Position numbers and translations under genes: made by a program
The notes under the pieces: model-generated
The model's input: only the letters and a program-made list of their open reading frames with translations
Told to the model about the DNA's origin: nothing
The model's database searches: none
Source: Actibacterium lipolyticum
Lineage (GTDB): Bacteria; Pseudomonadota; Alphaproteobacteria; Rhodobacterales; Rhodobacteraceae
Assembly (NCBI RefSeq): GCF_900184935.1
Contig: NZ_FXYE01000002.1
Location: forward strand, 62,001 to 126,000
DNA length: 64,000 nucleotides
Direction: 5' to 3'
In this document: positions 1 through 64,000 of the stretch, piece by piece
Layout: each line of letters starts with the position of its first letter
Numbering within the stretch: the first letter of the stretch is position 1

Positions 1-303
1 CTTATACGCCTCGGCCGGATCAAGACCCGATGCCGCGAAATCGCCCAAGGTTTCGAACCCAGACAGGTCGGGGTCTTGTTCCATATACCCAACGGTAACG
101 CCGGGGGGCACAACGCGGGTGCCGCTGTCGGCCTCGACCAAGCCGGCCATCACCTTCATCAGGGTGGATTTGCCCGAACCATTGCGCCCAACCAACGCGA
201 CACGGTCGCCCTGCTGAACCACAAGCCCAAGGGCAGAAAAAATGGGATCACCGCCAAAAGTCAGCGAGATATCGGAGAGTTGAAGAAGAGGTGCGCGTGC
301 CAT
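1..303 (-). CDS. ABC-F family ATPase, N-terminal fragment (runs off left edge)
   Basis: The reverse strand from ATG 303 gives 101 in-frame residues that continue past the window edge. The N-terminal part is an ABC nucleotide-binding domain with Walker A GRNGSGKST at residues 39-47, after the LQLSDISLTFGG opening typical of Uup/EttA-like ABC-F proteins. There is no membrane segment in the visible part. ABC-F proteins carry two ATPase domains in tandem and act on ribosomes, or for Uup on replication intermediates. Only the start is visible, so the subfamily cannot be decided and an ordinary ABC transporter ATPase is not fully excluded. Confidence 0.8.
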   Translation of the reverse strand, partial: MARAPLLQLSDISLTFGGDPIFSALGLVVQQGDRVALVGRNGSGKSTLMKVMAGLVEADSGTRVVPPGVTVGYMEQDPDLSGFETLGDFAASGLDPAEAYK

Positions 304-668
304 GCCCCCGGCTACTGCGGCGGCGCGGAAAGGTCAACGTGGCGCGTGGGCGGAAACACGTGGCGGGTCGATTACATGATCGGTCTTGTCTTCGGAACAT
401 GAAGGTGCGCGGATGGTAACGTTAGGCTTAGCACCATTGCTTCTAAATGCTGCGCTTTCTGTGGAAGTCGGCTCTTGTCACCGCACCCGTCGGCATTCAT
501 TCGGCGCCTTAGAACTTTGTATTTTACGTTGTTCATGATAACGATCCCGAAAGGCTAAGATTGATCAGACCATTCTAAAACATTGAGCTAAAACAGTGAC
601 TTTAAACATCTTCCACACAGAACGCCGTCAGACTTTGACAGCTTCGAACTTACCTCTGGCATCTTAAA
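304..668. other. Intergenic region, AT-rich, no gene seen
   Basis: This 365-bp stretch lies between the divergent ABC-F gene and the membrane protein at 669. I see no convincing coding frame. The right half is clearly more AT-rich than the neighbouring genes. A TTGACA hexamer at 635-640 could be a -35 element, but no good -10 hexamer at normal spacing lies before the next start codon. Promoters for both flanking genes probably lie here. Confidence 0.4.
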
Positions 669-1493
669 ATGTTGCGCTTTTCCATTGGATTTATTCGCGT
701 CAACGCGTGGCCCCTTGCGCTGATCGTTTGCGTGGTGGCTCTCGCCCACTATCTTCTTAACACCCCGAATCTCTTCCCAAACATATCTCGGCTTGGCGGC
801 AACGATGGGGTCTTGTCAGGGCTTGGAAAGTACTTCGAAAAACACAGCAGGTTCCTTCCGCTTGTGCTTGCAACAGGTGCTCTCTGGTTGCGGTCTTCTG
901 CTGCCTTGTGGTTTTTGGCCGTCGCCGTCCTGAGCAATCTTCCGACGCTCACCTTTGTCTTTGAGATTTGGGCAAAGGGTCGGGTCGCCTGGGATGCTCC
1001 GAAGATTCTGTGGCGGACTGCATTGCCGCTGGGCGCGTTGGTTCTATGCGTGGTCGCTGTCTTTGGCACAGGTAGAAAACCCGCCCTGTTAGGTCCGAAC
1101 TCAATCCTCGACCGCAGACTGAAAACCGCCGCTATTGTCGCATCCGGAATCGCGCTGATAGCCTGTTTATCCCTTGTCCCCGGTGTGGTCAGGGACGATA
1201 CGCCCTTCGCCAAAGCGGTACAGCTAAAGCTGTTATCTCAGCCAGAATTGCCCGTATTGTTTCTGGCATTTCTGGCGGCGATCTATGATATGAAAGTTGC
1301 CCCTTGGCTACACGGGTTGGCGCTGCTCTACCTGCTCAACGACATTCAACAAAATCTGCAATATTTGCTGTACCAAGGAAGAAACTTCATTAATGGCGAA
1401 GTGGAGCTGACCTATGCTGCGGCATCTGTCGTGGCATTGGTATGTGCGTCGTTCTTTGCCCGGCGCAATAAACGGCGCAGCGAAACAGAGTAA
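669..1493 (+). CDS. Hypothetical multi-pass membrane protein
   Basis: This 274-residue protein has about six to seven hydrophobic segments (for example around residues 14-30, 62-90, 114-132, 152-170, 190-210 and 246-264) and a basic C-terminus (FFARRNKRR). I recognise no family. No good Shine-Dalgarno lies before ATG 669, so the start is uncertain. It stands alone between an ABC-F gene and olsB, and it is less GC-rich than its neighbours, which may indicate recent acquisition. An integral inner-membrane protein of unknown role is all that can be said. Confidence 0.6.
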   Translation: MLRFSIGFIRVNAWPLALIVCVVALAHYLLNTPNLFPNISRLGGNDGVLSGLGKYFEKHSRFLPLVLATGALWLRSSAALWFLAVAVLSNLPTLTFVFEIWAKGRVAWDAPKILWRTALPLGALVLCVVAVFGTGRKPALLGPNSILDRRLKTAAIVASGIALIACLSLVPGVVRDDTPFAKAVQLKLLSQPELPVLFLAFLAAIYDMKVAPWLHGLALLYLLNDIQQNLQYLLYQGRNFINGEVELTYAAASVVALVCASFFARRNKRRSETE

Positions 1494-1566
1494 CCCTGTG
1501 GGGCATTCAGGTCGGTATTTTACCAGCCACCTGCCGCCCCGCGTCTGGTAGCAACATCAAAAAGCA

Positions 1567-2304
1567 TCACCCGGCCACGCCGCGCAGAAGGCGTTTGCGG
1601 GCGGGTGGAATTGCTTTGATCTCTAGCCCCGTGAACACATGCAGGGTGTTCATGTCACGGTCGACCACCGCGTGGTCGCTGACCCAGCCGCCCATCATTA
1701 GATAGGTCCGCAATAGCGGTGGCATGCCGATCAGTGCGCGTTTAGCATCGGGTTTGGCGCGGCGCAGTTTTTGCGCGAACTTAAAGACATTGGGTGCCTT
1801 GATCCGTGGCAGGAACCGCTTTGGCGCGATGTGCTTGTCTTTCAACAACGCGAAGGCATCCATGTATTCCGCAGCTTCGGTTCCCTTGAACGATGAACAG
1901 CCGAACAGCATCTCCACGCCTTGCTCATCGACGTATTGGGTCATCGCCCCCCATGCGACGCGCAGGATGTCAGGGTCTTTCCAATCGGGATGAATGCAGA
2001 ATCGGCCCATTTCGACCATCGGCCCTTTGAAATGCTCCAAGCCCGACAGTTCATAATATTGCGCGGAATAGCTTTGGCTGATCTCGGCGCCAGTATTTAG
2101 TGGAAGCAGCCGAAAACAGCACACCAAGGTGCCGGTCTTCACCTCTTCGACAAGTACATGTTCACACGCATCGTCGAAAATATCGCCATCCAATCGCCCG
2201 CCCCCGGCGCGAAACGTCAATGTGCGAAGTTGTTGCGCGGCCTGTACATCCGCAGTGCCAGAAGCGATACGCGCGGCGAAACGCCCTTTGCGTAATGACA
2301 ACAT
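1567..2304 (-). CDS. olsB: Ornithine lipid N-acyltransferase OlsB (lyso-ornithine lipid synthase)
   Basis: A 245-residue GNAT-fold acyltransferase. OlsB transfers a 3-hydroxyacyl chain from acyl-ACP to ornithine, the first step of ornithine lipid synthesis at the inner membrane. The typical opening LRKGRFAARIA, the central VEMGRFCIHPDW and the motif LFGCSSFKGT are visible. The start at 2304 is chosen over a longer frame (2379) because TGAGGAG lies nine bases upstream and the family begins at this point. The O-acyltransferase OlsA is not in the window. It is divergent from msrB. Confidence 0.85.
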   Translation of the reverse strand: MLSLRKGRFAARIASGTADVQAAQQLRTLTFRAGGGRLDGDIFDDACEHVLVEEVKTGTLVCCFRLLPLNTGAEISQSYSAQYYELSGLEHFKGPMVEMGRFCIHPDWKDPDILRVAWGAMTQYVDEQGVEMLFGCSSFKGTEAAEYMDAFALLKDKHIAPKRFLPRIKAPNVFKFAQKLRRAKPDAKRALIGMPPLLRTYLMMGGWVSDHAVVDRDMNTLHVFTGLEIKAIPPARKRLLRGVAG

Positions 2305-2412
2305 CGCCCAATACTCCTCAATCCACTGGCAACCTTTGGCGGTTCGCCTAAATATGGTTTGACGCCCTTTATCACACAAGATGTGACACTGCGTTGACAG
2401 AAACGAGGCACC

Positions 2413-2814
2413 ATGACCGATAAGATAATCAAATCAGACGACGAATGGCGCGCGCAGCTTTCGCCACTGGCCTATAAAGTCACGCGCAAACACGGCACCG
2501 AACGCGCGTTCAGCCATGACAATTTCCCCAAAGAGCCCGGTATTTTCCATTGTGTCTGCTGCGGCGCGCCCCTGTTTGAACAAGCAACGAAGTTTGACAG
2601 CGGCACCGGCTGGCCCAGCTTTTATGCGCCGTTTAGCGCCGAAATGGTTGGTGAAAAGCAGGACAATTCATGGTTCATGCGCAGGACCGAAGTGCACTGC
2701 AACCGGTGCGAGGCGCACCTTGGGCATGTCTTTCCAGACGGGCCAGCACCCACCGGCCTGCGCTATTGCATGAACGGTGTGGCGCTTAAATTCGAAGCGG
2801 ATGGTGGCGATTAG
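2413..2814 (+). CDS. msrB: Peptide-methionine (R)-S-oxide reductase MsrB
   Basis: A 133-residue protein of full MsrB length. It reduces methionine-R-sulfoxide in oxidised proteins in the cytoplasm. Zinc ligands C47/C50 and C96/C99 are present, with the catalytic cysteine C119 in RYCMNG and the GTGWPSF motif at residues 64-70. The other conserved position used for resolving appears absent, so recycling probably follows the thioredoxin route known for many MsrBs. Its stop codon overlaps that of the convergent bamE. Confidence 0.95.
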
Positions 2815-3269
2815 TTGTCTACGAACTGATCGGCGGTGAAGTTGCCGATGTTGCCCAACAGCTGCCGGATGAACGAGATGCCCTTGATGTTGTCATCGGA
2901 AACACGACGGTTCAGCGCGACAACACGGCCATCTTCCAGACCATACCGTTCGATATTCTGAACGGTGCCAGCTTCGTCAAATGACACGGCAACAACCTGA
3001 CGGTCTGTTTCTTTTGGGGCAAAGGCACCGCGTGTTTCCCAGCTGCTTGCGACATAGTACCAAGCATCTGCACGCATCACGCCCGAAACGGAAGGCGGGC
3101 CGACGGTGTCTTCGACTGTCTCGCGGGTATCGACGCCGACGATGACTTCTTCTAGTTCTGCATCAGATGGCGCAAACCCATGGTTGCGAACAATCGGGGC
3201 ACAAGCGGACGTCGCCAGCGCCAGAATCGCAGCCAGTCCAAATTTCGTTATGCGTTGGGTCTTTTGCAT
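2811..3269 (-). CDS. bamE: Outer membrane assembly factor BamE (SmpA/OmlA family lipoprotein)
   Basis: A 152-residue lipoprotein with an N-terminal signal (residues 1-22) and lipidation cysteine C23 in a slightly degenerate lipobox (TSAC). The body has the BamE-like fold signature: [18 protein letters not shown], then WYYVASSWE. In alphaproteobacteria BamE helps the BamA complex insert beta-barrel proteins. The gene is divergent from the yceD-rpmF block. The bases just before the start (3271-3278 on the + strand) are a run of eight C, that is, a G8 tract in the ribosome-binding region. Confidence 0.88.
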
Positions 3270-3349
3270 ACCCCCCCCTTGCCATGCAGCAACTTGCCTC
3301 GTATCGGCTTACAGAAGGAACGCGACCTGTTCAAGAATGGAACGTGCTC

Positions 3350-3892
3350 ATGAACGATACCACAAACACCTGCTTGCGTCTTGGGCAGCTGCCGCCGGGC
3401 AAAAGCCATGACTTCGCAATCACCCCTGATGCGGCGACCTGCGCTGACATTGCGGCCCGTCTGGGCCTGAATGCGCTGCGCAAGCTTAGCTTTCGTGGCC
3501 GCGCCGCGCCAAAGGGCGCACAAGACTGGATTTTGACCGCGCGCCTTGGCGCGACGGTCGTGCAGCCTTGCGTTGCGACCTTGGCGCCTGTCACCACGCG
3601 TTTGGACGAAGACGTTACCCGAACCTATCTGGCCGAAATGCCCGAACCGGTAGAGGGCGAAGAAGTCGAAATGCCCGACGATGACACGCTAGAGCTGTTG
3701 CCCGATATGCTGGACCTATCGCAAGTGATGGAAGAGGCTTTGGCCCTTGCCCTGCCCCTTTATCCACGTGCTACAGAAGCCGACATGGGCGAGGCTGTTT
3801 TCACCGAACCCGGCGTTGCGCCAATGCGCGATGAAGATACGAAACCTTTTGCTGGTTTAGCGGGGTTGAAAAAGCGTCTGGAAGAAGAGTAG
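3350..3892 (+). CDS. yceD: YceD family (DUF177) protein
   Basis: A 180-residue acidic protein. YceD/DUF177 proteins almost always precede rpmF, as here, and in some bacteria are linked to 23S rRNA synthesis or processing. The conserved C-terminal region FAGLAGLKKRLEEE is clear. The frame is open further upstream to 3167, but that would run through the bamE start on the other strand, so the ATG at 3350 (MNDTTNT) is preferred. A possible promoter (TTGCCA at 3279, TATCGG at 3302, 17 bp apart) lies before it. Confidence 0.8.
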   Translation: MNDTTNTCLRLGQLPPGKSHDFAITPDAATCADIAARLGLNALRKLSFRGRAAPKGAQDWILTARLGATVVQPCVATLAPVTTRLDEDVTRTYLAEMPEPVEGEEVEMPDDDTLELLPDMLDLSQVMEEALALALPLYPRATEADMGEAVFTEPGVAPMRDEDTKPFAGLAGLKKRLEEE

Positions 3893-3912
3893 ACAGACAC
3901 ACAGAAAAAGAC

Positions 3913-3940
3913 TTGCGCTGGTGCAGAAACTTAGTATGTT
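3913..3940 (+). promoter_or_regulatory. Putative sigma70 promoter of rpmF operon
   Basis: TTGCGC (3913-3918) and TATGTT (3935-3940) are 16 bp apart in the 154-bp gap before rpmF. This resembles the strong ribosomal-type promoters of Rhodobacterales. It would drive rpmF-plsX-fabH. Confidence 0.5.
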
Positions 3941-4046
3941 CCCGGCCTCGTTTACATGTGGGATAAGACGGCACACCATCTGGTGCTCAGGCCGCTCATT
4001 CCCTAGAAATTCAAGGGCTATGGCCCCCGAACACCAAGGTTGAGAC

Positions 4047-4253
4047 ATGGCTGTCCCACAGAATAAGATCACGCGGTCCCGCCGCAACAACCGTCGCTCG
4101 CATGATGCACTGGTTGCAGGTAACCCCGCTGAATGCCCATCCTGCGGCGAACTAAAGCGCCCACACCACGTCTGCGCCGCATGCGGCACTTACGACGACC
4201 GTGAGGTTGTTGCTAAGGCAGACGAGATCGATCTGGACGAAGACGCGGCGTAA
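4047..4253 (+). CDS. rpmF: 50S ribosomal protein L32
   Basis: A 68-residue protein, normal for alphaproteobacterial bL32. It starts [17 protein letters not shown], the conserved basic N-terminus. A zinc-ribbon-like CPSC...CAAC arrangement follows, then an acidic tail. It sits between yceD and plsX in the classical order linking ribosome and lipid synthesis. Confidence 0.97.
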
Positions 4254-4272
4254 GCGCCCCCGTAAGGGGCGC
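4254..4272 (+). terminator. Hairpin between rpmF and plsX
   Basis: GCGCCCC and GGGGCGC pair around a CGTAA loop immediately after the rpmF stop. No T-run follows, so this is more likely an attenuator or an mRNA-stabilising hairpin that sets the rpmF to plsX ratio than a full terminator. Confidence 0.45.
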
Positions 4273-4283
4273 TGTGCCTAACT

Positions 4284-5384
4284 ATGCCTTCACATCCTGA
4301 TCAGGCAGACTACACCCCGCCGCGCACCGTCATCTCGGTGGACGCGATGGGTGGGGATCGTGGGCCGGCGGCCGTTGTCGCCGGCATCTCACGTTCTGCT
4401 GCAAAAAACCCTAACATCGGCTTTATTCTGCACGGTCCAGAGGACACGCTGAATAAGCTTGTCGCAAAGCGCAAACCCCTGAACGGGCGCTGCGAAGTGC
4501 GTCATGCCGAAGGCATTGTGACGATGGGCGAAAAGCCCTCGCATGTCATGCGTCACGGCAAAGGCACGTCCATGTGGTCGGCCATTGAAAGCGTGCGCAA
4601 CGGCGAAGCAACGGTTTGCGTGTCCTGTGGGAACACTGGCGCGCTGATGGCGTTGTCCATGGTGCGCTTGCGTAAAGTGCCGGGCGTGAACCGCCCTGCC
4701 ATTGCCTGCCTTTGGCCATCCCGCAATCCAAACGGGTTTAATGTGATGTTGGACGTTGGCGCAGATATCCGCGCTGATGAACAAGATTTGCTGCAATTTG
4801 CGCTTATGGGGGCATCCTATGCCCGCAACGGGCTTCGCCTGCCCCACCCGCGCATTGGGCTTTTGAATGTCGGTACCGAAGAACATAAGGGGCGCGCTGA
4901 ACTGAAGGCCGCGCATGACCTTATTGCCGAAGCCGCCCCTGCCAATGATTTCGACTTTGTCGGATTCGTGGAAGGCGGCGATATCCCCTCAAGCAAAGTT
5001 GACGTGATCGTCACCGATGGTTTCACCGGCAACGTCGCGCTGAAAACCGCCGAGGGCACAGCGAAACTTATTAGTGATCTACTGAAATCTGCATTTAAAT
5101 ATTCGCCATTGTCGCGCATCGCCGCGGTTCTGGCCTTTACGTCTTTACAACGACTTTCCAAGCGCATTGATCCGCGTCGCGTAAATGGTGGTGTTTTTCT
5201 TGGTTTGAACGGAACCGTTGTTAAATCACACGGGTCGGCAGATGCCACCGGTGTTTCAGCGGCGGTGAAGTTGGCATTTCAACTAGCACAGTCAGGTTTT
5301 TCTGAAAGACTTGCAGCGCGGGTTGCATCAGCCCAACCCGCACGTCAAGATACGCCTCATGACGAGGCCAAGAGCGGTAATTAA
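4284..5384 (+). CDS. plsX: Phosphate acyltransferase PlsX
   Basis: A 366-residue protein with the PlsX signature SVDAMGGDRGP at residues 18-28. It makes acyl-phosphate from acyl-ACP for PlsY, starting phospholipid synthesis at the membrane surface. Conserved pieces include VSCGNTGALMA and VDVIVTDGFTGNVALK. The first ATG (4284) is taken; the segment before residue 14 is poorly conserved in the family and a later start cannot be ruled out. It is followed four bases later by fabH. Confidence 0.95.
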   Translation: MPSHPDQADYTPPRTVISVDAMGGDRGPAAVVAGISRSAAKNPNIGFILHGPEDTLNKLVAKRKPLNGRCEVRHAEGIVTMGEKPSHVMRHGKGTSMWSAIESVRNGEATVCVSCGNTGALMALSMVRLRKVPGVNRPAIACLWPSRNPNGFNVMLDVGADIRADEQDLLQFALMGASYARNGLRLPHPRIGLLNVGTEEHKGRAELKAAHDLIAEAAPANDFDFVGFVEGGDIPSSKVDVIVTDGFTGNVALKTAEGTAKLISDLLKSAFKYSPLSRIAAVLAFTSLQRLSKRIDPRRVNGGVFLGLNGTVVKSHGSADATGVSAAVKLAFQLAQSGFSERLAARVASAQPARQDTPHDEAKSGN

Positions 5385-5388
5385 TAAC

Positions 5389-6360
5389 ATGACAATCAGG
5401 GCCGTAGTCGCAGGCATTGGGCATTACCTTCCCGAGCGCGTGGTACCAAACTCAGAATTCGAAAAGACACTGGATACCACGGACGAGTGGATCAGGTCTC
5501 GCTCTGGTATTGAACGCCGCCACTTTGCCGCCGACGGTGAAAACACCTCGCATCTGGCAACAAAGGCTGCGCAAAACGCGTTGAAAGATGCCGGTTTAAC
5601 CGCCGATGACATCGACGCGGTGATCGTCGCAACCTCGACTCCTGACCTTACCTTTCCGTCCGCCGCAACGATGGTGCAGCACCAGCTTGGCATGACCAGC
5701 GGCTTTGCATTCGATGTGCAGGCGGTCTGTGCTGGATTTATTTTCGCCCTTACCAATGCGAATGCGCTGATCGTTTCCGGTCAGGCCAAGCGCATTTTGG
5801 TGATCGGTGCCGAAACGTTTAGCCGGATCATGGATTGGACAGACCGTGGCACCTGTGTGCTTTTCGGTGACGGCGCCGGTGCCGTGATCATTGAGGCCCA
5901 AGAGGCCGCGGGCACCCCAGAGGATCGCGGCATTCTGGCGACGGATCTTAATTCTGACGGCACATATCGTGACCTTCTGTACGTCGATGGCGGCGTTAGC
6001 ACCGGAACCACTGGCCACCTGCGGATGCACGGCAAAGAGGTTTTCCGCCATGCCGTTGAAAAACTGGCGAAAACTGCGCACACCGCGTTGGACAAAGCCG
6101 GGCTTTCGGGTGGCGATGTTGACTGGATCGTGCCCCATCAGGCGAACCTTAGGATCATTAAGGCCACCGCGCAAAAAATGCAGGTGCCGATGGACAACGT
6201 CATTGTTACCGTTCAGGATCATGGGAATACGTCGGCTGCATCTATTCCGCTGGCTTTGTCGGTTGGCAAATCCGAAGGACGCATCAAACCAGGCGATTTA
6301 ATCGTAACCGAGGCGATTGGCGGTGGTTTGGCGTGGGGTGCTGTCGTATTGCGGTGGTAA
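5389..6360 (+). CDS. fabH: 3-oxoacyl-ACP synthase III (KAS III)
   Basis: A 323-residue enzyme that condenses acetyl-CoA with malonyl-ACP to start fatty acid synthesis. The catalytic triad is visible: C114 in VQAVCAGF, H250 in VPHQANLR and N280 in DHGNTSAAS. The ATG at 5389 is chosen because the protein then begins MTIRAVVAGIGHYLPE as in the family; upstream in-frame codons overlap plsX. It is in the rpmF-plsX-fabH transcription unit. Confidence 0.96.
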   Translation: MTIRAVVAGIGHYLPERVVPNSEFEKTLDTTDEWIRSRSGIERRHFAADGENTSHLATKAAQNALKDAGLTADDIDAVIVATSTPDLTFPSAATMVQHQLGMTSGFAFDVQAVCAGFIFALTNANALIVSGQAKRILVIGAETFSRIMDWTDRGTCVLFGDGAGAVIIEAQEAAGTPEDRGILATDLNSDGTYRDLLYVDGGVSTGTTGHLRMHGKEVFRHAVEKLAKTAHTALDKAGLSGGDVDWIVPHQANLRIIKATAQKMQVPMDNVIVTVQDHGNTSAASIPLALSVGKSEGRIKPGDLIVTEAIGGGLAWGAVVLRW

Positions 6361-6396
6361 AACACCGCTCAAACTCTGTGCGACAAGCCATTGATA

Positions 6397-6426
6397 TTGA
6401 CTCGGAATTTTTTTTCTCCCTATCTT
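6397..6426 (+). promoter_or_regulatory. Putative sigma70 promoter of ihfA
   Basis: TTGACT (6397-6402) and TATCTT (6421-6426) are 18 bp apart, with a T-rich spacer, in the fabH-ihfA gap. This would allow ihfA and the MerR gene to be transcribed apart from the lipid genes. Confidence 0.5.
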
Positions 6427-6457
6427 GGGGATCAGGCCATTCTGGGGGACGTGACGT

Positions 6458-6760
6458 ATGACGGCAAAAACTTTAACGCGTATGGATTTGAGCGAAGCCG
6501 TATTTCGCGAAGTCGGATTGTCCCGCAACGAATCTGCGACGCTGGTCGAAGACGTGCTTCAACACATGTCTGATGCGCTCGTGTCAGGGGAAACGGTGAA
6601 GATTTCGTCGTTTGGCACCTTCAGCGTTCGTGACAAGGCCGCCCGCGTGGGCCGGAACCCCAAAACAGGCGAAGAAGTGCCAATTCACCCTCGCCGCGTT
6701 CTGACTTTCCGCCCGTCGCACCTAATGAAAGATCGCGTTGCCGCGGGCAACAAAGGCTAG
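6458..6760 (+). CDS. ihfA: Integration host factor subunit alpha
   Basis: A 100-residue histone-like DNA-bending protein, the alpha partner of the IHF heterodimer. The conserved DNA-binding arm [12 protein letters not shown] with the intercalating proline region, then RRVLTFRPS, is at about residues 64-86. The ATG at 6458 gives the standard length. IHF acts in nucleoid structure, recombination and transcription. The MerR gene follows eleven bases later. Confidence 0.95.
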
Positions 6761-6771
6761 GACCACTGACG

Positions 6772-7497
6772 ATGGAAAAATCGCGCGACGCCTTCCGCAC
6801 CATTAGCGAGGTGTCCGAGTGGCTGGATACTCCGGCCCATGTCCTTCGCTTTTGGGAAAGCCGTTTTACCCAAATCAAACCCGTCAAGCGGGCTGGTGGA
6901 CGTCGGTACTACCGCCCCGCCGATATGGAGCTGTTGGGCGGCATCAAAAAGCTGTTGCATGATGACGGGCTGACCATTCGCGGCGTGCAGAAAATACTGC
7001 GCGAACAAGGTGTTAAATACGTCTCGACCCTATCGCAGCCATTAGAAGAAAACGCAGCGGCACCCAAGATCGTTGAACACACAGAGGAAGCCCCCATGGT
7101 TGAAAACGTTGTCGACGAGCCACCGATCGACAACGTGTTTTCCATTACGGGCGAAGCGGCCGCCAACAGCGTAGAAGAACCCGTAAAAGCCGAGGTTTCC
7201 GAACCCCAACCGCAGGACATTGAGCCTGAGGCAGAATCGGTCGCTGCGCCAGTGGCGGAAACCCCATCGCATGTGTCTAAAGTCGAAGTGCCACCAACCG
7301 CACCGGCGCCACTTGGCACTGATCTACCGACGGAAGATCCGTCAGATGACGAATTTGAACGCCCCTCTTATGTTTTGACCGCGCGGCTTCGTGATCGTGA
7401 TGTTCGTCGCCATATGCGTGAAACACAGGGGGTTGCGCTGCGCGAAGCCGTGACACGGCTTACCCAGTTGCGGGACCGCATCTCCAACCGTGGCTAA
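6772..7497 (+). CDS. MerR family transcriptional regulator
   Basis: A 241-residue protein. The N-terminal MerR winged helix covers residues 8-78 ([19 protein letters not shown], then [14 protein letters not shown]). A long Glu/Pro/Ala-rich, low-complexity linker (about 90-200) and a basic C-terminal segment follow. The ihfA-merR pair is widely conserved in alphaproteobacteria, but the target is not established here. There are no cysteines typical of metal-sensing MerR members in the visible effector part, so it probably does not sense metal. Confidence 0.88.
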
Positions 7498-7563
7498 TAC
7501 CGTGACAATTCCTGGATTTGCCGCTTGCCACCGCGTGAAGAAATGGTATGAAACGCCTCACGT

Positions 7564-7640
7564 CGGGCTATGGCGCAGCCTGGTAGCGCGTCCGTCTGGG
7601 GGACGGAAGGTCGCAGGTTCGAGTCCTGCTAGCCCGACCA
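7564..7640 (+). tRNA. tRNA-Pro (anticodon GGG)
   Basis: A 77-nt cloverleaf. The acceptor arms CGGGCTA (7564-7570) and TAGCCCG (7630-7636) pair, with an encoded ACCA 3' end. The anticodon stem TCCGT/ACGGA holds the loop CTGGGGG, giving anticodon GGG for codon CCC. The T arm has the GGTTCGAGTCC pattern. It lies between the MerR gene and dcd; no integrase or repeated 3' end was seen next to it. Confidence 0.96.
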
Positions 7641-7649
7641 ACATCATCA

Positions 7650-7684
7650 CCGCCCGCGCCAATCTTGGCGCCGGGCGGTTTGAT
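7650..7684 (+). terminator. Terminator after tRNA-Pro
   Basis: A GC-rich hairpin (CCGCCCG-CGCCAA paired with TTGGCG-CCGGGCGG) is followed by TTTGATTTAT. It ends the tRNA transcript 10 bp after the CCA. Confidence 0.75.
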
Positions 7685-7702
7685 TTATAAAGGGGGCAGC
7701 AC

Positions 7703-8788
7703 ATGACCGGAACCGGGGTACTTTCCTCTCAATCCATTGAAAAGCTGATCGAAACCGGTGCGTTATCCGCCGATCCGGCGATCGACCCTGCACAGGTTCA
7801 GCCTGCGTCGCTTGACCTGCGGCTTGGCAAGGTCGCCTATCGCGTGCGGGCCTCGTTCTTGGCGGGTTCGAAACGCACTGTGGCCGAACGACTGGCAGAG
7901 TTTGAGATGCACCGCATCGACCTGACCGATGGCGCAGTGCTGGAAAAAGGCTGTGTCTATGTTGTTCCGCTGATGGAACACCTGTCGCTGCCTGACGACC
8001 TGCAAGCGGTCGCAAACGCGAAAAGTTCGACTGGGCGGCTTGATCTTCTGACCCGAACCATCACCGATGGCGGCGAGGAATTTGATCGCATCCCGCAAGG
8101 GTACAACGGCCCCCTCTACGCCGAGATTTGCCCCCGCTCCTTCAGCGTTCTGGTCCGGCCCGGCATGCGGCTGAACCAGATTCGTTTCCGCCGCGGGCAG
8201 GCTATTCTAAGCGATCAGGAACTGACTGCGTTGCACGCCGAAACCGGGTTGGTTGCTGGTGGAACGGCGGTGATTTCCGAAGGGCTTGGTTTTTCGGTGG
8301 ACCTGAAACCGGCTTATGGCGATCTGCTGGGATACCGCGCAAAGCCACACACCGGCGTTATCGATCTGGACCTGATCGGCCATTACGACCCGGCCGAATT
8401 CTGGGAACCGATCCATTCGACCGATGGACAAATCATTCTGGACCCCGGCGCATTCTACATCCTTGTCAGCCGCGAGGCTGTCCATATCCCGCCAGATTAC
8501 GCTGCAGAAATGGCCCCTTATCTTGCGATGGTCGGTGAATTCCGCGTGCATTACGCAGGGTTCTTTGATCCCGGCTTTGGTCATGCCGCAGCTGGCGGCA
8601 CCGGTGCGCGCGGCGTGCTGGAAGTACGCTGCCACGAAGCGCCTTTTGTTCTGGAACATGGGCAGGTTGTTGGGCGCCTAGTGTACGAACACATGGCCGA
8701 ACGCCCTGCGCAGCTGTATGGCGCGGGAATCGCGTCAAATTACCAAGGACAGGGTCTTAAGCTAAGCAAGCATTTCAAAGCCAGCTAA
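7703..8788 (+). CDS. dcd: 2'-deoxycytidine 5'-triphosphate deaminase, long two-domain form
   Basis: A 361-residue protein of the Dcd/dUTPase superfamily, nearly twice the length of E. coli Dcd (about 190). The N-terminal half holds the Dcd-like VQPASLDLRLG, NAKSSTGRLDLLTR and GPLYAEICPRSFSVLVRPG. The C-terminal half repeats the fold (MVGEFRVHYAGFFDPGFG, VLEVRCHEAPFVLEHGQ). This duplicated form is common in Rhodobacterales. It would deaminate dCTP to dUTP for thymidylate synthesis; whether both halves are active cannot be seen. Confidence 0.85.
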   Translation: MTGTGVLSSQSIEKLIETGALSADPAIDPAQVQPASLDLRLGKVAYRVRASFLAGSKRTVAERLAEFEMHRIDLTDGAVLEKGCVYVVPLMEHLSLPDDLQAVANAKSSTGRLDLLTRTITDGGEEFDRIPQGYNGPLYAEICPRSFSVLVRPGMRLNQIRFRRGQAILSDQELTALHAETGLVAGGTAVISEGLGFSVDLKPAYGDLLGYRAKPHTGVIDLDLIGHYDPAEFWEPIHSTDGQIILDPGAFYILVSREAVHIPPDYAAEMAPYLAMVGEFRVHYAGFFDPGFGHAAAGGTGARGVLEVRCHEAPFVLEHGQVVGRLVYEHMAERPAQLYGAGIASNYQGQGLKLSKHFKAS

Positions 8789-8801
8789 CAGCCGGCGGAC
8801 G

Positions 8802-9017
8802 TCAGAAACGCCCAATGCGGCGGATCAAGCGTCCGGCTTGCTGAGCACGCTTTGCAGTCTGTTTGGCATTTCGGGCGCGAAGACGCTCTTCATGCGACAA
8901 CTCTTCGCCCCGCTTGCCGCGCTTGGCCGCGTAATCGATACCGGCGTCGATGCCTTTGTTCATGAAGCGGCCCAAGAACTGGCGCACCACCATGTTAATC
9001 AGTCCATTGGCATTCAT
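8802..9017 (-). CDS. Small conserved basic protein downstream of scpB
   Basis: A 71-residue, strongly basic protein with a hydrophobic or amphipathic N-terminal part (NGLINMVVRQFLGRFMNKGIDAGIDYA) and an Arg/Lys/Gln-rich C-terminal helix. GGAG lies nine bases before the ATG, and the gene starts 12 bp after the scpB stop, so it is the last gene of the argS-scpB run. No known family is recognised. It may be membrane- or nucleic-acid-associated, but that is only a guess from composition. Confidence 0.7.
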   Translation of the reverse strand: MNANGLINMVVRQFLGRFMNKGIDAGIDYAAKRGKRGEELSHEERLRARNAKQTAKRAQQAGRLIRRIGRF

Positions 9018-9029
9018 TAGACTATTCTC

Positions 9030-9677
9030 CTACGCGTCGTCCTCGAACATATCGACCTGATCTTCGTCACCGTCCTGCTCGTCATCGCCAACCTCGCCGC
9101 CAAGGCTGGGCGGTGGGCGGTTTTCCAGCAGGCCAGCAGCGCGCAGCTCTTTCAAGCCCGGCAGGTCGCGTGCGCTTTCAAGGCCGAAGTGATCCAAAAA
9201 GCTTTGTGTCACTACATATGTGACTGGACGGCCCGGTGTCATCCTTCGACGGCCAAATTTGATCCACTCTAACTCTAAAAGTTGATCGACTGTGCCGCGC
9301 GACACCGAAACACCACGAATTTCTTCGATTTCCGCGCGCGTCACGGGCTGATGATAGGCCACAATGGCCAAGGTTTCGATCGCCGCGCGTGACAGTTTGC
9401 GGGTTTCGACCGTTTCCTTTTGCATCAAAAAGCCAAGGTCCGGCGCGGTTCGCACAGCCCAAGCGTCGCCCACTTTCACCACGTTCACGCCGCGCCCTTC
9501 GTAACGTTTGCGCAGCATCACCAACGCCTCTGCGGCGTCACATCCGTGGGGCATGCGGGCGTTCAGATCGGCCACCGTAACGGGTTCGGCGGATGCGAAA
9601 AGGACGGCTTCCACCATCCGTTCCTGTTCGGCCAGCGGCGGGGCCTCGAACAGGCTTTGTTCTTCTTCCTGAGCCAT
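9030..9677 (-). CDS. scpB: Segregation and condensation protein ScpB
   Basis: A 215-residue protein with two winged-helix domains. It opens MVEAVLFASAEPVTV and carries the conserved LSRAAIETLAIVAYHQPVTR and the block from RGVSVSRGTV. ScpB dimers join ScpA and SMC in the bacterial condensin that compacts and separates chromosomes. Its ATG shares one base with the scpA stop (TAATG), indicating translational coupling. The acidic C-terminal tail is usual in this group. Confidence 0.94.
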   Translation of the reverse strand: MAQEEEQSLFEAPPLAEQERMVEAVLFASAEPVTVADLNARMPHGCDAAEALVMLRKRYEGRGVNVVKVGDAWAVRTAPDLGFLMQKETVETRKLSRAAIETLAIVAYHQPVTRAEIEEIRGVSVSRGTVDQLLELEWIKFGRRRMTPGRPVTYVVTQSFLDHFGLESARDLPGLKELRAAGLLENRPPPSLGGEVGDDEQDGDEDQVDMFEDDA

Positions 9678-10462
9678 TATTCGGACTTTCTGCGGATCTG
9701 GATGGGCGCGAATATTTCACCCTGTCTTATCTCAATCGCGCCGCGTTTCGCCAGTTCAAGCGACGCGGCAAACGTGGCTGCCGTGGCAGAGCGGCGCTTC
9801 TTAGGCTCGCTTTCCCAGCCTTCGGGCAGATAGCTGGACAGCCCCGTCCAGTCGCCTGCAAAGCCGATCAGACCCCGCATACGCACCAGCGCCTCTTCCA
9901 TGGTGTAGACCGAGTCGCGGTCCATCACGAAGGGGCGGAATTCGTCCTTGGTGCGGGTGCGCGCATAGCCCTGCATCAGGTCCAGCAGCGTCGCGGTATA
10001 GGTCACGCGGCGCACGCGGGTCACATCTTCGGGGATGCCGCGGGCAAAGAAATCACGCCCCAACTGGTCGCGCGCCATCAGCTTGGCGGCGGCGTCACGC
10101 ATGGCCTGCAAACGTTCCAACTGAAAGGCAAGGTGCGCGGCAAGCTCTTCGCCCGATGGCCCCTCGTCCGCTGGATCGGGTGGCAACAGGAGGCGCGATT
10201 TAAGAAAAGCCAGCCACGCCGCCATCACCAGATAATCGGCGGCAAGTTCCAGACGAAGCGCCTTGGCCCGTTCCACGAAGGCCAGATATTGCTCTGCAAG
10301 ATGCAGAACAGAGATTTTGCGAAGGTCCACTTTTTGCGTGCGCGACAGCGTTAGCAACAGGTCAAGCGGGCCCTCGAAGCCATCGACATCAACGATAAGC
10401 GCTTCGGCGGCCAAACGGTCGGCCACATCCAGTGCTTCGAACATGTCGTTGTTTTCAGCCAT
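9677..10462 (-). CDS. scpA: Segregation and condensation protein ScpA
   Basis: A 261-residue kleisin. The N-terminal SMC-binding region FEGPLDLLLTLSRTQKVDL is diagnostic, followed by ADYLVMAAWLAFLKSRLLLP; the C-terminal winged helix touches the SMC head. The ATG at 10462 (MAENNDMFEAL) is preferred because it overlaps the nagZ stop by eight bases, while the longer open frame lies inside nagZ. Part of the argS-to-scpB operon. Confidence 0.94.
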   Translation of the reverse strand: MAENNDMFEALDVADRLAAEALIVDVDGFEGPLDLLLTLSRTQKVDLRKISVLHLAEQYLAFVERAKALRLELAADYLVMAAWLAFLKSRLLLPPDPADEGPSGEELAAHLAFQLERLQAMRDAAAKLMARDQLGRDFFARGIPEDVTRVRRVTYTATLLDLMQGYARTRTKDEFRPFVMDRDSVYTMEEALVRMRGLIGFAGDWTGLSSYLPEGWESEPKKRRSATAATFAASLELAKRGAIEIRQGEIFAPIQIRRKSE

Positions 10463-11468
10463 CGCTTGCCTCAGCCAAGGTCGCCTCCCACGCATCAGTG
10501 AGGGCTTGCAGATCACCGGCCGGAGCTGAACGTCCGGCCAACGCGGCCTCGGCACGCTGTGCAGCGATTGGGGTGAAGGTGCCACTTGCCTCTGCGATCA
10601 CAATCATTTCGGCCATGTCGCCGTTGCAATGCAAGATACCGTCACAGCCCGCCTGAAGCGATGCCGTGCAGCGCCCGGCCATATCACCGCTAAGCGCGTG
10701 CATCGAAATATCGTCCGACATCAGAAAGCCGGAAAAGCCCATGTCTGTTCGCATCAGGTTCACCATCGTTGGCGAGGTCGTCGCGGGACGCTCTGCATCA
10801 ATGGATTCATACACAACATGGGCGGTCATTGCGAATGGCAGATCAGCCAGATCACGGAACGGGGCAAAATCCACCTCCTCCAACGTGCGACGTGGAAGAT
10901 CGACATGCGGCAGCTCAAGGTGGCTGTCTGCGGTTGCAGGCCCGTGCCCGGGAATGTGTTTCAGAACCGGAAGCACCCCACCCGCCAGCAAGCCATCCGA
11001 AACAGCACGCGCGATTTCAGCAACCCTTGCAGGGTCGGTACCGTAACAGCGGTTCTTCAGAAACGGATGGGTTTCGGCGCGGGCCACATCGGCCATCGGG
11101 GCGCAGTTCACGTCGATTCCAAGATCGCGCAGTTCGGCCGCGATGATCTGATAGCGCAGGCGCATGATTTCGGTGGCGCGATCACCCGCGTTCTGAACCT
11201 CTTCCAGCGGCGGCAACCATTTGCGCCATTGCGGCGCTTCAAGCCGCTGCACGCGCCCACCTTCCTGATCAATCAGGATCGGCGCATCGCGGCCTACCGC
11301 GTCGCGCAGGTCTGCCGTCAGGCGGCGAATTTGGTCTGGTGTGTCAATGTTGCGGGCGAACAGGATAAACCCATAAGGGTTCGCGTCTTTGAAAAACGCA
11401 CGTTCATCCTCGCTTAGCGAAAGCCCGGTGCATCCGAAGAAACACGCCCCAACTCCGGCCAAGCTCAC
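10455..11468 (-). CDS. nagZ: Beta-N-acetylhexosaminidase NagZ
   Basis: A glycoside hydrolase family 3 enzyme of 337 residues. It removes GlcNAc from anhydro-muropeptides in cytoplasmic peptidoglycan recycling. The GH3 motif KHIPGHG (Lys-His...Gly-His-Gly) followed by DSHLELP and the SDDISMHAL region are present. The start is probably GTG at 11468, since GTGA overlaps the stop of the SPOR gene by four bases; an ATG at 11489 is the alternative. AnmK, another recycling enzyme, is encoded at 38.8 kb. Confidence 0.92.
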   Translation of the reverse strand: MSLAGVGACFFGCTGLSLSEDERAFFKDANPYGFILFARNIDTPDQIRRLTADLRDAVGRDAPILIDQEGGRVQRLEAPQWRKWLPPLEEVQNAGDRATEIMRLRYQIIAAELRDLGIDVNCAPMADVARAETHPFLKNRCYGTDPARVAEIARAVSDGLLAGGVLPVLKHIPGHGPATADSHLELPHVDLPRRTLEEVDFAPFRDLADLPFAMTAHVVYESIDAERPATTSPTMVNLMRTDMGFSGFLMSDDISMHALSGDMAGRCTASLQAGCDGILHCNGDMAEMIVIAEASGTFTPIAAQRAEAALAGRSAPAGDLQALTDAWEATLAEASDG

Positions 11469-12430
11469 CGTGCCACCACCGGGATGCAATCTGCGTTCTC
11501 AGCCGTCAGCGCCGCGCAGAAACGCCGCGCATCGGCGATGTCGTTAAACCCAACTGCGCGCAAACGATAGAAGGTGCGCCCGCCGCTTACCGCCTTTTGA
11601 ACAAGGCGCTGTTTGCCGTTCATAAAGCTGGAAAAGCGCGAGGAAAGCCGCTGCCATTCGGAATGGGCCACATCTTCGCTGTCAAACGCGCCAAGCTGCA
11701 CCAAATTCGTACCAGCCGACACAGATGTAACGGTGATGTCTTTGGCCTGTGCGGGCGCGGCCTTTGCGGCAGCAGCGGCCAAAGCCGCCCGTGCGGCAAG
11801 GTCACCGGCGGGCCGGCGGGCTGGGCGCAACGAACGCGAAACACCCGGCACAGAGGCGGAAACGATTTTCGGGCCGGTTGGTTCAGGATCGGCCGTCGCG
11901 GCTGGCTCTTCGATCTTGGCGGTTTCGGCGAACGGTTCTTGCCCTTCGCTAACGCTGTTGGCGATGGCCAGTGCCGCAGCAATCGGATCAGCGGTCGCAA
12001 CCGGATTGGTTACCGAAGCCATTTGCAATTTCTCGGGCTCTTGTGGCTCTGCCTCTTCCAGCGTTGCTTCGCGCAGCACGGCAAGGGGCGCATCTTCGTC
12101 TGTCAGATCAATGGGGCGCGGTGCCAGCAACAAACGATCAGCAGGTGCTTCGGCCTCGCCGTCGGCGGCGACGCTGTTTACGGCAAGCCCCTGATGCGCG
12201 GCTTTGCGGCCACCAGGATCTTCGGGGGTCACGCGCATCGGCCCTTCAAGGGCGCGCACGACTGGCACGCCCGATACGTCGCGCATCGTCAGTTTGTATC
12301 CCCAGATCGTAAGCCCGGCCACAAGCGCGACAGAGGTCAGCGCCCCTGCCCACGATACAAGCCCTTGAACACTGCGCCCGTAATCGGGGCCTGTTTGTTC
12401 CTGAAAGTCGTCGAAATCTATACCAGCCAT
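11465..12430 (-). CDS. SPOR domain-containing membrane protein
   Basis: A 321-residue single-pass protein. The cytoplasmic N-terminus is short, a TM helix lies at about residues 23-44 (VSWAGALTSVALVAGLTIWGY), and a long acidic Ala/Pro/Glu-rich periplasmic linker leads to a C-terminal SPOR domain (last ~75 residues: NLVQLGAFDSEDVAHSEWQRL). SPOR domains bind glycan strands lacking stem peptides at the division site. The ATG at 12430 is preferred over a longer frame. Its position between argS and nagZ is conserved in Rhodobacterales. Confidence 0.88.
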   Translation of the reverse strand: MAGIDFDDFQEQTGPDYGRSVQGLVSWAGALTSVALVAGLTIWGYKLTMRDVSGVPVVRALEGPMRVTPEDPGGRKAAHQGLAVNSVAADGEAEAPADRLLLAPRPIDLTDEDAPLAVLREATLEEAEPQEPEKLQMASVTNPVATADPIAAALAIANSVSEGQEPFAETAKIEEPAATADPEPTGPKIVSASVPGVSRSLRPARRPAGDLAARAALAAAAAKAAPAQAKDITVTSVSAGTNLVQLGAFDSEDVAHSEWQRLSSRFSSFMNGKQRLVQKAVSGGRTFYRLRAVGFNDIADARRFCAALTAENADCIPVVAR

Positions 12431-12518
12431 TGCCGCCTCACTGCCCTCAGGACGGTCAACATGGTTGCCGCCCGGATCGTCTTGCCTGCCAACGCCCCGG
12501 ACGGTGTGCACCTGTTTG

Positions 12519-14264
12519 TCAGCGCATTTCTTCCACCGGGGTCACGCCAAGAATACCAAGACCGGCAGAAATAACAACGGCAACGGCCCGTGCCAGGGCA
12601 ATTTTCGCCTGACTGGTCGCGATGTCACCCTCTTGCAGGAAGCGAAGCTCGGGCAACTCGTTGCCGCGGTTCCACAAACCGTGGAAATCCGATGCCAGTT
12701 CGTAAAGGTAGAACGCGACGCGGTGGGGTTCATGCGTGCGGGCCGCAATCTCCACCAAACGCGGCCATTCGGCCAGTTTGCGGGCAACGGCCAGCTCTGC
12801 CTCGTGATCCAGCTTCGACAGGTCAGCGGCGGCCAGTGTGGTATCGTCCGCCTTGATCCCCGCCTCGGCCGCTTTGCGCAGCACCGAACACACGCGGGCA
12901 TGGGCATATTGCACATAGAACACCGGGTTGTCTTTGGACTGCTCCAGCACCTTGTCGAAATCGAAATCCAGCGGCGCATCGTTCTTGCGCGTCAGCATGA
13001 CGAAACGCGTGACGTCAGAGCCGACCTGATCGACCACATCGCGCAGCGTCACAAAGTTCCCGGCCCGTTTGGACATTTTGAACGGCTCGCCGTTTTTGAA
13101 AAGGCGCACCAATTGGGTCAGCTTCACATCCAGCGGAACACGCCCATTGGACAGGGCAGACACCGCCGCTTTCATCCGTTTGACGTAACCGCCATGGTCC
13201 GCACCGAACACATCGATCAGTTGGTCAAAGCCACGGTCGATCTTGTCATAGTGATACGCGATGTCAGGCGCGAAATATGTCCAAGAGCCATCGGACTTTT
13301 TAACCGGGCGGTCGACGTCATCACCATGTTCGGTCGATTTGAACAGGGTCTGCTCTCGCGGTTCCCAGTCTTCCGGGGTCTTGCCCTTTGGCGGCTCAAG
13401 CACGCCTTCATAGATCAGCCCGGCAGCGGACAGACGGTCCAGCGCCTTTTCAATCTGGCCCGTGCCGTAAAGCGACTTTTCGCTGTAAAAAACATCCATC
13501 GAGACGCCAAGCGCGGCCAGATCTTCGCGGATCAGGTCCATCATCGCGGCGGTCGCGAATTCGCGGAACTCTTCCAGCCATGCGTCTTCGGGCTGATTGA
13601 CATAGCGGTCACCATAGGTGCGCGCCAGTGCCTCACCCACTTCGATCAGGTATTCACCGGGGTATGTGCCATCTGGAAACTCAACAGCCTCGCCATGCGC
13701 TTCGAGGTAGCGCAGATAGACAGAGCGCGCCAACACATCGACCTGCGCGCCGCCATCGTTGATGTAATATTCGCGCGTAACATCATAGCCCGCATAGGCC
13801 AGCAGGCTGGACAGCGCATCCCCAAACACGGCGCCACGTGTGTGACCCACATGAAGTGGCCCGGTTGGGTTGGCCGACACATATTCGACGTTGATCTTAA
13901 CGCCCTGCCCCATCTTAGAGGTGCCAAAGGCAACCCCTTCGTTCAGCGCCGCGCCAACGATGTTTTGCCAGACCGGCGCCGTCAGACGCAGGTTCAAAAA
14001 GCCAGGGCCAGCAACTTCGGCCGACTGAACACGAGGGTCAGCGGCAAGTTTCGCAGCCAAGGCATCGGCAATGTCGCGCGGTTTCAGCTTGGCGGGTTTG
14101 GCCAGCACCATTGCGGCGTTGGTGGCCATATCGCCATGGGCCGCATCGCGCGGTGGTTCGACGGCCACATTGGCAAAATCAAGCCCTTCAGGAAGCGCCC
14201 CTTCGGACACCATCGCCGTAAGGCTTTCGATTACAAGCGCGCGCAGTTCGGTAAACAGGTTCAT
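12519..14264 (-). CDS. argS: Arginyl-tRNA synthetase
   Basis: A 581-residue class I synthetase. The HIGH-type motif is in [14 protein letters not shown] (about residues 112-125), and a KMSKR motif with GNFVTLRD follows further on. The C-terminal DALR anticodon-binding domain and an N-terminal Arg-tRNA synthetase domain ([19 protein letters not shown]) are visible. It charges tRNA-Arg and is the first gene of the minus-strand argS-SPOR-nagZ-scpA-scpB group, 88 bp before the SPOR gene. Confidence 0.97.
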
Positions 14265-14315
14265 ATCTGGCCATCCATTCCTTCGCCGCGGGGTTTACCA
14301 CGGGCAATCGGGGCG

Positions 14316-16142
14316 TCAATGGGCGGGCTGCTCGGGTTTTTCGACACCGGGCGGCACCATTGCGACAAGTACGGTTTCAGGTGGGGATCGGAATTCCTCT
14401 CCCTCGGCCAAAAGCCGCAGGTCGCCCGAAGGTGACAATCGCGCAAACAACACAGCCTCGGGGTTCTTTTCCCGCCAGTCTTTGATCGTGAACTCTTCGG
14501 TCAGGCGCGTCGTGCGGAAACCCCACCCTTCATCGACCATGCGGTTCAGTTCAAAATAGCTGCGCCCCGCCCCGATCGGCTTGCCGCCAAGTGTCGTGGG
14601 CAACGCGTGGCGTGTGCTTTCCTGTTTGGCACGCTTCAACTGGTGCACGTTTTCGCGGCCAAATTCGGGTGCAAGGTCTGTGGCCACCAGCGTGTTATAG
14701 GCGTCGTTGTCTGTTGCTGCGACAACCTTACCATAGCTCATGATCTCTACCCCATGTTCGGCGGCTTCTGACAGGATATCACCAAAGAAGATCGGCAGAC
14801 CCCCTTCGCGTGCCGAACGAAGCCGCGCACGGTTGGCATCCAGCACCAGCACCGGCACCTCAACCTTTTTCAACGCCTGCCCAAAGGCCGTCGCCCAGCG
14901 GGAACCCCCAACAAGCAGAACGCCCGGGATCTCTCCACCTGCCAGACCAAGCCAGCGGGCAAAAGGCGTGAGCGTAAAGCCGTGTAGCACAACAGTGGCC
15001 GCAACCAGCGCAAAGGCAAGCGGGCCGATACGTGCGCCATCTTCCAGCCCCAGCGCGGCAAGCCGTTCACCAAACAGGCCAGCAACTGCAACCAGAACCA
15101 CACCGCGTGGGCCAGTAAAGGCCACCAGCAACCGTTCGCGCCACGGCACCTTGGTTGCGACAAGCGACAGAAGAACCGTCACCGGACGCGCGACAAGAAT
15201 GATCGACAGAACGAACACACCCGCGCGCCAATCCAACTGGGCCAGCGTTTCGAATTTCATCGACGCTGCAAGAAGGATGAACACACCTGAAACCAGCAGA
15301 ACCGTCGCATGTTCTTTAAAGCGACGCAGCTCTGTGTAGCTGGGCAAATCTGCGTTCGCGATGACCAAACCCATGATCGTCACAGCCAACAGGCCGCTTT
15401 CATGCAGCACCGCATCAGACAGGCCAAAGGTCAGCAGCAAGACCGCGAACAGCACCGGAACCTTCATGTATTCCGGCACCCAAGCCCGGCGGAACGCACG
15501 GGCCAAGCCCCAGCCAGCAAAGGCACCCAAAACCGTCGCGACGGTCACGCCCAAGACAAGTTCCCACATGGCATGGGTAAGCGTTGTGGCGGTCTGCAGG
15601 ACCAACACAACCTCGAACGCCAGCACCGCGGCCAAAGCCCCTACGGGGTCGTTCACGATCGCTTCCCACTGCAAAAGCTGCGCGGGGCGGCGTTTCAGGC
15701 GCGCTTGGCGCAACAGCGGCGCAATCACGGTTGGCCCGGTGACGATCATGATGCCGCCAAACACGGTAGAGGCAGACCAGCCAAGCCCGGCCACATAATG
15801 CAACGCCAGCGTGGACAAAAGCCACCCCAACGGCGCCCCGATGATCACCAGCCGCCGCACCCCTTCCGCCGCATCACGCAGCGAATGAAGGTTCAGCGTC
15901 AGCCCGCCTTCGAACAGGATGATGGCAACGGCGATGGAAATCATCGGCCCCATCAGCGGGCCGACATCACGCACCGGATCGAACACGCCCAGTACCGGCC
16001 CGATGATCAAACCAGCCGCCAGCATCAGCACGATGGCCGGCATCCGCAGACGCCACGCCAACCACTGAGAACCAACGCCAAGCGCGCCCACCAAAGCAAA
16101 TGCCATCACGGGGGCCATTGCCCCATCAGCCGCTACTGCCAT
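14316..16142 (-). CDS. CPA1-type cation:proton antiporter with C-terminal RCK-like domain
   Basis: A 608-residue protein with about 12 membrane segments over residues 1-400, with the NhaP-like ILFEGGLTLN and a GPTVIAP/NDPVGALAAV pair corresponding to the ion-binding core. A cytoplasmic tail follows. It contains a TrkA-N/RCK-like Rossmann unit (VLLVGGSRWATAFGQAL...VLVLDANRARLRSA) that could sense nucleotide. It likely exchanges Na+ or K+ for H+. The ATG at 16142 is chosen over an upstream one inside the 64-bp gap with dgt. Confidence 0.87.
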   Translation of the reverse strand: MAVAADGAMAPVMAFALVGALGVGSQWLAWRLRMPAIVLMLAAGLIIGPVLGVFDPVRDVGPLMGPMISIAVAIILFEGGLTLNLHSLRDAAEGVRRLVIIGAPLGWLLSTLALHYVAGLGWSASTVFGGIMIVTGPTVIAPLLRQARLKRRPAQLLQWEAIVNDPVGALAAVLAFEVVLVLQTATTLTHAMWELVLGVTVATVLGAFAGWGLARAFRRAWVPEYMKVPVLFAVLLLTFGLSDAVLHESGLLAVTIMGLVIANADLPSYTELRRFKEHATVLLVSGVFILLAASMKFETLAQLDWRAGVFVLSIILVARPVTVLLSLVATKVPWRERLLVAFTGPRGVVLVAVAGLFGERLAALGLEDGARIGPLAFALVAATVVLHGFTLTPFARWLGLAGGEIPGVLLVGGSRWATAFGQALKKVEVPVLVLDANRARLRSAREGGLPIFFGDILSEAAEHGVEIMSYGKVVAATDNDAYNTLVATDLAPEFGRENVHQLKRAKQESTRHALPTTLGGKPIGAGRSYFELNRMVDEGWGFRTTRLTEEFTIKDWREKNPEAVLFARLSPSGDLRLLAEGEEFRSPPETVLVAMVPPGVEKPEQPAH

Positions 16143-16206
16143 ACTCGTGCTCCTAAAAATCGTTCTGTGCAGCTTCGGGTAAACGCCCGCGCGCTGCAAG
16201 TCTAGC

Positions 16207-17346
16207 TTACGCGCTGATAAGTCGCGCGTGTTCCTGCATTGCAAAACGGTCGGTCATTCCCGCGATGTAATCCGAAACGATACGGGCCAATTCGGTTTCG
16301 CTTTGCACCTCTTCCACGTCCTTGCGCCATTGTTTGGGCAACAAGCTGGGATCAGCCATGAACAGTGGGAACAGGTCATTCACCATGATGGTGACCTTTT
16401 TGCGCATCTCGACCACACTTGGCGCGCGGTACATGCGTTCAAACAGGAACTTGCGGATCACCTTCAGCTTTTCCCAAACCTCGGGCGTGAACTGCACCAT
16501 CGAGCGACCGGCGTGGCGGATATCGGCCGCCGAGGCCGGGTTAAGCGACGCAATGTTGGCCTGCGCCACGCCCAATACGTCTGACACCAGCACACCAAAG
16601 AACCGGCGCAGCGCCTCGTGGCGGCGACGATAGTAATTCAAGCCGGGGTATTGTTCATCGACCTCGGCAAAGCAGCTATCCAACAGCGGCAGCTCGGCCA
16701 ACTCGTCAGTCGAAAATAATTCGGCCCGCAGCCCGTCGTGCAGGTCGTGGTTGTTATAGGCGATGTCGTCGGCCAGGGCGGCAACCTGTGCCTCGGCGCT
16801 GGCGTGGGTGTGCAGCTCCAGATCGTGGCGTTCGTTATATTCGGTCAGCGCATAAGGCAGGTCGCCCGTGACGGGGCCGTTATGCTTTGCGATCCCTTCC
16901 AGCGTTTCCCACGTCAGGTTCAGACCATCAAAATCGGCATAATGACGTTCCAACCGCGTGACGATGCGAATGGCCTGCGCGTTGTGATCGAAGCCACCAT
17001 AAGGGGCCATCAGTTCGGCCAAGGCATCCTCGCCCGTATGACCAAACGGCGTGTGGCCAAGGTCATGAGCCAGCGCGACAGCCTCTGTCAGTTCAAGGTT
17101 CAGCCCCAGAACGTTTGAAATTGTCCGCGCCACTTGCGCCACTTCGATGGAATGCGTCAGGCGCGTGCGGAAATAGTCACCCTCGTGTTCGATGAACACC
17201 TGCGTCTTGTGTTTAAGCCGCCGAAAGGACGAAGCGTGGATAATACGGTCGCGATCCCGTTGGAAACACGAACGAAAGGCGCTTTCCTCTTCCGGGAACA
17301 GGCGGCCGCGTGTTTCTTCGGGTTTGCAGGCATAAGGTGCCAACAT
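16207..17346 (-). CDS. dgt: dGTPase-like HD-domain triphosphohydrolase
   Basis: A 379-residue protein of the dGTP triphosphohydrolase type 2 family. The HD metal site is visible: RLTHSIEVAQV, then AHDLGHTPFGHTGE (the HD pair), with a further conserved aspartate in ALADDIAYNNHD. The N-terminal RDRDRIIHASSFRRLKHKTQVF is diagnostic. It hydrolyses dNTPs to nucleosides and tripolyphosphate. The ATG at 17346 (MLAPYACKPEETRGR) fits the family; it is divergent from the Fe-S carrier gene. Confidence 0.93.
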   Translation of the reverse strand: MLAPYACKPEETRGRLFPEEESAFRSCFQRDRDRIIHASSFRRLKHKTQVFIEHEGDYFRTRLTHSIEVAQVARTISNVLGLNLELTEAVALAHDLGHTPFGHTGEDALAELMAPYGGFDHNAQAIRIVTRLERHYADFDGLNLTWETLEGIAKHNGPVTGDLPYALTEYNERHDLELHTHASAEAQVAALADDIAYNNHDLHDGLRAELFSTDELAELPLLDSCFAEVDEQYPGLNYYRRRHEALRRFFGVLVSDVLGVAQANIASLNPASAADIRHAGRSMVQFTPEVWEKLKVIRKFLFERMYRAPSVVEMRKKVTIMVNDLFPLFMADPSLLPKQWRKDVEEVQSETELARIVSDYIAGMTDRFAMQEHARLISA

Positions 17347-17423
17347 AATGATGTCCTTGCTTGTCGCGTCTCTTCGGCGTTCATATATTGGACGCGTCAC
17401 AGATTTGATACGGGATTTTATCA

Positions 17424-17753
17424 ATGGACCTGAACCTGCCACCACAGGTTACCGAACGCGCCTTTGCACGCCTTGCCGAAATCGGTGCGGGCGATCAGGG
17501 CAAAGCCTTACGCGTCGCCGTCGAAGGCGGCGGATGCTCGGGCTTTCAGTATGAGATAAAACTGGACGATGTGGCCGACGACGATCTGATCCTAGAGGGC
17601 GAAGGCGAAAAGGTGGTGGTAGACAGCGTGTCCCTGCCCTTCCTGTCCAACGCCGTGATCGATTTCACAGAAGAACTGATCGGCGCGCGGTTCGTCATCG
17701 AAAACCCCAATGCCACCAGTTCGTGTGGCTGCGGCACCAGCTTTTCGATGTAA
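17424..17753 (+). CDS. erpA: A-type iron-sulfur carrier (ErpA/IscA family)
   Basis: A 109-residue HesB/IscA protein. The three cluster ligands are C38 (GGGCSGFQY), C101 and C103 (SSCGCGTSF), and the family ending [11 protein letters not shown] is complete. It delivers Fe-S clusters to target enzymes. ErpA versus IscA cannot be separated by sequence alone here; the gene is solitary, away from isc/suf genes, which favours an ErpA-like housekeeping role. A short inverted repeat (17757-17780) follows. Confidence 0.9.
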
Positions 17754-17787
17754 ATTGGGCGAGGCAGCGATGCCTCACCCGTTGATG

Positions 17788-18210
17788 TTATTCCGCTTGA
17801 AGCGTCGAGATATATTCGATCAGGGCAAGAATACGCCCGCGCACGAATGTATCGCTGTCATCGCTAAGGAACTCTCGCCCCAATTGCCGACCGGCTTGCA
17901 CCGAATACCGGTTGCCCCAGGCGGGCATCTCTCGGTCTCCGTGCACACCGGCGGCGGCGCTTCCGTCAATCACGGCATAAACGGACGCAACCGGGAAAAC
18001 CCCGCCGTTGTCACGTTGCAGGACGGTCAGATCGGGCGTTGGGCTGTTCAAAAAGCCCGCCAGATAGCCATCTCCGCGCCCAGATGCACCATGACATTGC
18101 GCGCAACTGTTCATGTATTCACGCTGCCCGATATCGATGTCCTGCCCAAAGGACGGCGCCATGAAGGCAAGGGCAACGATTGGGGATGCTACGATCATTC
18201 TAAAATTCAT
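17788..18210 (-). CDS. Small periplasmic class I cytochrome c
   Basis: A 140-residue secreted protein with a signal peptide at residues 1-22 (ending in APSFGQ) and one haem site CAQCH. The likely axial methionine is in GDREMPAWGNRYS. It probably shuttles electrons in the periplasm; the partner is not visible. The ATG at 18210 has a strong GGGAGGAG ribosome site eight bases upstream. Confidence 0.88.
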   Translation of the reverse strand: MNFRMIVASPIVALAFMAPSFGQDIDIGQREYMNSCAQCHGASGRGDGYLAGFLNSPTPDLTVLQRDNGGVFPVASVYAVIDGSAAAGVHGDREMPAWGNRYSVQAGRQLGREFLSDDSDTFVRGRILALIEYISTLQAE

Positions 18211-18409
18211 CTTCACTCCTCCCGATAAGGTTGACGTAAGGGAATGTTGACGAAAAATATTCGAATATGACCATGACACAGATCAACCGGTCATCTTGGG
18301 GGGTACCGAACGCCCCTCGCAATTCCTGCGTATTCGCATTAGGGCTAACCGGCACAGCGCCCCGAAGGTGCAACCCCGATGAAACAGCCCACCGGAAACG
18401 ACCCGCGAT
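18211..18409. promoter_or_regulatory. Divergent control region between cytochrome c and YhiN-type genes
   Basis: This 199-bp gap holds a perfect 12-bp palindrome at 18257-18268 (ATATTCGAATAT) and two TTGACG direct repeats near 18231 and 18247. They could be an operator or -35 elements for the cytochrome gene on the minus strand. No RNA gene is recognised. Confidence 0.35.
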
Positions 18410-19594
18410 ATGGCCCAAGACCGCTTTGAAACCGTAATCCTTGGCGCGGGCGCTGCTGGATTGATGTGTGCCGCTTATGCGGGTGCCAATGGCGGACGGG
18501 TTCTGGTGATTGATCACGCGAAAGCCGCGGGCGAAAAAATCCGCATCTCTGGCGGTGGCCGGTGCAACTTTACCAACATGTACGCCGCGCCCGCGAATTT
18601 CCTGTCGGCCAATCCCCATTTCGCGAAATCGGCCCTTGCGCGATACACCCAGTGGGATTTCGTCGACTTGGTCGCGCGCCATGGCATTGCCTATCATGAA
18701 AAAACTCTGGGCCAGCTATTTTGCGACGATACCGCCAAAGACATCATTCGGATGCTGCTGGATGAGATGGCCAAAGTCGGTGCCGAGCTGCGCCTGCACA
18801 CATCGGTGACCGAAGTGGCCAAGGCCGACACCGGGTTCACCCTGACCCTATCCAATGGCCAAACGGTCAAAGCGCAGAACGTCGTGGTGGCAACGGGCGG
18901 CAAATCGATCCCAAAGATGGGCGCGACCGGGTTTGGTTATCAAATCGCCGAGCAGTTCGATCATGCCATTACCGAAACGCGCCCTGCCCTTGTCCCGCTA
19001 ACATTCGGCGACACATTCAAACCGCTGGCAGGCGTTGCAACGCCAACGCGGGCCAGTTGCAACGGCACCGCGTTTGACGAGGCGCTTTTGTTCACGCATC
19101 GCGGTTTGTCTGGGCCAGCGATCTTGCAAATCTCTAGCTTTTGGCGCGAGGGCGACGCGATCTTGCTGAACCTATTCCCGGACAGTGACCCCTATGAAAC
19201 CCTGCGCCAGCGCCGGGCAGAGGCCGGGCGCAAATCCATCGCGACCGTTTTGGCCGAAATGCTTCCCAACCGGCTGGCAAGTTTCACGTCTGACAGGCTG
19301 GCGCTGACCGGCAACCTTGCCGATTACTCCGACGCCAAGCTGCAGGATATTGCCCGCGAACTGACCGCGTGGCAGCTGACCCCGGCGGGGTCCGAAGGAT
19401 ACCGCACAGCCGAGGTCACATTGGGCGGTGTGGATACAGCCGGGCTCAACTCAAAAACCATGGAAAGCAAATCCGTTCCCGGACTTTATTTCATAGGTGA
19501 GGTTGTTGACGTAACCGGTTGGCTTGGCGGGTATAATTTCCAGTGGGCGTGGTCTTCGGGCGTTGCTGCCGGAACTGCGATTGCTTCAGCTTAA
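18410..19594 (+). CDS. NAD(P)/FAD-dependent oxidoreductase of the YhiN/HI0933 family
   Basis: A 394-residue flavoprotein. The N-terminal FAD motif GAGAAGLMCA is at residues 12-21, followed by the family signature RISGGGRCNFTN, and a late ATGGKS and GEVVDVTGWLGGYNFQWAWSSG at the C-terminus. The family is widespread; the substrate is unknown in most bacteria (BaiN acts on bile acids in clostridia). It is divergent from the cytochrome gene. Confidence 0.87.
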   Translation: MAQDRFETVILGAGAAGLMCAAYAGANGGRVLVIDHAKAAGEKIRISGGGRCNFTNMYAAPANFLSANPHFAKSALARYTQWDFVDLVARHGIAYHEKTLGQLFCDDTAKDIIRMLLDEMAKVGAELRLHTSVTEVAKADTGFTLTLSNGQTVKAQNVVVATGGKSIPKMGATGFGYQIAEQFDHAITETRPALVPLTFGDTFKPLAGVATPTRASCNGTAFDEALLFTHRGLSGPAILQISSFWREGDAILLNLFPDSDPYETLRQRRAEAGRKSIATVLAEMLPNRLASFTSDRLALTGNLADYSDAKLQDIARELTAWQLTPAGSEGYRTAEVTLGGVDTAGLNSKTMESKSVPGLYFIGEVVDVTGWLGGYNFQWAWSSGVAAGTAIASA

Positions 19595-19662
19595 CGCCGC
19601 GCCGCTGGCCACCGATTACGCGCGCCCTACATTACGCGGGTATAGAAACAGGGCGCATTCAA

Positions 19663-20448
19663 ATGACGACCATTTTGATCCTGGGAAGCGGCCCCAACGC
19701 CATTGAGGCCCGCAATTGGCCGCGGCCCCCGTTCGACCGGATCGTTGCAATCAACAACGCTTGGAAACTGCGCGATGATTGGGATGATCACATTCACGCG
19801 GGCGATTTCCCCGAAGATCGCCGCCCCAAATCACTGAGGCAATCACAGCGCAGCATCACCCATACCGAATATGTTCCGGCGCAAAATGCCTATGGCGGTT
19901 TTGTCTACGCCGGGGGCACGATGGCGTTCACGGCCAGCTATTGGGTGCTTCACACCTACCGTCCGCGCGTGATCGCCTATCTTGGCTGTGACATGACCTA
20001 CCCCAGCCACGGGGATACGCATTTTTACGGCACCGGCGCACCAGACCCATTGCGCGACGACATCACCCTGCAATCACTAGAGGCGAAATCCGCGCGGCTG
20101 ATGGCCCACGCCGCCACGCAGGGCTGCGCCTTGGTCAATCTATCGACAGAACCAAGCCGGTTGATATTTCAACGCGCCGGGTTGCGTGACCTGCACACCG
20201 CTGTGCCACAGACGCTGAACCCTGCGGCCTGCGAAGCTGCCCTCGCCCGCGAAAAGGCGCTTGGCTATTTCGAACCCTCGGGCCGCTATTGGGAGGTGCT
20301 GGACCGCTTCGACGCTGCCCAACTGCGTGCGCTGGATGATCTTTGGCTTGCAGCAGCACAACCTGCGTTTATCGGTGACGGCGGGCATGGACTTTCTGGC
20401 CGCCGCCGGGGATATTTCCGGCAAGAAGAAAGCAGGGAATCCCAATGA
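19663..20448 (+). CDS. Conserved hypothetical protein, Rossmann-like, resembles DUF115/GT42 fold
   Basis: A 261-residue protein with an N-terminal loop ILILGSGPNAIEA, followed by VAINNAWKL, HAGDFP and, near the middle, YLGCDMTYPSHGDTHFYG. The G-(S/N)-GPN opening and the later (G)xD block resemble the DUF115 and sialyltransferase family 42 proteins that bind CMP- or nucleotide-linked groups. That similarity is my impression only. The ATG at 19663 is chosen because the longer frame overlaps the YhiN gene. Its stop overlaps the xth start by four bases (ATGA). Confidence 0.65.
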   Translation: MTTILILGSGPNAIEARNWPRPPFDRIVAINNAWKLRDDWDDHIHAGDFPEDRRPKSLRQSQRSITHTEYVPAQNAYGGFVYAGGTMAFTASYWVLHTYRPRVIAYLGCDMTYPSHGDTHFYGTGAPDPLRDDITLQSLEAKSARLMAHAATQGCALVNLSTEPSRLIFQRAGLRDLHTAVPQTLNPAACEAALAREKALGYFEPSGRYWEVLDRFDAAQLRALDDLWLAAAQPAFIGDGGHGLSGRRRGYFRQEESRESQ

Positions 20449-21224
20449 AAATCGCGACCTTCAACATCAACGGCATCAAGGCGCGGATTAATGCGCTTCC
20501 CGAATGGCTGGACGAAGCGCAGCCCGACGTGGCGCTGTTGCAAGAGATCAAGTCGGTTGACGAAAACTTCCCCCGCGAGCTGTTCGAAGAGCGCGGCTAT
20601 AACGTCGAAACCCATGGTCAGAAAAGCTTTAACGGGGTCGCGATCCTTTCCAAGCTGCCGCTAGAGGATGTCACCCGCGGCCTGCCCGGTGATGACGAAG
20701 ACGAACAGGCCCGCTGGATAGAAGCGACCGTGGTCGGTAAGCAGGCGATCCGCATCTGCGGGCTATACCTGCCCAACGGCAACCCCTGCCCGGGCCCCAA
20801 ATACGATTATAAGCTAGCTTGGATGAAACGCCTGAAATCGCGGGCCGAAGAGTTGATGGCCGCCGAAGAACCGGCGCTGATGGCTGGCGATTACAACATC
20901 ATTCCCCAAGACGAAGACGCCAAGCGACCAGAGGTTTGGCAAGAAGACGCGCTTGCCCGCCCCGAAAGCCGCGCCGCCTATCGCGAAATCCTGAACCTTG
21001 GCTTTACCGAGGCATTTCGCGCCCGCACCCAAGGCCCCGGACATTATTCATTCTGGGATTATCAGGCTGGCGCGTGGAACAAAGACGATGGAATCCGCAT
21101 CGATCATTTCCTGCTGACACCCCAATGCGCCGACCTTTTGCTGGACTGCCAAATCGATAAAGACGTGCGCGCACGTGAAAAGCCATCGGATCACGTACCA
21201 GTCTGGGTGGAATTGGACGCCTAG
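20445..21224 (+). CDS. xth: Exodeoxyribonuclease III (AP endonuclease)
   Basis: A 259-residue member of the endonuclease/exonuclease/phosphatase family. The catalytic pieces are visible: FNINGIKARI, LQEIKS (Glu metal ligand), GDYNIIPQDEDA (Asp/Asn pair) and SDHVPVW (final Asp-His). It repairs abasic sites and 3' blocks in DNA. The ATG overlaps the stop of the preceding gene by four bases, so the two are co-translated. Confidence 0.95.
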   Translation: MKIATFNINGIKARINALPEWLDEAQPDVALLQEIKSVDENFPRELFEERGYNVETHGQKSFNGVAILSKLPLEDVTRGLPGDDEDEQARWIEATVVGKQAIRICGLYLPNGNPCPGPKYDYKLAWMKRLKSRAEELMAAEEPALMAGDYNIIPQDEDAKRPEVWQEDALARPESRAAYREILNLGFTEAFRARTQGPGHYSFWDYQAGAWNKDDGIRIDHFLLTPQCADLLLDCQIDKDVRAREKPSDHVPVWVELDA

Positions 21225-21256
21225 GTAAACGCAACACGTATAAAGGCCCGTGGCAG

Positions 21257-21475
21257 ATGAACGAATTCTATCAGATTTTAGAAGCGCAATCTTTCCGGCA
21301 AGCGATGTATTGGATGGCCGTGACCAGCCCGTTTTTGGCGCTAGGCTGGGTCATCGTCGCCTTCAGAAGTTATGGGCGTCCGCGACAGCCTGATCATCGT
21401 CATCACACACTGGCTTGCCCGCCAAAACACCGTCACCCAGAAGACGCCAGAGGCCAACAATGCCGAATGACCTGA
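21257..21475 (+). CDS. Possible small membrane protein, perhaps frameshifted
   Basis: This 72-residue frame begins MNEFYQILEAQSFRQ and has one hydrophobic segment (YWMAVTSPFLALGWVIVAF). Past residue 40 it becomes His/Pro/Arg-rich and loses protein-like character. A second frame from ATG 21372 to 21470 continues with a protein-like stretch VRDSLIIVITHWLARQNT, so a +1 frameshift around 21370 may have split a longer gene. No ribosome-binding site decides this. It overlaps the mazG start. Confidence 0.35.
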   Translation: MNEFYQILEAQSFRQAMYWMAVTSPFLALGWVIVAFRSYGRPRQPDHRHHTLACPPKHRHPEDARGQQCRMT

Positions 21476-22272
21476 TCCACGACCCGAACGGCGGCATGCC
21501 CCGCCTGTTGGAAATCATGCGCCGGTTGCGGGATCCGGAAACCGGGTGCCCGTGGGATATCGAACAGGATTTCGCCAGCATCGCGCCCTACACGATCGAA
21601 GAAGCCTATGAGGTGGCCGACGCGATTGAACGCGAGGCTTGGGATGAACTGGAGGGTGAGTTGGGCGATCTGTTGTTGCAGACCGTTTATCACACCCAAA
21701 TGGGCGAAGAGCGTGGCATGTTCAGTTTTGACAGCGTCGCCAACGCGATCTCTGACAAGATGGTCGCGCGCCATCCGCATGTGTTTGGCGACGAAAGCCG
21801 CGATAAATCCGCCGAACAGCAAACCGCCGATTGGGAAAAGATCAAAGCCGCCGAACGCGCAGCCAAGGCAGAGCGTGGGACGCTGGATGGGGTGGCGGTT
21901 GGCCTTCCTGCCCTGACGCGCGCGGTAAAGCTGCAAAAACGTGCCGCCCGTGTGGGGTTTGATTGGCCCGACACGAAACAGGTGGTTGATAAGATCGTCG
22001 AAGAAGCCAACGAACTGGAAGAGGCCCGCGAAACGCTGGGCGAGGCTGAGGTCAAAGAAGAATTCGGCGATCTGATGTTCGTCATGGCGAATCTGGCCCG
22101 TCACCTGAACATCGACCCCGAAGAAGCCCTGCGCGCCGCCAACGCCAAATTCACCCGTCGGTTTGAGGCGATCGAGGAAAAACTCGCCGCTAACGGCAAG
22201 CGGCCAGAGGATTCAAACCTTGCCGAAATGGATGCCCTTTGGGATGAGGCAAAACACGCCGAAAAATCCTGA
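21460..22272 (+). CDS. mazG: Nucleoside triphosphate pyrophosphohydrolase MazG
   Basis: A 270-residue protein with two MazG helical units. The first contains LRDPETGCPWD (family signature), with EEAYEVADAIE and ELGDLLLQTVYH; the second, EEANELEEARE and EEFGDLMFVMANLARH. The paired EExxE...E/D sets bind Mg. It removes pyrophosphate from aberrant nucleoside triphosphates. The ATG at 21460 (MPNDLIHDPNGG) is preferred over 21415. Confidence 0.93.
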   Translation: MPNDLIHDPNGGMPRLLEIMRRLRDPETGCPWDIEQDFASIAPYTIEEAYEVADAIEREAWDELEGELGDLLLQTVYHTQMGEERGMFSFDSVANAISDKMVARHPHVFGDESRDKSAEQQTADWEKIKAAERAAKAERGTLDGVAVGLPALTRAVKLQKRAARVGFDWPDTKQVVDKIVEEANELEEARETLGEAEVKEEFGDLMFVMANLARHLNIDPEEALRAANAKFTRRFEAIEEKLAANGKRPEDSNLAEMDALWDEAKHAEKS

Positions 22273-22288
22273 CCAAAGAATTCAGGTA

Positions 22289-22317
22289 TTGACCAAAGTA
22301 AAATTGTCGGATTTAAG
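22289..22317 (+). promoter_or_regulatory. Putative promoter of the Fe3+-binding protein gene
   Basis: TTGACC (22289-22294) and TTTAAG (22312-22317) are 17 bp apart, 32 bp before the ATG, with GGGAGG as ribosome site. An iron-responsive operator could lie in this AT-rich stretch but no clear palindrome is visible. Confidence 0.5.
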
Positions 22318-22348
22318 CGCCCCCGAAATGAAGTAATGGGAGGCTCCA

Positions 22349-23359
22349 ATGAAATCCTTCGTTCGTTCCGCAATTTTTGCGACCACCGCTCTTGGCGTTG
22401 CAGCGCCAGCACTGGCCGATGTGAATATCTATTCCTATCGCCAGCCTGAACTGATCCAGCCCCTGCTGGATGCATTCACAGAAGAAACCGGCATCAAGAC
22501 CAACGTCGCCTTCCTGAACAAAGGTTTGGTTGAGCGTCTGCAGGCCGAGGGCGACCGCTCCCCTGCTGATATCATCCTGACAGTTGATATTTCCCGCCTT
22601 GCCGAAGCTGTTGCTGGCGAAGTTACGCAAGCCGTCGAAAGCGACGTTCTGGCGGCCCACATCCCCGCTGATTTCCGCGACCCCGGCAATGAATGGTTCG
22701 GCGTCACAACCCGCGCACGGATCGTGTACGCCTCTAAAGAGCGTGTAGATCCTGCTGAGGTTACGACCTACGAAGATCTGGCCGACCCAAAATGGAAGGG
22801 CCGCATCTGCACCCGTTCCGGCACACATTCTTACACACTGGCATTGGTTGCTGCTGTTCTGAAGCACCACGGCGAAGAGTACACAAAAACCTGGCTGGAA
22901 GGCGTGAAAGCAAACCTTGCGCGCAAACCACAGGGCAACGACCGCGCACAGGTTAAAGCGATCTGGGCTGGCGAATGCGACATCTCGTTGGGCAACACCT
23001 ATTACATGGGTAAAATGCTGGCCGACGAAGAGCAGAAAGAATGGGCCAACTCGGTCAACGTTCTATTCCCTGTCTTCGAAGGTGGCGGCACACACGTGAA
23101 CGTGTCCGGCATTGCGATGACCAAATCCGCGCCGAACCGCGAAGACGCGTTGAAGCTGATGGAATTCCTGACGTCTGCGACCGCTCAGGAAATCTATGCG
23201 GAAGTTAACTATGAATACCCTGTTGTTGCAGGCACCGAAGCATCTGACCTTGTTAAAGGTTGGGGTACTTTCGGCCCAGACAACGTGAACCTGATGGAAC
23301 TGGCCCAACTGCGCGCTGCTGCGCTGAAGCTGGTCGAAGAGGTTGATTTCGACGGCTAA
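22349..23359 (+). CDS. Ferric iron ABC transporter periplasmic binding protein (FutA/FbpA type)
   Basis: A 336-residue protein with a signal peptide (residues 1-23, cut after ALA). The mature part starts DVNIYSYRQPELIQPLL as in FutA/IdiA/FbpA, and the GNTYYMGKM region carries the tyrosine pair that binds Fe(III). It would deliver ferric iron to an inner-membrane permease. No permease or ATPase gene is adjacent; the next gene is a nucleoside hydrolase behind a hairpin, so the other subunits are elsewhere. Confidence 0.9.
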   Translation: MKSFVRSAIFATTALGVAAPALADVNIYSYRQPELIQPLLDAFTEETGIKTNVAFLNKGLVERLQAEGDRSPADIILTVDISRLAEAVAGEVTQAVESDVLAAHIPADFRDPGNEWFGVTTRARIVYASKERVDPAEVTTYEDLADPKWKGRICTRSGTHSYTLALVAAVLKHHGEEYTKTWLEGVKANLARKPQGNDRAQVKAIWAGECDISLGNTYYMGKMLADEEQKEWANSVNVLFPVFEGGGTHVNVSGIAMTKSAPNREDALKLMEFLTSATAQEIYAEVNYEYPVVAGTEASDLVKGWGTFGPDNVNLMELAQLRAAALKLVEEVDFDG

Positions 23360-23376
23360 TAACCGCCCGAAAACTT

Positions 23377-23405
23377 AAGGGCGCTGGACTTTGTCCGGCG
23401 CCCTT
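23377..23405 (+). terminator. Hairpin after the iron-binding protein gene
   Basis: AAGGGCGC-TGGAC and GTCC-GGCGCCCTT pair almost fully around a TTT loop, 17 bp after the stop codon. The downstream T-run is weak, so termination may be partial. Confidence 0.6.
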
Positions 23406-23435
23406 GCCAGTCTCCGCCACGACAAGGAGACTCTA

Positions 23436-24380
23436 ATGACTGCGCCACGAAAAATTATCATTGATACGGATCCCGGGCAGGATGACGCCGTGGCGATCCT
23501 TTTGGCGCTGGCGTCACCGGACGAATTGGATGTGCTAGGCATAACCGCAGTTGCGGGTAACGTGCCGCTATCCCTTACCCAGAAAAACTCCCGTATTGTC
23601 TGTGAGTTAGCTAACAAACCTCATGTAAAAGTCTTTGCTGGCTGCGACGTTCCACTGAAACGCAAACTTGTCACTGCTGAACATGTTCACGGCAAAACCG
23701 GCCTTGATGGGCCCACGTTGCCCGACCCGACAATGGCCCTTCAGGACGCCCACGCGGTTGAGTTCATCATCAACACCCTGCGCAACGAACCGGCAGACAG
23801 TGTCACGCTGTGCCCGCTTGGCCCGCTGACGAATATCGCGACGGCGTTGCAAACGGCCCCCGACATCGTCAGCCGCATCCGCGAGATTGTGTTGATGGGC
23901 GGCGCCTATTTCCAAGTGGGAAACATCACTCCAGCGGCTGAATTCAACATCTACGTTGACCCGGAAGCCGCTGAAATTGTTTTTAAATCTGGAATTCCAC
24001 TGACGGTTCTGCCGCTTGACGTTACCCACAAGGCACTGGTGACCAAACCCCGAAACGAAGCCTTTCGCGCCTTGGGCAGCCACGTCGGCCACGCGGTTGC
24101 GGAAATGACCGAATTCTTTGAGCGTTTCGACAAAGAAAAATACGGCAGCGAAGGCGCACCGCTGCATGACCCGTGCGTCACGGCCTATTTAATCCAGCCC
24201 GATCTTTTCACCGGCCGGCACATCAATGTCGAAATCGAAACCCAAGGCACATTCACGCAAGGTATGACCGTTGCGGATTGGTGGGGCGTTTCGGGGCGGG
24301 ATCCGAACTCACTGTTTATCGGCGACATCAACGCCGACGGCTTTTTTGACCTGCTGACAGAACGGCTTGGCCGGTTATGA
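23436..24380 (+). CDS. Inosine-uridine preferring nucleoside hydrolase
   Basis: A 314-residue enzyme that splits ribonucleosides into base and ribose. The calcium-binding signature DTDPGQDDAVA is at residues 10-20, with GPLTNIA and the late motif LHDPCVTAYL. The ATG at 23436 is preferred over an upstream one in the hairpin. It shares four bases (ATGA) with the GNAT gene downstream, so both are expressed together. The exact nucleoside specificity is not shown. Confidence 0.92.
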   Translation: MTAPRKIIIDTDPGQDDAVAILLALASPDELDVLGITAVAGNVPLSLTQKNSRIVCELANKPHVKVFAGCDVPLKRKLVTAEHVHGKTGLDGPTLPDPTMALQDAHAVEFIINTLRNEPADSVTLCPLGPLTNIATALQTAPDIVSRIREIVLMGGAYFQVGNITPAAEFNIYVDPEAAEIVFKSGIPLTVLPLDVTHKALVTKPRNEAFRALGSHVGHAVAEMTEFFERFDKEKYGSEGAPLHDPCVTAYLIQPDLFTGRHINVEIETQGTFTQGMTVADWWGVSGRDPNSLFIGDINADGFFDLLTERLGRL

Positions 24381-24823
24381 GCATTCTGAACCTTGCCGGG
24401 CCTGACGACATCAACCGCGTCCTGCCGATGATCGCCAGCTATCACGCGCATGCGGGCATCCAGACCACGGAACAACAACGCCGCGATGCCCTGACCGCGC
24501 TTTATGGCGAAGACATTCAGGCCGCGATCTGGCTAATCGGGCCTGCGCGCGCCCCGGTCGGCTACATTGCTGTTTCGTTCGGCTTTTCGATCGAATTGGG
24601 CGGGCGCGATGCCTTTATCGACGAATTTTTCATTCGCGACGCGGTGCGTGGGCGCGGCATGGGCAGTCAGGCGCTGCATCTGATCCTGCCTATGCTGAAA
24701 CAGATGGGCATCAAGGCCGTGCATATGGAGGTGGACCATCAGAACACCGCCGCCGCCAAGCTTTACGAACGTGCTGGGTTCCGGGCGCGGTCGCAAAACT
24801 ATCTTATGACCCGCACGATGTAG
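24377..24823 (+). CDS. GNAT family N-acetyltransferase
   Basis: A 148-residue protein with the GNAT acetyl-CoA loop in RDAVRGRGMGSQAL (R-x-x-G-x-G/A pattern) and the C-terminal NTAAAKLYERAGF. It opens with an acidic or hydrophobic beta strand, as usual. The acceptor is unknown. It overlaps the nucleoside hydrolase stop by four bases. Confidence 0.87.
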   Translation: MSILNLAGPDDINRVLPMIASYHAHAGIQTTEQQRRDALTALYGEDIQAAIWLIGPARAPVGYIAVSFGFSIELGGRDAFIDEFFIRDAVRGRGMGSQALHLILPMLKQMGIKAVHMEVDHQNTAAAKLYERAGFRARSQNYLMTRTM

Positions 24824-24880
24824 TCGGGGTGGCAATCTTGCCCCGCCACGCCTAAATCAGCATGGAACAGGAGCCCGCGC

Positions 24881-26320
24881 ATGACCCTTTCCCTGCCCTT
24901 CGACAATTCCTATGCCCGCCTACCCGACCGTTTTTTCACGAAGATGGCGCCAACCCCGGTTGATGGCCCATCGCTTATTCGCCTGAACGAAGGGCTGGCC
25001 GCAGAGCTTGGTTTGGACCCGGCGGCACTTCGTTCTGCCGATGGGGTCGCGATGCTGGCAGGCAACGCAGTTCCCGCAGGGGCCGAGCCATTGGCGCAGG
25101 TCTATGCCGGTCATCAATTCGGCGGCTGGTCGCCTCAACTGGGCGATGGGCGCGCCATCTTGCTGGGCGAAGTCGTCGCCCACAACGGACAGCGGCGTGA
25201 CATTCAGCTGAAAGGTGCGGGCCGTACCCCTTACAGCCGGCTGGGCGATGGGCGCGCGTGGCTTGGGCCGGTGCTGCGCGAATATATCGTGTCCGAGGCG
25301 ATGCACGCCCTTGGCATACCCACCACCCGCGCACTGGCCGCCGTTGCGACCGGCGAAGATATCCTGCGTGAAACCGCCCTGCCCGGCGCGGTGCTGACCC
25401 GCGTTGCGGCCTCGCATATTCGGGTCGGTACGTTCCAGTATTTCGCCGCCCGCAATGATGCAGAGGCCCTGCGCGCGCTGACCGATCACGTCATCGCCCG
25501 CCACTATCCCGATGCCAGCGGCCCACTGGGGCTGTTGAAGGGGGTGATCGCCGCGCAGGCCAAGTTGATCGCGCAATGGATGGGCGTCGGGTTCATTCAC
25601 GGCGTGATGAACACCGACAACATGGCGATTTCGGGTGAAACCATCGACTATGGCCCATGCGCCTTTATGGATGGCTATCACCCAACGACGGTGTTCAGTT
25701 CGATCGACCGTCAGGGGCGCTATGCCTATAACAAACAGGCCGACATCGGGGTGTGGAACTTGGCGCAGCTTGCCACGGCGATCCTGCCGTTGCTGGGCGA
25801 CGATCAAGACGCCGCCATCGACGAAGCGACCGAGGTGCTGCACAGCTTCCCCGACATGTTCAAAGCCGCGTGGTTAGAGGTGTTTCGCGCGAAAGTTGGC
25901 CTGACAACGGCCGAGGACGGCGACGCGGAACTTATCCATCAATTGCTTGACCGCATGGCGACCAATGGCGCGGATTTCACCAACACGTTCCGCGCGCTCT
26001 CGACGGACGCCGCCCGTGACCAGTTCAGCGACCCAACGGCGTTTGATACATGGGCCGAGGCGTGGAAAACGCGGCTGTCGCGCGAAGCTCAGAGTTCAGA
26101 TGCGCGCAAGGTTCAGATGAACGCGACAAACCCCGCAGTCATCCCGCGCAACCACCGCGTGGAAGAGGTGATTCAAGCCGCCCTGTCAGACGATTTCGCG
26201 CCATTCGAAAACCTGCTGATGGCAACTGCACAACCGTTTGGAGAAACCCCAGCGAGTACTAAGTTCACCACGCCACCAACCCCGGCAGAGGTGGTACATC
26301 AAACCTTTTGCGGCACCTGA
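24881..26320 (+). CDS. selO: Protein adenylyltransferase SelO (YdiU family)
   Basis: A 479-residue pseudokinase-type AMPylase of standard length. Conserved stretches visible are [19 protein letters not shown], the [24 protein letters not shown] core, and [24 protein letters not shown], which holds the metal-binding Asp-Asn. The protein ends in FCGT; in eukaryotic relatives a selenocysteine sits near this end, with cysteine here. It transfers AMP to Ser/Thr/Tyr residues and is tied to redox stress. Its 3' end overlaps the convergent DMT gene by 22 bp. Confidence 0.94.
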
Positions 26321-27207
26321 GGTCGGCCTTTCCGGTTAATCAACAGGATGCCGACGGCAACCAAGACCAGCGGGCCGATGATGGACGGGCCGATGTGCTC
26401 ATCCAGCATCAGCCAGCCAAAGCCGACGCCAAAGATCGGCGACAGAAAGCTAAAGCTGGCCACCCCCGCGGCGGGGTAAATGCTAAGCAACCATAGCCAA
26501 AACATGAACCCGGCAGACACGATCACGACGATCTGAAAGCCAAGCCCCCACAGGTGGATGGGCTGCAAATCACGCAACAGCGGGCCGAACAGCGGCGCCA
26601 GCAACAACAAAACCGGCGCTGAAACCGCCACCTGCCAGAACAGCTGCGTTTCAGGCGCAACTTGGTTAAGCTTGGTCGCCCGCGCGCACAGCGCGATACC
26701 GGCCCAGCCAAACGCCGCCATAAGCGCACAAAGGTCGCCCAACAGACTTGCCTGACCGCCGCCATTGCCGCGATCCAAGATGGCCCAAGCGACCCCCAGA
26801 AACGCAAGCCCCAGACCAACACCTTTGATTGGGGTTATCCGCTCTCCGGGGAGCAGAAAATGCGCGGCAATCGCCAGCCAAACAGGCATCGTATAGAAAA
26901 TGACGGAAGTGCGCGTCACCGTCGTCAGATCAAGCGCCAGAAACAGGCCGATAAATTCGACAGAAAACACCGCGCCGATCAACAGCCCCGCCGGAATGGT
27001 TTCACGCCTAAGATCCAGCCGCTTGCCCATCAGGCGCAAGAACAGCCAGATGCAAACCACCGCCCCCGCAGAACGCACGCCTGCAAAGAACACCGGCTGA
27101 ATGCCGACGTTGGTAATTTTGATGACAACTTGGTTGAACCCCAACAGCGCCGAAAACCCGATAAGGGAGGCCGCGCCGAACGCATCAATGTGATCTTTTC
27201 GCGCCAT
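26299..27207 (-). CDS. DMT superfamily (EamA) transporter
   Basis: A 302-residue protein with ten predicted TM segments in two EamA repeats of five, each ending in a hydrophobic helix followed by a basic loop; the C-terminus is basic ([13 protein letters not shown]). It is probably an exporter of a metabolite or amino acid, substrate unknown. The ATG at 27207 ([11 protein letters not shown]) is preferred over an upstream one 18 codons away. Divergent from the CPA1 antiporter gene. Confidence 0.85.
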
Positions 27208-27301
27208 GCTTTTCCCCTTTGTCCGGCGCGCCACCCTTTGCCGCCTCGCGCGGGGTGTCAACCCGTGCTAGACGAAGGATCAAAGCTAAAAAGAGGCACC
27301 G

Positions 27302-28570
27302 ATGTCCATTCTGCAAATCGCGTCGCTGTTGATCGTGCTGGCCGCGGCCTTTGGTGCGATCAATTATTTCTTCCTGCGCCTGCCACAGGCGATTGGCATT
27401 TTGATCGTCGCCCTGTTGGCCTCTTTCGTCGCGATGGGCATTGATATGGCCTATCCAGCGCTGGAACTGGGCAGCACCCTTAGAAAACTGGTGCTAGAGA
27501 TCGATTTCTCGGACGCGCTGTTGGAAGGGATGTTGGGGCTTCTGCTGTTCGCCGGTGCGCTTCATGTGAAATTGGAAGAATTGCGCGCGCAGGCATGGGT
27601 GGTTTTGCTGATGGCAACCATCGGCGTGGGTCTTTCCGTTGCGGTTGTTGGCGTGGGCTTTTCTTGGCTGACGGGCATGCCGCTGATTATCGCGCTGGTG
27701 TTTGGCGCGATCATTTCCCCGACCGACCCTGTGGCCGTTCTGGGCGTCCTGCGCGAGGCGAACCTGCGCAAATCACTTGAAACCAAGATCGCCGGGGAAA
27801 GCCTGTTTAACGATGGTGTGGCCTATGTTGTATTCCTTGTGCTTGTCGGGCTGGCGTTCACTGGCGCGGCGGGCGACCACGGTGGTGGCCATGGCGACGA
27901 AAGCAAACTCGCCGCTGCGCTGACCCTATTCGTGCAAGAGGCCTTTGGCGGCGCGGCGCTTGGTGCTGTGTTGGGTTGGATCACCTTCCGCGTAATGCGC
28001 CGGATCGATGACTATACGCTTGAGGTGCTGATCACCCTTGCGCTGGCCTTTGGTGGGTACGAACTGGCGATTTTCCTGCATGTTTCGGCGCCTATTATGG
28101 CGGTGGTTGCCGGGCTTATGATCGGCCACGTCGGAATGAAATACGGGATGAGCGAACAGACCCGCGACTATGTCGATGCGTTCTGGAAGATGATCGACGA
28201 AATCCTGAATGCCGTGCTGTTCCTTCTGATCGGGATAGAGGTTTTCGCCATCGCCTTTGATACCACGTTTGTCATGGCTGGCGTCTTTTCCATCGCGCTT
28301 GGGCTGGTCGCGCGTTTGACCGCCGTGTCGGTGCCCATCTTGCTGATGCGCCCGTTCCGTTCATTCGGGCGCGACGTCATTCCGATCATGACTTGGGGCG
28401 GGTTGAAGGGCGGCATCTCTGTCGCGCTGGCCCTGTCCCTCCCCGAGAATGAGTGGAAACCGCTGATCCTGACGGCCACCTATGTTGTGGTGGTGTTTTC
28501 GATTATCGTTCAAGGGCTTACGATTGCCCCGCTGGCCAAACAACTTGGCCGCGAACCAGAGCTGAGGTAA
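27302..28570 (+). CDS. CPA1 family sodium/cation:proton antiporter (NhaP type)
   Basis: A 422-residue membrane protein with about 12 TM segments. The conserved ion-binding pair is visible: SPTDPVAVLG in one segment and GESLFNDGVAYVVF in the next, plus LLLFAGALHVKL near the N-terminus. It exports Na+ (or K+) in exchange for H+, useful in marine salinity. It lacks the RCK-like tail of the antiporter at 14.3 kb. The stop is 5 bp before zntB. Confidence 0.92.
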   Translation: MSILQIASLLIVLAAAFGAINYFFLRLPQAIGILIVALLASFVAMGIDMAYPALELGSTLRKLVLEIDFSDALLEGMLGLLLFAGALHVKLEELRAQAWVVLLMATIGVGLSVAVVGVGFSWLTGMPLIIALVFGAIISPTDPVAVLGVLREANLRKSLETKIAGESLFNDGVAYVVFLVLVGLAFTGAAGDHGGGHGDESKLAAALTLFVQEAFGGAALGAVLGWITFRVMRRIDDYTLEVLITLALAFGGYELAIFLHVSAPIMAVVAGLMIGHVGMKYGMSEQTRDYVDAFWKMIDEILNAVLFLLIGIEVFAIAFDTTFVMAGVFSIALGLVARLTAVSVPILLMRPFRSFGRDVIPIMTWGGLKGGISVALALSLPENEWKPLILTATYVVVVFSIIVQGLTIAPLAKQLGREPELR

Positions 28571-28574
28571 GACT

Positions 28575-29543
28575 GTGACGCGTTCTCTTAGCCCACTGGC
28601 GGCGTTTGATATTAACGAAGACGGCCGCGCCACGGCCATCACCGAAGCATGGCCAGACGCCAAGCCTGGCACAGGTGCCCGCTGGCGCTGGCTTCATCTG
28701 GAATTGAGTGACCCGAACATGGCCACTTGGGTTCAGGAACATCTGCCACCCGTTGCCGCAAACGCCTTGGTTCAGGCCGAAACCCGCCCCCGCTGCGATG
28801 CACATGACGGTGGGATCATCTTGAACCTGCGGGGCGTGAACATGAACCCCGGCCAAGAAACTGACGACATGGTGTCCCTGCGGCTGTGGGTGACGGACCG
28901 GTTGATCGTCAGCTCTCGGCTGCGCAAGATCTTCGCGGTTGATGAGATACGTAAAGAGGCAGTAGCGGGCACCGCCCCTGCCAGCCCCGACGCATTTCTG
29001 CAGCGCCTTGTCGAAGGGCTGACCGACCGGCTGGAGGCCGTGTCCCTATCGCTGGAAGATGCGACCGACGCGCTGGAAGATGCCATTCTTGAGGAGGATG
29101 ACCTGCAGGCCACTGCGCTGGCCCCAACCCGGCGCAAGGTTATTCGCATCCGTCGCTACGTCGGCCCGCAACGCGAGGCGCTGCATCGGCTCACGCAAAG
29201 CGATAACATTCTTGTCGGGCCACATTCACGCCAACTGCTGGCGGAATCTGCGAACCGGGCCACGCGCATCGTCGAAGAACTTGATTCCGTTTCTGCACGC
29301 CTGACAGCGCTGCAGGACCATCTGTATGCCGAACATTCCGCGCGCATGTCGCGCAACGGTTACGTTCTTTCCGTCGTCGCCGCGATCTTCCTTCCGCTTG
29401 GGTTTCTGACCGGACTTTTCGGAATGAATGTCGCGGGAATGCCCGGCACCGAATGGGCGCATGCATTCGCGGTGGTAAGCATGATCATGGCCCTGATCGG
29501 CGTCGGATTGTTCGCGTTATTCCGGGTTTTGAAATGGCTGTGA
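28575..29543 (+). CDS. zntB: Zinc transporter ZntB-like, CorA/MIT family
   Basis: A 322-residue protein with a large N-terminal cytoplasmic alpha/beta domain, a long helix and two C-terminal TM segments. The signature GMN is at residues 283-285 (LFGMNVAGMPG), the second TM follows, and the sequence ends in RVLKWL. ZntB proteins move Zn2+, or in some reports couple it to H+. It lies just before the Mur-type regulator but on a separate unit with a 75-bp gap. Confidence 0.88.
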   Translation: MTRSLSPLAAFDINEDGRATAITEAWPDAKPGTGARWRWLHLELSDPNMATWVQEHLPPVAANALVQAETRPRCDAHDGGIILNLRGVNMNPGQETDDMVSLRLWVTDRLIVSSRLRKIFAVDEIRKEAVAGTAPASPDAFLQRLVEGLTDRLEAVSLSLEDATDALEDAILEEDDLQATALAPTRRKVIRIRRYVGPQREALHRLTQSDNILVGPHSRQLLAESANRATRIVEELDSVSARLTALQDHLYAEHSARMSRNGYVLSVVAAIFLPLGFLTGLFGMNVAGMPGTEWAHAFAVVSMIMALIGVGLFALFRVLKWL

Positions 29544-29618
29544 CATCGGCTAAATCTATGGTGGAACTACCGGCTTGCTTCGCTTAAACCCCGCCGCACA
29601 ATCGACTAAGGGGCGACT

Positions 29619-30032
29619 ATGAAAGACACGATCATCTCTCGTTGCGAGGCAAAGAACCTGCGCATGACGGAACAACGCCGGGTCATTGCCCGCGTGTTGC
29701 AAGACAGTGATGATCACCCAGACGTCGAAGAACTGTATGGCCGCGCCTCGGTTGTGGACCCCAAGATTTCGATCGCGACGGTCTATCGCACCGTAAAGCT
29801 GTTCGAAGAGGCCGGCATTCTGGACAAGCTGGAATTCGGCGATGGCCGTGCCCGGTATGAGGATGCAGAGCGGGAACACCACGACCACCTGATCGATATG
29901 AATTCAGGCGAGGTGATCGAATTCGTCGACGCCGAGATTGAGGCGCTTCAGGAAAAGATCGCCGAAAAGCTGGGGTACAAGCTTAAGGGGCACAAGCTGG
30001 AACTTTACGGCGTGCCTTTGAAAAAGGGCTGA
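29619..30032 (+). CDS. mur: Fur family regulator, probably Mur (manganese uptake regulator)
   Basis: A 137-residue Fur-fold protein with a winged helix (residues 10-75, SIATVYRTVKLFEEAGI) and the metal-binding HHDHLID region (H87, H88, H90). The usual Fur CxxC zinc pair after this is replaced by MNSG, and only C9 remains. In Rhodobacterales such proteins are known as Mur, which senses Mn2+. The gene follows zntB, fitting a metal-homeostasis context, but the regulon is not visible here. Confidence 0.9.
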   Translation: MKDTIISRCEAKNLRMTEQRRVIARVLQDSDDHPDVEELYGRASVVDPKISIATVYRTVKLFEEAGILDKLEFGDGRARYEDAEREHHDHLIDMNSGEVIEFVDAEIEALQEKIAEKLGYKLKGHKLELYGVPLKKG

Positions 30033-30444
30033 CCGAACCGTTAGCGCTGTGTCGAATGTCATGCTACTTTGCACCGGGAGTCAACGTGACCCACTCGGGT
30101 ACGGTTTCAGAGAAGGTCTACTCGGAGCCTAGGATGTGCATTTAAATGCTGTGCGGCGTGCGCGCGCACCGCGGAAATTGCTCCAGAAGCGTGATTTTGC
30201 GCGCCGCAATGCAGCGTGAAAACCAGTCATTCATGCGCATCGCATTTTGGACGCAATGCTCAAGAAGCTAGTGGCGGGATAAACCAGCCCAGGGATTTTC
30301 TGCTTTCGCTTCCGCCGCGTCTTCTTGCAGTTACAGCGGTCATCTTCTGGCAGCCCTAGATTATAGCCGCTTTGGCTGGCCTGCGCAGCCTTTTCGCCTG
30401 TAGCTTTTGCAGTTTCTTTCAAAAGGCTTCACTTGATGAAATTG
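30033..30444. other. Gene-poor region after mur
   Basis: 412 bp without a supported gene. A 63-codon frame on the minus strand (30231-30422, TTG start, rich in Lys/Arg) has no family similarity I can see and no good ribosome site, so I do not call it. Two perfect 12-bp palindromes occur: GCATTTAAATGC at 30138-30149 and GTGCGCGCGCAC at 30158-30169. It may hold the 3' untranslated end and terminator of the large minus-strand gene. Confidence 0.4.
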
Positions 30445-33384
30445 CTAAGCGGATGCTTCTGCGTCTGACCGCTCTCTCCAGAGGGAGCGATCGACGACCT
30501 TTGACATAACTGGTGTATCAAGTGTTCGACCAAGGAATTGAGCGATCTGGTCCGCCGCGTTAAGCGGATCCGCAATGACATCTCGGTGGCGCAAACGTAG
30601 AACCTCCACATTGTGCGCTGTGAACAGAATATCTAGACGCTCTAGCTGTTCGGTATACATCTTTGCCATGGCGTCCGCCTTCATGTCGGCACCGGTTTTA
30701 TCCAGCCTCCCCAACATTCTGGTTTGCGAGGTTACAATCTCGCCAACATCGCGCTGCATCAGAATAACCTTATAGTTGGGTCCTTGCGGCATGCGGTGCA
30801 TGAGAGGCGCCACTACTTTGAGTGCTTTCCCTTCGGCCTTATTCAGCCACGTATTATCGGTGCTTAGACCTTTGACAGGCTCATATTCCAGATACCCCAG
30901 CGGGTTGTTCTCGTCGGCTGGCCGCGTGTCATCGCTTAGGATCGGAATGCCACCTGCGGCGAGCATTTGCATCGCCATCGATGTACCCGAGCGTGGCAGC
31001 CCAGAGACAATGATCGTCTGCTTGCTTGTATCAAAACCGCCAATGTCTTGGGGGACGTTCAGCAGCATTGGCACTAGCTTGGGATCGAGTGGCCACTTTG
31101 GAAGCTCTGCATCCAGATCAATCTCGGGAAGATCAGGAAGCTCTAACTTGGGTGCCTCATCTATTTGCTTGCGCCGCGCCATGCGAATAGCCCGCGCTTG
31201 TGCGCGGTGCAGCAGCGACGCATCATTGTTACCCAAGACGCGGCGATAAATCACAGATAGCAAGACATGCGCTTCGGGAAAGTTGGGATTTTGCGACAGT
31301 GCAACGTTCAGCGCCTGCACAGCATCCGCTGCCTTGCCTTGTTTGTGCATGGCCAGTGCTGCGTAGTAATGCGCGGGGGCAGATGCAAACTTGAGGCCAA
31401 TGGCAGTCTTAGCACAGCGCAACGCGTTATCTGCATCATCGTTGCGCAAGTAGGCACGACACAACCCCAAAAATGCCGTAGGGCTCTCTCTGTCCAACAC
31501 CAGAGCGGCTTCAAAACTGCTAATGGCTTTGTCAAAATCACCTAGGCTCAGAAAGGCGTTCCCGCGTTGGATGCAGAAGTTAGGCGATTTGAACTGACCG
31601 TCTTGCACCCGGGCTAAATGTTCCATCGCTAAGGTCGGATTTCTGCGGGATAGTGCAATGTTGGCGGATAGATTTTCCAAAATAGCCGGGTTGCCATGTG
31701 CAATGGCTGACAAACGCTTAAGAACATCGCGTTCTTGTGGGGTCATCAAGATAGGCGCCGGTTTATCTGGCGCATCATCGTCGACGTCTTTTACTGCGAC
31801 TGCCAATTCTACACGTGTCGCTTCGTCGAGGTTGTCTGCATCTGGGTCAAGTGCGGCACGGCGCGCTTTGACCTTCTCCTCGAACTGTTCGACGCTGGCG
31901 CTTGCGTGCTTTGCGGCCTGCTGCCAGTTGCGCGATAAGTGATCGACCACTTGCGCCGCGGCATCAATTTGCTCGGATGCCTGAAGGCACAGCGCAAGCC
32001 GTAGCCCAAACCGGAACTCCAATGGATAGGTTCGGTACAATTCGGATAACAGTTCTGCGGCTTTGGGGTGCATACCGGCATCCATGTAGGACAAGGCCAG
32101 GTTATAGCTCTGCTCTCGCTTGGCGTCTGCGACAGCAACCGTCGTGTCGTCATCAGGTCGGTCGATATAGCCAAGGGCGACGAGTTGTTCGAGGTTCTCG
32201 CGCTGCTCATCCGCGTCCATCTCGATTTCATCGCGCGCACGGCCCGCGTCGCCTGCAACGTCGTCCCAGCTTGGGATGCTTCGAACGTCAGGCGCGGCTT
32301 CAAAAGCCTGTACCAGCGTCCGGCCGTCCATGTCGTCGCCAACTGGCAAGCCCAGCAACGTCAGGATCGTGGGGGTGATATCAAGCAGGTTGGCCCCGTC
32401 GATCCGGTGATCAGTTTTGATGCCAGGGCCCGCCAACACAAAGATACCTTGGTCGCGGTGTTCAACCGCAGGGCCTGCAGGTTCCATCGGCATTTGTTGC
32501 GGGCGCAAATGATCTGGGTGGAAACCGTGATCAGAGATCAACATGACGGTCGTGTCTTCACCCGCCAGTTCCAACAATCGGCCAAGCATCTGGTCGTGGT
32601 AAATGTACCCCCCCGTGACCACTTGGTGATACAGTCTAAAATCTGCGTCCGACACAATATCTTGCTTGGGTGGGTGGTACTTCATAAAGGCGTGGCAAAA
32701 GTGGTCGATGGCATCAAAATAGACGGCCATAAAATCCCACGGCTCTGTGACCATCAGATGTGTTGCCGCTCCTTGAATAGAGGTCGCGTCGGACACGATC
32801 CTGGCTACGCTTTTGATCCGTTGATCCTTGTCCTGATCAATCTCATCACCATACGGCAGGAACATCGCCAGATCTTGCCCTGTCAGCTCGTTTGGATGCC
32901 AGCGCAGCTCTTCTAACTCATCGTTCAGCCGTTCGGGATGCACAGTCCCAGGCAACATCGGCCAGTCAGCGCTGCCGTCCTTGGGCGCTGATTGGTACAG
33001 GTTCGACACCATCACACCATTAATCGGCTCTGCGGGATTACTGGGCCACCACCCAACAATATTGGATTTCAGCCCTTGCAGCGTCGCGATATTCCAGATC
33101 GCATTGGTCTTACGCGCAAAGGAGGTGATGGGCCGCACGGATTTACCATCCGGTGTCGGCTCTGTGAACCCATGCACACCGTGCTTATACGGGCGCTTGC
33201 CCGTCGCAATCGAACTCCACAGCATCGGCGATAACACAGGCGAAAGCGTGGCGAGGTTGCCAGCAGTCCCGCGATTGACCAAAGCGTTCAGGTTGGGCAT
33301 CAAACCCGCATCCATCAACGGATTAATCACCTTCCAGTCGGCAGCATCCCAACCGATCAAAAGCACCTTGTTGCGCTGTGTCAT
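30445..33384 (-). CDS. Alkaline-phosphatase-superfamily hydrolase, TPR and sulfotransferase fusion
   Basis: A 979-residue, apparently cytoplasmic protein (no signal peptide or TM). Residues 1-360: type I phosphodiesterase/alkaline phosphatase fold, with metal ligand D13 (GWDAAD), probable nucleophile S52 (SPVLSPMLWSSIATGKRP), D224/D227/H228 (FDAIDHFCHAF), D285/H286 (ISDHGFHPDH) and H309. Residues 420-730: several TPR-like units (for example NAFLSLGDFDKAISSFEAALVL). Residues 785-979: sulfotransferase domain with the PAPS loop GLPRSGTSMA at 795-804. The start 3' of a hairpin has AAGGAA as ribosome site. The substrate is unknown; the gene upstream encodes a VPLPA-CTERM protein. Confidence 0.85.
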   Translation of the reverse strand: MTQRNKVLLIGWDAADWKVINPLMDAGLMPNLNALVNRGTAGNLATLSPVLSPMLWSSIATGKRPYKHGVHGFTEPTPDGKSVRPITSFARKTNAIWNIATLQGLKSNIVGWWPSNPAEPINGVMVSNLYQSAPKDGSADWPMLPGTVHPERLNDELEELRWHPNELTGQDLAMFLPYGDEIDQDKDQRIKSVARIVSDATSIQGAATHLMVTEPWDFMAVYFDAIDHFCHAFMKYHPPKQDIVSDADFRLYHQVVTGGYIYHDQMLGRLLELAGEDTTVMLISDHGFHPDHLRPQQMPMEPAGPAVEHRDQGIFVLAGPGIKTDHRIDGANLLDITPTILTLLGLPVGDDMDGRTLVQAFEAAPDVRSIPSWDDVAGDAGRARDEIEMDADEQRENLEQLVALGYIDRPDDDTTVAVADAKREQSYNLALSYMDAGMHPKAAELLSELYRTYPLEFRFGLRLALCLQASEQIDAAAQVVDHLSRNWQQAAKHASASVEQFEEKVKARRAALDPDADNLDEATRVELAVAVKDVDDDAPDKPAPILMTPQERDVLKRLSAIAHGNPAILENLSANIALSRRNPTLAMEHLARVQDGQFKSPNFCIQRGNAFLSLGDFDKAISSFEAALVLDRESPTAFLGLCRAYLRNDDADNALRCAKTAIGLKFASAPAHYYAALAMHKQGKAADAVQALNVALSQNPNFPEAHVLLSVIYRRVLGNNDASLLHRAQARAIRMARRKQIDEAPKLELPDLPEIDLDAELPKWPLDPKLVPMLLNVPQDIGGFDTSKQTIIVSGLPRSGTSMAMQMLAAGGIPILSDDTRPADENNPLGYLEYEPVKGLSTDNTWLNKAEGKALKVVAPLMHRMPQGPNYKVILMQRDVGEIVTSQTRMLGRLDKTGADMKADAMAKMYTEQLERLDILFTAHNVEVLRLRHRDVIADPLNAADQIAQFLGRTLDTPVMSKVVDRSLWRERSDAEASA

Positions 33385-33401
33385 TCATCTAATTCCTTCA
33401 T

Positions 33402-33434
33402 AAAAAACGGCACCCAAAAGGATGCCGCTTTTTG
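33402..33434 (-). terminator. Terminator/attenuator before the phosphatase-sulfotransferase gene
   Basis: An 8-bp stem (CGGCACCC and GGATGCCG, one mismatch) with an AAAA loop at 33408-33427, flanked by A6 and T5 runs. On the minus strand this is a good intrinsic terminator, directly after the VPLPA-CTERM gene and only 18 bp before the start codon of the large gene. Readthrough would set the level of the latter. Confidence 0.75.
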
Positions 33435-33458
33435 TATAACATTCAGCTGTCACGAAAA

Positions 33459-34118
33459 TTAGGCCGCTTGCAGTTCTTTCCGGCGACGACGGATGCCCGC
33501 AGCGCCCATAGCCAACAGGCCGGTGCCCAACAGTGGCAGTGCAGCAGGGCCTGGAACGGCACTGATCGCCTCAGTCTGACCGACATTGATCGCGCCGCCC
33601 GTGACATTGTTAAGGTAGCCTGTCACGAAGCTAGTGCCGCTATCATATGAGGTACCAAAATCATACAAGACCCAGCCGAATTTACCGTCGTCAGACGAGA
33701 AGCCAAAGTATGTTTTTCCACCTCGAGGCTCGTTAACAGAGCGTGTGTCGAGCAACGCGCCGTCTACGGCATCGCCAAGGTTAAGTTCAGCGAAGGTCAT
33801 CCCACCATGGACATCGAGCCTTTTACTTACAAACGTGGTAAAACTGAAATAGGTATATACTCTGGAGCCGTAACTGAATCTAAACGTGCTTGTAGACTGA
33901 AAGAAATAGTTGGATACACTAAATGATCCCGCGACTTGGCCGCCACCACTTGTTTGAGGGGAGACACGTCGAAAAGTAAAAGTGCCAAATGATGCTGGTG
34001 AAAACGAAAGTTCAACGATAGCGGCATCCGCGCTGGACGCGGCGCCCATGCTAGCGAGTGCTGCACCAAAGCCAGTTACAGCGACTTTCTTTGCGGTCAA
34101 AGATTGTGCGTGTGCCAT
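33459..34118 (-). CDS. VPLPA-CTERM (PEP-CTERM-like) secreted protein
   Basis: A 219-residue protein. The signal peptide (residues 1-32) ends ASSADAA. The mature part is rich in Ser, Phe, Tyr and Gly with no Cys, typical of a surface beta-sandwich. The C-terminus (188-219) is the tripartite sorting signal: VPGPAALP, a hydrophobic span, then RRRRKE. Such proteins are processed by an exosortase (not in this window) and anchored or released at the surface. GGGGAGGGG precedes the ATG. Its role is unknown. Confidence 0.85.
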   Translation of the reverse strand: MAHAQSLTAKKVAVTGFGAALASMGAASSADAAIVELSFSPASFGTFTFRRVSPQTSGGGQVAGSFSVSNYFFQSTSTFRFSYGSRVYTYFSFTTFVSKRLDVHGGMTFAELNLGDAVDGALLDTRSVNEPRGGKTYFGFSSDDGKFGWVLYDFGTSYDSGTSFVTGYLNNVTGGAINVGQTEAISAVPGPAALPLLGTGLLAMGAAGIRRRRKELQAA

Positions 34119-34161
34119 ATTAAAAAGTTCCCCTCCCCAAAATACAAAATTATTTCGGGAA

Positions 34162-34190
34162 TTTAGACGCGAGTTTACACATTGAGTCAA
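34162..34190 (-). promoter_or_regulatory. Putative sigma70 promoter of VPLPA-CTERM gene
   Basis: On the minus strand TTGACT (34190-34185) and TCTAAA (34167-34162) are 17 bp apart, giving a leader of about 40 bases before ATG 34118. Confidence 0.6.
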
Positions 34191-34711
34191 ATTATTGATT
34201 GAAATTAGACACTTTGCAGGCAGATTTCCTCAATTTGAGACAGCCCATCGCGCACAATGCTGCGATTCCAGCGCTATTGTATCGAAATTGCGGGCAATGA
34301 CTGACTGATCCATGCGGTGTCGGCGGAGAGATCGATTAACCTTCTAGTTGGAAGTCCCTGCAGCGAAGTACAGTTTGAGTTTGGAGCCTGATCCCAGTTT
34401 TCAATGGCTGCTTCGGTGACATGCGCTACATCGCAGCGATAATCCTGCTGCAGTTGTGAGTAATTGCTGCGTGAGCAAAAGCCGCGACTGCACAAGGCAG
34501 CTTCGTCCCGCAAAGGCGACATTACACCAGAGATGCCCAGCGTCTGGGTCATGGATGCCTGCCCCCGATGATCTGGTTAAAAAAAATTGCACACCTCAAA
34601 GCCAAGTTTCGCCGCGCTCCACAAGCCCGGAAAATTCGCCGCCCTCCGATTGCCCCTTTTGCTTTTTGAGCAGCCGGTCTAAGGCGATTGGGTAATCAAA
34701 GGCAGGTGCGC
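34191..34711. other. Gene-poor region before DMT transporter
   Basis: 521 bp without a supported gene. A 92-codon minus-strand frame (34274-34552) has no recognised family and I do not call it. The part nearest the DMT gene includes an A-rich run at about 34580. It may be a decayed gene or the edge of an inserted block. Confidence 0.4.
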
Positions 34712-35587
34712 ATGGACAACTTTCGCGGCATTCTATTGATGGTCGCCGCGATGGCGGCCTTCGCGGTCGAAGATATGTTTGTCAAACATGTCAGTGGGCC
34801 CCTGCCAATCGGTCAGATCTTGGCAATTTTGGGTGCTGCAGGCGGGCTTATCTTTGCGCTGATGGCAATGCACCGGGGTACGCGACTTTTATCGCGCGAC
34901 CTTCTGACCCTGCCGGTCATCCTGCGCAACCTAGGAGAGGTCCTCGGAACCTTGGGCTTTGTCACCGCTGTGGCGCTGACCCCGCTTTCCAGTGCGTCGG
35001 CGATTTTGCAAGCGACACCTCTGGCCGTCACACTGGGGGCTGCGCTGTTCTTGGGTGAAAAAGTCGGCTGGCGCAGATGGAGCGCGATTTGCGTGGGCTT
35101 CTTGGGTGTTCTTCTGATCATCCAGCCGGGATTGGATGGGTTCGAACCCGCGTCCCTATTTGCCGTGCAAGGGGTGGTCGGGCTGGCCATCCGCGATGTG
35201 GCAACACGCGCCTGCCCGCGCAGCATCACATCGATGCAACTGTCTGCCTATGGCTTTTTGTCGCTTGTCCCTATCGGATTGGTGATGATGTATGTCGCGA
35301 CTCCGGCGCAGCCAATCGACGGCATCACAGGCCTGCGCCTTTGCGGTGCCTTGGTGTTTGGCGTTGCAGGGTATTATGCCATCGTCGAAGCCATGCGCAT
35401 CGGCGAGGTTTCGGTGATCACCCCCTTCCGCTACACCCGGCTTTTGTTCGCCCTTATCATCGGCATCGTCATCTTTGGTGAACGCCCCGATGCATGGACC
35501 CTTGCCGGCGCTGCGGTCATCATTGGGTCCGGGCTTTATACCTTCGCACGCGAGCGGGCTCTTTCATCCCGCAACAAGGGGCGCTAG
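34712..35587 (+). CDS. DMT superfamily (EamA) transporter
   Basis: A 291-residue protein with ten TM segments in two EamA repeats. It opens MDNFRGILLMVAAMAAFAVEDMFVKH, and a TPLSSASAILQATPLAV stretch is conserved in the family. Substrate unknown. The ATG at 34712 is preferred over one at 34688. It lies 42 bp before eno. Confidence 0.87.
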   Translation: MDNFRGILLMVAAMAAFAVEDMFVKHVSGPLPIGQILAILGAAGGLIFALMAMHRGTRLLSRDLLTLPVILRNLGEVLGTLGFVTAVALTPLSSASAILQATPLAVTLGAALFLGEKVGWRRWSAICVGFLGVLLIIQPGLDGFEPASLFAVQGVVGLAIRDVATRACPRSITSMQLSAYGFLSLVPIGLVMMYVATPAQPIDGITGLRLCGALVFGVAGYYAIVEAMRIGEVSVITPFRYTRLLFALIIGIVIFGERPDAWTLAGAAVIIGSGLYTFARERALSSRNKGR

Positions 35588-36903
<1,316 letters not shown>

Positions 36904-36904
<1 letters not shown>

Positions 36905-37125
36905 TGCTCAAAGACCGCATTACACCAAACCTGATGGTGGCCTGTATCAAGGCCGCCATCATTCTAATCCCATCATATCTGGCGGCCTATTTGACGGATA
37001 AGATGGTGTATGTCGTTCCGACACTCGCGGCGGCTGGCATGTTTGCAGCCACCGTAGAAAAGCGGGATATGAACCGCCTTTTAGACGAAGATGGCGAAGG
37101 CAATGATGATGTAGTTGATGGCTAG
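36904..37125 (+). CDS. Small hypothetical membrane protein after eno
   Basis: A 73-residue protein with two hydrophobic segments (about residues 8-30 and 33-49) and an acidic C-terminus. Its ATG overlaps the eno stop (TAATG), which argues for real, coupled translation. No family is recognised. Confidence 0.55.
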
Positions 37126-37213
37126 CTCCCCTCACTGTTGTGCGACAGCAACATGCGAACAAATCGCCGGCCAAAGCTTTGAAAACACCAGTCGCGCCGC
37201 CCATCTTTGACTG

Positions 37214-37561
37214 ATGGCAGATATCCCTACACGCAAAGAAGCCTTTGTTATGCTTCTATTATTAATTGGATCGATCATCGCAATCTGGGTCGGTTCAACC
37301 GTTCTTTCATTACCAAAGGCCATTGGCTATGAACGCGCAACAGTCGTTAATCACGGCTTCATCGCCCGTGACACCTATGCCGAGAATTTCATGATCGTGC
37401 GCCTTCAGGATGGAAATACTGCAAGGTTCAAAACAACGCATACCCCCGCCGCCCCCATCGGAGAGGACATTTGCGTGCATCTTTCCACGCGATGGGTAGG
37501 ACATCGGCCTGCCGTTCGGCTCGCGCATGAAAGATACTGTGCAACGCCAACAACAGACTGA
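37214..37561 (+). CDS. Hypothetical membrane-anchored protein
   Basis: A 115-residue protein. Residues 11-32 form a TM segment (VMLLLLIGSIIAIWVGSTVL), followed by an extracytoplasmic domain with two Cys (ICVHLS and ERYCAT). It is separate from the previous small gene by 88 bp. No family recognised. Confidence 0.6.
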   Translation: MADIPTRKEAFVMLLLLIGSIIAIWVGSTVLSLPKAIGYERATVVNHGFIARDTYAENFMIVRLQDGNTARFKTTHTPAAPIGEDICVHLSTRWVGHRPAVRLAHERYCATPTTD

Positions 37562-37595
37562 TGCCGATGAGGCCGACCTGTGATAGCGTCGGCAC

Positions 37596-38024
37596 ATGAC
37601 CGCCCAAACCATCATATCACACCTCAACCTGCGCCCTCACCCAGAAGGCGGCTGGTATCGTGAAACTTGGGCCGAACACGTCCCAGAAGGGCAGCGCCCC
37701 TCTGGCACGGCGATCTATTACCTGTTGGAACAGGGCCAGCGCAGCCATTGGCACCAGGTGGATGCAGCCGAGATTTGGCATTTCTATGCAGGCGCGCCGC
37801 TGATCCTGTCTCTGGCAGAAACCGAAACCGGCCCTGCCCGCGAAGTGACCCTTGGCCCGGATGTCCTGGGCGCAGAATTACCCCAGATCATCGTTCCCGC
37901 TTTCCATTGGCAGGCCGCGCGGACCCAAGGGGAATACACCCTTGTCGGCTGCACAGTCTCGCCGGGGTTTCAGTTCGAGGGGTTCAAAATGGCCCCTTCT
38001 GGATTTGATATTCCAACGGCCTAG
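37596..38024 (+). CDS. Cupin-fold protein (DUF985 family)
   Basis: A 142-residue protein with the Cupin_5/DUF985 signature: HPEGGWYRETW near the N-terminus, then AIYYLLEQGQRSHWHQVDAAEIWHFYAGAPL, giving possible metal-binding histidines. The family has a beta-barrel; its function is not established. Followed by an imperfect hairpin (38037-38057). Confidence 0.85.
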   Translation: MTAQTIISHLNLRPHPEGGWYRETWAEHVPEGQRPSGTAIYYLLEQGQRSHWHQVDAAEIWHFYAGAPLILSLAETETGPAREVTLGPDVLGAELPQIIVPAFHWQAARTQGEYTLVGCTVSPGFQFEGFKMAPSGFDIPTA

Positions 38025-38202
38025 AGCGGCCCGAACGCTGCTTATTTTTATAGCAGCATTGCTTACTTTTATACCGACTTAAGGATGACAAACCTTCGTC
38101 GCATAGGTGGTGAAGGCCGTGTCCGGTTACCCTCCTGCCGCGTACCCGCAAGGGAAAACAACAAGGGCGGGATACGTATTAAACGTAACGGGAGGAAATA
38201 TT

Positions 38203-38697
38203 ATGAACCTTATTAATGCGTTAGCTATTTCAATTGGTGTTCTTGCAGCCGTGGCAACATGGCTGTGCCTTGGCAACAGTATCGGGCTTCAGGTCTGGGC
38301 CTTGTTCATTGGCTGGGGAAGCTTTTATCACACCGGCGGTAAGACAGAGGGGCTGACCAAATCAGCCATCAACCACGTTTGGGGTGTCCTCGTCGCGGCC
38401 GTCGCACTGTTCCTTGTTGCAACCGTTGGCGGATCGGTCATCGTAACGTCCTGCATTGTTGGTGTGACCGTCGCCGTGATGGTGCTGGGTGCGCATATGC
38501 CTGCGCTTTCGACCATTCCAGCCGCTGTCTATGGATATGCCTCGACGGCCGCGTTCTGCTTGCTGACCGGTGTCGCGATTGGCGATGTTGGTGCACTTGT
38601 GCCAGCTGCCGGTATGGTTCTGGCATCGCTTGTCTTGGGCAACATCTTCGGCTTGGTTTCCGAAAAAGTCGCCGGCGCGCTTGCCGCATCGGAATAG
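38203..38697 (+). CDS. DUF1097 family membrane protein
   Basis: A 164-residue protein with about five TM segments and almost no soluble loops, as in the DUF1097/YcdZ family. The ATG at 38203 is chosen because of GGGAGGAAATATT immediately upstream; an open frame begins earlier at 38107 without such a site. The role is unknown. A 178-bp region before it has the sequence TGCTTAnTTTTATA twice (near 38039 and 38060). Confidence 0.8.
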   Translation: MNLINALAISIGVLAAVATWLCLGNSIGLQVWALFIGWGSFYHTGGKTEGLTKSAINHVWGVLVAAVALFLVATVGGSVIVTSCIVGVTVAVMVLGAHMPALSTIPAAVYGYASTAAFCLLTGVAIGDVGALVPAAGMVLASLVLGNIFGLVSEKVAGALAASE

Positions 38698-38740
38698 GTG
38701 TTGCCTGCCGCCGCATTTGGGCGGCAATAGACACAAAGGC

Positions 38741-38774
38741 TTGTGGGGTGCGCATTTGCGCGCCCCACTCAATT
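38741..38774. terminator. Convergent terminator between DUF1097 gene and anmK
   Basis: GTGGGGTGCGC (38743-38753) and GCGCGCCCCAC (38758-38768) pair around ATTT. An additional GC hairpin lies at about 38701-38727. Together they separate two convergent genes. Confidence 0.6.
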
Positions 38775-38781
38775 AAGCAAC

Positions 38782-39885
38782 CTAAAGTCCCGTTGGGCGG
38801 CTGACACGGCCGCCACCAACAGCCGCCGCAACACCTGTCGTTGCCGGGCAACTGGTCGGAAGGCCGCGTTTTACGCGCACGGCCAAATAGGCGAACGCCT
38901 GCGCCTCCAGCATGTCACCGTCCAGACCAACCTCTTCGACGGGCAACACGGGCAGGCCAGCGCGTTCTTCCAACATCCGCATCATGACCGGGTTGTGCCG
39001 CCCGCCCCCCGTGATCAGCACGGATTCGGGCGCTTGCGGGCAATGTTCCAACCCTCTGGCGACACAGGCGGCCGCCACCGCCGTTAACGTCGCCGCCGCG
39101 TCCGCATCCCCCAGCGCATCAACCGCGCCAAGCACCTTGGTAAAGTCATCCCGATCCAACGATTTGGGCGGCAGCTTGCAGAAATACGGCAGCGCCAGAA
39201 CCGCCTGCACGATGTCTTCGTCAACCGTGCCTTCGCCCGCCAGTGCGCCCCCTTCATCAAAGTCGCGCTTCAGCCGCGTTTGCATAAGGTCGTTCAGCGG
39301 CGCATTGGCCGGGCCCGTATCAAAGGCGACAAGCGCGCCGTCACTGTCGGGCGAACGTTTGGAAGGGTCGACCCAAGTGATATTCCCCACACCGCCAAGG
39401 TTAACAAAGACCAGCGGAACCTCGGACCCGATCCATTTGGCACAGGCAAAGTGAAAGAACGGCGCCAAAGGCGCGCCCTCGCCCCCCATCTCCACATCGG
39501 ACGATCGGAAATCCCAAACGACGGGGCAGCCCAGCACCTCGGCGATCACGCGGCCATCGCCTGCTTGATGCGTGCCCTGCGCGCGCGGCGCGTGGGCCAA
39601 AGTTTGGCCGTGAAAGCCGATCAATCCGACCCCTTCGAACCCAGATAAAATCTCGGCATGGGCGGTTTCAACGACCTCGGCTGCGGCTTCAACATTTTCA
39701 TCGCCATGCCATTGCCCAAGAGCGGCTGAAATCACTTCCCGCTCGGCATCAGAATATGGCCTGTAAGCAGTTTCACCGAACGAAAAAATAACTTCGCCAT
39801 CAGTTTCGACAACGGCTGCGTCTACGCCATCCAAAGACGTACCAGACATCGCCCCCAGCGCCCTAATAGGCCCTGCCTTCAACAT
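38782..39885 (-). CDS. anmK: Anhydro-N-acetylmuramic acid kinase AnmK
   Basis: A 367-residue sugar kinase with the N-terminal signature [14 protein letters not shown] and a [12 protein letters not shown] loop. It phosphorylates anhydroMurNAc released in peptidoglycan recycling, the same pathway as NagZ at 10.5 kb. The ATG at 39885 is chosen over a longer frame to 39966. Divergent from tyrS, 69 bp apart. Confidence 0.93.
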
Positions 39886-39954
39886 AGACTTTCCCTTCAC
39901 AGTCTCCCCCGATATATCTCTGGCCAAATCTGTCAGACAGGACAAGGCCCAAGA

Positions 39955-41208
39955 ATGACTTACCACCCAAAATCAGACTTCCTGCGTGTGATGATCGAAC
40001 GTGGCTTTCTGGCCGACTGCACCGATTATCAGGGGCTGGACGAAGCCCTGATCAAAGGCGTGGTTCCGGCCTATATCGGGTTCGACGCCACAGCAAAGTC
40101 GCTGCATGTGGGCAGTTTGATCCAGATTATGATGCTGCGCTGGCTGCAAAAGACCGGGCACAAGCCGATCACCCTGATGGGCGGCGGCACAACCAAAGTG
40201 GGCGATCCCAGCTTTCGCGCGGATGAACGCCCGCTGCTGACACCTGACCAGATTGACGCCAACATCAATGGCATCAAAAAAGTGTTCGAAAACTACATCG
40301 ACTATGCCGAAGCCCCCAACGGCGCGTTGATGTTGAACAACGCCGAATGGCTGGATGGCCTGAACTATCTGGATTTTCTGCGCGATATCGGGCGGCATTT
40401 CAGTGTGAACCGGATGCTGGCCTTTGAATCCGTGAAATCGCGCCTGGACCGGGAACAATCGCTGTCGTTCCTAGAGTTCAACTACATGATCCTTCAGGCC
40501 TATGACTTCCTGGAACTGAACCGGCGCTATGGCTGTGTGCTGCAAATGGGCGGTTCGGACCAGTGGGGCAATATCGTCAACGGTATCGATCTGACACGCC
40601 GCGTGCTGGACCATGAGATTTACGGCCTGACCTCGCCGCTGCTGACGACCAGCGATGGCAAGAAAATGGGCAAATCACAGTCTGGCGCGATTTGGCTGAA
40701 CGAAGATATGCTGTCCAGCTATGAGTTCTGGCAGTTCTGGCGCAACACGACAGACGCTGATGTAGGCCGTTTCCTGAAGCTTTACACCGAGCTTCCGATT
40801 GAGGAATGCGAACGCCTTGGCGCGCTGGAAGGCGCGGAAATCAACGAGGCGAAGATCATCCTCGCCAATGAGGTAACGGCCCTTGCCCACGGGCGTGCCG
40901 CCGCCGAAGCCGCAGAAGCAACCGCGCGCGAAGTCTTTGAAAAAGGCGGCACCGGTGACGATCTGCCCACGCTGGAACTTACGGCCGAAGACTTGGGCGA
41001 TGGCATTTCCATCGTGCAGCTGATCACCCGTTCCGGCCTTGCGAAATCGGGGAAAGAGGCAAAGCGCCTGATCACCGAAAACGGCGCACGGATGAATGAT
41101 GAACCGCTGACCAACGCGGGCCTGATGATTGACGCCGCAGCACTTGCAACGCCGATCAAGCTGAGCGCCGGGAAAAAGCGTCACGCGCTGGTAACCTTGG
41201 TGGGCTGA
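39955..41208 (+). CDS. tyrS: Tyrosyl-tRNA synthetase
   Basis: A 417-residue class I synthetase. The HIGH-type motif HVGS is at residues 51-54, KMGKS at 237-241, and the tyrosine pocket lies between. The C-terminal S4-like domain ([20 protein letters not shown]) binds tRNA. It charges tRNA-Tyr in the cytoplasm. The ATG at 39955 has the usual [10 protein letters not shown] opening. Confidence 0.97.
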
Positions 41209-41231
41209 TTGCCTTCGGACATTTGAAACGC

Positions 41232-41264
41232 AATGTGCCGGGCAATGCCCGGCACATTTGTTTT
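41232..41264 (+). terminator. Strong terminator after tyrS
   Basis: A perfect 12-bp stem (41232-41243 with 41247-41258) and a 3-base loop are followed by TGTTTT, typical of an intrinsic terminator. Confidence 0.85.
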
Positions 41265-41308
41265 CAGCTAAGCGCAATTATGATCGTCCAGCACCACGGT
41301 CAAACACG

Positions 41309-42268
41309 CTATTTCAGCATCCACTGCCCGTCGGGCCAAAAGGCATGAAAGGCAAAGGCGAACATCACATCATGGGGCACGTCTTTGCCCTGCCCGTCAC
41401 GAACCCGGATGTTGCCCACGTCTTTTCCCTTAGCGATGATCGCCGAATCCAATGCCGAGGCTTGGCCCGCGGACCAGCTGATCGTCACCCCTGCTTCGCG
41501 CAAAGTGCCTACTTTGCTTAACCGTTCCAGCGGCCATGCCCGTTCACCAACCCGCACAACGCGGGAAAGTGGGGCAATTCCGTGCGGCGGCATCTCTCCG
41601 CTATAAAGGAACGGGCGGTTAGAACCGTCGTAACCGACATAGGGGTTGCGGCCATAGGATCGCGGCCAATCAGGTTCGTCCATTACGACACCATCGGGGT
41701 TCGCGGCCTGATACTCGGCCCAGCTTTCCATCCAGCTTGGCAATTGTACCAATTCCGCCCCGGTGAAATGGCCCACAATGCCGGTGCCGATGGCCTGTTG
41801 CCACCAGCTTTCGCTTTGGCGATCAAACATCACCATATCCGAATTACGCAGCTTTCCACTGACGCCAAAATCCAGCACATCGCCCTTCACGCGCCGGTCA
41901 AACACCATCGCTGAATTGCATAGCGGACAAAAGGTAACGGCCACCGGTACCCCGTTGACCGTGTCATTCACAATCTCATGCCATGTCAGATAGCGGATCG
42001 GATAAGCCCGCGTGGTTTCGCCCAGTTTGACGGTAACAACGGGTTCGCGCGCGCTTAGCCGGGTTTCTTGGCTCGCAGCAATGAAGCGCGGCGCATCAAG
42101 GGCGGGAATGCCGTCTTTCGCAGGGCCGCCGGACAGGATTTCAACCCAATTTTCAACAGAGGTGCGCGAAAAATCGGTCTGGGGCCATTCGTGCTTCCAA
42201 AAGCTTGGGTCGGCGTTGGCCCCGCCCGTCATCAGGAAAAGCGATAAAATCAGGCTGACAATGCGCAT
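41309..42268 (-). CDS. DUF3179 domain-containing secreted protein
   Basis: A 319-residue protein with a signal peptide (1-19, ending ANA). C114 and C117 in TFCPLCNSA form the CPLC motif that characterises DUF3179, which may bind metal or form a disulfide. GRNPYVGYDGSNRPFLYSGE lies in the second half. The function is unknown. It stands alone and convergent to tyrS. Confidence 0.86.
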   Translation of the reverse strand: MRIVSLILSLFLMTGGANADPSFWKHEWPQTDFSRTSVENWVEILSGGPAKDGIPALDAPRFIAASQETRLSAREPVVTVKLGETTRAYPIRYLTWHEIVNDTVNGVPVAVTFCPLCNSAMVFDRRVKGDVLDFGVSGKLRNSDMVMFDRQSESWWQQAIGTGIVGHFTGAELVQLPSWMESWAEYQAANPDGVVMDEPDWPRSYGRNPYVGYDGSNRPFLYSGEMPPHGIAPLSRVVRVGERAWPLERLSKVGTLREAGVTISWSAGQASALDSAIIAKGKDVGNIRVRDGQGKDVPHDVMFAFAFHAFWPDGQWMLK

Positions 42269-42350
42269 TGGCGGTTCCCCCTATCCTTGTGTCAGGATGG
42301 CAGGAGGAACCGCGGTAAGATAGCCCCGCTCACGCGGGTTTGAGGCCGGT

Positions 42351-42902
42351 TTACTCGGCCTCGGTCACGGTCACTTTCGACATCATGTCGGGTTCGCCGA
42401 ACACTTCGCCGTTGCGGCCTTCGCCTTTTTTGATCGCATCAACCACGTCCATGCCTTCGGTCACAGCCCCTACAACGGTGTATTGGCCGTTCAGGTGTGG
42501 TGCTGGTGCGAACATGATGAAGAACTGGCTGTTGGCAGAATCCGGGCTGGCCGAACGCGCCATGCCGACCACGCCACGCTCAAACGACTGGTCCGAGAAT
42601 TCAGCCGGAAGGTTGGGCAGTTCGGAACCACCACGCCCCGCAAGGCGCATGTCACTGCCCAGCTTGCCGAATTCCACATCGCCGGTTTGCGCCATGAAGC
42701 CCGGGATCACGCGGTGAAACACCACGTTGTCATAGGCCCCTGCGGCTGCCAGTTCTGTCAGGCGTGCCACATGCTGAGGTGCCACATCTTCGAACAGATC
42801 AATGGTGATCGTCCCGCTTGCCGCGCCCGCCACATCGATCTGCATCTCGGTCGCCAGCGCGGGGCTGGCCACCAATGCAAGTGCGAGGGCCAGCTTACGC
42901 AT
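42351..42902 (-). CDS. Periplasmic cyclophilin-type peptidyl-prolyl isomerase
   Basis: A 183-residue protein with a signal peptide (residues 1-18, ending ALA). The cyclophilin core is complete: FHRVIPGFMAQTGD, then SQFFIMFAPAPHLNGQYTVVG. It isomerises prolines during folding in the periplasm. The ATG at 42902 overlaps the stop of the cytoplasmic paralogue by eight bases; an in-frame TTG three codons earlier is less likely. Confidence 0.93.
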   Translation of the reverse strand: MRKLALALALVASPALATEMQIDVAGAASGTITIDLFEDVAPQHVARLTELAAAGAYDNVVFHRVIPGFMAQTGDVEFGKLGSDMRLAGRGGSELPNLPAEFSDQSFERGVVGMARSASPDSANSQFFIMFAPAPHLNGQYTVVGAVTEGMDVVDAIKKGEGRNGEVFGEPDMMSKVTVTEAE

Positions 42903-43401
42903 CAGCAGCAACCTTAACGCTGATCATACGATCAGGGTTCGCGGGCGGCTCGCCGCGTAGGATCGCATCGACATGTTCCATGCCGGAAATCACACGGCCG
43001 TAAACGGTGTACTGGCCGTTCAGGAAGTGGTTGTCGCTAAAGTTGATGAAAAACTGGCTGTTGGCCGAATCTGGGTTCGCAGAACGCGCAGCGCCAAGTG
43101 TGCCACGGTCATGCGGCAGCTTAGAGAATTCAGCAGGCAGGTTCGGCAGGTCGGAACCACCGGTGCCAGCGCTGCGGATGTTAAAGTCTTTTTCAGCGTT
43201 GCCGTTGGCCACGTCGCCGGTTTGCGCCATGAAGCCATCAATTACACGGTGAAAAACAACGTTGTCATAGGCACCTGAACGGGCAAGCTCTTTCATCCGC
43301 TCGGTATGTTTGGGGGCAACATCTGGCAACAGTTCGATGGTGACAGTGCCACCTTTCAGTTCCATCAGAATGGTGTTTTCGGGATCTTTGATATCAGCCA
43401 T
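42895..43401 (-). CDS. ppiB: Cytoplasmic cyclophilin-type peptidyl-prolyl isomerase
   Basis: A 168-residue protein without a signal peptide. The core FHRVIDGFMAQTGDVANGN and SANSQFFINFSDNHFLNGQYTVYG is complete. It assists folding in the cytoplasm and pairs with the secreted paralogue downstream, so one operon supplies both compartments. The ATG at 43401 (MADIKDPENTIL) is preferred over 43479. Divergent from pgk. Confidence 0.95.
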   Translation of the reverse strand: MADIKDPENTILMELKGGTVTIELLPDVAPKHTERMKELARSGAYDNVVFHRVIDGFMAQTGDVANGNAEKDFNIRSAGTGGSDLPNLPAEFSKLPHDRGTLGAARSANPDSANSQFFINFSDNHFLNGQYTVYGRVISGMEHVDAILRGEPPANPDRMISVKVAADA

Positions 43402-43480
43402 GGGCCGCTCCTTCTGTCTAATTTGGGCGGAGCCTAGTGCGCAGGCCCGCCGAAGGGAAGGCCGAAGCGCCTTAGACATG

Positions 43481-43511
43481 TTGACGCCTGCGTGTGATCG
43501 GGTTGTATAGG
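43481..43511 (+). promoter_or_regulatory. Putative promoter of pgk
   Basis: TTGACG (43481-43486) and TATAGG (43506-43511) lie 19 bp apart, about 30 bp before ATG 43542; GGAGGAAG is a clear ribosome site. Confidence 0.45.
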
Positions 43512-43541
43512 CGGCAAGCAGCCCAATTGGAGGAAGACATC

Positions 43542-44732
43542 ATGGCCTGGAAAACGCTGGACGATATGGAGCTGGCCGGAAAGGTCGTGCTGGTTCGGGT
43601 GGATATCAACGTGCCCGTCGAAAACGGTGTGGTCACCGATGCGACGCGGATCGAACGCATTGTGCCGACGATTTCGGACATCCTGCAAAAAGGCGGCAAG
43701 CCGGTTCTGATGGCGCATTTTGGCCGCCCCAAGGGTCAGGTCGTGCCAGAGATGAGCCTGAAGGTTGTTCTGCCCGCTTTGGAAGAGGCCCTTGGCCGCG
43801 ACGTGAGCTTTGCAGAGGATTGCATCGGTCTTCCGGCGAAGAAGGCCGTTGCCGCGCTGGGTCAGGGCGATGTCCTGCTGTTGGAAAACACGCGTTTCCA
43901 CGCGGGCGAAGAAAAGAATGAACCCATGCTGGCCGCGTCTCTCGCTGCCTTGGGCGATGTCTATGTGAATGACGCATTTTCAGCGGCGCATCGCGCGCAT
44001 GCCTCGACCGAAGGGATCGCGCATTTGCTTCCTGCCGCTGCGGGCCGATTGATGGAAGTGGAGCTTAAGGCGCTGGAAAGCGCACTTGGCGAACCGCAGC
44101 GCCCGGTCGTGGCTGTTGTGGGCGGCGCCAAGGTTTCCACCAAGCTTGAACTGTTGGGCAACCTTGTCACCAAGGTCGATCATCTGGTCATCGGCGGCGG
44201 CATGGCCAACACGTTCTTGGCCGCGCAAGGAATTGATGTCGGCAAATCACTGGCAGAACACGACATGACCGACACCGCAAAAGCGATCATGGAAAAGGCG
44301 CACACTGCCAATTGTGCGATCTTGCTTCCGTCTGACGTGGTTGTCGCGCGTGAGTTTAAAGCCGGGGCTGATAACGAAACCGTGGCGGCGGATGCCTGCC
44401 CTGCCGATGCGATGATCCTTGACGCAGGTCCAGAAACCGTCGCGCGGATCGAAGCCGTGTTTGAGGAATGTAGGACATTGATCTGGAACGGCCCACTTGG
44501 CGCGTTCGAAATCCCACCCTTCGACACGGCCACCAACGCCGCCGCGAAAAAAGCCGCAGAACTGACCGCCGCAGGTGAATTGATCACCGTTGCCGGTGGC
44601 GGTGACACGGTCGCGGCCTTGAACACCGCGGGCGCCGCAGATGCGTTCAGCTATATCTCGACCGCGGGCGGCGCGTTTCTTGAATGGATGGAAGGCAAAA
44701 CCCTTCCAGGCGTGGCCGCACTGGAAGACTAA
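43542..44732 (+). CDS. pgk: Phosphoglycerate kinase
   Basis: A 396-residue enzyme of usual length. It carries [14 protein letters not shown] near the N-terminus, [12 protein letters not shown], the [12 protein letters not shown] loop and the late GGGDTVAAL nucleotide site. It makes ATP from 1,3-bisphosphoglycerate. The ATG at 43542 is preferred over 43494. A terminator follows, and fba lies downstream on the same strand. Confidence 0.97.
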
Positions 44733-44738
44733 CCCCAT

Positions 44739-44774
44739 ACTCTGGCGCGGATCTGAAAAAGACCGCGCCAGAGT
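44739..44774 (+). terminator. Terminator between pgk and fba
   Basis: ACTCTGGCGCGG and CCGCGCCAGAGT pair (12 bp) around an 11-12 base loop. Only a short T stretch follows, so partial readthrough to fba is possible. An inverted repeat TTGCTTC...GAAGCAA (44789-44820) comes next. Confidence 0.65.
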
Positions 44775-44872
44775 TAGCGCCACCATAATTGCTTCAATTT
44801 CCGACCTCGCTTAGAAGCAACGTGAAGTGCGTCCGCGCACGACGGAAATGCATATTATTTGAGGGGTTATAT

Positions 44873-45766
44873 ATGTCTATCAAGAGCCAAGCAGACCAAG
44901 TTCGCTCGGGCAACGGCTTCATCGCCGCGCTGGACCAAAGCGGAGGCTCGACCCCCAAGGCGCTGCGCCTCTATGGTGTCGAGGAAAGCGAATATTCCAA
45001 CGATGATGAAATGTTCGGCAAAATCCACGAAATGCGTTCGCGGATCGTAAAGTCTCCGGCCTTTACCGGCGACAAGATCGTTGGCGCGATCCTATTTGAA
45101 AAAACCATGGACGCCGAAATCGACGGCATCCCGGCCGCGACCTATCTGTGGGAAAAGCGCAGCGTCGTGCCCTTCCTGAAGGTTGATAAGGGTCTGACGG
45201 ATGAGGCAGACGGCGTACGCCTTATGAAACCGATCGATGGGTTGGACGCGACACTGGAACGTGCGGTGGCCAAGGGTATCTTCGGCACCAAGATGCGTTC
45301 GGTCATTGATGCGGCAAACCCCACGGGCATCGCCGCCATCGTCGAACAGCAGTTCGAGGTCGGCAAACAGATCCTGTCGCACGGCCTGATCCCGATCATC
45401 GAACCCGAAGTGACGATCACCATCGCCGACAAAGACGAGGCTGAACAGATCCTGCTGGCCGTAATCACCAAGCAACTGGACGCGCTAAGCGACGATCAGA
45501 ACGTGATGTTGAAGCTAAGCCTGCCAACCGTCGCCAACCGCTATAAATCGCTGGTCGATCATCCGCGCGTGATGCGTGTTGTGGCGCTGTCGGGTGGTTA
45601 TTCGCGCGACGAGGCGAACACATTGCTGGCACAGAACACTGGCGTCATCGCCTCGTTCTCTCGTGCGTTGACCGAAGGGCTTTCGGCCCAGCAGAGCGAC
45701 AACGATTTCGACACAACACTCGCCAGCACGATCGACTCCATCTATGCGGCATCCGTCGCGGGCTGA
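44873..45766 (+). CDS. fba: Class I fructose-bisphosphate aldolase
   Basis: A 297-residue aldolase of the FbaB-like class I kind found in bacteria. It opens [31 protein letters not shown], as in this family; IIEPEVTI and the Schiff-base lysine in VMLKLSLPT follow. It splits fructose-1,6-bisphosphate. The ATG at 44873 is preceded by GAGGGG; a longer open frame to 44789 is not needed. Confidence 0.93.
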
Positions 45767-45787
45767 TCAGCCTGCCGATAAAGCGAC

Positions 45788-45820
45788 AACGCCCACCCAA
45801 TGCGGTGGGCGTTTTCTTTT
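45788..45820 (+). terminator. Terminator after fba
   Basis: ACGCCCACC and GGTGGGCGT form a 9-bp stem with a CAATGC loop, followed by TTTCTTTT. It separates fba from the convergent acyl-CoA dehydrogenase gene. Confidence 0.88.
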
Positions 45821-45824
45821 GCTG

Positions 45825-47435
45825 CTAGGCGTTAAGCCGCGCGATGATCGCCTCTGTGTCTAACCCAGACACTGCTCCGCTGACCTGCCCACGCTCTCCG
45901 ACCACGCGGGTCGCGACATAGGCGTCAGCCACCGCGCCCGGCGCTTGGCGGATCAGCACCGACGCCGTCAGCAAAACGGCCAACCGCTCTGCAAACCAGC
46001 GCGCCTCTGCTTCGTCTGGTAACGATGGCCACCGCGCCTGATGCGCCTTCAGCGCCGCGTCGTACCGCGCATCCGTGCCCGTCGCCGCCATCAACTCTGC
46101 CTGCAACGCGTCCACTGCGGCGCTGTCACGCGCCAATGTGCGCAGGATATCAAGGCAGATGACGTTGCCCGACCCTTCCCAGATCGAATTCAAAGGGGCC
46201 TCGCGGTACAGCAACGGCAGCGGCGTATCTTCGACGTACCCCATGCCGCCCAGCACCTCCATCGCTTCGTAAATCACGACTGGCGCGCGTTTGTTGGATT
46301 GGAACTTGGCCAGTGCAACCGCAATCCGCGCAAAGGCGCGATCCTCAGCCCTCTTTCCGTCAAACGCCCGCGCCACCCGCAGGCCAAGCGCCAGCGCGCC
46401 CTCCCAATCCAGCGTCAGGTCGGCCAAAACCGACCGCATCAACGGTTGGTCAATCAAACGGCGCTGAAACGTACGCCGCCCTTCGCACCAGTGCTTTGCC
46501 TCAACCAAGGCCGCGCGCATCAACCCCGCCGGGGCCATCGCGGTATCAAGCCGCGTATGGTGGACCATTTCAATGATCGTGCGCACCCCTGCCCCTTCGT
46601 CGCCCAAACGTTCGGCAAAGGCGTTGTGATATTCGATTTCGGACGAGGCATTGGCACGGTTGCCCAGCTTATCTTTCAGTCGCATCAGATGGATGGAATT
46701 GCGGGTGCCATCCTCTAACCAGCGCGGCACGACGAAACAGGTCAGCCCCTTGTCCGTCTGCGCAAGTGTCAGGAAACCATCGCACATAGGCGCCGAACAG
46801 AACCATTTATGCCCCTTCAACCGATAACCGTCACCATCGCGCACGGCCCGCGTGGTGTTGGCACGCACGTCCGACCCGCCCTGCTTTTCGGTCATCGCCA
46901 TGCCCATCGTCGCCGAACTCTTTGCGCTCAGCGGCGCGACCTGCGGATCGTAAGAGGCCGCCGTTAGCTTCGGCTGCCACCGTTCGGCCAGCCCCGCATC
47001 GGCCTGCAACGCCGGCACCGCCGCATAGGTCATCGTCATCGGGCAACACACGCCCGGCTCAACCTGACTCATCATATAAACCATTGCGGCATGGGCGCTG
47101 TGCCCGTTCGCCGCGCCGGACCACGCAACCGAGGAATACCCGGCCTCCAATCCCAGCGACATCAACTGATGGTACGCTGGGTGAAACCTCACCTCATCCA
47201 CGCGTCGCCCCGCGCGATCAAACGTGACCAATTCAGGGGTCTGACGGTTGGCAATCCGCCCCAGCTCTCGCACCGCAGCACGGCCCAAAGTCGCCCCGAA
47301 ACCGGGCAACCCGGCAGCTTCGCCAAACATGTGCTGCCGCAATGGCGTATCGCCCTGCCAAAGATCAAAATCCCCCGGCGCACCAGGCTGATTTTCCACT
47401 TGATGGGTTGCAAGATCGCTTTGCGGGTCTGTCAT
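45825..47435 (-). CDS. AidB-like acyl-CoA dehydrogenase
   Basis: A 536-residue flavoprotein with the acyl-CoA dehydrogenase fold; MAMTEKQGGSDVRANTT and GYRLKGHKWFCSAPMCD form the FAD-binding part, and NSIWEGSGNVICLDILR is typical of AidB. Longer than usual ACADs (about 400) because of N- and C-terminal extensions. AidB in E. coli is an alkylation-response protein, but in roseobacters related proteins may be true dehydrogenases. The ATG at 47435 has AAGGGAGG upstream. Confidence 0.9.
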   Translation of the reverse strand: MTDPQSDLATHQVENQPGAPGDFDLWQGDTPLRQHMFGEAAGLPGFGATLGRAAVRELGRIANRQTPELVTFDRAGRRVDEVRFHPAYHQLMSLGLEAGYSSVAWSGAANGHSAHAAMVYMMSQVEPGVCCPMTMTYAAVPALQADAGLAERWQPKLTAASYDPQVAPLSAKSSATMGMAMTEKQGGSDVRANTTRAVRDGDGYRLKGHKWFCSAPMCDGFLTLAQTDKGLTCFVVPRWLEDGTRNSIHLMRLKDKLGNRANASSEIEYHNAFAERLGDEGAGVRTIIEMVHHTRLDTAMAPAGLMRAALVEAKHWCEGRRTFQRRLIDQPLMRSVLADLTLDWEGALALGLRVARAFDGKRAEDRAFARIAVALAKFQSNKRAPVVIYEAMEVLGGMGYVEDTPLPLLYREAPLNSIWEGSGNVICLDILRTLARDSAAVDALQAELMAATGTDARYDAALKAHQARWPSLPDEAEARWFAERLAVLLTASVLIRQAPGAVADAYVATRVVGERGQVSGAVSGLDTEAIIARLNA

Positions 47436-47602
47436 GGCACGTCCTCCCTTATGAGAAGAGTAAACCACAGGATTTCATCTTCAAAATCACGACCTAACGG
47501 CATTTTGTTACGAATTTTGGCACGCAAGGGATTCACAAGCCGAATCACTTGTGCCATCATGCTGACACCCACCCGACAAGAGGTGGTAATGAGGCAGTGA
47601 TT

Positions 47603-47905
47603 ATGAGTGGTTCCCGCAAACGCCCGGCCCTTGGTGTGGTCGCATATTTCGCCATCGCGTTTACGCTGGCGACGTATTTTACCTTTGCGGCTGTACAGGG
47701 CGACTATGGCCTGTTCCGCCGCATTCAGGTCGAGGCAGAGGCGGGAACGCTTATACAAGAGCGTGACGCACTTCAGGCCCAATTGGATGAGATGCAGAAC
47801 AAGACCCGCCGACTGTCCGATGATTACCTTGATCTTGACCTTCTGGACGAACAAGCGCGTAGCGTTCTGGGCATGATCCGTTCCGACGAAATCGTTATCC
47901 GATAA
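47603..47905 (+). CDS. ftsB: Septum formation initiator FtsB/DivIC
   Basis: A 100-residue protein with a single N-terminal TM (about residues 11-30) and a coiled coil rich in Glu/Leu (residues 45-75). It belongs to the FtsQLB complex that activates septal wall synthesis. The ATG at 47603 (MSGSRKRPAL) is preferred over 47549. Its location before the pdh operon is usual in Rhodobacterales. Confidence 0.87.
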   Translation: MSGSRKRPALGVVAYFAIAFTLATYFTFAAVQGDYGLFRRIQVEAEAGTLIQERDALQAQLDEMQNKTRRLSDDYLDLDLLDEQARSVLGMIRSDEIVIR

Positions 47906-47953
47906 GGGCTTCGCTGCACCGCAGCGGAATTTACGCTCGAAATCCGTTCTGCT

Positions 47954-47999
47954 CTTTGGTATGAATAGTTTAATATTAAACTATTGCTCGTGACCAAAG
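47954..47999. promoter_or_regulatory. Nested inverted repeats upstream of pdhA (probable operator)
   Basis: A perfect 22-bp palindrome at 47964-47985 (core AGTTTAATATTAAACT) is flanked by CTTTGGT at 47954-47960 and ACCAAAG at 47993-47999. The centre is 37 bp before the pdhA ATG. The size and AT-rich symmetry resemble MarR-type operators, though no regulator is adjacent. Confidence 0.7.
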
Positions 48000-48011
48000 G
48001 GAGCCTGCCGC

Positions 48012-49022
48012 ATGGCCACGCGAAAAACCACTAAAAAACCAAACACTTCCAAGGAAGAGCTTCTGGGCTTTTACCGCGAAATGCTGCTGATCCGGCGATT
48101 CGAGGAAAAGGCCGGCCAACTGTACGGAATGGGCCTTATCGGCGGTTTTTGCCACCTTTACATCGGCCAAGAAGCTGTCGTCGTTGGGCTGGAAGCCGCC
48201 GCTAAAGAAGGTGACAAGCGCGTCACCTCTTACCGCGATCACGGCCACATGCTGGCCTGTGGGATGGACCCCAAGGGTGTGATGGCCGAACTGACGGGCC
48301 GCGAAGGCGGGTATTCCAAAGGTAAAGGCGGCTCCATGCACATGTTCTCGAAAGAGAAGCATTTCTATGGCGGCCACGGGATCGTTGGCGCTCAGGTGCC
48401 AATCGGTGCCGGTCTGGCCTTTTCGGACAAATACAAAGGCAACGACAACGTGACCTTCGCCTATTTCGGCGACGGTGCGGCAAACCAAGGTCAGGTTTAC
48501 GAAACCTACAACATGGCGGAACTCTGGGATCTGCCCGTGGTTTTCGTGATCGAGAATAACCAATACGCGATGGGCACCTCTGTCCAACGCTCCACCAAAT
48601 CGCCCAGCCTGTGGGAACGCGGTGCAGCATACGGCATCGAAGGTGAAGAAGTTGACGGCATGGACGTGCTGGCCGTGAAAGAGGCTGGCGAAAAGGCCGT
48701 CGCCCACTGCCGCGCGGGCAAAGGCCCCTATATCCTTGAAATCAAAACCTATCGCTATCGCGGCCACTCTATGTCGGACCCGGCGAAATACCGGACCCGC
48801 GAAGAAGTACAGAAAATGCGGGAAGAGCGGGACGCGATCGAACACGTTCGCGAACTGATCCTGACCGGCAAACACGCCAGCGAAGACGACCTGAAGGCCA
48901 TCGACAAAGACATCAAGGCCATCGTCAACGAGGCTGCTGAATTCTCTAAAGAAAGCCCCGAGCCCGCGCTCGAAGAGCTTTACACCGACATCTACGCCGA
49001 ACCGGCGACGCAAGAAGCCTGA
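48012..49022 (+). CDS. pdhA: Pyruvate dehydrogenase E1 component alpha subunit
   Basis: A 336-residue E1-alpha. It has GDGAANQGQVYETYNMAEL (thiamine diphosphate and Mg motif) and the following VIENNQYAMGTS, plus YRYRGHSMSDPAKYR. It decarboxylates pyruvate with PdhB and passes the acetyl group to E2. It is the first gene of pdhA-pdhB-(small membrane protein)-pdhC, with GGGAGCC as ribosome site after the palindromic operator. E3 (lpd) is not in the window. Confidence 0.97.
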   Translation: MATRKTTKKPNTSKEELLGFYREMLLIRRFEEKAGQLYGMGLIGGFCHLYIGQEAVVVGLEAAAKEGDKRVTSYRDHGHMLACGMDPKGVMAELTGREGGYSKGKGGSMHMFSKEKHFYGGHGIVGAQVPIGAGLAFSDKYKGNDNVTFAYFGDGAANQGQVYETYNMAELWDLPVVFVIENNQYAMGTSVQRSTKSPSLWERGAAYGIEGEEVDGMDVLAVKEAGEKAVAHCRAGKGPYILEIKTYRYRGHSMSDPAKYRTREEVQKMREERDAIEHVRELILTGKHASEDDLKAIDKDIKAIVNEAAEFSKESPEPALEELYTDIYAEPATQEA

Positions 49023-49036
49023 GGGAGATTTAACAC

Positions 49037-50392
49037 ATGGCAACCGAAATACTGATGCCCGCCCTCTCCCCCACGATGGAGGAAGGCACACTTGCAAAAT
49101 GGCTGGTCAAAGAAGGCGACACCGTCTCCTCCGGCGATATCTTGGCCGAAATTGAAACCGACAAAGCCACGATGGAATTCGAAGCTGTTGATGAAGGCAT
49201 CATCGGCAAGATCCTGATCGCGGAAGGCACCGAGGGCGTGAAGGTAAACACCGCCATCGCCGTGCTGATCGAAGAAGGCGAAGACGCAGACGCCGCCGTT
49301 GCGGCCCCTGCCCCCGCTGCTGCCGAAGCCGCGCCCGCCGCTGCCCCAGCACCGGCTCAGCCCAAGGCACCCGAGGCGGTGGTTGAACCAGAAGTTCCCG
49401 CCGGAACCGAAATGAAATCCACCACCGTACGCGAGGCTCTTCGCGATGCGATGGCCGAAGAAATGCGTCGCGATGGCGATGTATATCTGATGGGGGAAGA
49501 GGTCGCCGAATACCAAGGGGCCTACAAAATCTCTCAAGGTTTGCTGGATGAATTCGGCGCGAAACGCGTGATCGACACGCCGATCACCGAACACGGCTTT
49601 GCCGGTATCGCCGTTGGCGCGGCCTTCGGCGGGCTTAAGCCCATCGTTGAATTCATGACCTTCAACTTCGCCATGCAGGCGATTGACCACATCATCAACT
49701 CTGCCGCGAAGACGCTTTATATGTCCGGCGGTCAGATGGGCGCACCAATGGTGTTCCGTGGCCCGAACGGCGCTGCCGCCCGCGTTGGTGCTCAGCACAG
49801 CCAGGATTACGCCGCATGGTATTCGGCAATCCCCGGTCTGAAAGTGGCGATGCCCTATTCCGCAGCCGATGCAAAAGGCCTCTTGAAATCGGCAATCCGC
49901 GACCCGAACCCGGTGATCTTCCTTGAAAACGAAATCCTTTATGGCCGCGCGTTCGACGTGCCGGTGATGGATGATTTCACCGTTCCCTTCGGCAAAGCCA
50001 AAATCTGGCGCGAGGGCGAAGATGTTACCATCGTCTCCTTCGGCATTGGCATGACCTACGCGCTTGAAGCTGCGGAAGAGCTGGCCAAAGAAGGCATCAG
50101 CGCCGAGGTGATCGATCTGCGCACCCTGCGTCCGATGGACACCGAAACGGTGATCAAATCGGTGATGAAAACCAACCGCTGTGTCACGGTTGAAGAAGGG
50201 TTCCCTGTCGGCTCCATCGGCGGTCACATCTCTTCCGTACTGATGCAGCAGGCGTTCGATTACCTTGACGCGCCAGTCATCAACTGCACCGGCAAGGACG
50301 TTCCAATGCCCTATGCGGCGAACCTTGAAAAACTGGCGCTCGTGACCACGAAAGAGGTCATCGATGCCGTCAAATCCGTAACCTATCGTTAA
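49037..50392 (+). CDS. pdhB: Pyruvate dehydrogenase E1 component beta subunit with N-terminal lipoyl domain
   Basis: A 451-residue protein. Residues 1-80 form a lipoyl domain, with lipoylated K43 in ETDKATMEF; an Ala/Pro-rich linker (about 88-120) and the E1-beta transketolase-like domain follow ([27 protein letters not shown]). Fusion of a lipoyl domain to E1-beta is known for alphaproteobacteria. The domain is nearly identical to that of PdhC. Confidence 0.97.
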
Positions 50393-50402
50393 GGATCAGG
50401 CG

Positions 50403-50894
50403 ATGAACGGGACAACTGGTAAAACCAGAGGTGCCGAAGAATGGCTCTTTGAGCGGTTCGTCACCGCGAGCAAGGAAAACGACCTCAACCTACTTTGGGT
50501 CTGTGGTGGCTTCCTTATCGCCTCGTTCATCGCCGTGTCCTTTAACCTGGGTGCGATCGAAGCGGTCGAGTTCAGTGCGTTTGCAATAAAAAGCAGCCTA
50601 ACGGCCATGTGGCCGATCCGCGTCATGCTGTGCGTTGCGTGCGTCGTCGCCTATATCGCGGTCGTCTATTTGGTGCTGGAGCATCAAAAGCTGCAACTCG
50701 GTCTGGATTATCTTGCCGCAAGCAAACACGAACGCGCCGTTGAGATTGGCACGTTTGCCGCTTGGCTGGATGAAAACCACCCGCGGATGATCCGAACCCA
50801 GACTTTTGTAATCGGTGCGTTTGTCACCTTCTGCGCCGCGATTTTGGTAATCGACATTGCCACACTCGCGTTCTCTTTTTTAAAACCGAGGTAG
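50403..50894 (+). CDS. Hypothetical three-TM protein inside the pdh operon
   Basis: A 163-residue protein with three hydrophobic segments at about 30-52, 70-92 and 134-160. The N-terminus begins [19 protein letters not shown]. It sits 10 bp after pdhB and 7 bp before pdhC on the same strand, so it is surely co-transcribed. No family is recognised. It may couple the complex to the membrane, but this is only suggested by position. Confidence 0.7.
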
Positions 50895-50901
50895 AGAGAT
50901 C

Positions 50902-52194
50902 ATGCCAACCGAAATTCTTATGCCCGCCCTATCCCCAACCATGGAGGAAGGCACGCTGGCAAAATGGCTGGTCAAAGAGGGCGACACTGTCTCCTCCGGC
51001 GACCTTTTGGCCGAAATCGAAACCGACAAAGCCACGATGGAATTCGAAGCCGTGGATGAAGGTGTCGTCGGCAAAATCCTGATCCCCGAAGGCAGCGAAG
51101 GCGTGAAAGTGAACAGCCCCATCGCCATCCTTCTGGAAGATGGTGAAAGCGCGGATGACATCGGCACCGCAGCACCCAAAGCGGCCCCCGCCGCCGCGTC
51201 CGTTGCCGATGCACCAAAGGCCGAAGCCCCAGCTGCCGCACCCGCACCCGCGGCACCCAAGGCCGCTGACGGCGCGCGCGTTTTCGCATCGCCCCTCGCC
51301 CGTCGCATCGCTGCCGACAAAGGCCTCGACCTGTCGCAAGTTACCGGCACCGGCCCCAAAGGCCGCATCGTTAAGGCAGACGTCGAAGGCGCAACCGCGG
51401 CGCCCAAAGCCGCACCTGCCGCCGCTTCGGCCCCAGCCGCAACCGCACTTGCCGCGCCCGCTGGCCCGGCAACCGACACCGTCCTCAAAATGTATGCGGA
51501 TCGCGAGTTTGAAGAGGTCAAACTGGACGGGATGCGCAAAACCATCGCTGCACGCCTGACCGAAGCCAAACAAACCATCCCGCATTTCTATCTACGCCGG
51601 GATATCAAGCTCGACGCGCTTCTGAAGTTCCGCAGTCAGTTGAACAAACAGCTGGAACCACGCGGCGTGAAACTGTCGGTCAACGACTTCATCATCAAAG
51701 CCTGCGCGATTGCCCTTCAACAAGTGCCCGAAGCCAACTCCGTCTGGGCCGGTGATCGCGTGCTGAAACTGAAACCTTCCGATGTCGCCGTTGCTGTCGC
51801 CATCGAAGGTGGCCTGTTCACGCCGGTCCTGAAAGACTCCGACAAGAAATCGCTCTCTGCCCTCTCGGCCGAAATGAAAGACCTCGCCTCCCGCGCGCGC
51901 GACCGCAAACTTGCGCCACACGAATATCAGGGCGGCAGCTTTGCCATTTCGAACCTTGGCATGTTTGGGATCGACAATTTCGACGCGGTCATCAACCCAC
52001 CTCACGGCGGCATCCTTGCGGTTGGCGCGGGCGTGAAGAAACCGGTTGTTGGCGATGATGGCGAACTAAGCGTGGCAACGGTGATGTCAGTCACCCTGTC
52101 GGTCGATCACCGGGTCATCGACGGCGCACTTGGTGCCGAACTTCTGAAAGCAATCGTGGATAATCTGGAAAACCCAGTCACGATGCTGGCCTAA
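50902..52194 (+). CDS. pdhC: Dihydrolipoyllysine acetyltransferase (pyruvate dehydrogenase E2)
   Basis: A 430-residue protein with one lipoyl domain (1-80, K43 in ETDKATMEF), an Ala/Pro linker, a peripheral-subunit binding domain ([18 protein letters not shown]) and an acyltransferase domain whose catalytic histidine is in [11 protein letters not shown]. It forms the core of the complex and makes acetyl-CoA. A second Ala/Pro linker follows the binding domain. A terminator comes 10 bp after the stop. Confidence 0.97.
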
Positions 52195-52202
52195 AACAAA
52201 AG

Positions 52203-52235
52203 CAGCCCCGAAAGTCATTTTCGGGGCTGTTCTTT
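52203..52235 (+). terminator. Terminator after pdhC
   Basis: CAGCCCCGAAA and TTTCGGGGCTG form an 11-bp perfect stem, loop GTCAT, followed by TTCTTT. It closes the pdh operon. Confidence 0.9.
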
Positions 52236-52300
52236 GACCTGCCGCAATGCGACATGCCCGGCCTTCCCTACACTCGCCCCAAACCAAACCGGAGAGCGAG

Positions 52301-52639
52301 ATGGACTGGAAAACAGAACTGGCCGAAGCAAGCACAAACATCGGTGCCTACCGCACAGCCCAAGCCGAAACCGCAGCGGGCTTCACAGCCTTGCACCGCG
52401 CGTCCATGGCCGCAGGTGCAATCGGCGCAAAAGAGAAAGAGCTGATCGCCCTTTCCATCGGCATCGCCAAACAGTGCATCGATTGTATCGGCTTTCACGT
52501 CCAAGCTGCCGCCGCCGCAGGCGCGACCCGTGCAGAGATTGAAGAAACCGTGAACGTCTGCGTCATGATGGGTGGTGGCCCATCCTTCATGTACGGCGTC
52601 AAAGCCATAGAGGCTTTTGACCAACTATGCGCAGACTGA
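52301..52639 (+). CDS. Carboxymuconolactone decarboxylase / AhpD-like family protein
   Basis: A 112-residue protein. The redox motif CIDC with a following histidine (C59, C62, H66 in QCIDCIGFHVQ) suggests peroxidase-type AhpD activity, rather than decarboxylation. The ATG at 52301 (MDWKTELAEA) follows GGAGAGCG. Convergent with cysE. Confidence 0.87.
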   Translation: MDWKTELAEASTNIGAYRTAQAETAAGFTALHRASMAAGAIGAKEKELIALSIGIAKQCIDCIGFHVQAAAAAGATRAEIEETVNVCVMMGGGPSFMYGVKAIEAFDQLCAD

Positions 52640-52640
52640 A

Positions 52641-52665
52641 AAAGGGGCGCTTACGCGTCCCCTTT
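52641..52665. terminator. Convergent terminator of AhpD-like gene and cysE
   Basis: AAAGGGGCGC and GCGTCCCCTTT pair with one bulge around the TTA of the cysE stop codon. A- and T-rich edges on both sides make it possible in both directions. Confidence 0.6.
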
Positions 52666-53466
52666 GCCCGGCAACAGCTGGTTCATCGTAACAGAAGGCT
52701 GATCACAACCAGCCTTACCTACGATCTTGGCCGGAACCCCGGCCACGGTCGTGGCAGGTGGCACATCGTGCAACACCACAGACCCCGCCGCGATGCGCGA
52801 ACAGCACCCAACATGGATGTTGCCCAACACCTTGGCCCCGGCGCCGATCAGAACCCCATCGCCAATTTTGGGATGACGGTCCTCTTCTTCTTTACCCGTA
52901 CCGCCCAGCGTCACGGAATGAAGCATCGACACGTTGTCACCAACAACAGCTGTTTCGCCAATTACGATCGAATGCGCGTGGTCAATCATGATACCGCGGC
53001 CAATCTTGGCGGCTGGGTGAATATCCACGCCAAACTCTTCGGACACACGCATCTGAAAGAAATACGCCAGATCGTGCCGCCCCTGATTCCACAACCAGTG
53101 CCCAACGCGATAGGACTGAACCGCCTGGAAGCCTTTAAAATATAACAAAGGTTGCAGATAGCGGTGACAGGCAGCATCACGTTCGTAAACCGCCACCAAA
53201 TCCGCGCGCGCGGCTTCGGCTAGCATTGGTTCAGACGAATACGCCTCGTCCGAGATTTCACGCAGCATTTGGTCAGACATTTCGCCCGACGACAGCTTAA
53301 GGGAAATCCGATAGGCCAGCGCAGCCGGCAGGTTTTTATGGTGCAAAATACTGGAATGCACCAAGCCGCCCAGCAAAGGCTCATCATGAATGGCCTGCTC
53401 TGCTTCGTCACAAACGCGACGCCACACCGGATCAACCGTAGCGATGTTCACACGTGTTTCGGCCAT
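52651..53466 (-). CDS. cysE: Serine O-acetyltransferase
   Basis: A 271-residue protein. The N-terminal helical domain is followed by a left-handed beta-helix of hexapeptide repeats (IHPAAKIGRGIMIDHAHSIVIGETAVVGDN), with catalytic H in DHAH. It makes O-acetylserine for cysteine synthesis. The gene lies just downstream of the GTA block, 150 bp after its last small gene. Confidence 0.95.
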   Translation of the reverse strand: MAETRVNIATVDPVWRRVCDEAEQAIHDEPLLGGLVHSSILHHKNLPAALAYRISLKLSSGEMSDQMLREISDEAYSSEPMLAEAARADLVAVYERDAACHRYLQPLLYFKGFQAVQSYRVGHWLWNQGRHDLAYFFQMRVSEEFGVDIHPAAKIGRGIMIDHAHSIVIGETAVVGDNVSMLHSVTLGGTGKEEEDRHPKIGDGVLIGAGAKVLGNIHVGCCSRIAAGSVVLHDVPPATTVAGVPAKIVGKAGCDQPSVTMNQLLPGKGDA

Positions 53467-53608
53467 GCTTTTCCCTTTCGTTTCAAACAGAGCCTACTAC
53501 AAATAGGGGGGCAGGTTCAAATTCAACATGTTCCTGCACAGGAAAGTGAGCATTGCCAACGCTTAAAACGCAACACCATGGCGTTTTCTAACAAACGATT
53601 AATCGCTC

Positions 53609-53628
53609 GCCGCGCTTACTTGCGCGGC
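53609..53628 (-). terminator. Hairpin at the end of the GTA transcript
   Basis: GCCGCGC and GCGCGGC form a 7-bp stem around a TTACTT loop that includes the stop codon of the last small gene. On the minus strand an AT-rich stretch follows, so it may end the GTA transcript. Confidence 0.5.
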
Positions 53629-53921
53629 CACCGGCCAACATCGCTCCGCCACGTTTTCAGCGCATCGAAAACCTGCGCCAAACAAGAGCAATAATCCGCA
53701 TCGTCCAAAAACGGTTCCGGCCGCATCTCATACCCATAGGCCACGGCCATCAAGCTGCCGTTACCCCATCGGAAATGCGCCCGCCCAAACCGCTTGCGAT
53801 ACGCATCGGCGGCACTGGCCCGGCTCAACATCTCTGCCATTATGAACGACCGCTTGCTTGCAGGTGTCGCAAGCAACACCCGCGCCGCCGCAACAACGTC
53901 GCCATGTAAAACCGGGCGCAT
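53616..53921 (-). CDS. Small conserved protein at the 3' end of the GTA cluster
   Basis: A 101-residue protein opening MRPVLHGDVVAAARVLLATP, ending DVGRWPRK. Mixed charge, aromatic-rich middle (HFRWGNGSLMAVAYGYEM). It starts 3 bp after the DUF2793 gene stop. No known family is recognised, but I expect it to be part of the GTA transcript by spacing. Confidence 0.65.
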   Translation of the reverse strand: MRPVLHGDVVAAARVLLATPASKRSFIMAEMLSRASAADAYRKRFGRAHFRWGNGSLMAVAYGYEMRPEPFLDDADYCSCLAQVFDALKTWRSDVGRWPRK

Positions 53922-53924
53922 GCG

Positions 53925-54635
53925 TTAGAGTCCCGGCAGGGTCAGCTCGCAATAATGCACGGCCAGCCTGACCGTACCCGTGGCGAAATCTCCGCCCTCC
54001 GCGGTCAGATCCAGTGGCATCGTGCTATACCCCGTCAACGGAGCCCCCATCACACCGCGCGCATACGAACCCTGCGACAGGCCAAGCCCGCTGCCAAACC
54101 GGTTGTCTGACCCATCGGCCCCCAAACGCCAAGCGCTCAGCGTTCCGGTAATTGCACTGACAACACGCGCAGTTACGCCAAAAACCATCGCATGTGACGG
54201 CACAGTTTCCAGAGTGGCATTCACTGATCCGGGCGTAATGACATGGTCGAATTCCATCACATGGAATCGTGTCGCCGCACCGCTGGCTGACATCGCCGCC
54301 ACGCCGGGCACCCATTCTTCACCGTCGAAAACGACTTCTGCGGTGTTGGCAACATCCCATCCGCGCCAACCGATCTGCGGCATGGCAAAAACCCACCCGC
54401 CCCCGGATTGAATGGCAATCTCGCCGTCGTGCCCGGCCCATCCGTTCACCGCCCCCAAAGGCACGGCATAGCAATCCCCATCAACCGCCGCTGCAGGCGG
54501 GGTCGCCACACTAAGACTGATCAAACGAAGCTGAACCAACCCGTCCAGCCGCAACAGGCCCTCGTTCACTGTTACGTGCTTTTGCGCCTGTGCCGCCTGA
54601 ACCAGAGGCAATTGAAGCTTTGTGGTTTCATTCAT
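53925..54635 (-). CDS. DUF2793 domain-containing protein (probable GTA tail fibre-like)
   Basis: A 236-residue protein with the DUF2793 opening: LPLVQAAQAQKHVTVNEGLLRLDGLVQL and VDGDCYAVPLGAVNGWAGHDGEIAIQSGGGWVFAMP. DUF2793 occurs in phage- and GTA-associated fibres and may be involved in receptor or capsule binding. ATG 54635 (MNETTKLQLPL) overlaps the megatron stop by eight bases. Proteins of this kind in R. capsulatus lie away from the main cluster as far as I recall, so its location is of interest. Confidence 0.8.
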   Translation of the reverse strand: MNETTKLQLPLVQAAQAQKHVTVNEGLLRLDGLVQLRLISLSVATPPAAAVDGDCYAVPLGAVNGWAGHDGEIAIQSGGGWVFAMPQIGWRGWDVANTAEVVFDGEEWVPGVAAMSASGAATRFHVMEFDHVITPGSVNATLETVPSHAMVFGVTARVVSAITGTLSAWRLGADGSDNRFGSGLGLSQGSYARGVMGAPLTGYSTMPLDLTAEGGDFATGTVRLAVHYCELTLPGL

Positions 54636-57600
54636 TGATTTCGATCCTTTCGAAAAGCCCTGCGCCGTATCGTTCCGAGATTTGCGCGACCTCAATCGCG
54701 AACGGCGCGACTGCACCGTCGTTTGCCTGGGATGCCCCGTCATAGGTCCAGTTGGGGCTGCTCACCACGGCTTCACGCAGCACCACGTTGCCAGCCCCCC
54801 GCACCCGTATCTGGTAAAGCTCTTGCGCTTCGCCCAATGGCACGTCGTAGGAATCCCAACTGTCGCCATCAACGCGCGTACGCCTTACCCAACTTGCAAC
54901 CAGATCGCCGCCGCCGCCATCCACCACCCGCAAGTGACACGGCGCATAGGGCCGCAGTCCAATCCCGGAAAACGCTTCGACCTTGTGAATGTAAGACGGG
55001 TCTTCATACGCGCGCCCTGCTGGCCCAATGCGATAATGGCGCGCCAACCCGCGTTCGTTCTGGCTCAGCCCGATCTGCTGCGGAACACCGTCCAGCAGCA
55101 CGAGAATGCTTCCCACAGGCCAGACGTCCGGCATCACCCCTTCACTACCCGCCTGCCCGCGCAAACGCATCCGAAGCTCGTAAGTGTCGGCCCCAACAAG
55201 CGTGGCTTCGGCAAACTGGATCACTTCCCAGTTTTCACTCGTGCCATCCCCGATTGCAGCCGCATTGGCACCATTCAGTACGGCCTCCACCTCAACAGAG
55301 GTCAACTCGCCGCCAAAGACCTGCACCCGCAACGCGTCACCACGATCCCACTGGGATGGATCCGCGCGAAACAACGGTGTTTGCGTCACCCCGATCACGG
55401 ACGACTGAACAACCGTGCTGTTTAACGCATACCCGCTGTCCTGCGTTGCACTGAACAGGGCGACAGATCCCGGCCAAGGCGTTGCCGTCACCGCCAAATG
55501 CGGCGCGTGTTCAACTTCGGCTCCCGTAAGCAACGGCAAGTCCATGAACACGGGGTAAACTGGAACCGGCGCCACGAAGGGCTGCAAACTGACAACCTCT
55601 TCGACAGCGTCTGACGGGGTGTAAACGTCTGGTTCGACCCGGATCGCCTCGATTAGACGCGCCTCTGCGTGCTCGACCCGGTCAATGCGATACCGCGCAC
55701 CGTCCAGCTGCACCACATCGCCGGCACCGATCGCAAGTTCAGAAATCGGAAGGGAAAATTTGGCCCGATCCCGCGCCACCCGCGATTCTGCCAGCCAGCG
55801 TTCCGTGATGACCCGCCCCTCGGCCTGCGTCAGAACCAGCGGCACCTCCGAAACCGAAACACTCTGGTTGACGTCGTCCGGGAAAATCGCCTCGGCGGCG
55901 CGCACCTCGTAATCCGCATCCGCCTCGACGAAGTTCAAACGAACGCGACCGGCTGTTTCTGCCTCGGGCGCTCGCGTGGTTTCCAAGTCGCCCGTTTCCG
56001 GGTCGCCCACCGCAAGCCGGTCACGTTGAACCGTACCGTCCAATCCCTTGCCTCGACTTTTGAAGACAAGCTGGCCGTCGCGTTCCACCGCATCAAACCC
56101 ATACGCCAACATCAGCGGCTGCAAGGCCGACCGTGCGCCCTCCACCTCGTTCAAGGTGTATCCACGCACGCCGCCATACAGGGCAGACGTATCGACCCCC
56201 TCAACACCGGAACCCGCACAAAGCTCTGTCACCACAGCAGCCAGCGATTGGGTCGCCGCCCGACCGTTCAGCCAATGCCCACGGAAATAGTTTTCCCCGT
56301 CGCTCCACAGATCAGAATTGGCCGGGAAATAAGGGTACGGGCGCGTGTCCCAGGCCCAAACATGGGCGTGGGACATATCAATCATCGGCGCGCCATAAAC
56401 CTCTGACACCGGGTTTTGGGTGCTGTCACCCCAATACGCGTTGATTGCCCGCAGGTATTGCTGCTGAATGAAATCATCACGTACACCCGATGAAAACGCC
56501 GGCAAGCTGGATTCCGACGACTTCGGATCAAGGAACTTATTGGGCTGGTTCGTGCCTTTGTCGATCGCGGCACATCCGTATTCCGTGAACCAAACCGGCT
56601 TTGATTGCGCCACCCAATCGCTTGGCTGTTCTTGACGTACGCCACCGATCCGATCGTGATGTGAGTTCAGCCACCAGCTACGGATATCTTTGTAACGAAA
56701 GACCCAGTCTTCGCCATACGCACCGTCAGTGATCGCAACCCGTCGCTGACTTTCTGCTGCGGCTTGCGAAGGGTAATACCAATCATACCCCTCGCCCCCT
56801 TCCACGTTCGCCTGCAAGTAACCCAAGTCATAGACAGAGCCCCAATGCGCATCGGCATGCCCGTCTTCGTCGCGCCAATCAGAAAGCGGCATATAGTTAT
56901 CAATGCCGATGAAATCGATTTCCGGCGCGGCCCACAGTGGATCAAGATGAAAATACACATCCCCTGACCCATCTTGTGGGTGGTACCCGAAATATTCCGA
57001 CCAATCCGCCGCATAGGTGATCTTAACGTTTGGCCCAAGAATGGCCCGGACATCCGCCGCCAAGGTCATCAGCGCCGTAACAGCCGGAAAGCTGCCATTC
57101 GCACCGCGCACTTGTGTAAGGCTGCGCATTTCGGAACCAATGCAAAACGCGGCAACACCCCCCGCCGCTGCGCATAGATGCGCATAATGCAGGATAAAGC
57201 GCCGGTAAGACCATTCCTGCGGCCCGGTATAGACGATCGCCTCGTCAAAAAACGTATCAAAGTCCGTGCGCTGACAGGTGCCGAAAAACGCCGCCACCTC
57301 AGCCTCGGCATCTGCGGTTTGGTCCGTCGATCCGTCTACGCCGGGGGCGCGTTCGGTTGTGATGCGGCCACGCCATGGAAGCGCGGGCTGCCCCTCATCC
57401 CCCGTCCATGGGTCCGGAAGCGTATTCCCAACCACCTGATCCATCAGAATAAAGGGGTAAAACACCACTTCTTTTCCGGCAGATTTCAGCGAAGATATCG
57501 CCTCTATGACGCTCTTGTCATTTGGCGTGCCACCGTAAACGGGCTTGCCGTCCTGTTCGGGCACACGATGCGCATCGCCGCGGTACTGCCCAGAAACATT

Positions 57601-58530
57601 CCACGGCATGTTCGCGCCGTCGACCTCGGTCTGGGTGACTTTTGGGCGCAACTTACACTGACCACAGCGCAGATCGTCCCCAAACCAACTTGCCACCAGC
57701 AAGGCAGAGCCACACTCAGGCAGGCCATCATCAAGCTCTTCCAGCGATGTGACGAAATCGGTTTTGCCGGATGGGCTGTTCACATTGGCCGAACTCTTCG
57801 CCCCCGGCCCCTCACCATAATGAACCGGAGTCGTGCCAAGCGCATACTCACCCGTCCCTGGAATCAGCGCCACGCCGTTGATGATCTGTGTCAGGCTTCG
57901 CTGTTCGGGCGCGGTGCTTTCTGCTGGCCGCACCACCTCAAACGAAAACTGCGGCACCCGGTTCCCGAACTGATCCAGCAACAGATTTTCAATCACCACA
58001 TAAGCCACACCGCGATACGCAGGCACCATTCCGGCCCCTTCGATCGCTTCGATCTTTGGATCAGGCAGCTGGGTGTCTGTGCCCGGATAAACCCGCAGGT
58101 TCAGCCGATCACGCAGAATTTCGATACCGTCCGCCCAGATGCGACCAACACGCAGGATCTCTCCCTCGCACAGCGCAATCGCCATGCTGACGGAATAGGA
58201 ATATTCGGTGATTTCAGGGGCACCTTTGCCGGCATCCGACGTCTCCTTCGTCTCTTTGAAACGCGAAGACCAGATAACCTGCCCCGCAAGGCGTGTGCGC
58301 CCGAAACAACGGCTTACCGGGGACCCCTCACTGGCCCCCGTCAGGCGAAACCGATCCACCTTGCCGGTTTCCACCGCCGCCGACCCGCTTCCCAAAAGTT
58401 TTTGGTCGATTACACGGCCCAAAGTCGCGCCAACAGCACGCCCGATTACCGTCGCCGACAGCCCCAAAACCGAGCCACCAATCGCAGAACCAGCCGCAGC
58501 CCCGACCGCCGATAGAACAATCGTCGCCAT
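54628..58530 (-). CDS. GTA megatron / host specificity protein (orfg15 type)
   Basis: A 1300-residue tail-tip protein. The N-terminal part has a Gly/Ala-rich hydrophobic stretch; the middle (about 430-750) is a TIM-barrel, glycoside-hydrolase-like domain with acidic residues in CIGSEMRSL and WFTEYGCAA; the C-terminal half is a phage tail-like beta region. It forms the GTA baseplate megatron and helps penetrate the envelope. Its ATG overlaps the NlpC/P60 gene stop (ATGA). Confidence 0.94.
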   Translation of the reverse strand: MATIVLSAVGAAAGSAIGGSVLGLSATVIGRAVGATLGRVIDQKLLGSGSAAVETGKVDRFRLTGASEGSPVSRCFGRTRLAGQVIWSSRFKETKETSDAGKGAPEITEYSYSVSMAIALCEGEILRVGRIWADGIEILRDRLNLRVYPGTDTQLPDPKIEAIEGAGMVPAYRGVAYVVIENLLLDQFGNRVPQFSFEVVRPAESTAPEQRSLTQIINGVALIPGTGEYALGTTPVHYGEGPGAKSSANVNSPSGKTDFVTSLEELDDGLPECGSALLVASWFGDDLRCGQCKLRPKVTQTEVDGANMPWNVSGQYRGDAHRVPEQDGKPVYGGTPNDKSVIEAISSLKSAGKEVVFYPFILMDQVVGNTLPDPWTGDEGQPALPWRGRITTERAPGVDGSTDQTADAEAEVAAFFGTCQRTDFDTFFDEAIVYTGPQEWSYRRFILHYAHLCAAAGGVAAFCIGSEMRSLTQVRGANGSFPAVTALMTLAADVRAILGPNVKITYAADWSEYFGYHPQDGSGDVYFHLDPLWAAPEIDFIGIDNYMPLSDWRDEDGHADAHWGSVYDLGYLQANVEGGEGYDWYYPSQAAAESQRRVAITDGAYGEDWVFRYKDIRSWWLNSHHDRIGGVRQEQPSDWVAQSKPVWFTEYGCAAIDKGTNQPNKFLDPKSSESSLPAFSSGVRDDFIQQQYLRAINAYWGDSTQNPVSEVYGAPMIDMSHAHVWAWDTRPYPYFPANSDLWSDGENYFRGHWLNGRAATQSLAAVVTELCAGSGVEGVDTSALYGGVRGYTLNEVEGARSALQPLMLAYGFDAVERDGQLVFKSRGKGLDGTVQRDRLAVGDPETGDLETTRAPEAETAGRVRLNFVEADADYEVRAAEAIFPDDVNQSVSVSEVPLVLTQAEGRVITERWLAESRVARDRAKFSLPISELAIGAGDVVQLDGARYRIDRVEHAEARLIEAIRVEPDVYTPSDAVEEVVSLQPFVAPVPVYPVFMDLPLLTGAEVEHAPHLAVTATPWPGSVALFSATQDSGYALNSTVVQSSVIGVTQTPLFRADPSQWDRGDALRVQVFGGELTSVEVEAVLNGANAAAIGDGTSENWEVIQFAEATLVGADTYELRMRLRGQAGSEGVMPDVWPVGSILVLLDGVPQQIGLSQNERGLARHYRIGPAGRAYEDPSYIHKVEAFSGIGLRPYAPCHLRVVDGGGGDLVASWVRRTRVDGDSWDSYDVPLGEAQELYQIRVRGAGNVVLREAVVSSPNWTYDGASQANDGAVAPFAIEVAQISERYGAGLFERIEINE

Positions 58531-58976
58531 CAGTCTCTCCCGTTCGGAAATTCAAATCGCGCCACGATGCGCCGCGCCCAAGGGCGGCTCAGCGGGCTTT
58601 CAACGACCCCGTGGCCGTAATATGCGTGGATAAAGCTGGCATCGGCGCCGACACCTGCCTGAATGCCCAGATGCTTCGCCACCGATCCGTCCCGCATCCT
58701 AAGCAAAACCACATCGCCCGGATCCGCCTGTTCCAACCGCTTGTCGATCAAGTGGCGCGCAAGCCCCTGCCACAGCCGCTCTTCTTCGGCGACCTCGCTC
58801 CAATCCGGCGCGTATGAAGGAAGTGGCTCCGGCTCACAGCCATAGAACGCCCGCCACAACCCGCGAAACAAGCCAAGGCAATCTGCCCCGCCGCCGCACA
58901 CGGATGCCTGATGGCGATACGGCGTTCCAAGCCATCGACGCGCCTCGCAAACTGCGCGTTCACCAAGCGCGCTCAA
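58530..58976 (-). CDS. GTA NlpC/P60 family peptidase (orfg14 type)
   Basis: A 148-residue peptidase. The catalytic cysteine C33 is in GGGADCLGLF, with the histidine in VAKHLGIQAG. It probably cuts peptide crosslinks of the recipient wall. The start is most likely TTG at 58976, as TTGA overlaps the stop of the upstream gene by four bases; the longer frame (ATG 59033) would overlap it by 60 bases. Confidence 0.9.
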   Translation of the reverse strand: MSALGERAVCEARRWLGTPYRHQASVCGGGADCLGLFRGLWRAFYGCEPEPLPSYAPDWSEVAEEERLWQGLARHLIDKRLEQADPGDVVLLRMRDGSVAKHLGIQAGVGADASFIHAYYGHGVVESPLSRPWARRIVARFEFPNGRD

Positions 58977-59863
58977 CGGTTCATACTCCCACCGTTGTTG
59001 GCACCACCGCGGACTGGATAGCTGACCAACCAATCCTCACCAGGCACATGAGGGAAGCCATAGAAGTTAATGATATTATTGAACTTAACCCGGCACGTTT
59101 CGCTCCGCCGGTCGCACCCGGCCACCAAACGCACCATATCCCAGGGTGCCATCGCATCGCGCAGGCTTTCCCAAAGTTCGACCCTCCGCATCCCATCAGC
59201 AAAGCGATCATTCTTGATTGTCCCGATCAGACCAGCAGCTTGCCCCGAAAGCACCACCAAACGCCCGGATTCGAACCATCGCGGTTCAAACTCATCCACG
59301 CCCGCAAAGCTGAACACCCGCGCCTCGTCGACCTGATCCACGGCAAGTTCGGCCGTGTAGCCCGGCGTCGAAAGATCAAACCGGCAGTTCCCATCGCCCA
59401 AAACCGCGCCGCAGGGCCGTTGATAGACCCGCCCCTGCGGTTTGTTCAGCGCCTCTGTCAAACCGCGCAGCTCGGCCTGAAACGCACCGCCTTTGCGGGT
59501 GATTTCACCAAGCGAGCCGGAAAACAGAAGGATCCGGTCGGCAGGATCGCTCCAGTTCACCAACCACGCACGAATGGCGGCCTGATCGTAACGCCCCGCC
59601 AGAATGTCGCCTTCGGTCATCGCATCATCCGTCAGCGCGCCGACCGCTTCGCTGTTATCAACCGACAGGCCTGTGGTCTGACTTAGCGCACGCGCGGTCA
59701 TGCCCGTCTGCGCCCGAAAAGCGTAACCGTCGAAGCTCAGCTCGGCGTCGTGATCGGTAAACCCCATCACCACACAATCGGCACGTTCAACCACCCAGCA
59801 CCGGCACAAAGTCGTTGCGCCACTTGCCAGATGTGTCTGAAAGTTATCGGAAATATTCATCAT
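58973..59863 (-). CDS. GTA hub protein, DUF2163 family (orfg13 type)
   Basis: A 296-residue protein with the family motif FTDHDAELSFDG. Four cysteines (C151, C160, C250, C257) in CGAVLGDGNC and GCDRRSETC could ligate an iron-sulfur cluster as known for the R. capsulatus GTA hub. It connects the tail to the megatron. ATG 59863 is used because its ATGA overlaps the stop of the previous gene. Confidence 0.92.
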   Translation of the reverse strand: MMNISDNFQTHLASGATTLCRCWVVERADCVVMGFTDHDAELSFDGYAFRAQTGMTARALSQTTGLSVDNSEAVGALTDDAMTEGDILAGRYDQAAIRAWLVNWSDPADRILLFSGSLGEITRKGGAFQAELRGLTEALNKPQGRVYQRPCGAVLGDGNCRFDLSTPGYTAELAVDQVDEARVFSFAGVDEFEPRWFESGRLVVLSGQAAGLIGTIKNDRFADGMRRVELWESLRDAMAPWDMVRLVAGCDRRSETCRVKFNNIINFYGFPHVPGEDWLVSYPVRGGANNGGSMNR

Positions 59864-60492
59864 ACGCGCACCTCCACCACAGGTACACGCGGGACGTCAC
59901 CCGCCCGAAAGCTGGCGACCGAGGTTTGGATGATATCCGTGTCGAACCGCACCGGCACGTCAAATTCGAACCCTGCCGTGACAGCCGCCCCAACGTCTGG
60001 CGCATCAATCAGGGTGATGCCCCCCGTCGTGGCATCCACGGTGAAGTGGATCGTTTCAACCAACGGCTCGCCATCTACGCCGACCTTCACTGTGCCCACA
60101 ACCGGTTTAGAGATCGGGCGCACATAATCCACCCCACCCGAGGCATAGGTCTTGGTCAGTTGAAACACCTTGGTTTGTCCATCACCAACGGCAATCGGCT
60201 GATCCTCGAACCCCGCATCGCGCGACGGCGCGCAAGATTTATAGTCTGACCAGTCCTTCCACCGAAACCCGAACAACTGCCCGCGTCGCGCCTCGAAAAA
60301 GGCGATCAACAGTTCCACATCATCAAGCGAGCGCATGCCCACCCCCGCATCGTACCGCCGGCGCGCGTGTTCCCACGGGGTGTTACGCTCCTCATAGCCG
60401 TTGGTCAGCGTCACGATTTCGGTGCGCCGCTCTGGCCCGCCAACCGAACCAAAGCTTAGGTTTGCGGGGAATCTTACATCGTGAAAGTTCAT
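59860..60492 (-). CDS. GTA distal tail protein, DUF2460 family (orfg12 type)
   Basis: A 210-residue protein opening MNFHDVRFPANLSFGSVGGPERRTEIVTL, a family signature, and FGFRWKDWSDYKSCAP. It is predicted to form the distal tail ring. The ATG at 60492 is chosen over a longer frame that runs into the previous gene. Confidence 0.93.
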   Translation of the reverse strand: MNFHDVRFPANLSFGSVGGPERRTEIVTLTNGYEERNTPWEHARRRYDAGVGMRSLDDVELLIAFFEARRGQLFGFRWKDWSDYKSCAPSRDAGFEDQPIAVGDGQTKVFQLTKTYASGGVDYVRPISKPVVGTVKVGVDGEPLVETIHFTVDATTGGITLIDAPDVGAAVTAGFEFDVPVRFDTDIIQTSVASFRAGDVPRVPVVEVRV

Positions 60493-60502
60493 ATCTGTGC
60501 CC

Positions 60503-61156
60503 TCAGCTATTGCGCTGCCCGCGCCCCAGGGCGCGGCCAAGTTCCGCTGCGATCTGGCTCTGGCTTCGGCGGAACCCCTGAACATCCGGCGTGCTGACAT
60601 TCATGGTGATGTTCACCGCCCGCGCGCCGCCTTCGCTGCGCACGCCCAATCGCCCATCGCTGCCGCGCGACAAGGGCATGATCGCCTCTGGCCCCGCTTC
60701 GCCCATCAACCCGGTGCCGCCACGCATGGGAAAATAGGTTGGCCCCGACACCACACCGCCCGTCGCGAACGGCATGACCCGCCCTTGTGTGAAACTGCCA
60801 CCATCGGCGAAGGGCACGACGGCGCTAACCAGCCCCTCAATGCCGGTCGCAACCAGACCGCCCAGATGGTTTTGAACCGGAGTGATCGCCGCCGAATAGG
60901 CCGCATTCGCCAAAGACTCGCCCACCTGTTTCATCGCATCGGACAGCTTCAGCCCATCAAACACCAACCCGTCAAAGGCGGATCGCAACCCGCGCCCAAC
61001 CGCACGAGAAAGCGTGCCGACCTCGCGGTTGGTCAGGGTCACGCTTTCACGCATTTTCACCAATTCGGTGTCGAACTCGGCCGCCACGTCCCGCGCTTTG
61101 CCAAGGTTTTCTTCAAGGGCGACGACCTGATCGTCGAACCCATCAAGCTCTGTCAT
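60503..61156 (-). CDS. GTA tail tape-measure protein (orfg11 type)
   Basis: A 217-residue protein, very short for a tape-measure, in line with the short GTA tail. The N-terminal half is a helix or coiled coil (VVALEENLGKARDVAAEFDTEL); the C-terminal half is Gly-rich (PFATGGVVSGPTYFPMRGG, MGEAGPEAIMPL). This GEAGPEAI motif is usual in phage tape-measure proteins. Confidence 0.92.
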   Translation of the reverse strand: MTELDGFDDQVVALEENLGKARDVAAEFDTELVKMRESVTLTNREVGTLSRAVGRGLRSAFDGLVFDGLKLSDAMKQVGESLANAAYSAAITPVQNHLGGLVATGIEGLVSAVVPFADGGSFTQGRVMPFATGGVVSGPTYFPMRGGTGLMGEAGPEAIMPLSRGSDGRLGVRSEGGARAVNITMNVSTPDVQGFRRSQSQIAAELGRALGRGQRNS

Positions 61157-61353
61157 TCATCAGACCCTTCCGTTTTATCGGGGAATGCGCGCGCCAACTC
61201 GTCCAGCCGCGCGCGGCTTAGGGGCGCCGGGCCGCTGCCTTGGCCCAGCATCAACAGCAACTCTGCCGGGGTAAGCGCCCAGAATTCTGCGGGTCGCAGG
61301 CGAAGCCCCAAAAGCCCCGCCCGCATCAAACCCGGCCAGTCAAACCGCGCCAT
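61153..61353 (-). CDS. GTA small tail assembly chaperone (orfg10.1 type)
   Basis: A 66-residue protein opening MARFDWPGLMRAGLLGLRLRP, conserved between GTA g10 and the tape-measure gene. It may be a tail assembly chaperone. The ATG overlaps the stop of the preceding gene by 14 bases; its own stop overlaps the tape-measure start by four. Confidence 0.88.
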   Translation of the reverse strand: MARFDWPGLMRAGLLGLRLRPAEFWALTPAELLLMLGQGSGPAPLSRARLDELARAFPDKTEGSDE

Positions 61354-61672
61354 CGTCGCCACCCGGCACCGTAAAGGCGCGCGCCAACAGCCACGCCGCA
61401 ACACGCGCCGCTTCGACCGCGCCGCCCGAAACCTCTGCCTGCGCCAGATCAGCCGCCGAACCAGACCACCCCCCGCCGCGCAATCCTGCCAGCAACAACG
61501 CCAGCACGTCGCGCGTGGAAAATGCGCCGCCCTCGAACCGCTCGATCAGCGCAACCAACGTGTCCGCGCCCAGCGATGCCTCCAATTCGGCCAACGCGCC
61601 AAGCGTCAGCTTCAGCACGTGGCGCTGGCCATCCAGCACCAGCGCCGCCTCGCCCGCGTAAGGGTTCCCCAT
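61340..61672 (-). CDS. GTA family protein, tail assembly chaperone-like (orfg10 type)
   Basis: A 110-residue protein opening MGNPYAGEAALVLDGQRHVLKLTLGALAELEASLG; the pattern LKLTLGALAELE is typical of phage tail assembly chaperones of this position. The ATG at 61672 shares a base with the preceding stop (TGATG); a TTG one codon earlier is also possible. Confidence 0.87.
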   Translation of the reverse strand: MGNPYAGEAALVLDGQRHVLKLTLGALAELEASLGADTLVALIERFEGGAFSTRDVLALLLAGLRGGGWSGSAADLAQAEVSGGAVEAARVAAWLLARAFTVPGGDDGAV

Positions 61673-62085
61673 CAAAGCGCCGTAAAGTTCAGCGCCCCAG
61701 CCGAGGCAAGCGACAGCTCATACGTCGCCTCTCCGTTGTGGCTGCCCGCATATTCGATCGAGGTCACCTGAAACGGCCCCTCAACCACGCCAAAATCGGG
61801 AATGATCACCTGAAACCCCGGCGTTTCCCCATCGAAAAAGATCTGGCGCGCGCGTTCGTCCGTGCCTTCATCCTTGAAAACCCCCGAGCCCGAGATGCCG
61901 GCAGATTTCACCCCAGCACCCGAAAGCAGCTCGCGCCAGCCGCCCTGGCTTTCCAAACTGGTCACGTCCACCTGTTCGGCGTTGAAATTGATGCGCGTCG
62001 CCCGAAGGCCCGCGATGGTTTCGAACTGGCCATCGCCAGTCAGATCAAGCTTGATCAAAAGGTCTTTGCCGTTTTGGGCCGCCAT
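61672..62085 (-). CDS. GTA major tail protein (orfg9 type)
   Basis: A 137-residue protein opening MAAQNGKDLLIKLDLTGDGQFETIAGLR, with FFDGETPGFQVIIPDFG. It forms the tail tube. The length and start agree with GTA and phage TP901-1-like major tail proteins. It lies 20 bp after the orfg8 gene. Confidence 0.92.
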   Translation of the reverse strand: MAAQNGKDLLIKLDLTGDGQFETIAGLRATRINFNAEQVDVTSLESQGGWRELLSGAGVKSAGISGSGVFKDEGTDERARQIFFDGETPGFQVIIPDFGVVEGPFQVTSIEYAGSHNGEATYELSLASAGALNFTAL

Positions 62086-62105
62086 GTTCCGTTCTCCAAT
62101 CTTGG

Positions 62106-62516
62106 TTATTCGTCATCCACGCGGGCGCGGAATGTCAGATCAATCCGGCGCACATCGCCGTCTTCCACCCGTTTCGCGCGGGCCTTTTCAAAGGTCAGGC
62201 CCACCAATGTGCCGCGGGCCAAAGGCAACGCTGCCCCGACCAGCGCATCGGAAATGGCCCCCGCGGCCGCTTTCGCGCCAGCAAAGCCCGCCGCGCTGCT
62301 GACCACGCTCACCGTGAAAATATGCAGCGCCCCGGCGCCCGTTGCGTCGGCACGTCCGCGTGCTTCTTCCGGGCCAAGGCTGACATAGGTTTCGGGCAAC
62401 CCGCCCGGCGGAACGGCGTCGTAAACCGCCGATCCGACCAATGCCGTAAGGGCGCTGTCCGATGCCAATTTCTGAAAAACCGCCGCCTGCAATGCGGCTG
62501 CAACGCCATAGCTCAT
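62106..62516 (-). CDS. GTA tail terminator-like protein, DUF3168 family (orfg8 type)
   Basis: A 136-residue protein beginning MSYGVAAALQAAVFQKLASDSALTALVGSAVYDAVPP, a DUF3168 signature. It probably caps the tail tube at the head-proximal end. Its start overlaps the stop of orfg7 by four bases. Confidence 0.9.
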   Translation of the reverse strand: MSYGVAAALQAAVFQKLASDSALTALVGSAVYDAVPPGGLPETYVSLGPEEARGRADATGAGALHIFTVSVVSSAAGFAGAKAAAGAISDALVGAALPLARGTLVGLTFEKARAKRVEDGDVRRIDLTFRARVDDE

Positions 62517-62854
62517 GCCGTCACCTCTTCTTCAGCAAAACAGGTCAGATGGCGGCCCTGGGCGTCTGCTTCGGTCACGGCCAATATGCGAAACACCCGC
62601 GCGCCATCGCGAAACCGCTGTTCGGCCTTCGGGCGCGAGGGCGCACCAACCGGCGCACCCCGCACGGTGATCCGATAAGGAACACGCGAAAGCGTTGCGA
62701 ACTCCCCGGCCCGCTCGCGGCCCGTGCCCGGCTTTACGGCCGCCCACAGCGTGCCAAGCACCGCCCAGCTTTCAACAAAACCACCCGCCCCGTCCGAGGT
62801 CCGAACAGGTTCTTCCAGCACCAATCGGCGCGTCAGGTTCGGCGCCCCCTTCAT
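62513..62854 (-). CDS. GTA head-tail adaptor / stopper (orfg7 type)
   Basis: A 113-residue head-closure protein of the phage SPP1 gp16-like type, opening MKGAPNLTRRLVLEEPVRTSDGAGGFVESW. The ATG at 62854 is preferred because the longer frame overlaps orfg6. Its first bases overlap the orfg6 stop. Confidence 0.9.
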   Translation of the reverse strand: MKGAPNLTRRLVLEEPVRTSDGAGGFVESWAVLGTLWAAVKPGTGRERAGEFATLSRVPYRITVRGAPVGAPSRPKAEQRFRDGARVFRILAVTEADAQGRHLTCFAEEEVTA

Positions 62855-63450
62855 ATGGCACCCCCGCCCAAAATCCGCACCGTGCGCCAGCGTTCCAACA
62901 GGGCCAGAACTCCAAACGGCATCCCACTTTCGCCAAAGGCTGCCTCGCTGCGATGTTCGTAATAATGCCCGGCCAGCAGGAACACAGCCTGCGCCAGATC
63001 CTCCGGCACGTCGGCCCAAGCCGCCCCAAAGCCTGCGTCAAACACCACCTCAACCGACCCGCCCAACGGGATCACCGGCAATGCCGCGCCATTGGTCGCC
63101 ACGCGCGGGCGATGCGTGTCTTTTTCCAACCGATACACCGCGGCGTCCACGATGGTCGCGCCGCCTGTGTTATCGACCACCCGAACCTCGTTCAGCGCCT
63201 GAACCGGGGCCACCGGCAGCGCCTGACGGTCGCCATCGCGCCACGCGGTCAGGGTCCAGGTGAACGTCCGGCCCAACAAAACCTTGCCCGTCCGGCCCTC
63301 TACGGCCGCCATGGCCGCGCGCAGCAGCGCCTCCAGCAACGCATCCTGCGCACTGTCGTCGGCAAAACCGCTGCCAAGGCGCAAATGGTCTTTGAACAGG
63401 CTAACAGGCAGCGCCTCGGCGGGCACTGTGGTCTGTTCGATCAACATCAT
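62851..63450 (-). CDS. GTA head-tail connector adaptor (orfg6 type)
   Basis: A 199-residue phage gp6-like protein with FKDHLRLGSGFADDSAQDALLEALLRAA and, further on, PEDLAQAVFLLAGHYYEHR. It makes the adaptor ring under the portal. Three nearby ATGs occur (63456, 63450, 63447); the one at 63450 leaves eight bases after GGAG and is preferred. Confidence 0.88.
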   Translation of the reverse strand: MMLIEQTTVPAEALPVSLFKDHLRLGSGFADDSAQDALLEALLRAAMAAVEGRTGKVLLGRTFTWTLTAWRDGDRQALPVAPVQALNEVRVVDNTGGATIVDAAVYRLEKDTHRPRVATNGAALPVIPLGGSVEVVFDAGFGAAWADVPEDLAQAVFLLAGHYYEHRSEAAFGESGMPFGVLALLERWRTVRILGGGAI

Positions 63451-63562
63451 GTGCATGTCTCCAACTTGCCCCTCGATCAGAAAACGGCGCGCGCCCCCGC
63501 GTTGCTCGGACGGAGGGAGCAGCTGGACAACGCAGGAAGGAATACCCGGCGCGCGCCAAGGG

Positions 63563-63577
63563 CCGCCCGAACGGGCG
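63563..63577 (-). terminator. Hairpin downstream of capsid gene
   Basis: CGCCCG and CGGGCG pair around AA in the 144-bp gap between capsid and connector genes. No T-run on either side; it could cut or protect the mRNA so that capsid is made in excess. Confidence 0.35.
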
Positions 63578-63594
63578 ACCCATTCACCGGCCCG

Positions 63595-64000
63595 TTAGGA
63601 CACGGCGAACTTCAGCAGCTTGATCGCGGCGAAATCGCTGACATCACCACCCACACGCTTCGTTGCATAGAACAGGACATGCGGCTTGGCGCTGAACGGG
63701 TCACGCAGCACGCGCAGATCGGGGCGTTCGGCCACGGTGTAACCCGCGTTGAAATCACCAAACGCCAGTGCGGCTGTGCCGGATGCGATGTCGGGCATAT
63801 CTTCGGCGATCAGCACCGGATAGCCCAACAGACGCGCAGGTTCGCCCGCCGCCAAACCATCGGACCACAGGAAGCGGCCGTCGGCGTCCTTCATCTTGCG
63901 CACCACGCCTGCGGTTTTAGAGTTCATGATGAACGTCGCATTCGCGCGGTACTCAGCACCCAGTGCATAGACCAGATCAAGAATGGCATCCGACGGCGCG
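63595..64000 (-). CDS. GTA HK97-like major capsid protein, C-terminal part (runs off right edge)
   Basis: About 134 residues visible. The frame is open up to the window end, and contains ATFIMNSKTAGVVRKMKDADGRFLW, LLGYPVLIAEDMPD, and a final region GDFNAGYTVAERPDLRVLRDPF that is typical of HK97 capsid ends in GTA orfg5. It builds the head. The N-terminal part and the protease are outside. Confidence 0.93.
   Translation of the reverse strand, partial: APSDAILDLVYALGAEYRANATFIMNSKTAGVVRKMKDADGRFLWSDGLAAGEPARLLGYPVLIAEDMPDIASGTAALAFGDFNAGYTVAERPDLRVLRDPFSAKPHVLFYATKRVGGDVSDFAAIKLLKFAVS

Follow-up and report, generated by a model that had tools for sequence, protein, structure and literature searches.

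The Rhodobacteraceae include laboratory models such as R. sphaeroides and P. denitrificans as well as many marine bacteria. Control over how much C4-acid carbon passes via pyruvate into acetyl-CoA has so far been ascribed to CceR by way of a pooled motif. CceR (RSP_1663 in R. sphaeroides) is a LacI-family regulator of central carbon metabolism which, in the accessible part of Imam et al. 2015 (PMC4344238), is predicted to regulate malic enzyme and PdhAB with RSP_2968 as well as mdh, pckA, sdh, zwf and others, through the motif [A/G/T]GTT-N6-8-AAC[A/C/T], which falls into two clusters differing in spacer. PdhR is tabulated for six groups in the available part of another source, which does not mention Rhodobacterales for PdhR (PMC5343134). 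The titles and abstract openings of the literature, among which subscription journals are thinly covered, name no MarR regulator of pdh in Rhodobacteraceae, and PMC4263372 makes no mention of MarR, pyruvate dehydrogenase or malic enzyme. Here we describe a palindrome at the pdhA promoter of Actibacterium lipolyticum that is probably the operator of such a MarR protein, encoded away from the pdh genes.

A perfect palindrome precedes pdhA

The window, by which we mean the whole 64-kb stretch of A. lipolyticum DNA that was analysed, contains the following features.

47954-47999, no strand: CTTTGGT (47954-47960) and ACCAAAG (47993-47999), an inverted pair probably lying outside the operator
47964-47985, no strand: perfect 22-bp palindrome, the predicted operator, with the conserved 18-bp core TAGTTTAATATTAAACTA at 47966-47983
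48012-49022, plus strand: pdhA, pyruvate dehydrogenase (PDH) E1 alpha, 336 aa (TIGR03182, 514.8 bits), the predicted first regulated gene
49037-50392, plus strand: pdhB, E1 beta with an N-terminal lipoyl domain
50902-52194, plus strand: pdhC, E2 dihydrolipoamide acetyltransferase

The original prediction of a perfect 22-bp palindrome ending 26 bases before the pdhA ATG was confirmed: the arms AATAGTTTAAT (47964-47974) and ATTAAACTATT (47975-47985) are 100% complementary with no gap, and the ATG at 48012 lies 28 bp after the core. There is no other perfect palindrome with arms of at least 8 bp in the window. First-order Markov sequences (n = 200) contained on average 1.7 palindromes when the arms were 8 bp long and 0.045 when they were 11 bp long, and the core with up to three mismatches was matched once in the window and never in 100 shuffles. 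A chance origin of the palindrome is unlikely.

The same prediction had the CTTTGGT/ACCAAAG pair enclosing the palindrome as a second repeat. The pair is present, and it is probably there by chance rather than as part of the conserved site, since its centre is 2 bp off the palindrome dyad, it occurs in the window's promoter alone among 63 promoters (the window's counted), and pdhA of Actibacterium naphthalenivorans lacks it. An exact 7-bp inverted pair of whatever sequence, placed within 22 bp to either side of the site, was found in 4 of the 63. As a second site the flanking repeat was rejected, being off-centre and not conserved.

No regulator gene adjoins pdh among its identified neighbours in the window. 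An AidB-type acyl-CoA dehydrogenase gene lies upstream of the pdh region (45825-47468, minus strand), and a 163-aa open reading frame without a Pfam match separates pdhB from pdhC (50403-50894, plus strand), a position at which P. ferrooxidans has no gene.

The site recurs before lpd and maeB

The original prediction had proposed looking for the palindrome before other genes of the genome. With up to three mismatches the A. lipolyticum genome contains exactly three sites, which precede pdhA, lpd and maeB with core-to-start distances of 28, 23 and 18 bp, respectively. The lpd product is a 464-aa PDH E3 (TIGR01350, 564 bits) and maeB encodes malic enzyme. Across the Rhodobacteraceae, 63 of 71 distinct examined sites lie before pdhA (25), lpd (19) or maeB (19), in a non-random set made up of best matches and chosen loci, from which 14 duplicates were removed and nothing was dropped for length; one further maeB site with two mismatches (L009) stands outside this count. 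The distance to the start codon is 15-41 bp in 60 of the 63, with a median of 23.

At least one site with no more than one mismatch to TAGTTYANNNNTRAACTA was found in 124 of 149 Rhodobacteraceae genomes. A loose scan with TAGTTYANNNNTRAACTA gave 310 matches against 187 for a reversed control and, because of this background, we relied upon gene position. The site was present in 19 of 21 named genomes, the strict form being missing from Paracoccus sp. IB05 and Pseudogemmobacter bohemicus; 18 of the 19 loci lie before pdhA, lpd or maeB and the remaining one (L343) is at an acg operon. Both Paracoccus denitrificans and P. ferrooxidans carry TAGTTTAACGCTGAACTA before pdhA. In one family genome (G195) a perfect copy (L358, 1501-1518) is found 41 bp before aceE, which encodes the homodimeric PDH E1 (a 486-aa part scores 782 bits against TIGR00759, whose curated whole-protein cut-off is 860). 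This enzyme catalyses the same reaction as the pdhA-type E1 from an unrelated sequence, so its site supports a role in pyruvate oxidation. Taken together, the comparisons indicate that the site is a genuine and widely conserved predicted operator. A lack of conservation before pdhA in the closest genomes had been named in advance as the outcome that would speak against the proposal; the palindrome is conserved there. The idea that an unknown regulator acts on pyruvate dehydrogenase is supported, and its predicted reach extends to lpd and maeB, which had not been seen at the outset. The failure of C. sphaeroides pdh mutants to grow on lactate and malate, and the possibility that rsp_2968 is the E3, both reported in the accessible part of PMC12632250, fit the logic of such a regulon.

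The other eight of the 71 sites lie elsewhere (L008, L015, L042, L043, L056, L077, L079 and L086), with no MarR-type DNA-binding protein in the frames listed for them. Three of these are exact matches at positions 1501-1518 of their loci: before a 96-aa gene without an NCBIfam match (L008), between two convergent genes (L015) and at the end of a small gene (L043). A weak match (L086) precedes a gene for a sigma-54-type response regulator that is itself below the NCBIfam cut-off.

The operator may cover the -10 region

In 17 of 19 lpd promoters a TTG begins 18 bp before the 18-bp core, a feature found at that position in none of 25 pdhA and 2 of 19 maeB promoters. This TTG would place the -10 within the site, as TTTAAY with a 15-bp spacer or TAAYRY with a 17-bp spacer, and suggests that the lpd site covers the -10 in the manner of a repressor operator. 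By analogy, the same overlap may hold at pdhA and maeB. For the window this gives one further feature.

47969-47976, plus strand: possible -10 inside the operator, TTTAAT (47969-47974) or TAATAT (47971-47976), as read across from the lpd promoters

No match to a sigma-70 consensus and no good -35 were found at the window's pdhA. The promoter-proximal half of the site is the stricter one, with A7 present in all 63 sites (its mirror base in 55) and A8 in 57 (its mirror base in 31). It is solely from the position of the site that we infer repression.

A MarR protein encoded in trans co-occurs with the site

The candidate regulator (L096) is a 147-aa MarR protein encoded in trans to pdh (G000:C10:1571834-1572274, minus strand). 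Its gene directly follows one for a Nit-type amidase (PF00795), which is itself preceded by an apparent glutaredoxin gene, and an apparent ubiG is convergent (both named by eye). The protein scores 44.3 bits against PF12802 (cut-off 27) and 28.0 against PF01047 (cut-off 24.6), and no NCBIfam family comes near its cut-off. The DNA-binding part is nearly invariant in 32 orthologous sequences, from which a model of an 84% identical orthologue was built with a pLDDT of 92.5 (the best of five; the others scored 55-64); the model has a MarR fold, and the nearest PDB structures, of MarR-family proteins, include MarR, ST1710 and MftR, some with DNA. The 147-aa protein contains no cysteine, making a thiol switch unlikely, and our guess is that it responds to how well the pyruvate node is supplied with carbon. 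No site with up to one mismatch was found in 744 kb around the orthologous marR genes, such that the assignment of this MarR to the site is not anchored by autoregulation.

Orthologues of L096, called at E 1e-15, are present in 128 of the 149 genomes, with one genome (G152) counted as negative by elimination and another (G009) as positive on a 39% acg paralogue alone. Site and MarR occur together in 118 genomes, MarR alone in 10, the site alone in 6 and neither in 15 (Fisher p 8e-10, not corrected for descent). We then sought pdhA in 30 genomes, namely all 25 without the site and five of the six that have the site and no MarR, and 19 promoters were read. Seven MarR-positive, site-negative genomes have pdhA, and in six of these (G149, G024, G087, G090, G065 and G155) there is a degenerate pdhA site with 2-4 mismatches in 14, which in G024 is followed after 41 bp by an in-frame ATG that itself precedes the aligned start. 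The seventh (G021) is doubtful, having only a 5-mismatch match that is no better than some negatives. Among the seven MarR-negative genomes that are 97-99% complete and have a readable pdhA promoter (G005, G015, G030, G073, G084, G108 and G134) there is no pdhA site, the best matches having 5-8 mismatches; G009 likewise has none, and in G110 the pdhA start lies outside its locus. The MarR-negative genomes that do have a pdhA site are G034 (74% complete) and G093, G103 and G121 (76-83% complete).

In MarR-negative genomes (here including G009 and G150), 26 of 27 maeB and lpd promoters gave no match better than 5 mismatches, the exception being the lpd promoter of G030 with 4. Two MarR-negative genomes of 97% completeness (G018 and G084) have strict matches somewhere, none of them at a readable pdhA, maeB or lpd. 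Of the seven MarR-positive genomes with a degenerate or doubtful pdhA site, two have a clear maeB site and one an lpd site, which argues against a rigid three-gene regulon. In a PdhA tree (44 rows, 40 labelled), loss of MarR amounts to six changes, or five without G009 and G110, with only two independent pairs on well-supported branches. This tree, in which site and MarR carry identical labels, counts events and not agreement, and it suggests that MarR losses were independent.

No pdhA was found at E 1e-60 in nine genomes (G018, G072, G079, G091, G096, G119, G147, G150 and G152), G123 and G127 have pdhA homologues of only 38-41%, and in nine of these genomes (all but G147 and G123) no lpd was found at E 1e-130. 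Seven of these (G018, G072, G079, G091, G096, G119 and G152) lack a close pdhA, a close lpd and the MarR, implying another type of PDH; six of the seven have a close maeB, and G079 has only a 56% homologue.

Recognition helix and operator vary together in acg-marR operons

A genome outside the family (G039) carries two copies of the palindrome before an operon of acg and marR. Its MarR is 49.5% identical to L096 over 109 aa, the recognition helices of the two being TKGAMTNTLQKLE and TRGAMTNTLGKLE. A class-wide scan found palindrome matches in 18 of 289 genomes, and the 16 new loci comprise eight with acg-marR, two with pdhA, one with aceE and five without any of these nearby. Including G039 there are nine acg-marR loci outside the Rhodobacteraceae, from five families with several from one genus (Acg similarity is weak, at 27%, in L362), and every one of the nine has two palindromes with up to three mismatches. 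The helix, readable in seven of them from four families, is always QVT[KR]GA[MI]TNT.

Within the family we compared 20 paralogous marR loci (L264-L282 with acg; L283, from G150, with no acg neighbour). A different helix is present in 18 of the 20, which is PKT[ST]M[ST]HT in 15, a variant in two and unreadable in one, and in the 17 readable promoters of these 18 the best match to the palindrome has at least 5 mismatches in 14. Where the helix is of the PKT[ST]M[ST]HT type, the operator of the acg paralogues, read by eye, is mostly TAGTnCGATATCGnACTA (the L274 promoter being incomplete), whereas the acg paralogue of G009 combines the helix TKGAMTNT with TGGTTTAGCGTTCAACCA. Helix variants therefore track operator variants, TRGAMTNT-type, as in L096, on the one hand and PKT-type, such as PKTTMTHT, on the other, such that the two appear to change together. 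We propose that TAGTnCGATATCGnACTA and PKT[ST]M[ST]HT constitute a second, distinct MarR specificity beside Acg-family FMN oxidoreductases. What interests us most in these data is that helix and operator have changed as a pair between the pyruvate-node MarR and the acg paralogues.

The G150 protein is a 43% MarR relative whose helix is NVTRGAMSNT; its genome has no pdhA, no lpd and no strict site.

Other readings of the palindrome

That the palindrome is instead a site of the LacI-family CceR we regard as unlikely, even though its core TTAACGTTAA resembles a LacI site. LacI sites typically need a central CG, which is present in only 25 of the 63 sites and is replaced by TA in that of the window. 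The 6-bp-spacer LacI-type motif, which we take to be TGTTANCGNTAACA, is present in 70 of the 149 genomes; A. lipolyticum is not among them, having three 8-bp-spacer sites and no exact TGTTANCGNTAACA site. None of 30 loci with TGTTANCGNTAACA contains pdhA, lpd or maeB, and the motif is found before gap (L376, G152) and pyruvate kinase (L391, G110) in two genomes that are both MarR-negative. On the other side, AGTT-N8-AACT, the 8-bp class of the published CceR motif, is the window palindrome, and the CceR prediction covers malic enzyme, PdhAB and RSP_2968, in the accessible part of PMC4344238. The different company kept by the two spacer classes favours two regulators, with the 8-bp class forming a separate MarR regulon. 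A regulator described originally as unknown can now be given a MarR reading, with support, although that description had overlooked that CceR was already predicted for R. sphaeroides.

Other regulator families also bind 18-bp palindromes. The motif alone names no protein family, and co-occurrence rests on few well-supported independent losses, so a different dimeric regulator (another MarR, or a TetR, XRE or ROK protein) could bind while the Nit-linked MarR merely co-varies. This seems quite improbable, given that the match of helix to operator in the acg-marR operons is independent of co-occurrence and that, of 16 MarR matches over the Pfam cut-off in the A. lipolyticum genome, the first 12 inspected include only one, L096, with a TRGAMTNT-type helix. 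The original prediction had envisaged a dimer of MarR- or GntR-like type. The evidence favours MarR; GntR operator types typically have a shorter spacing than the GT-N10-AC of the palindrome, and for this reason a GntR reader is not favoured. XRE regulators of the ScfR/RamB type, considered for their role in acetyl-CoA metabolism, were set aside because the shape of the motif, a single inverted repeat, does not fit; RamB has two near-identical boxes with an 18-bp spacer, according to the available part of PMC10370305. The A. lipolyticum genome encodes two long XRE proteins, for which no link to the palindrome was established. PhaR was discarded on its motif, which is unlike the palindrome.

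A hairpin acting in the 5'-UTR of the mRNA (7-bp stem, 4-base loop) instead of a DNA operator is scarcely credible. The sites do lie in a possible mRNA leader, and folding of the window sequence gives -19.9 kcal/mol (z -2.6, with 5 of 200 shuffles equally good). Over the 63 sites, however, 21 pairs are broken when the site is read as sense and 23 when it is read as antisense, and breaks of the seventh pair (eight sites) are confined to the sense reading; this argues that pairing is not under sense-strand selection, and the hairpin was rejected. Nor does conservation extend to the outer arms, on which the stability of the window fold depends, and the upstream TTG of lpd would put the site over the -10.

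Discussion

On the basis of what was established computationally, namely the conservation of the site, the genes it precedes, where it lies and how it correlates with a regulator gene, we put a probability of about 77% on the palindrome being the operator of a MarR repressor of the route from malate through pyruvate to acetyl-CoA, and on this repressor being the 147-aa Nit-linked protein acting in trans. We infer that this protein binds the site, represses and responds to a ligand. Each TAGTTTA arm would be contacted by one winged helix of the MarR dimer, which at pdhA(BC), lpd and maeB would cover the -10 region and so block RNA polymerase, and some ligand would release it to lift the block. 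No other MarR-family repressor devoted to PDH is known to us, and this would be the first.

As to origin, we give an even chance to a history in which an acg-controlling MarR subfamily was duplicated in the Rhodobacteraceae. One copy would have kept the ancestral operator and been rewired in trans to PDH, E3 and malic enzyme (and, in one genome, aceE), while most acg copies changed both helix and operator (TTAA to CGA), thereby avoiding cross-talk. If true, this would be a natural and readable specificity swap, and the paired helices and operators would make a test case for the divergence of MarR specificity that follows a duplication. A distinct three-promoter MarR regulon would also correct the CceR map and offer a small, clean switch for metabolic engineering.

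Several described systems can be set beside this one. The predicted CceR regulon of R. sphaeroides shares malic enzyme, PdhAB and RSP_2968, and its inverted repeat covers the palindrome; in the accessible part of that work, however, spacers of 6 to 8 bp are pooled, whereas in our reading the 8-bp class belongs to MarR. An alphaproteobacterial regulator that likewise affects pdh is PhaR/AniA of Sinorhizobium meliloti, but its GC-cored motif YGCRNYGCR is unrelated and its effect on pdh is positive, according to the available part of PMC12542648. PdhR of Enterobacteria is also dedicated to the PDH operon with lpdA, as the accessible part of PMC5343134 describes, but belongs to another protein family, GntR, and malic enzyme is an extra target here. 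MarR repressors whose structures have been solved in complex with their operators (E. coli MarR, 5h3r; Sulfolobus ST1710, 3gfi; Burkholderia MftR, 8ylg) share the predicted fold, the winged helix and a palindromic operator, with 23-31% identity in structural alignments; the candidate differs in its predicted central-metabolism targets in trans and in having no cysteine. The acg-marR operons (Acg FMN oxidoreductase NF047509 plus MarR) encode regulators of the same MarR subfamily and, outside the Rhodobacteraceae, carry the same palindrome. These differ in being controlled locally, each operon through two sites, and in that most of the Rhodobacteraceae paralogues have another helix and another operator.
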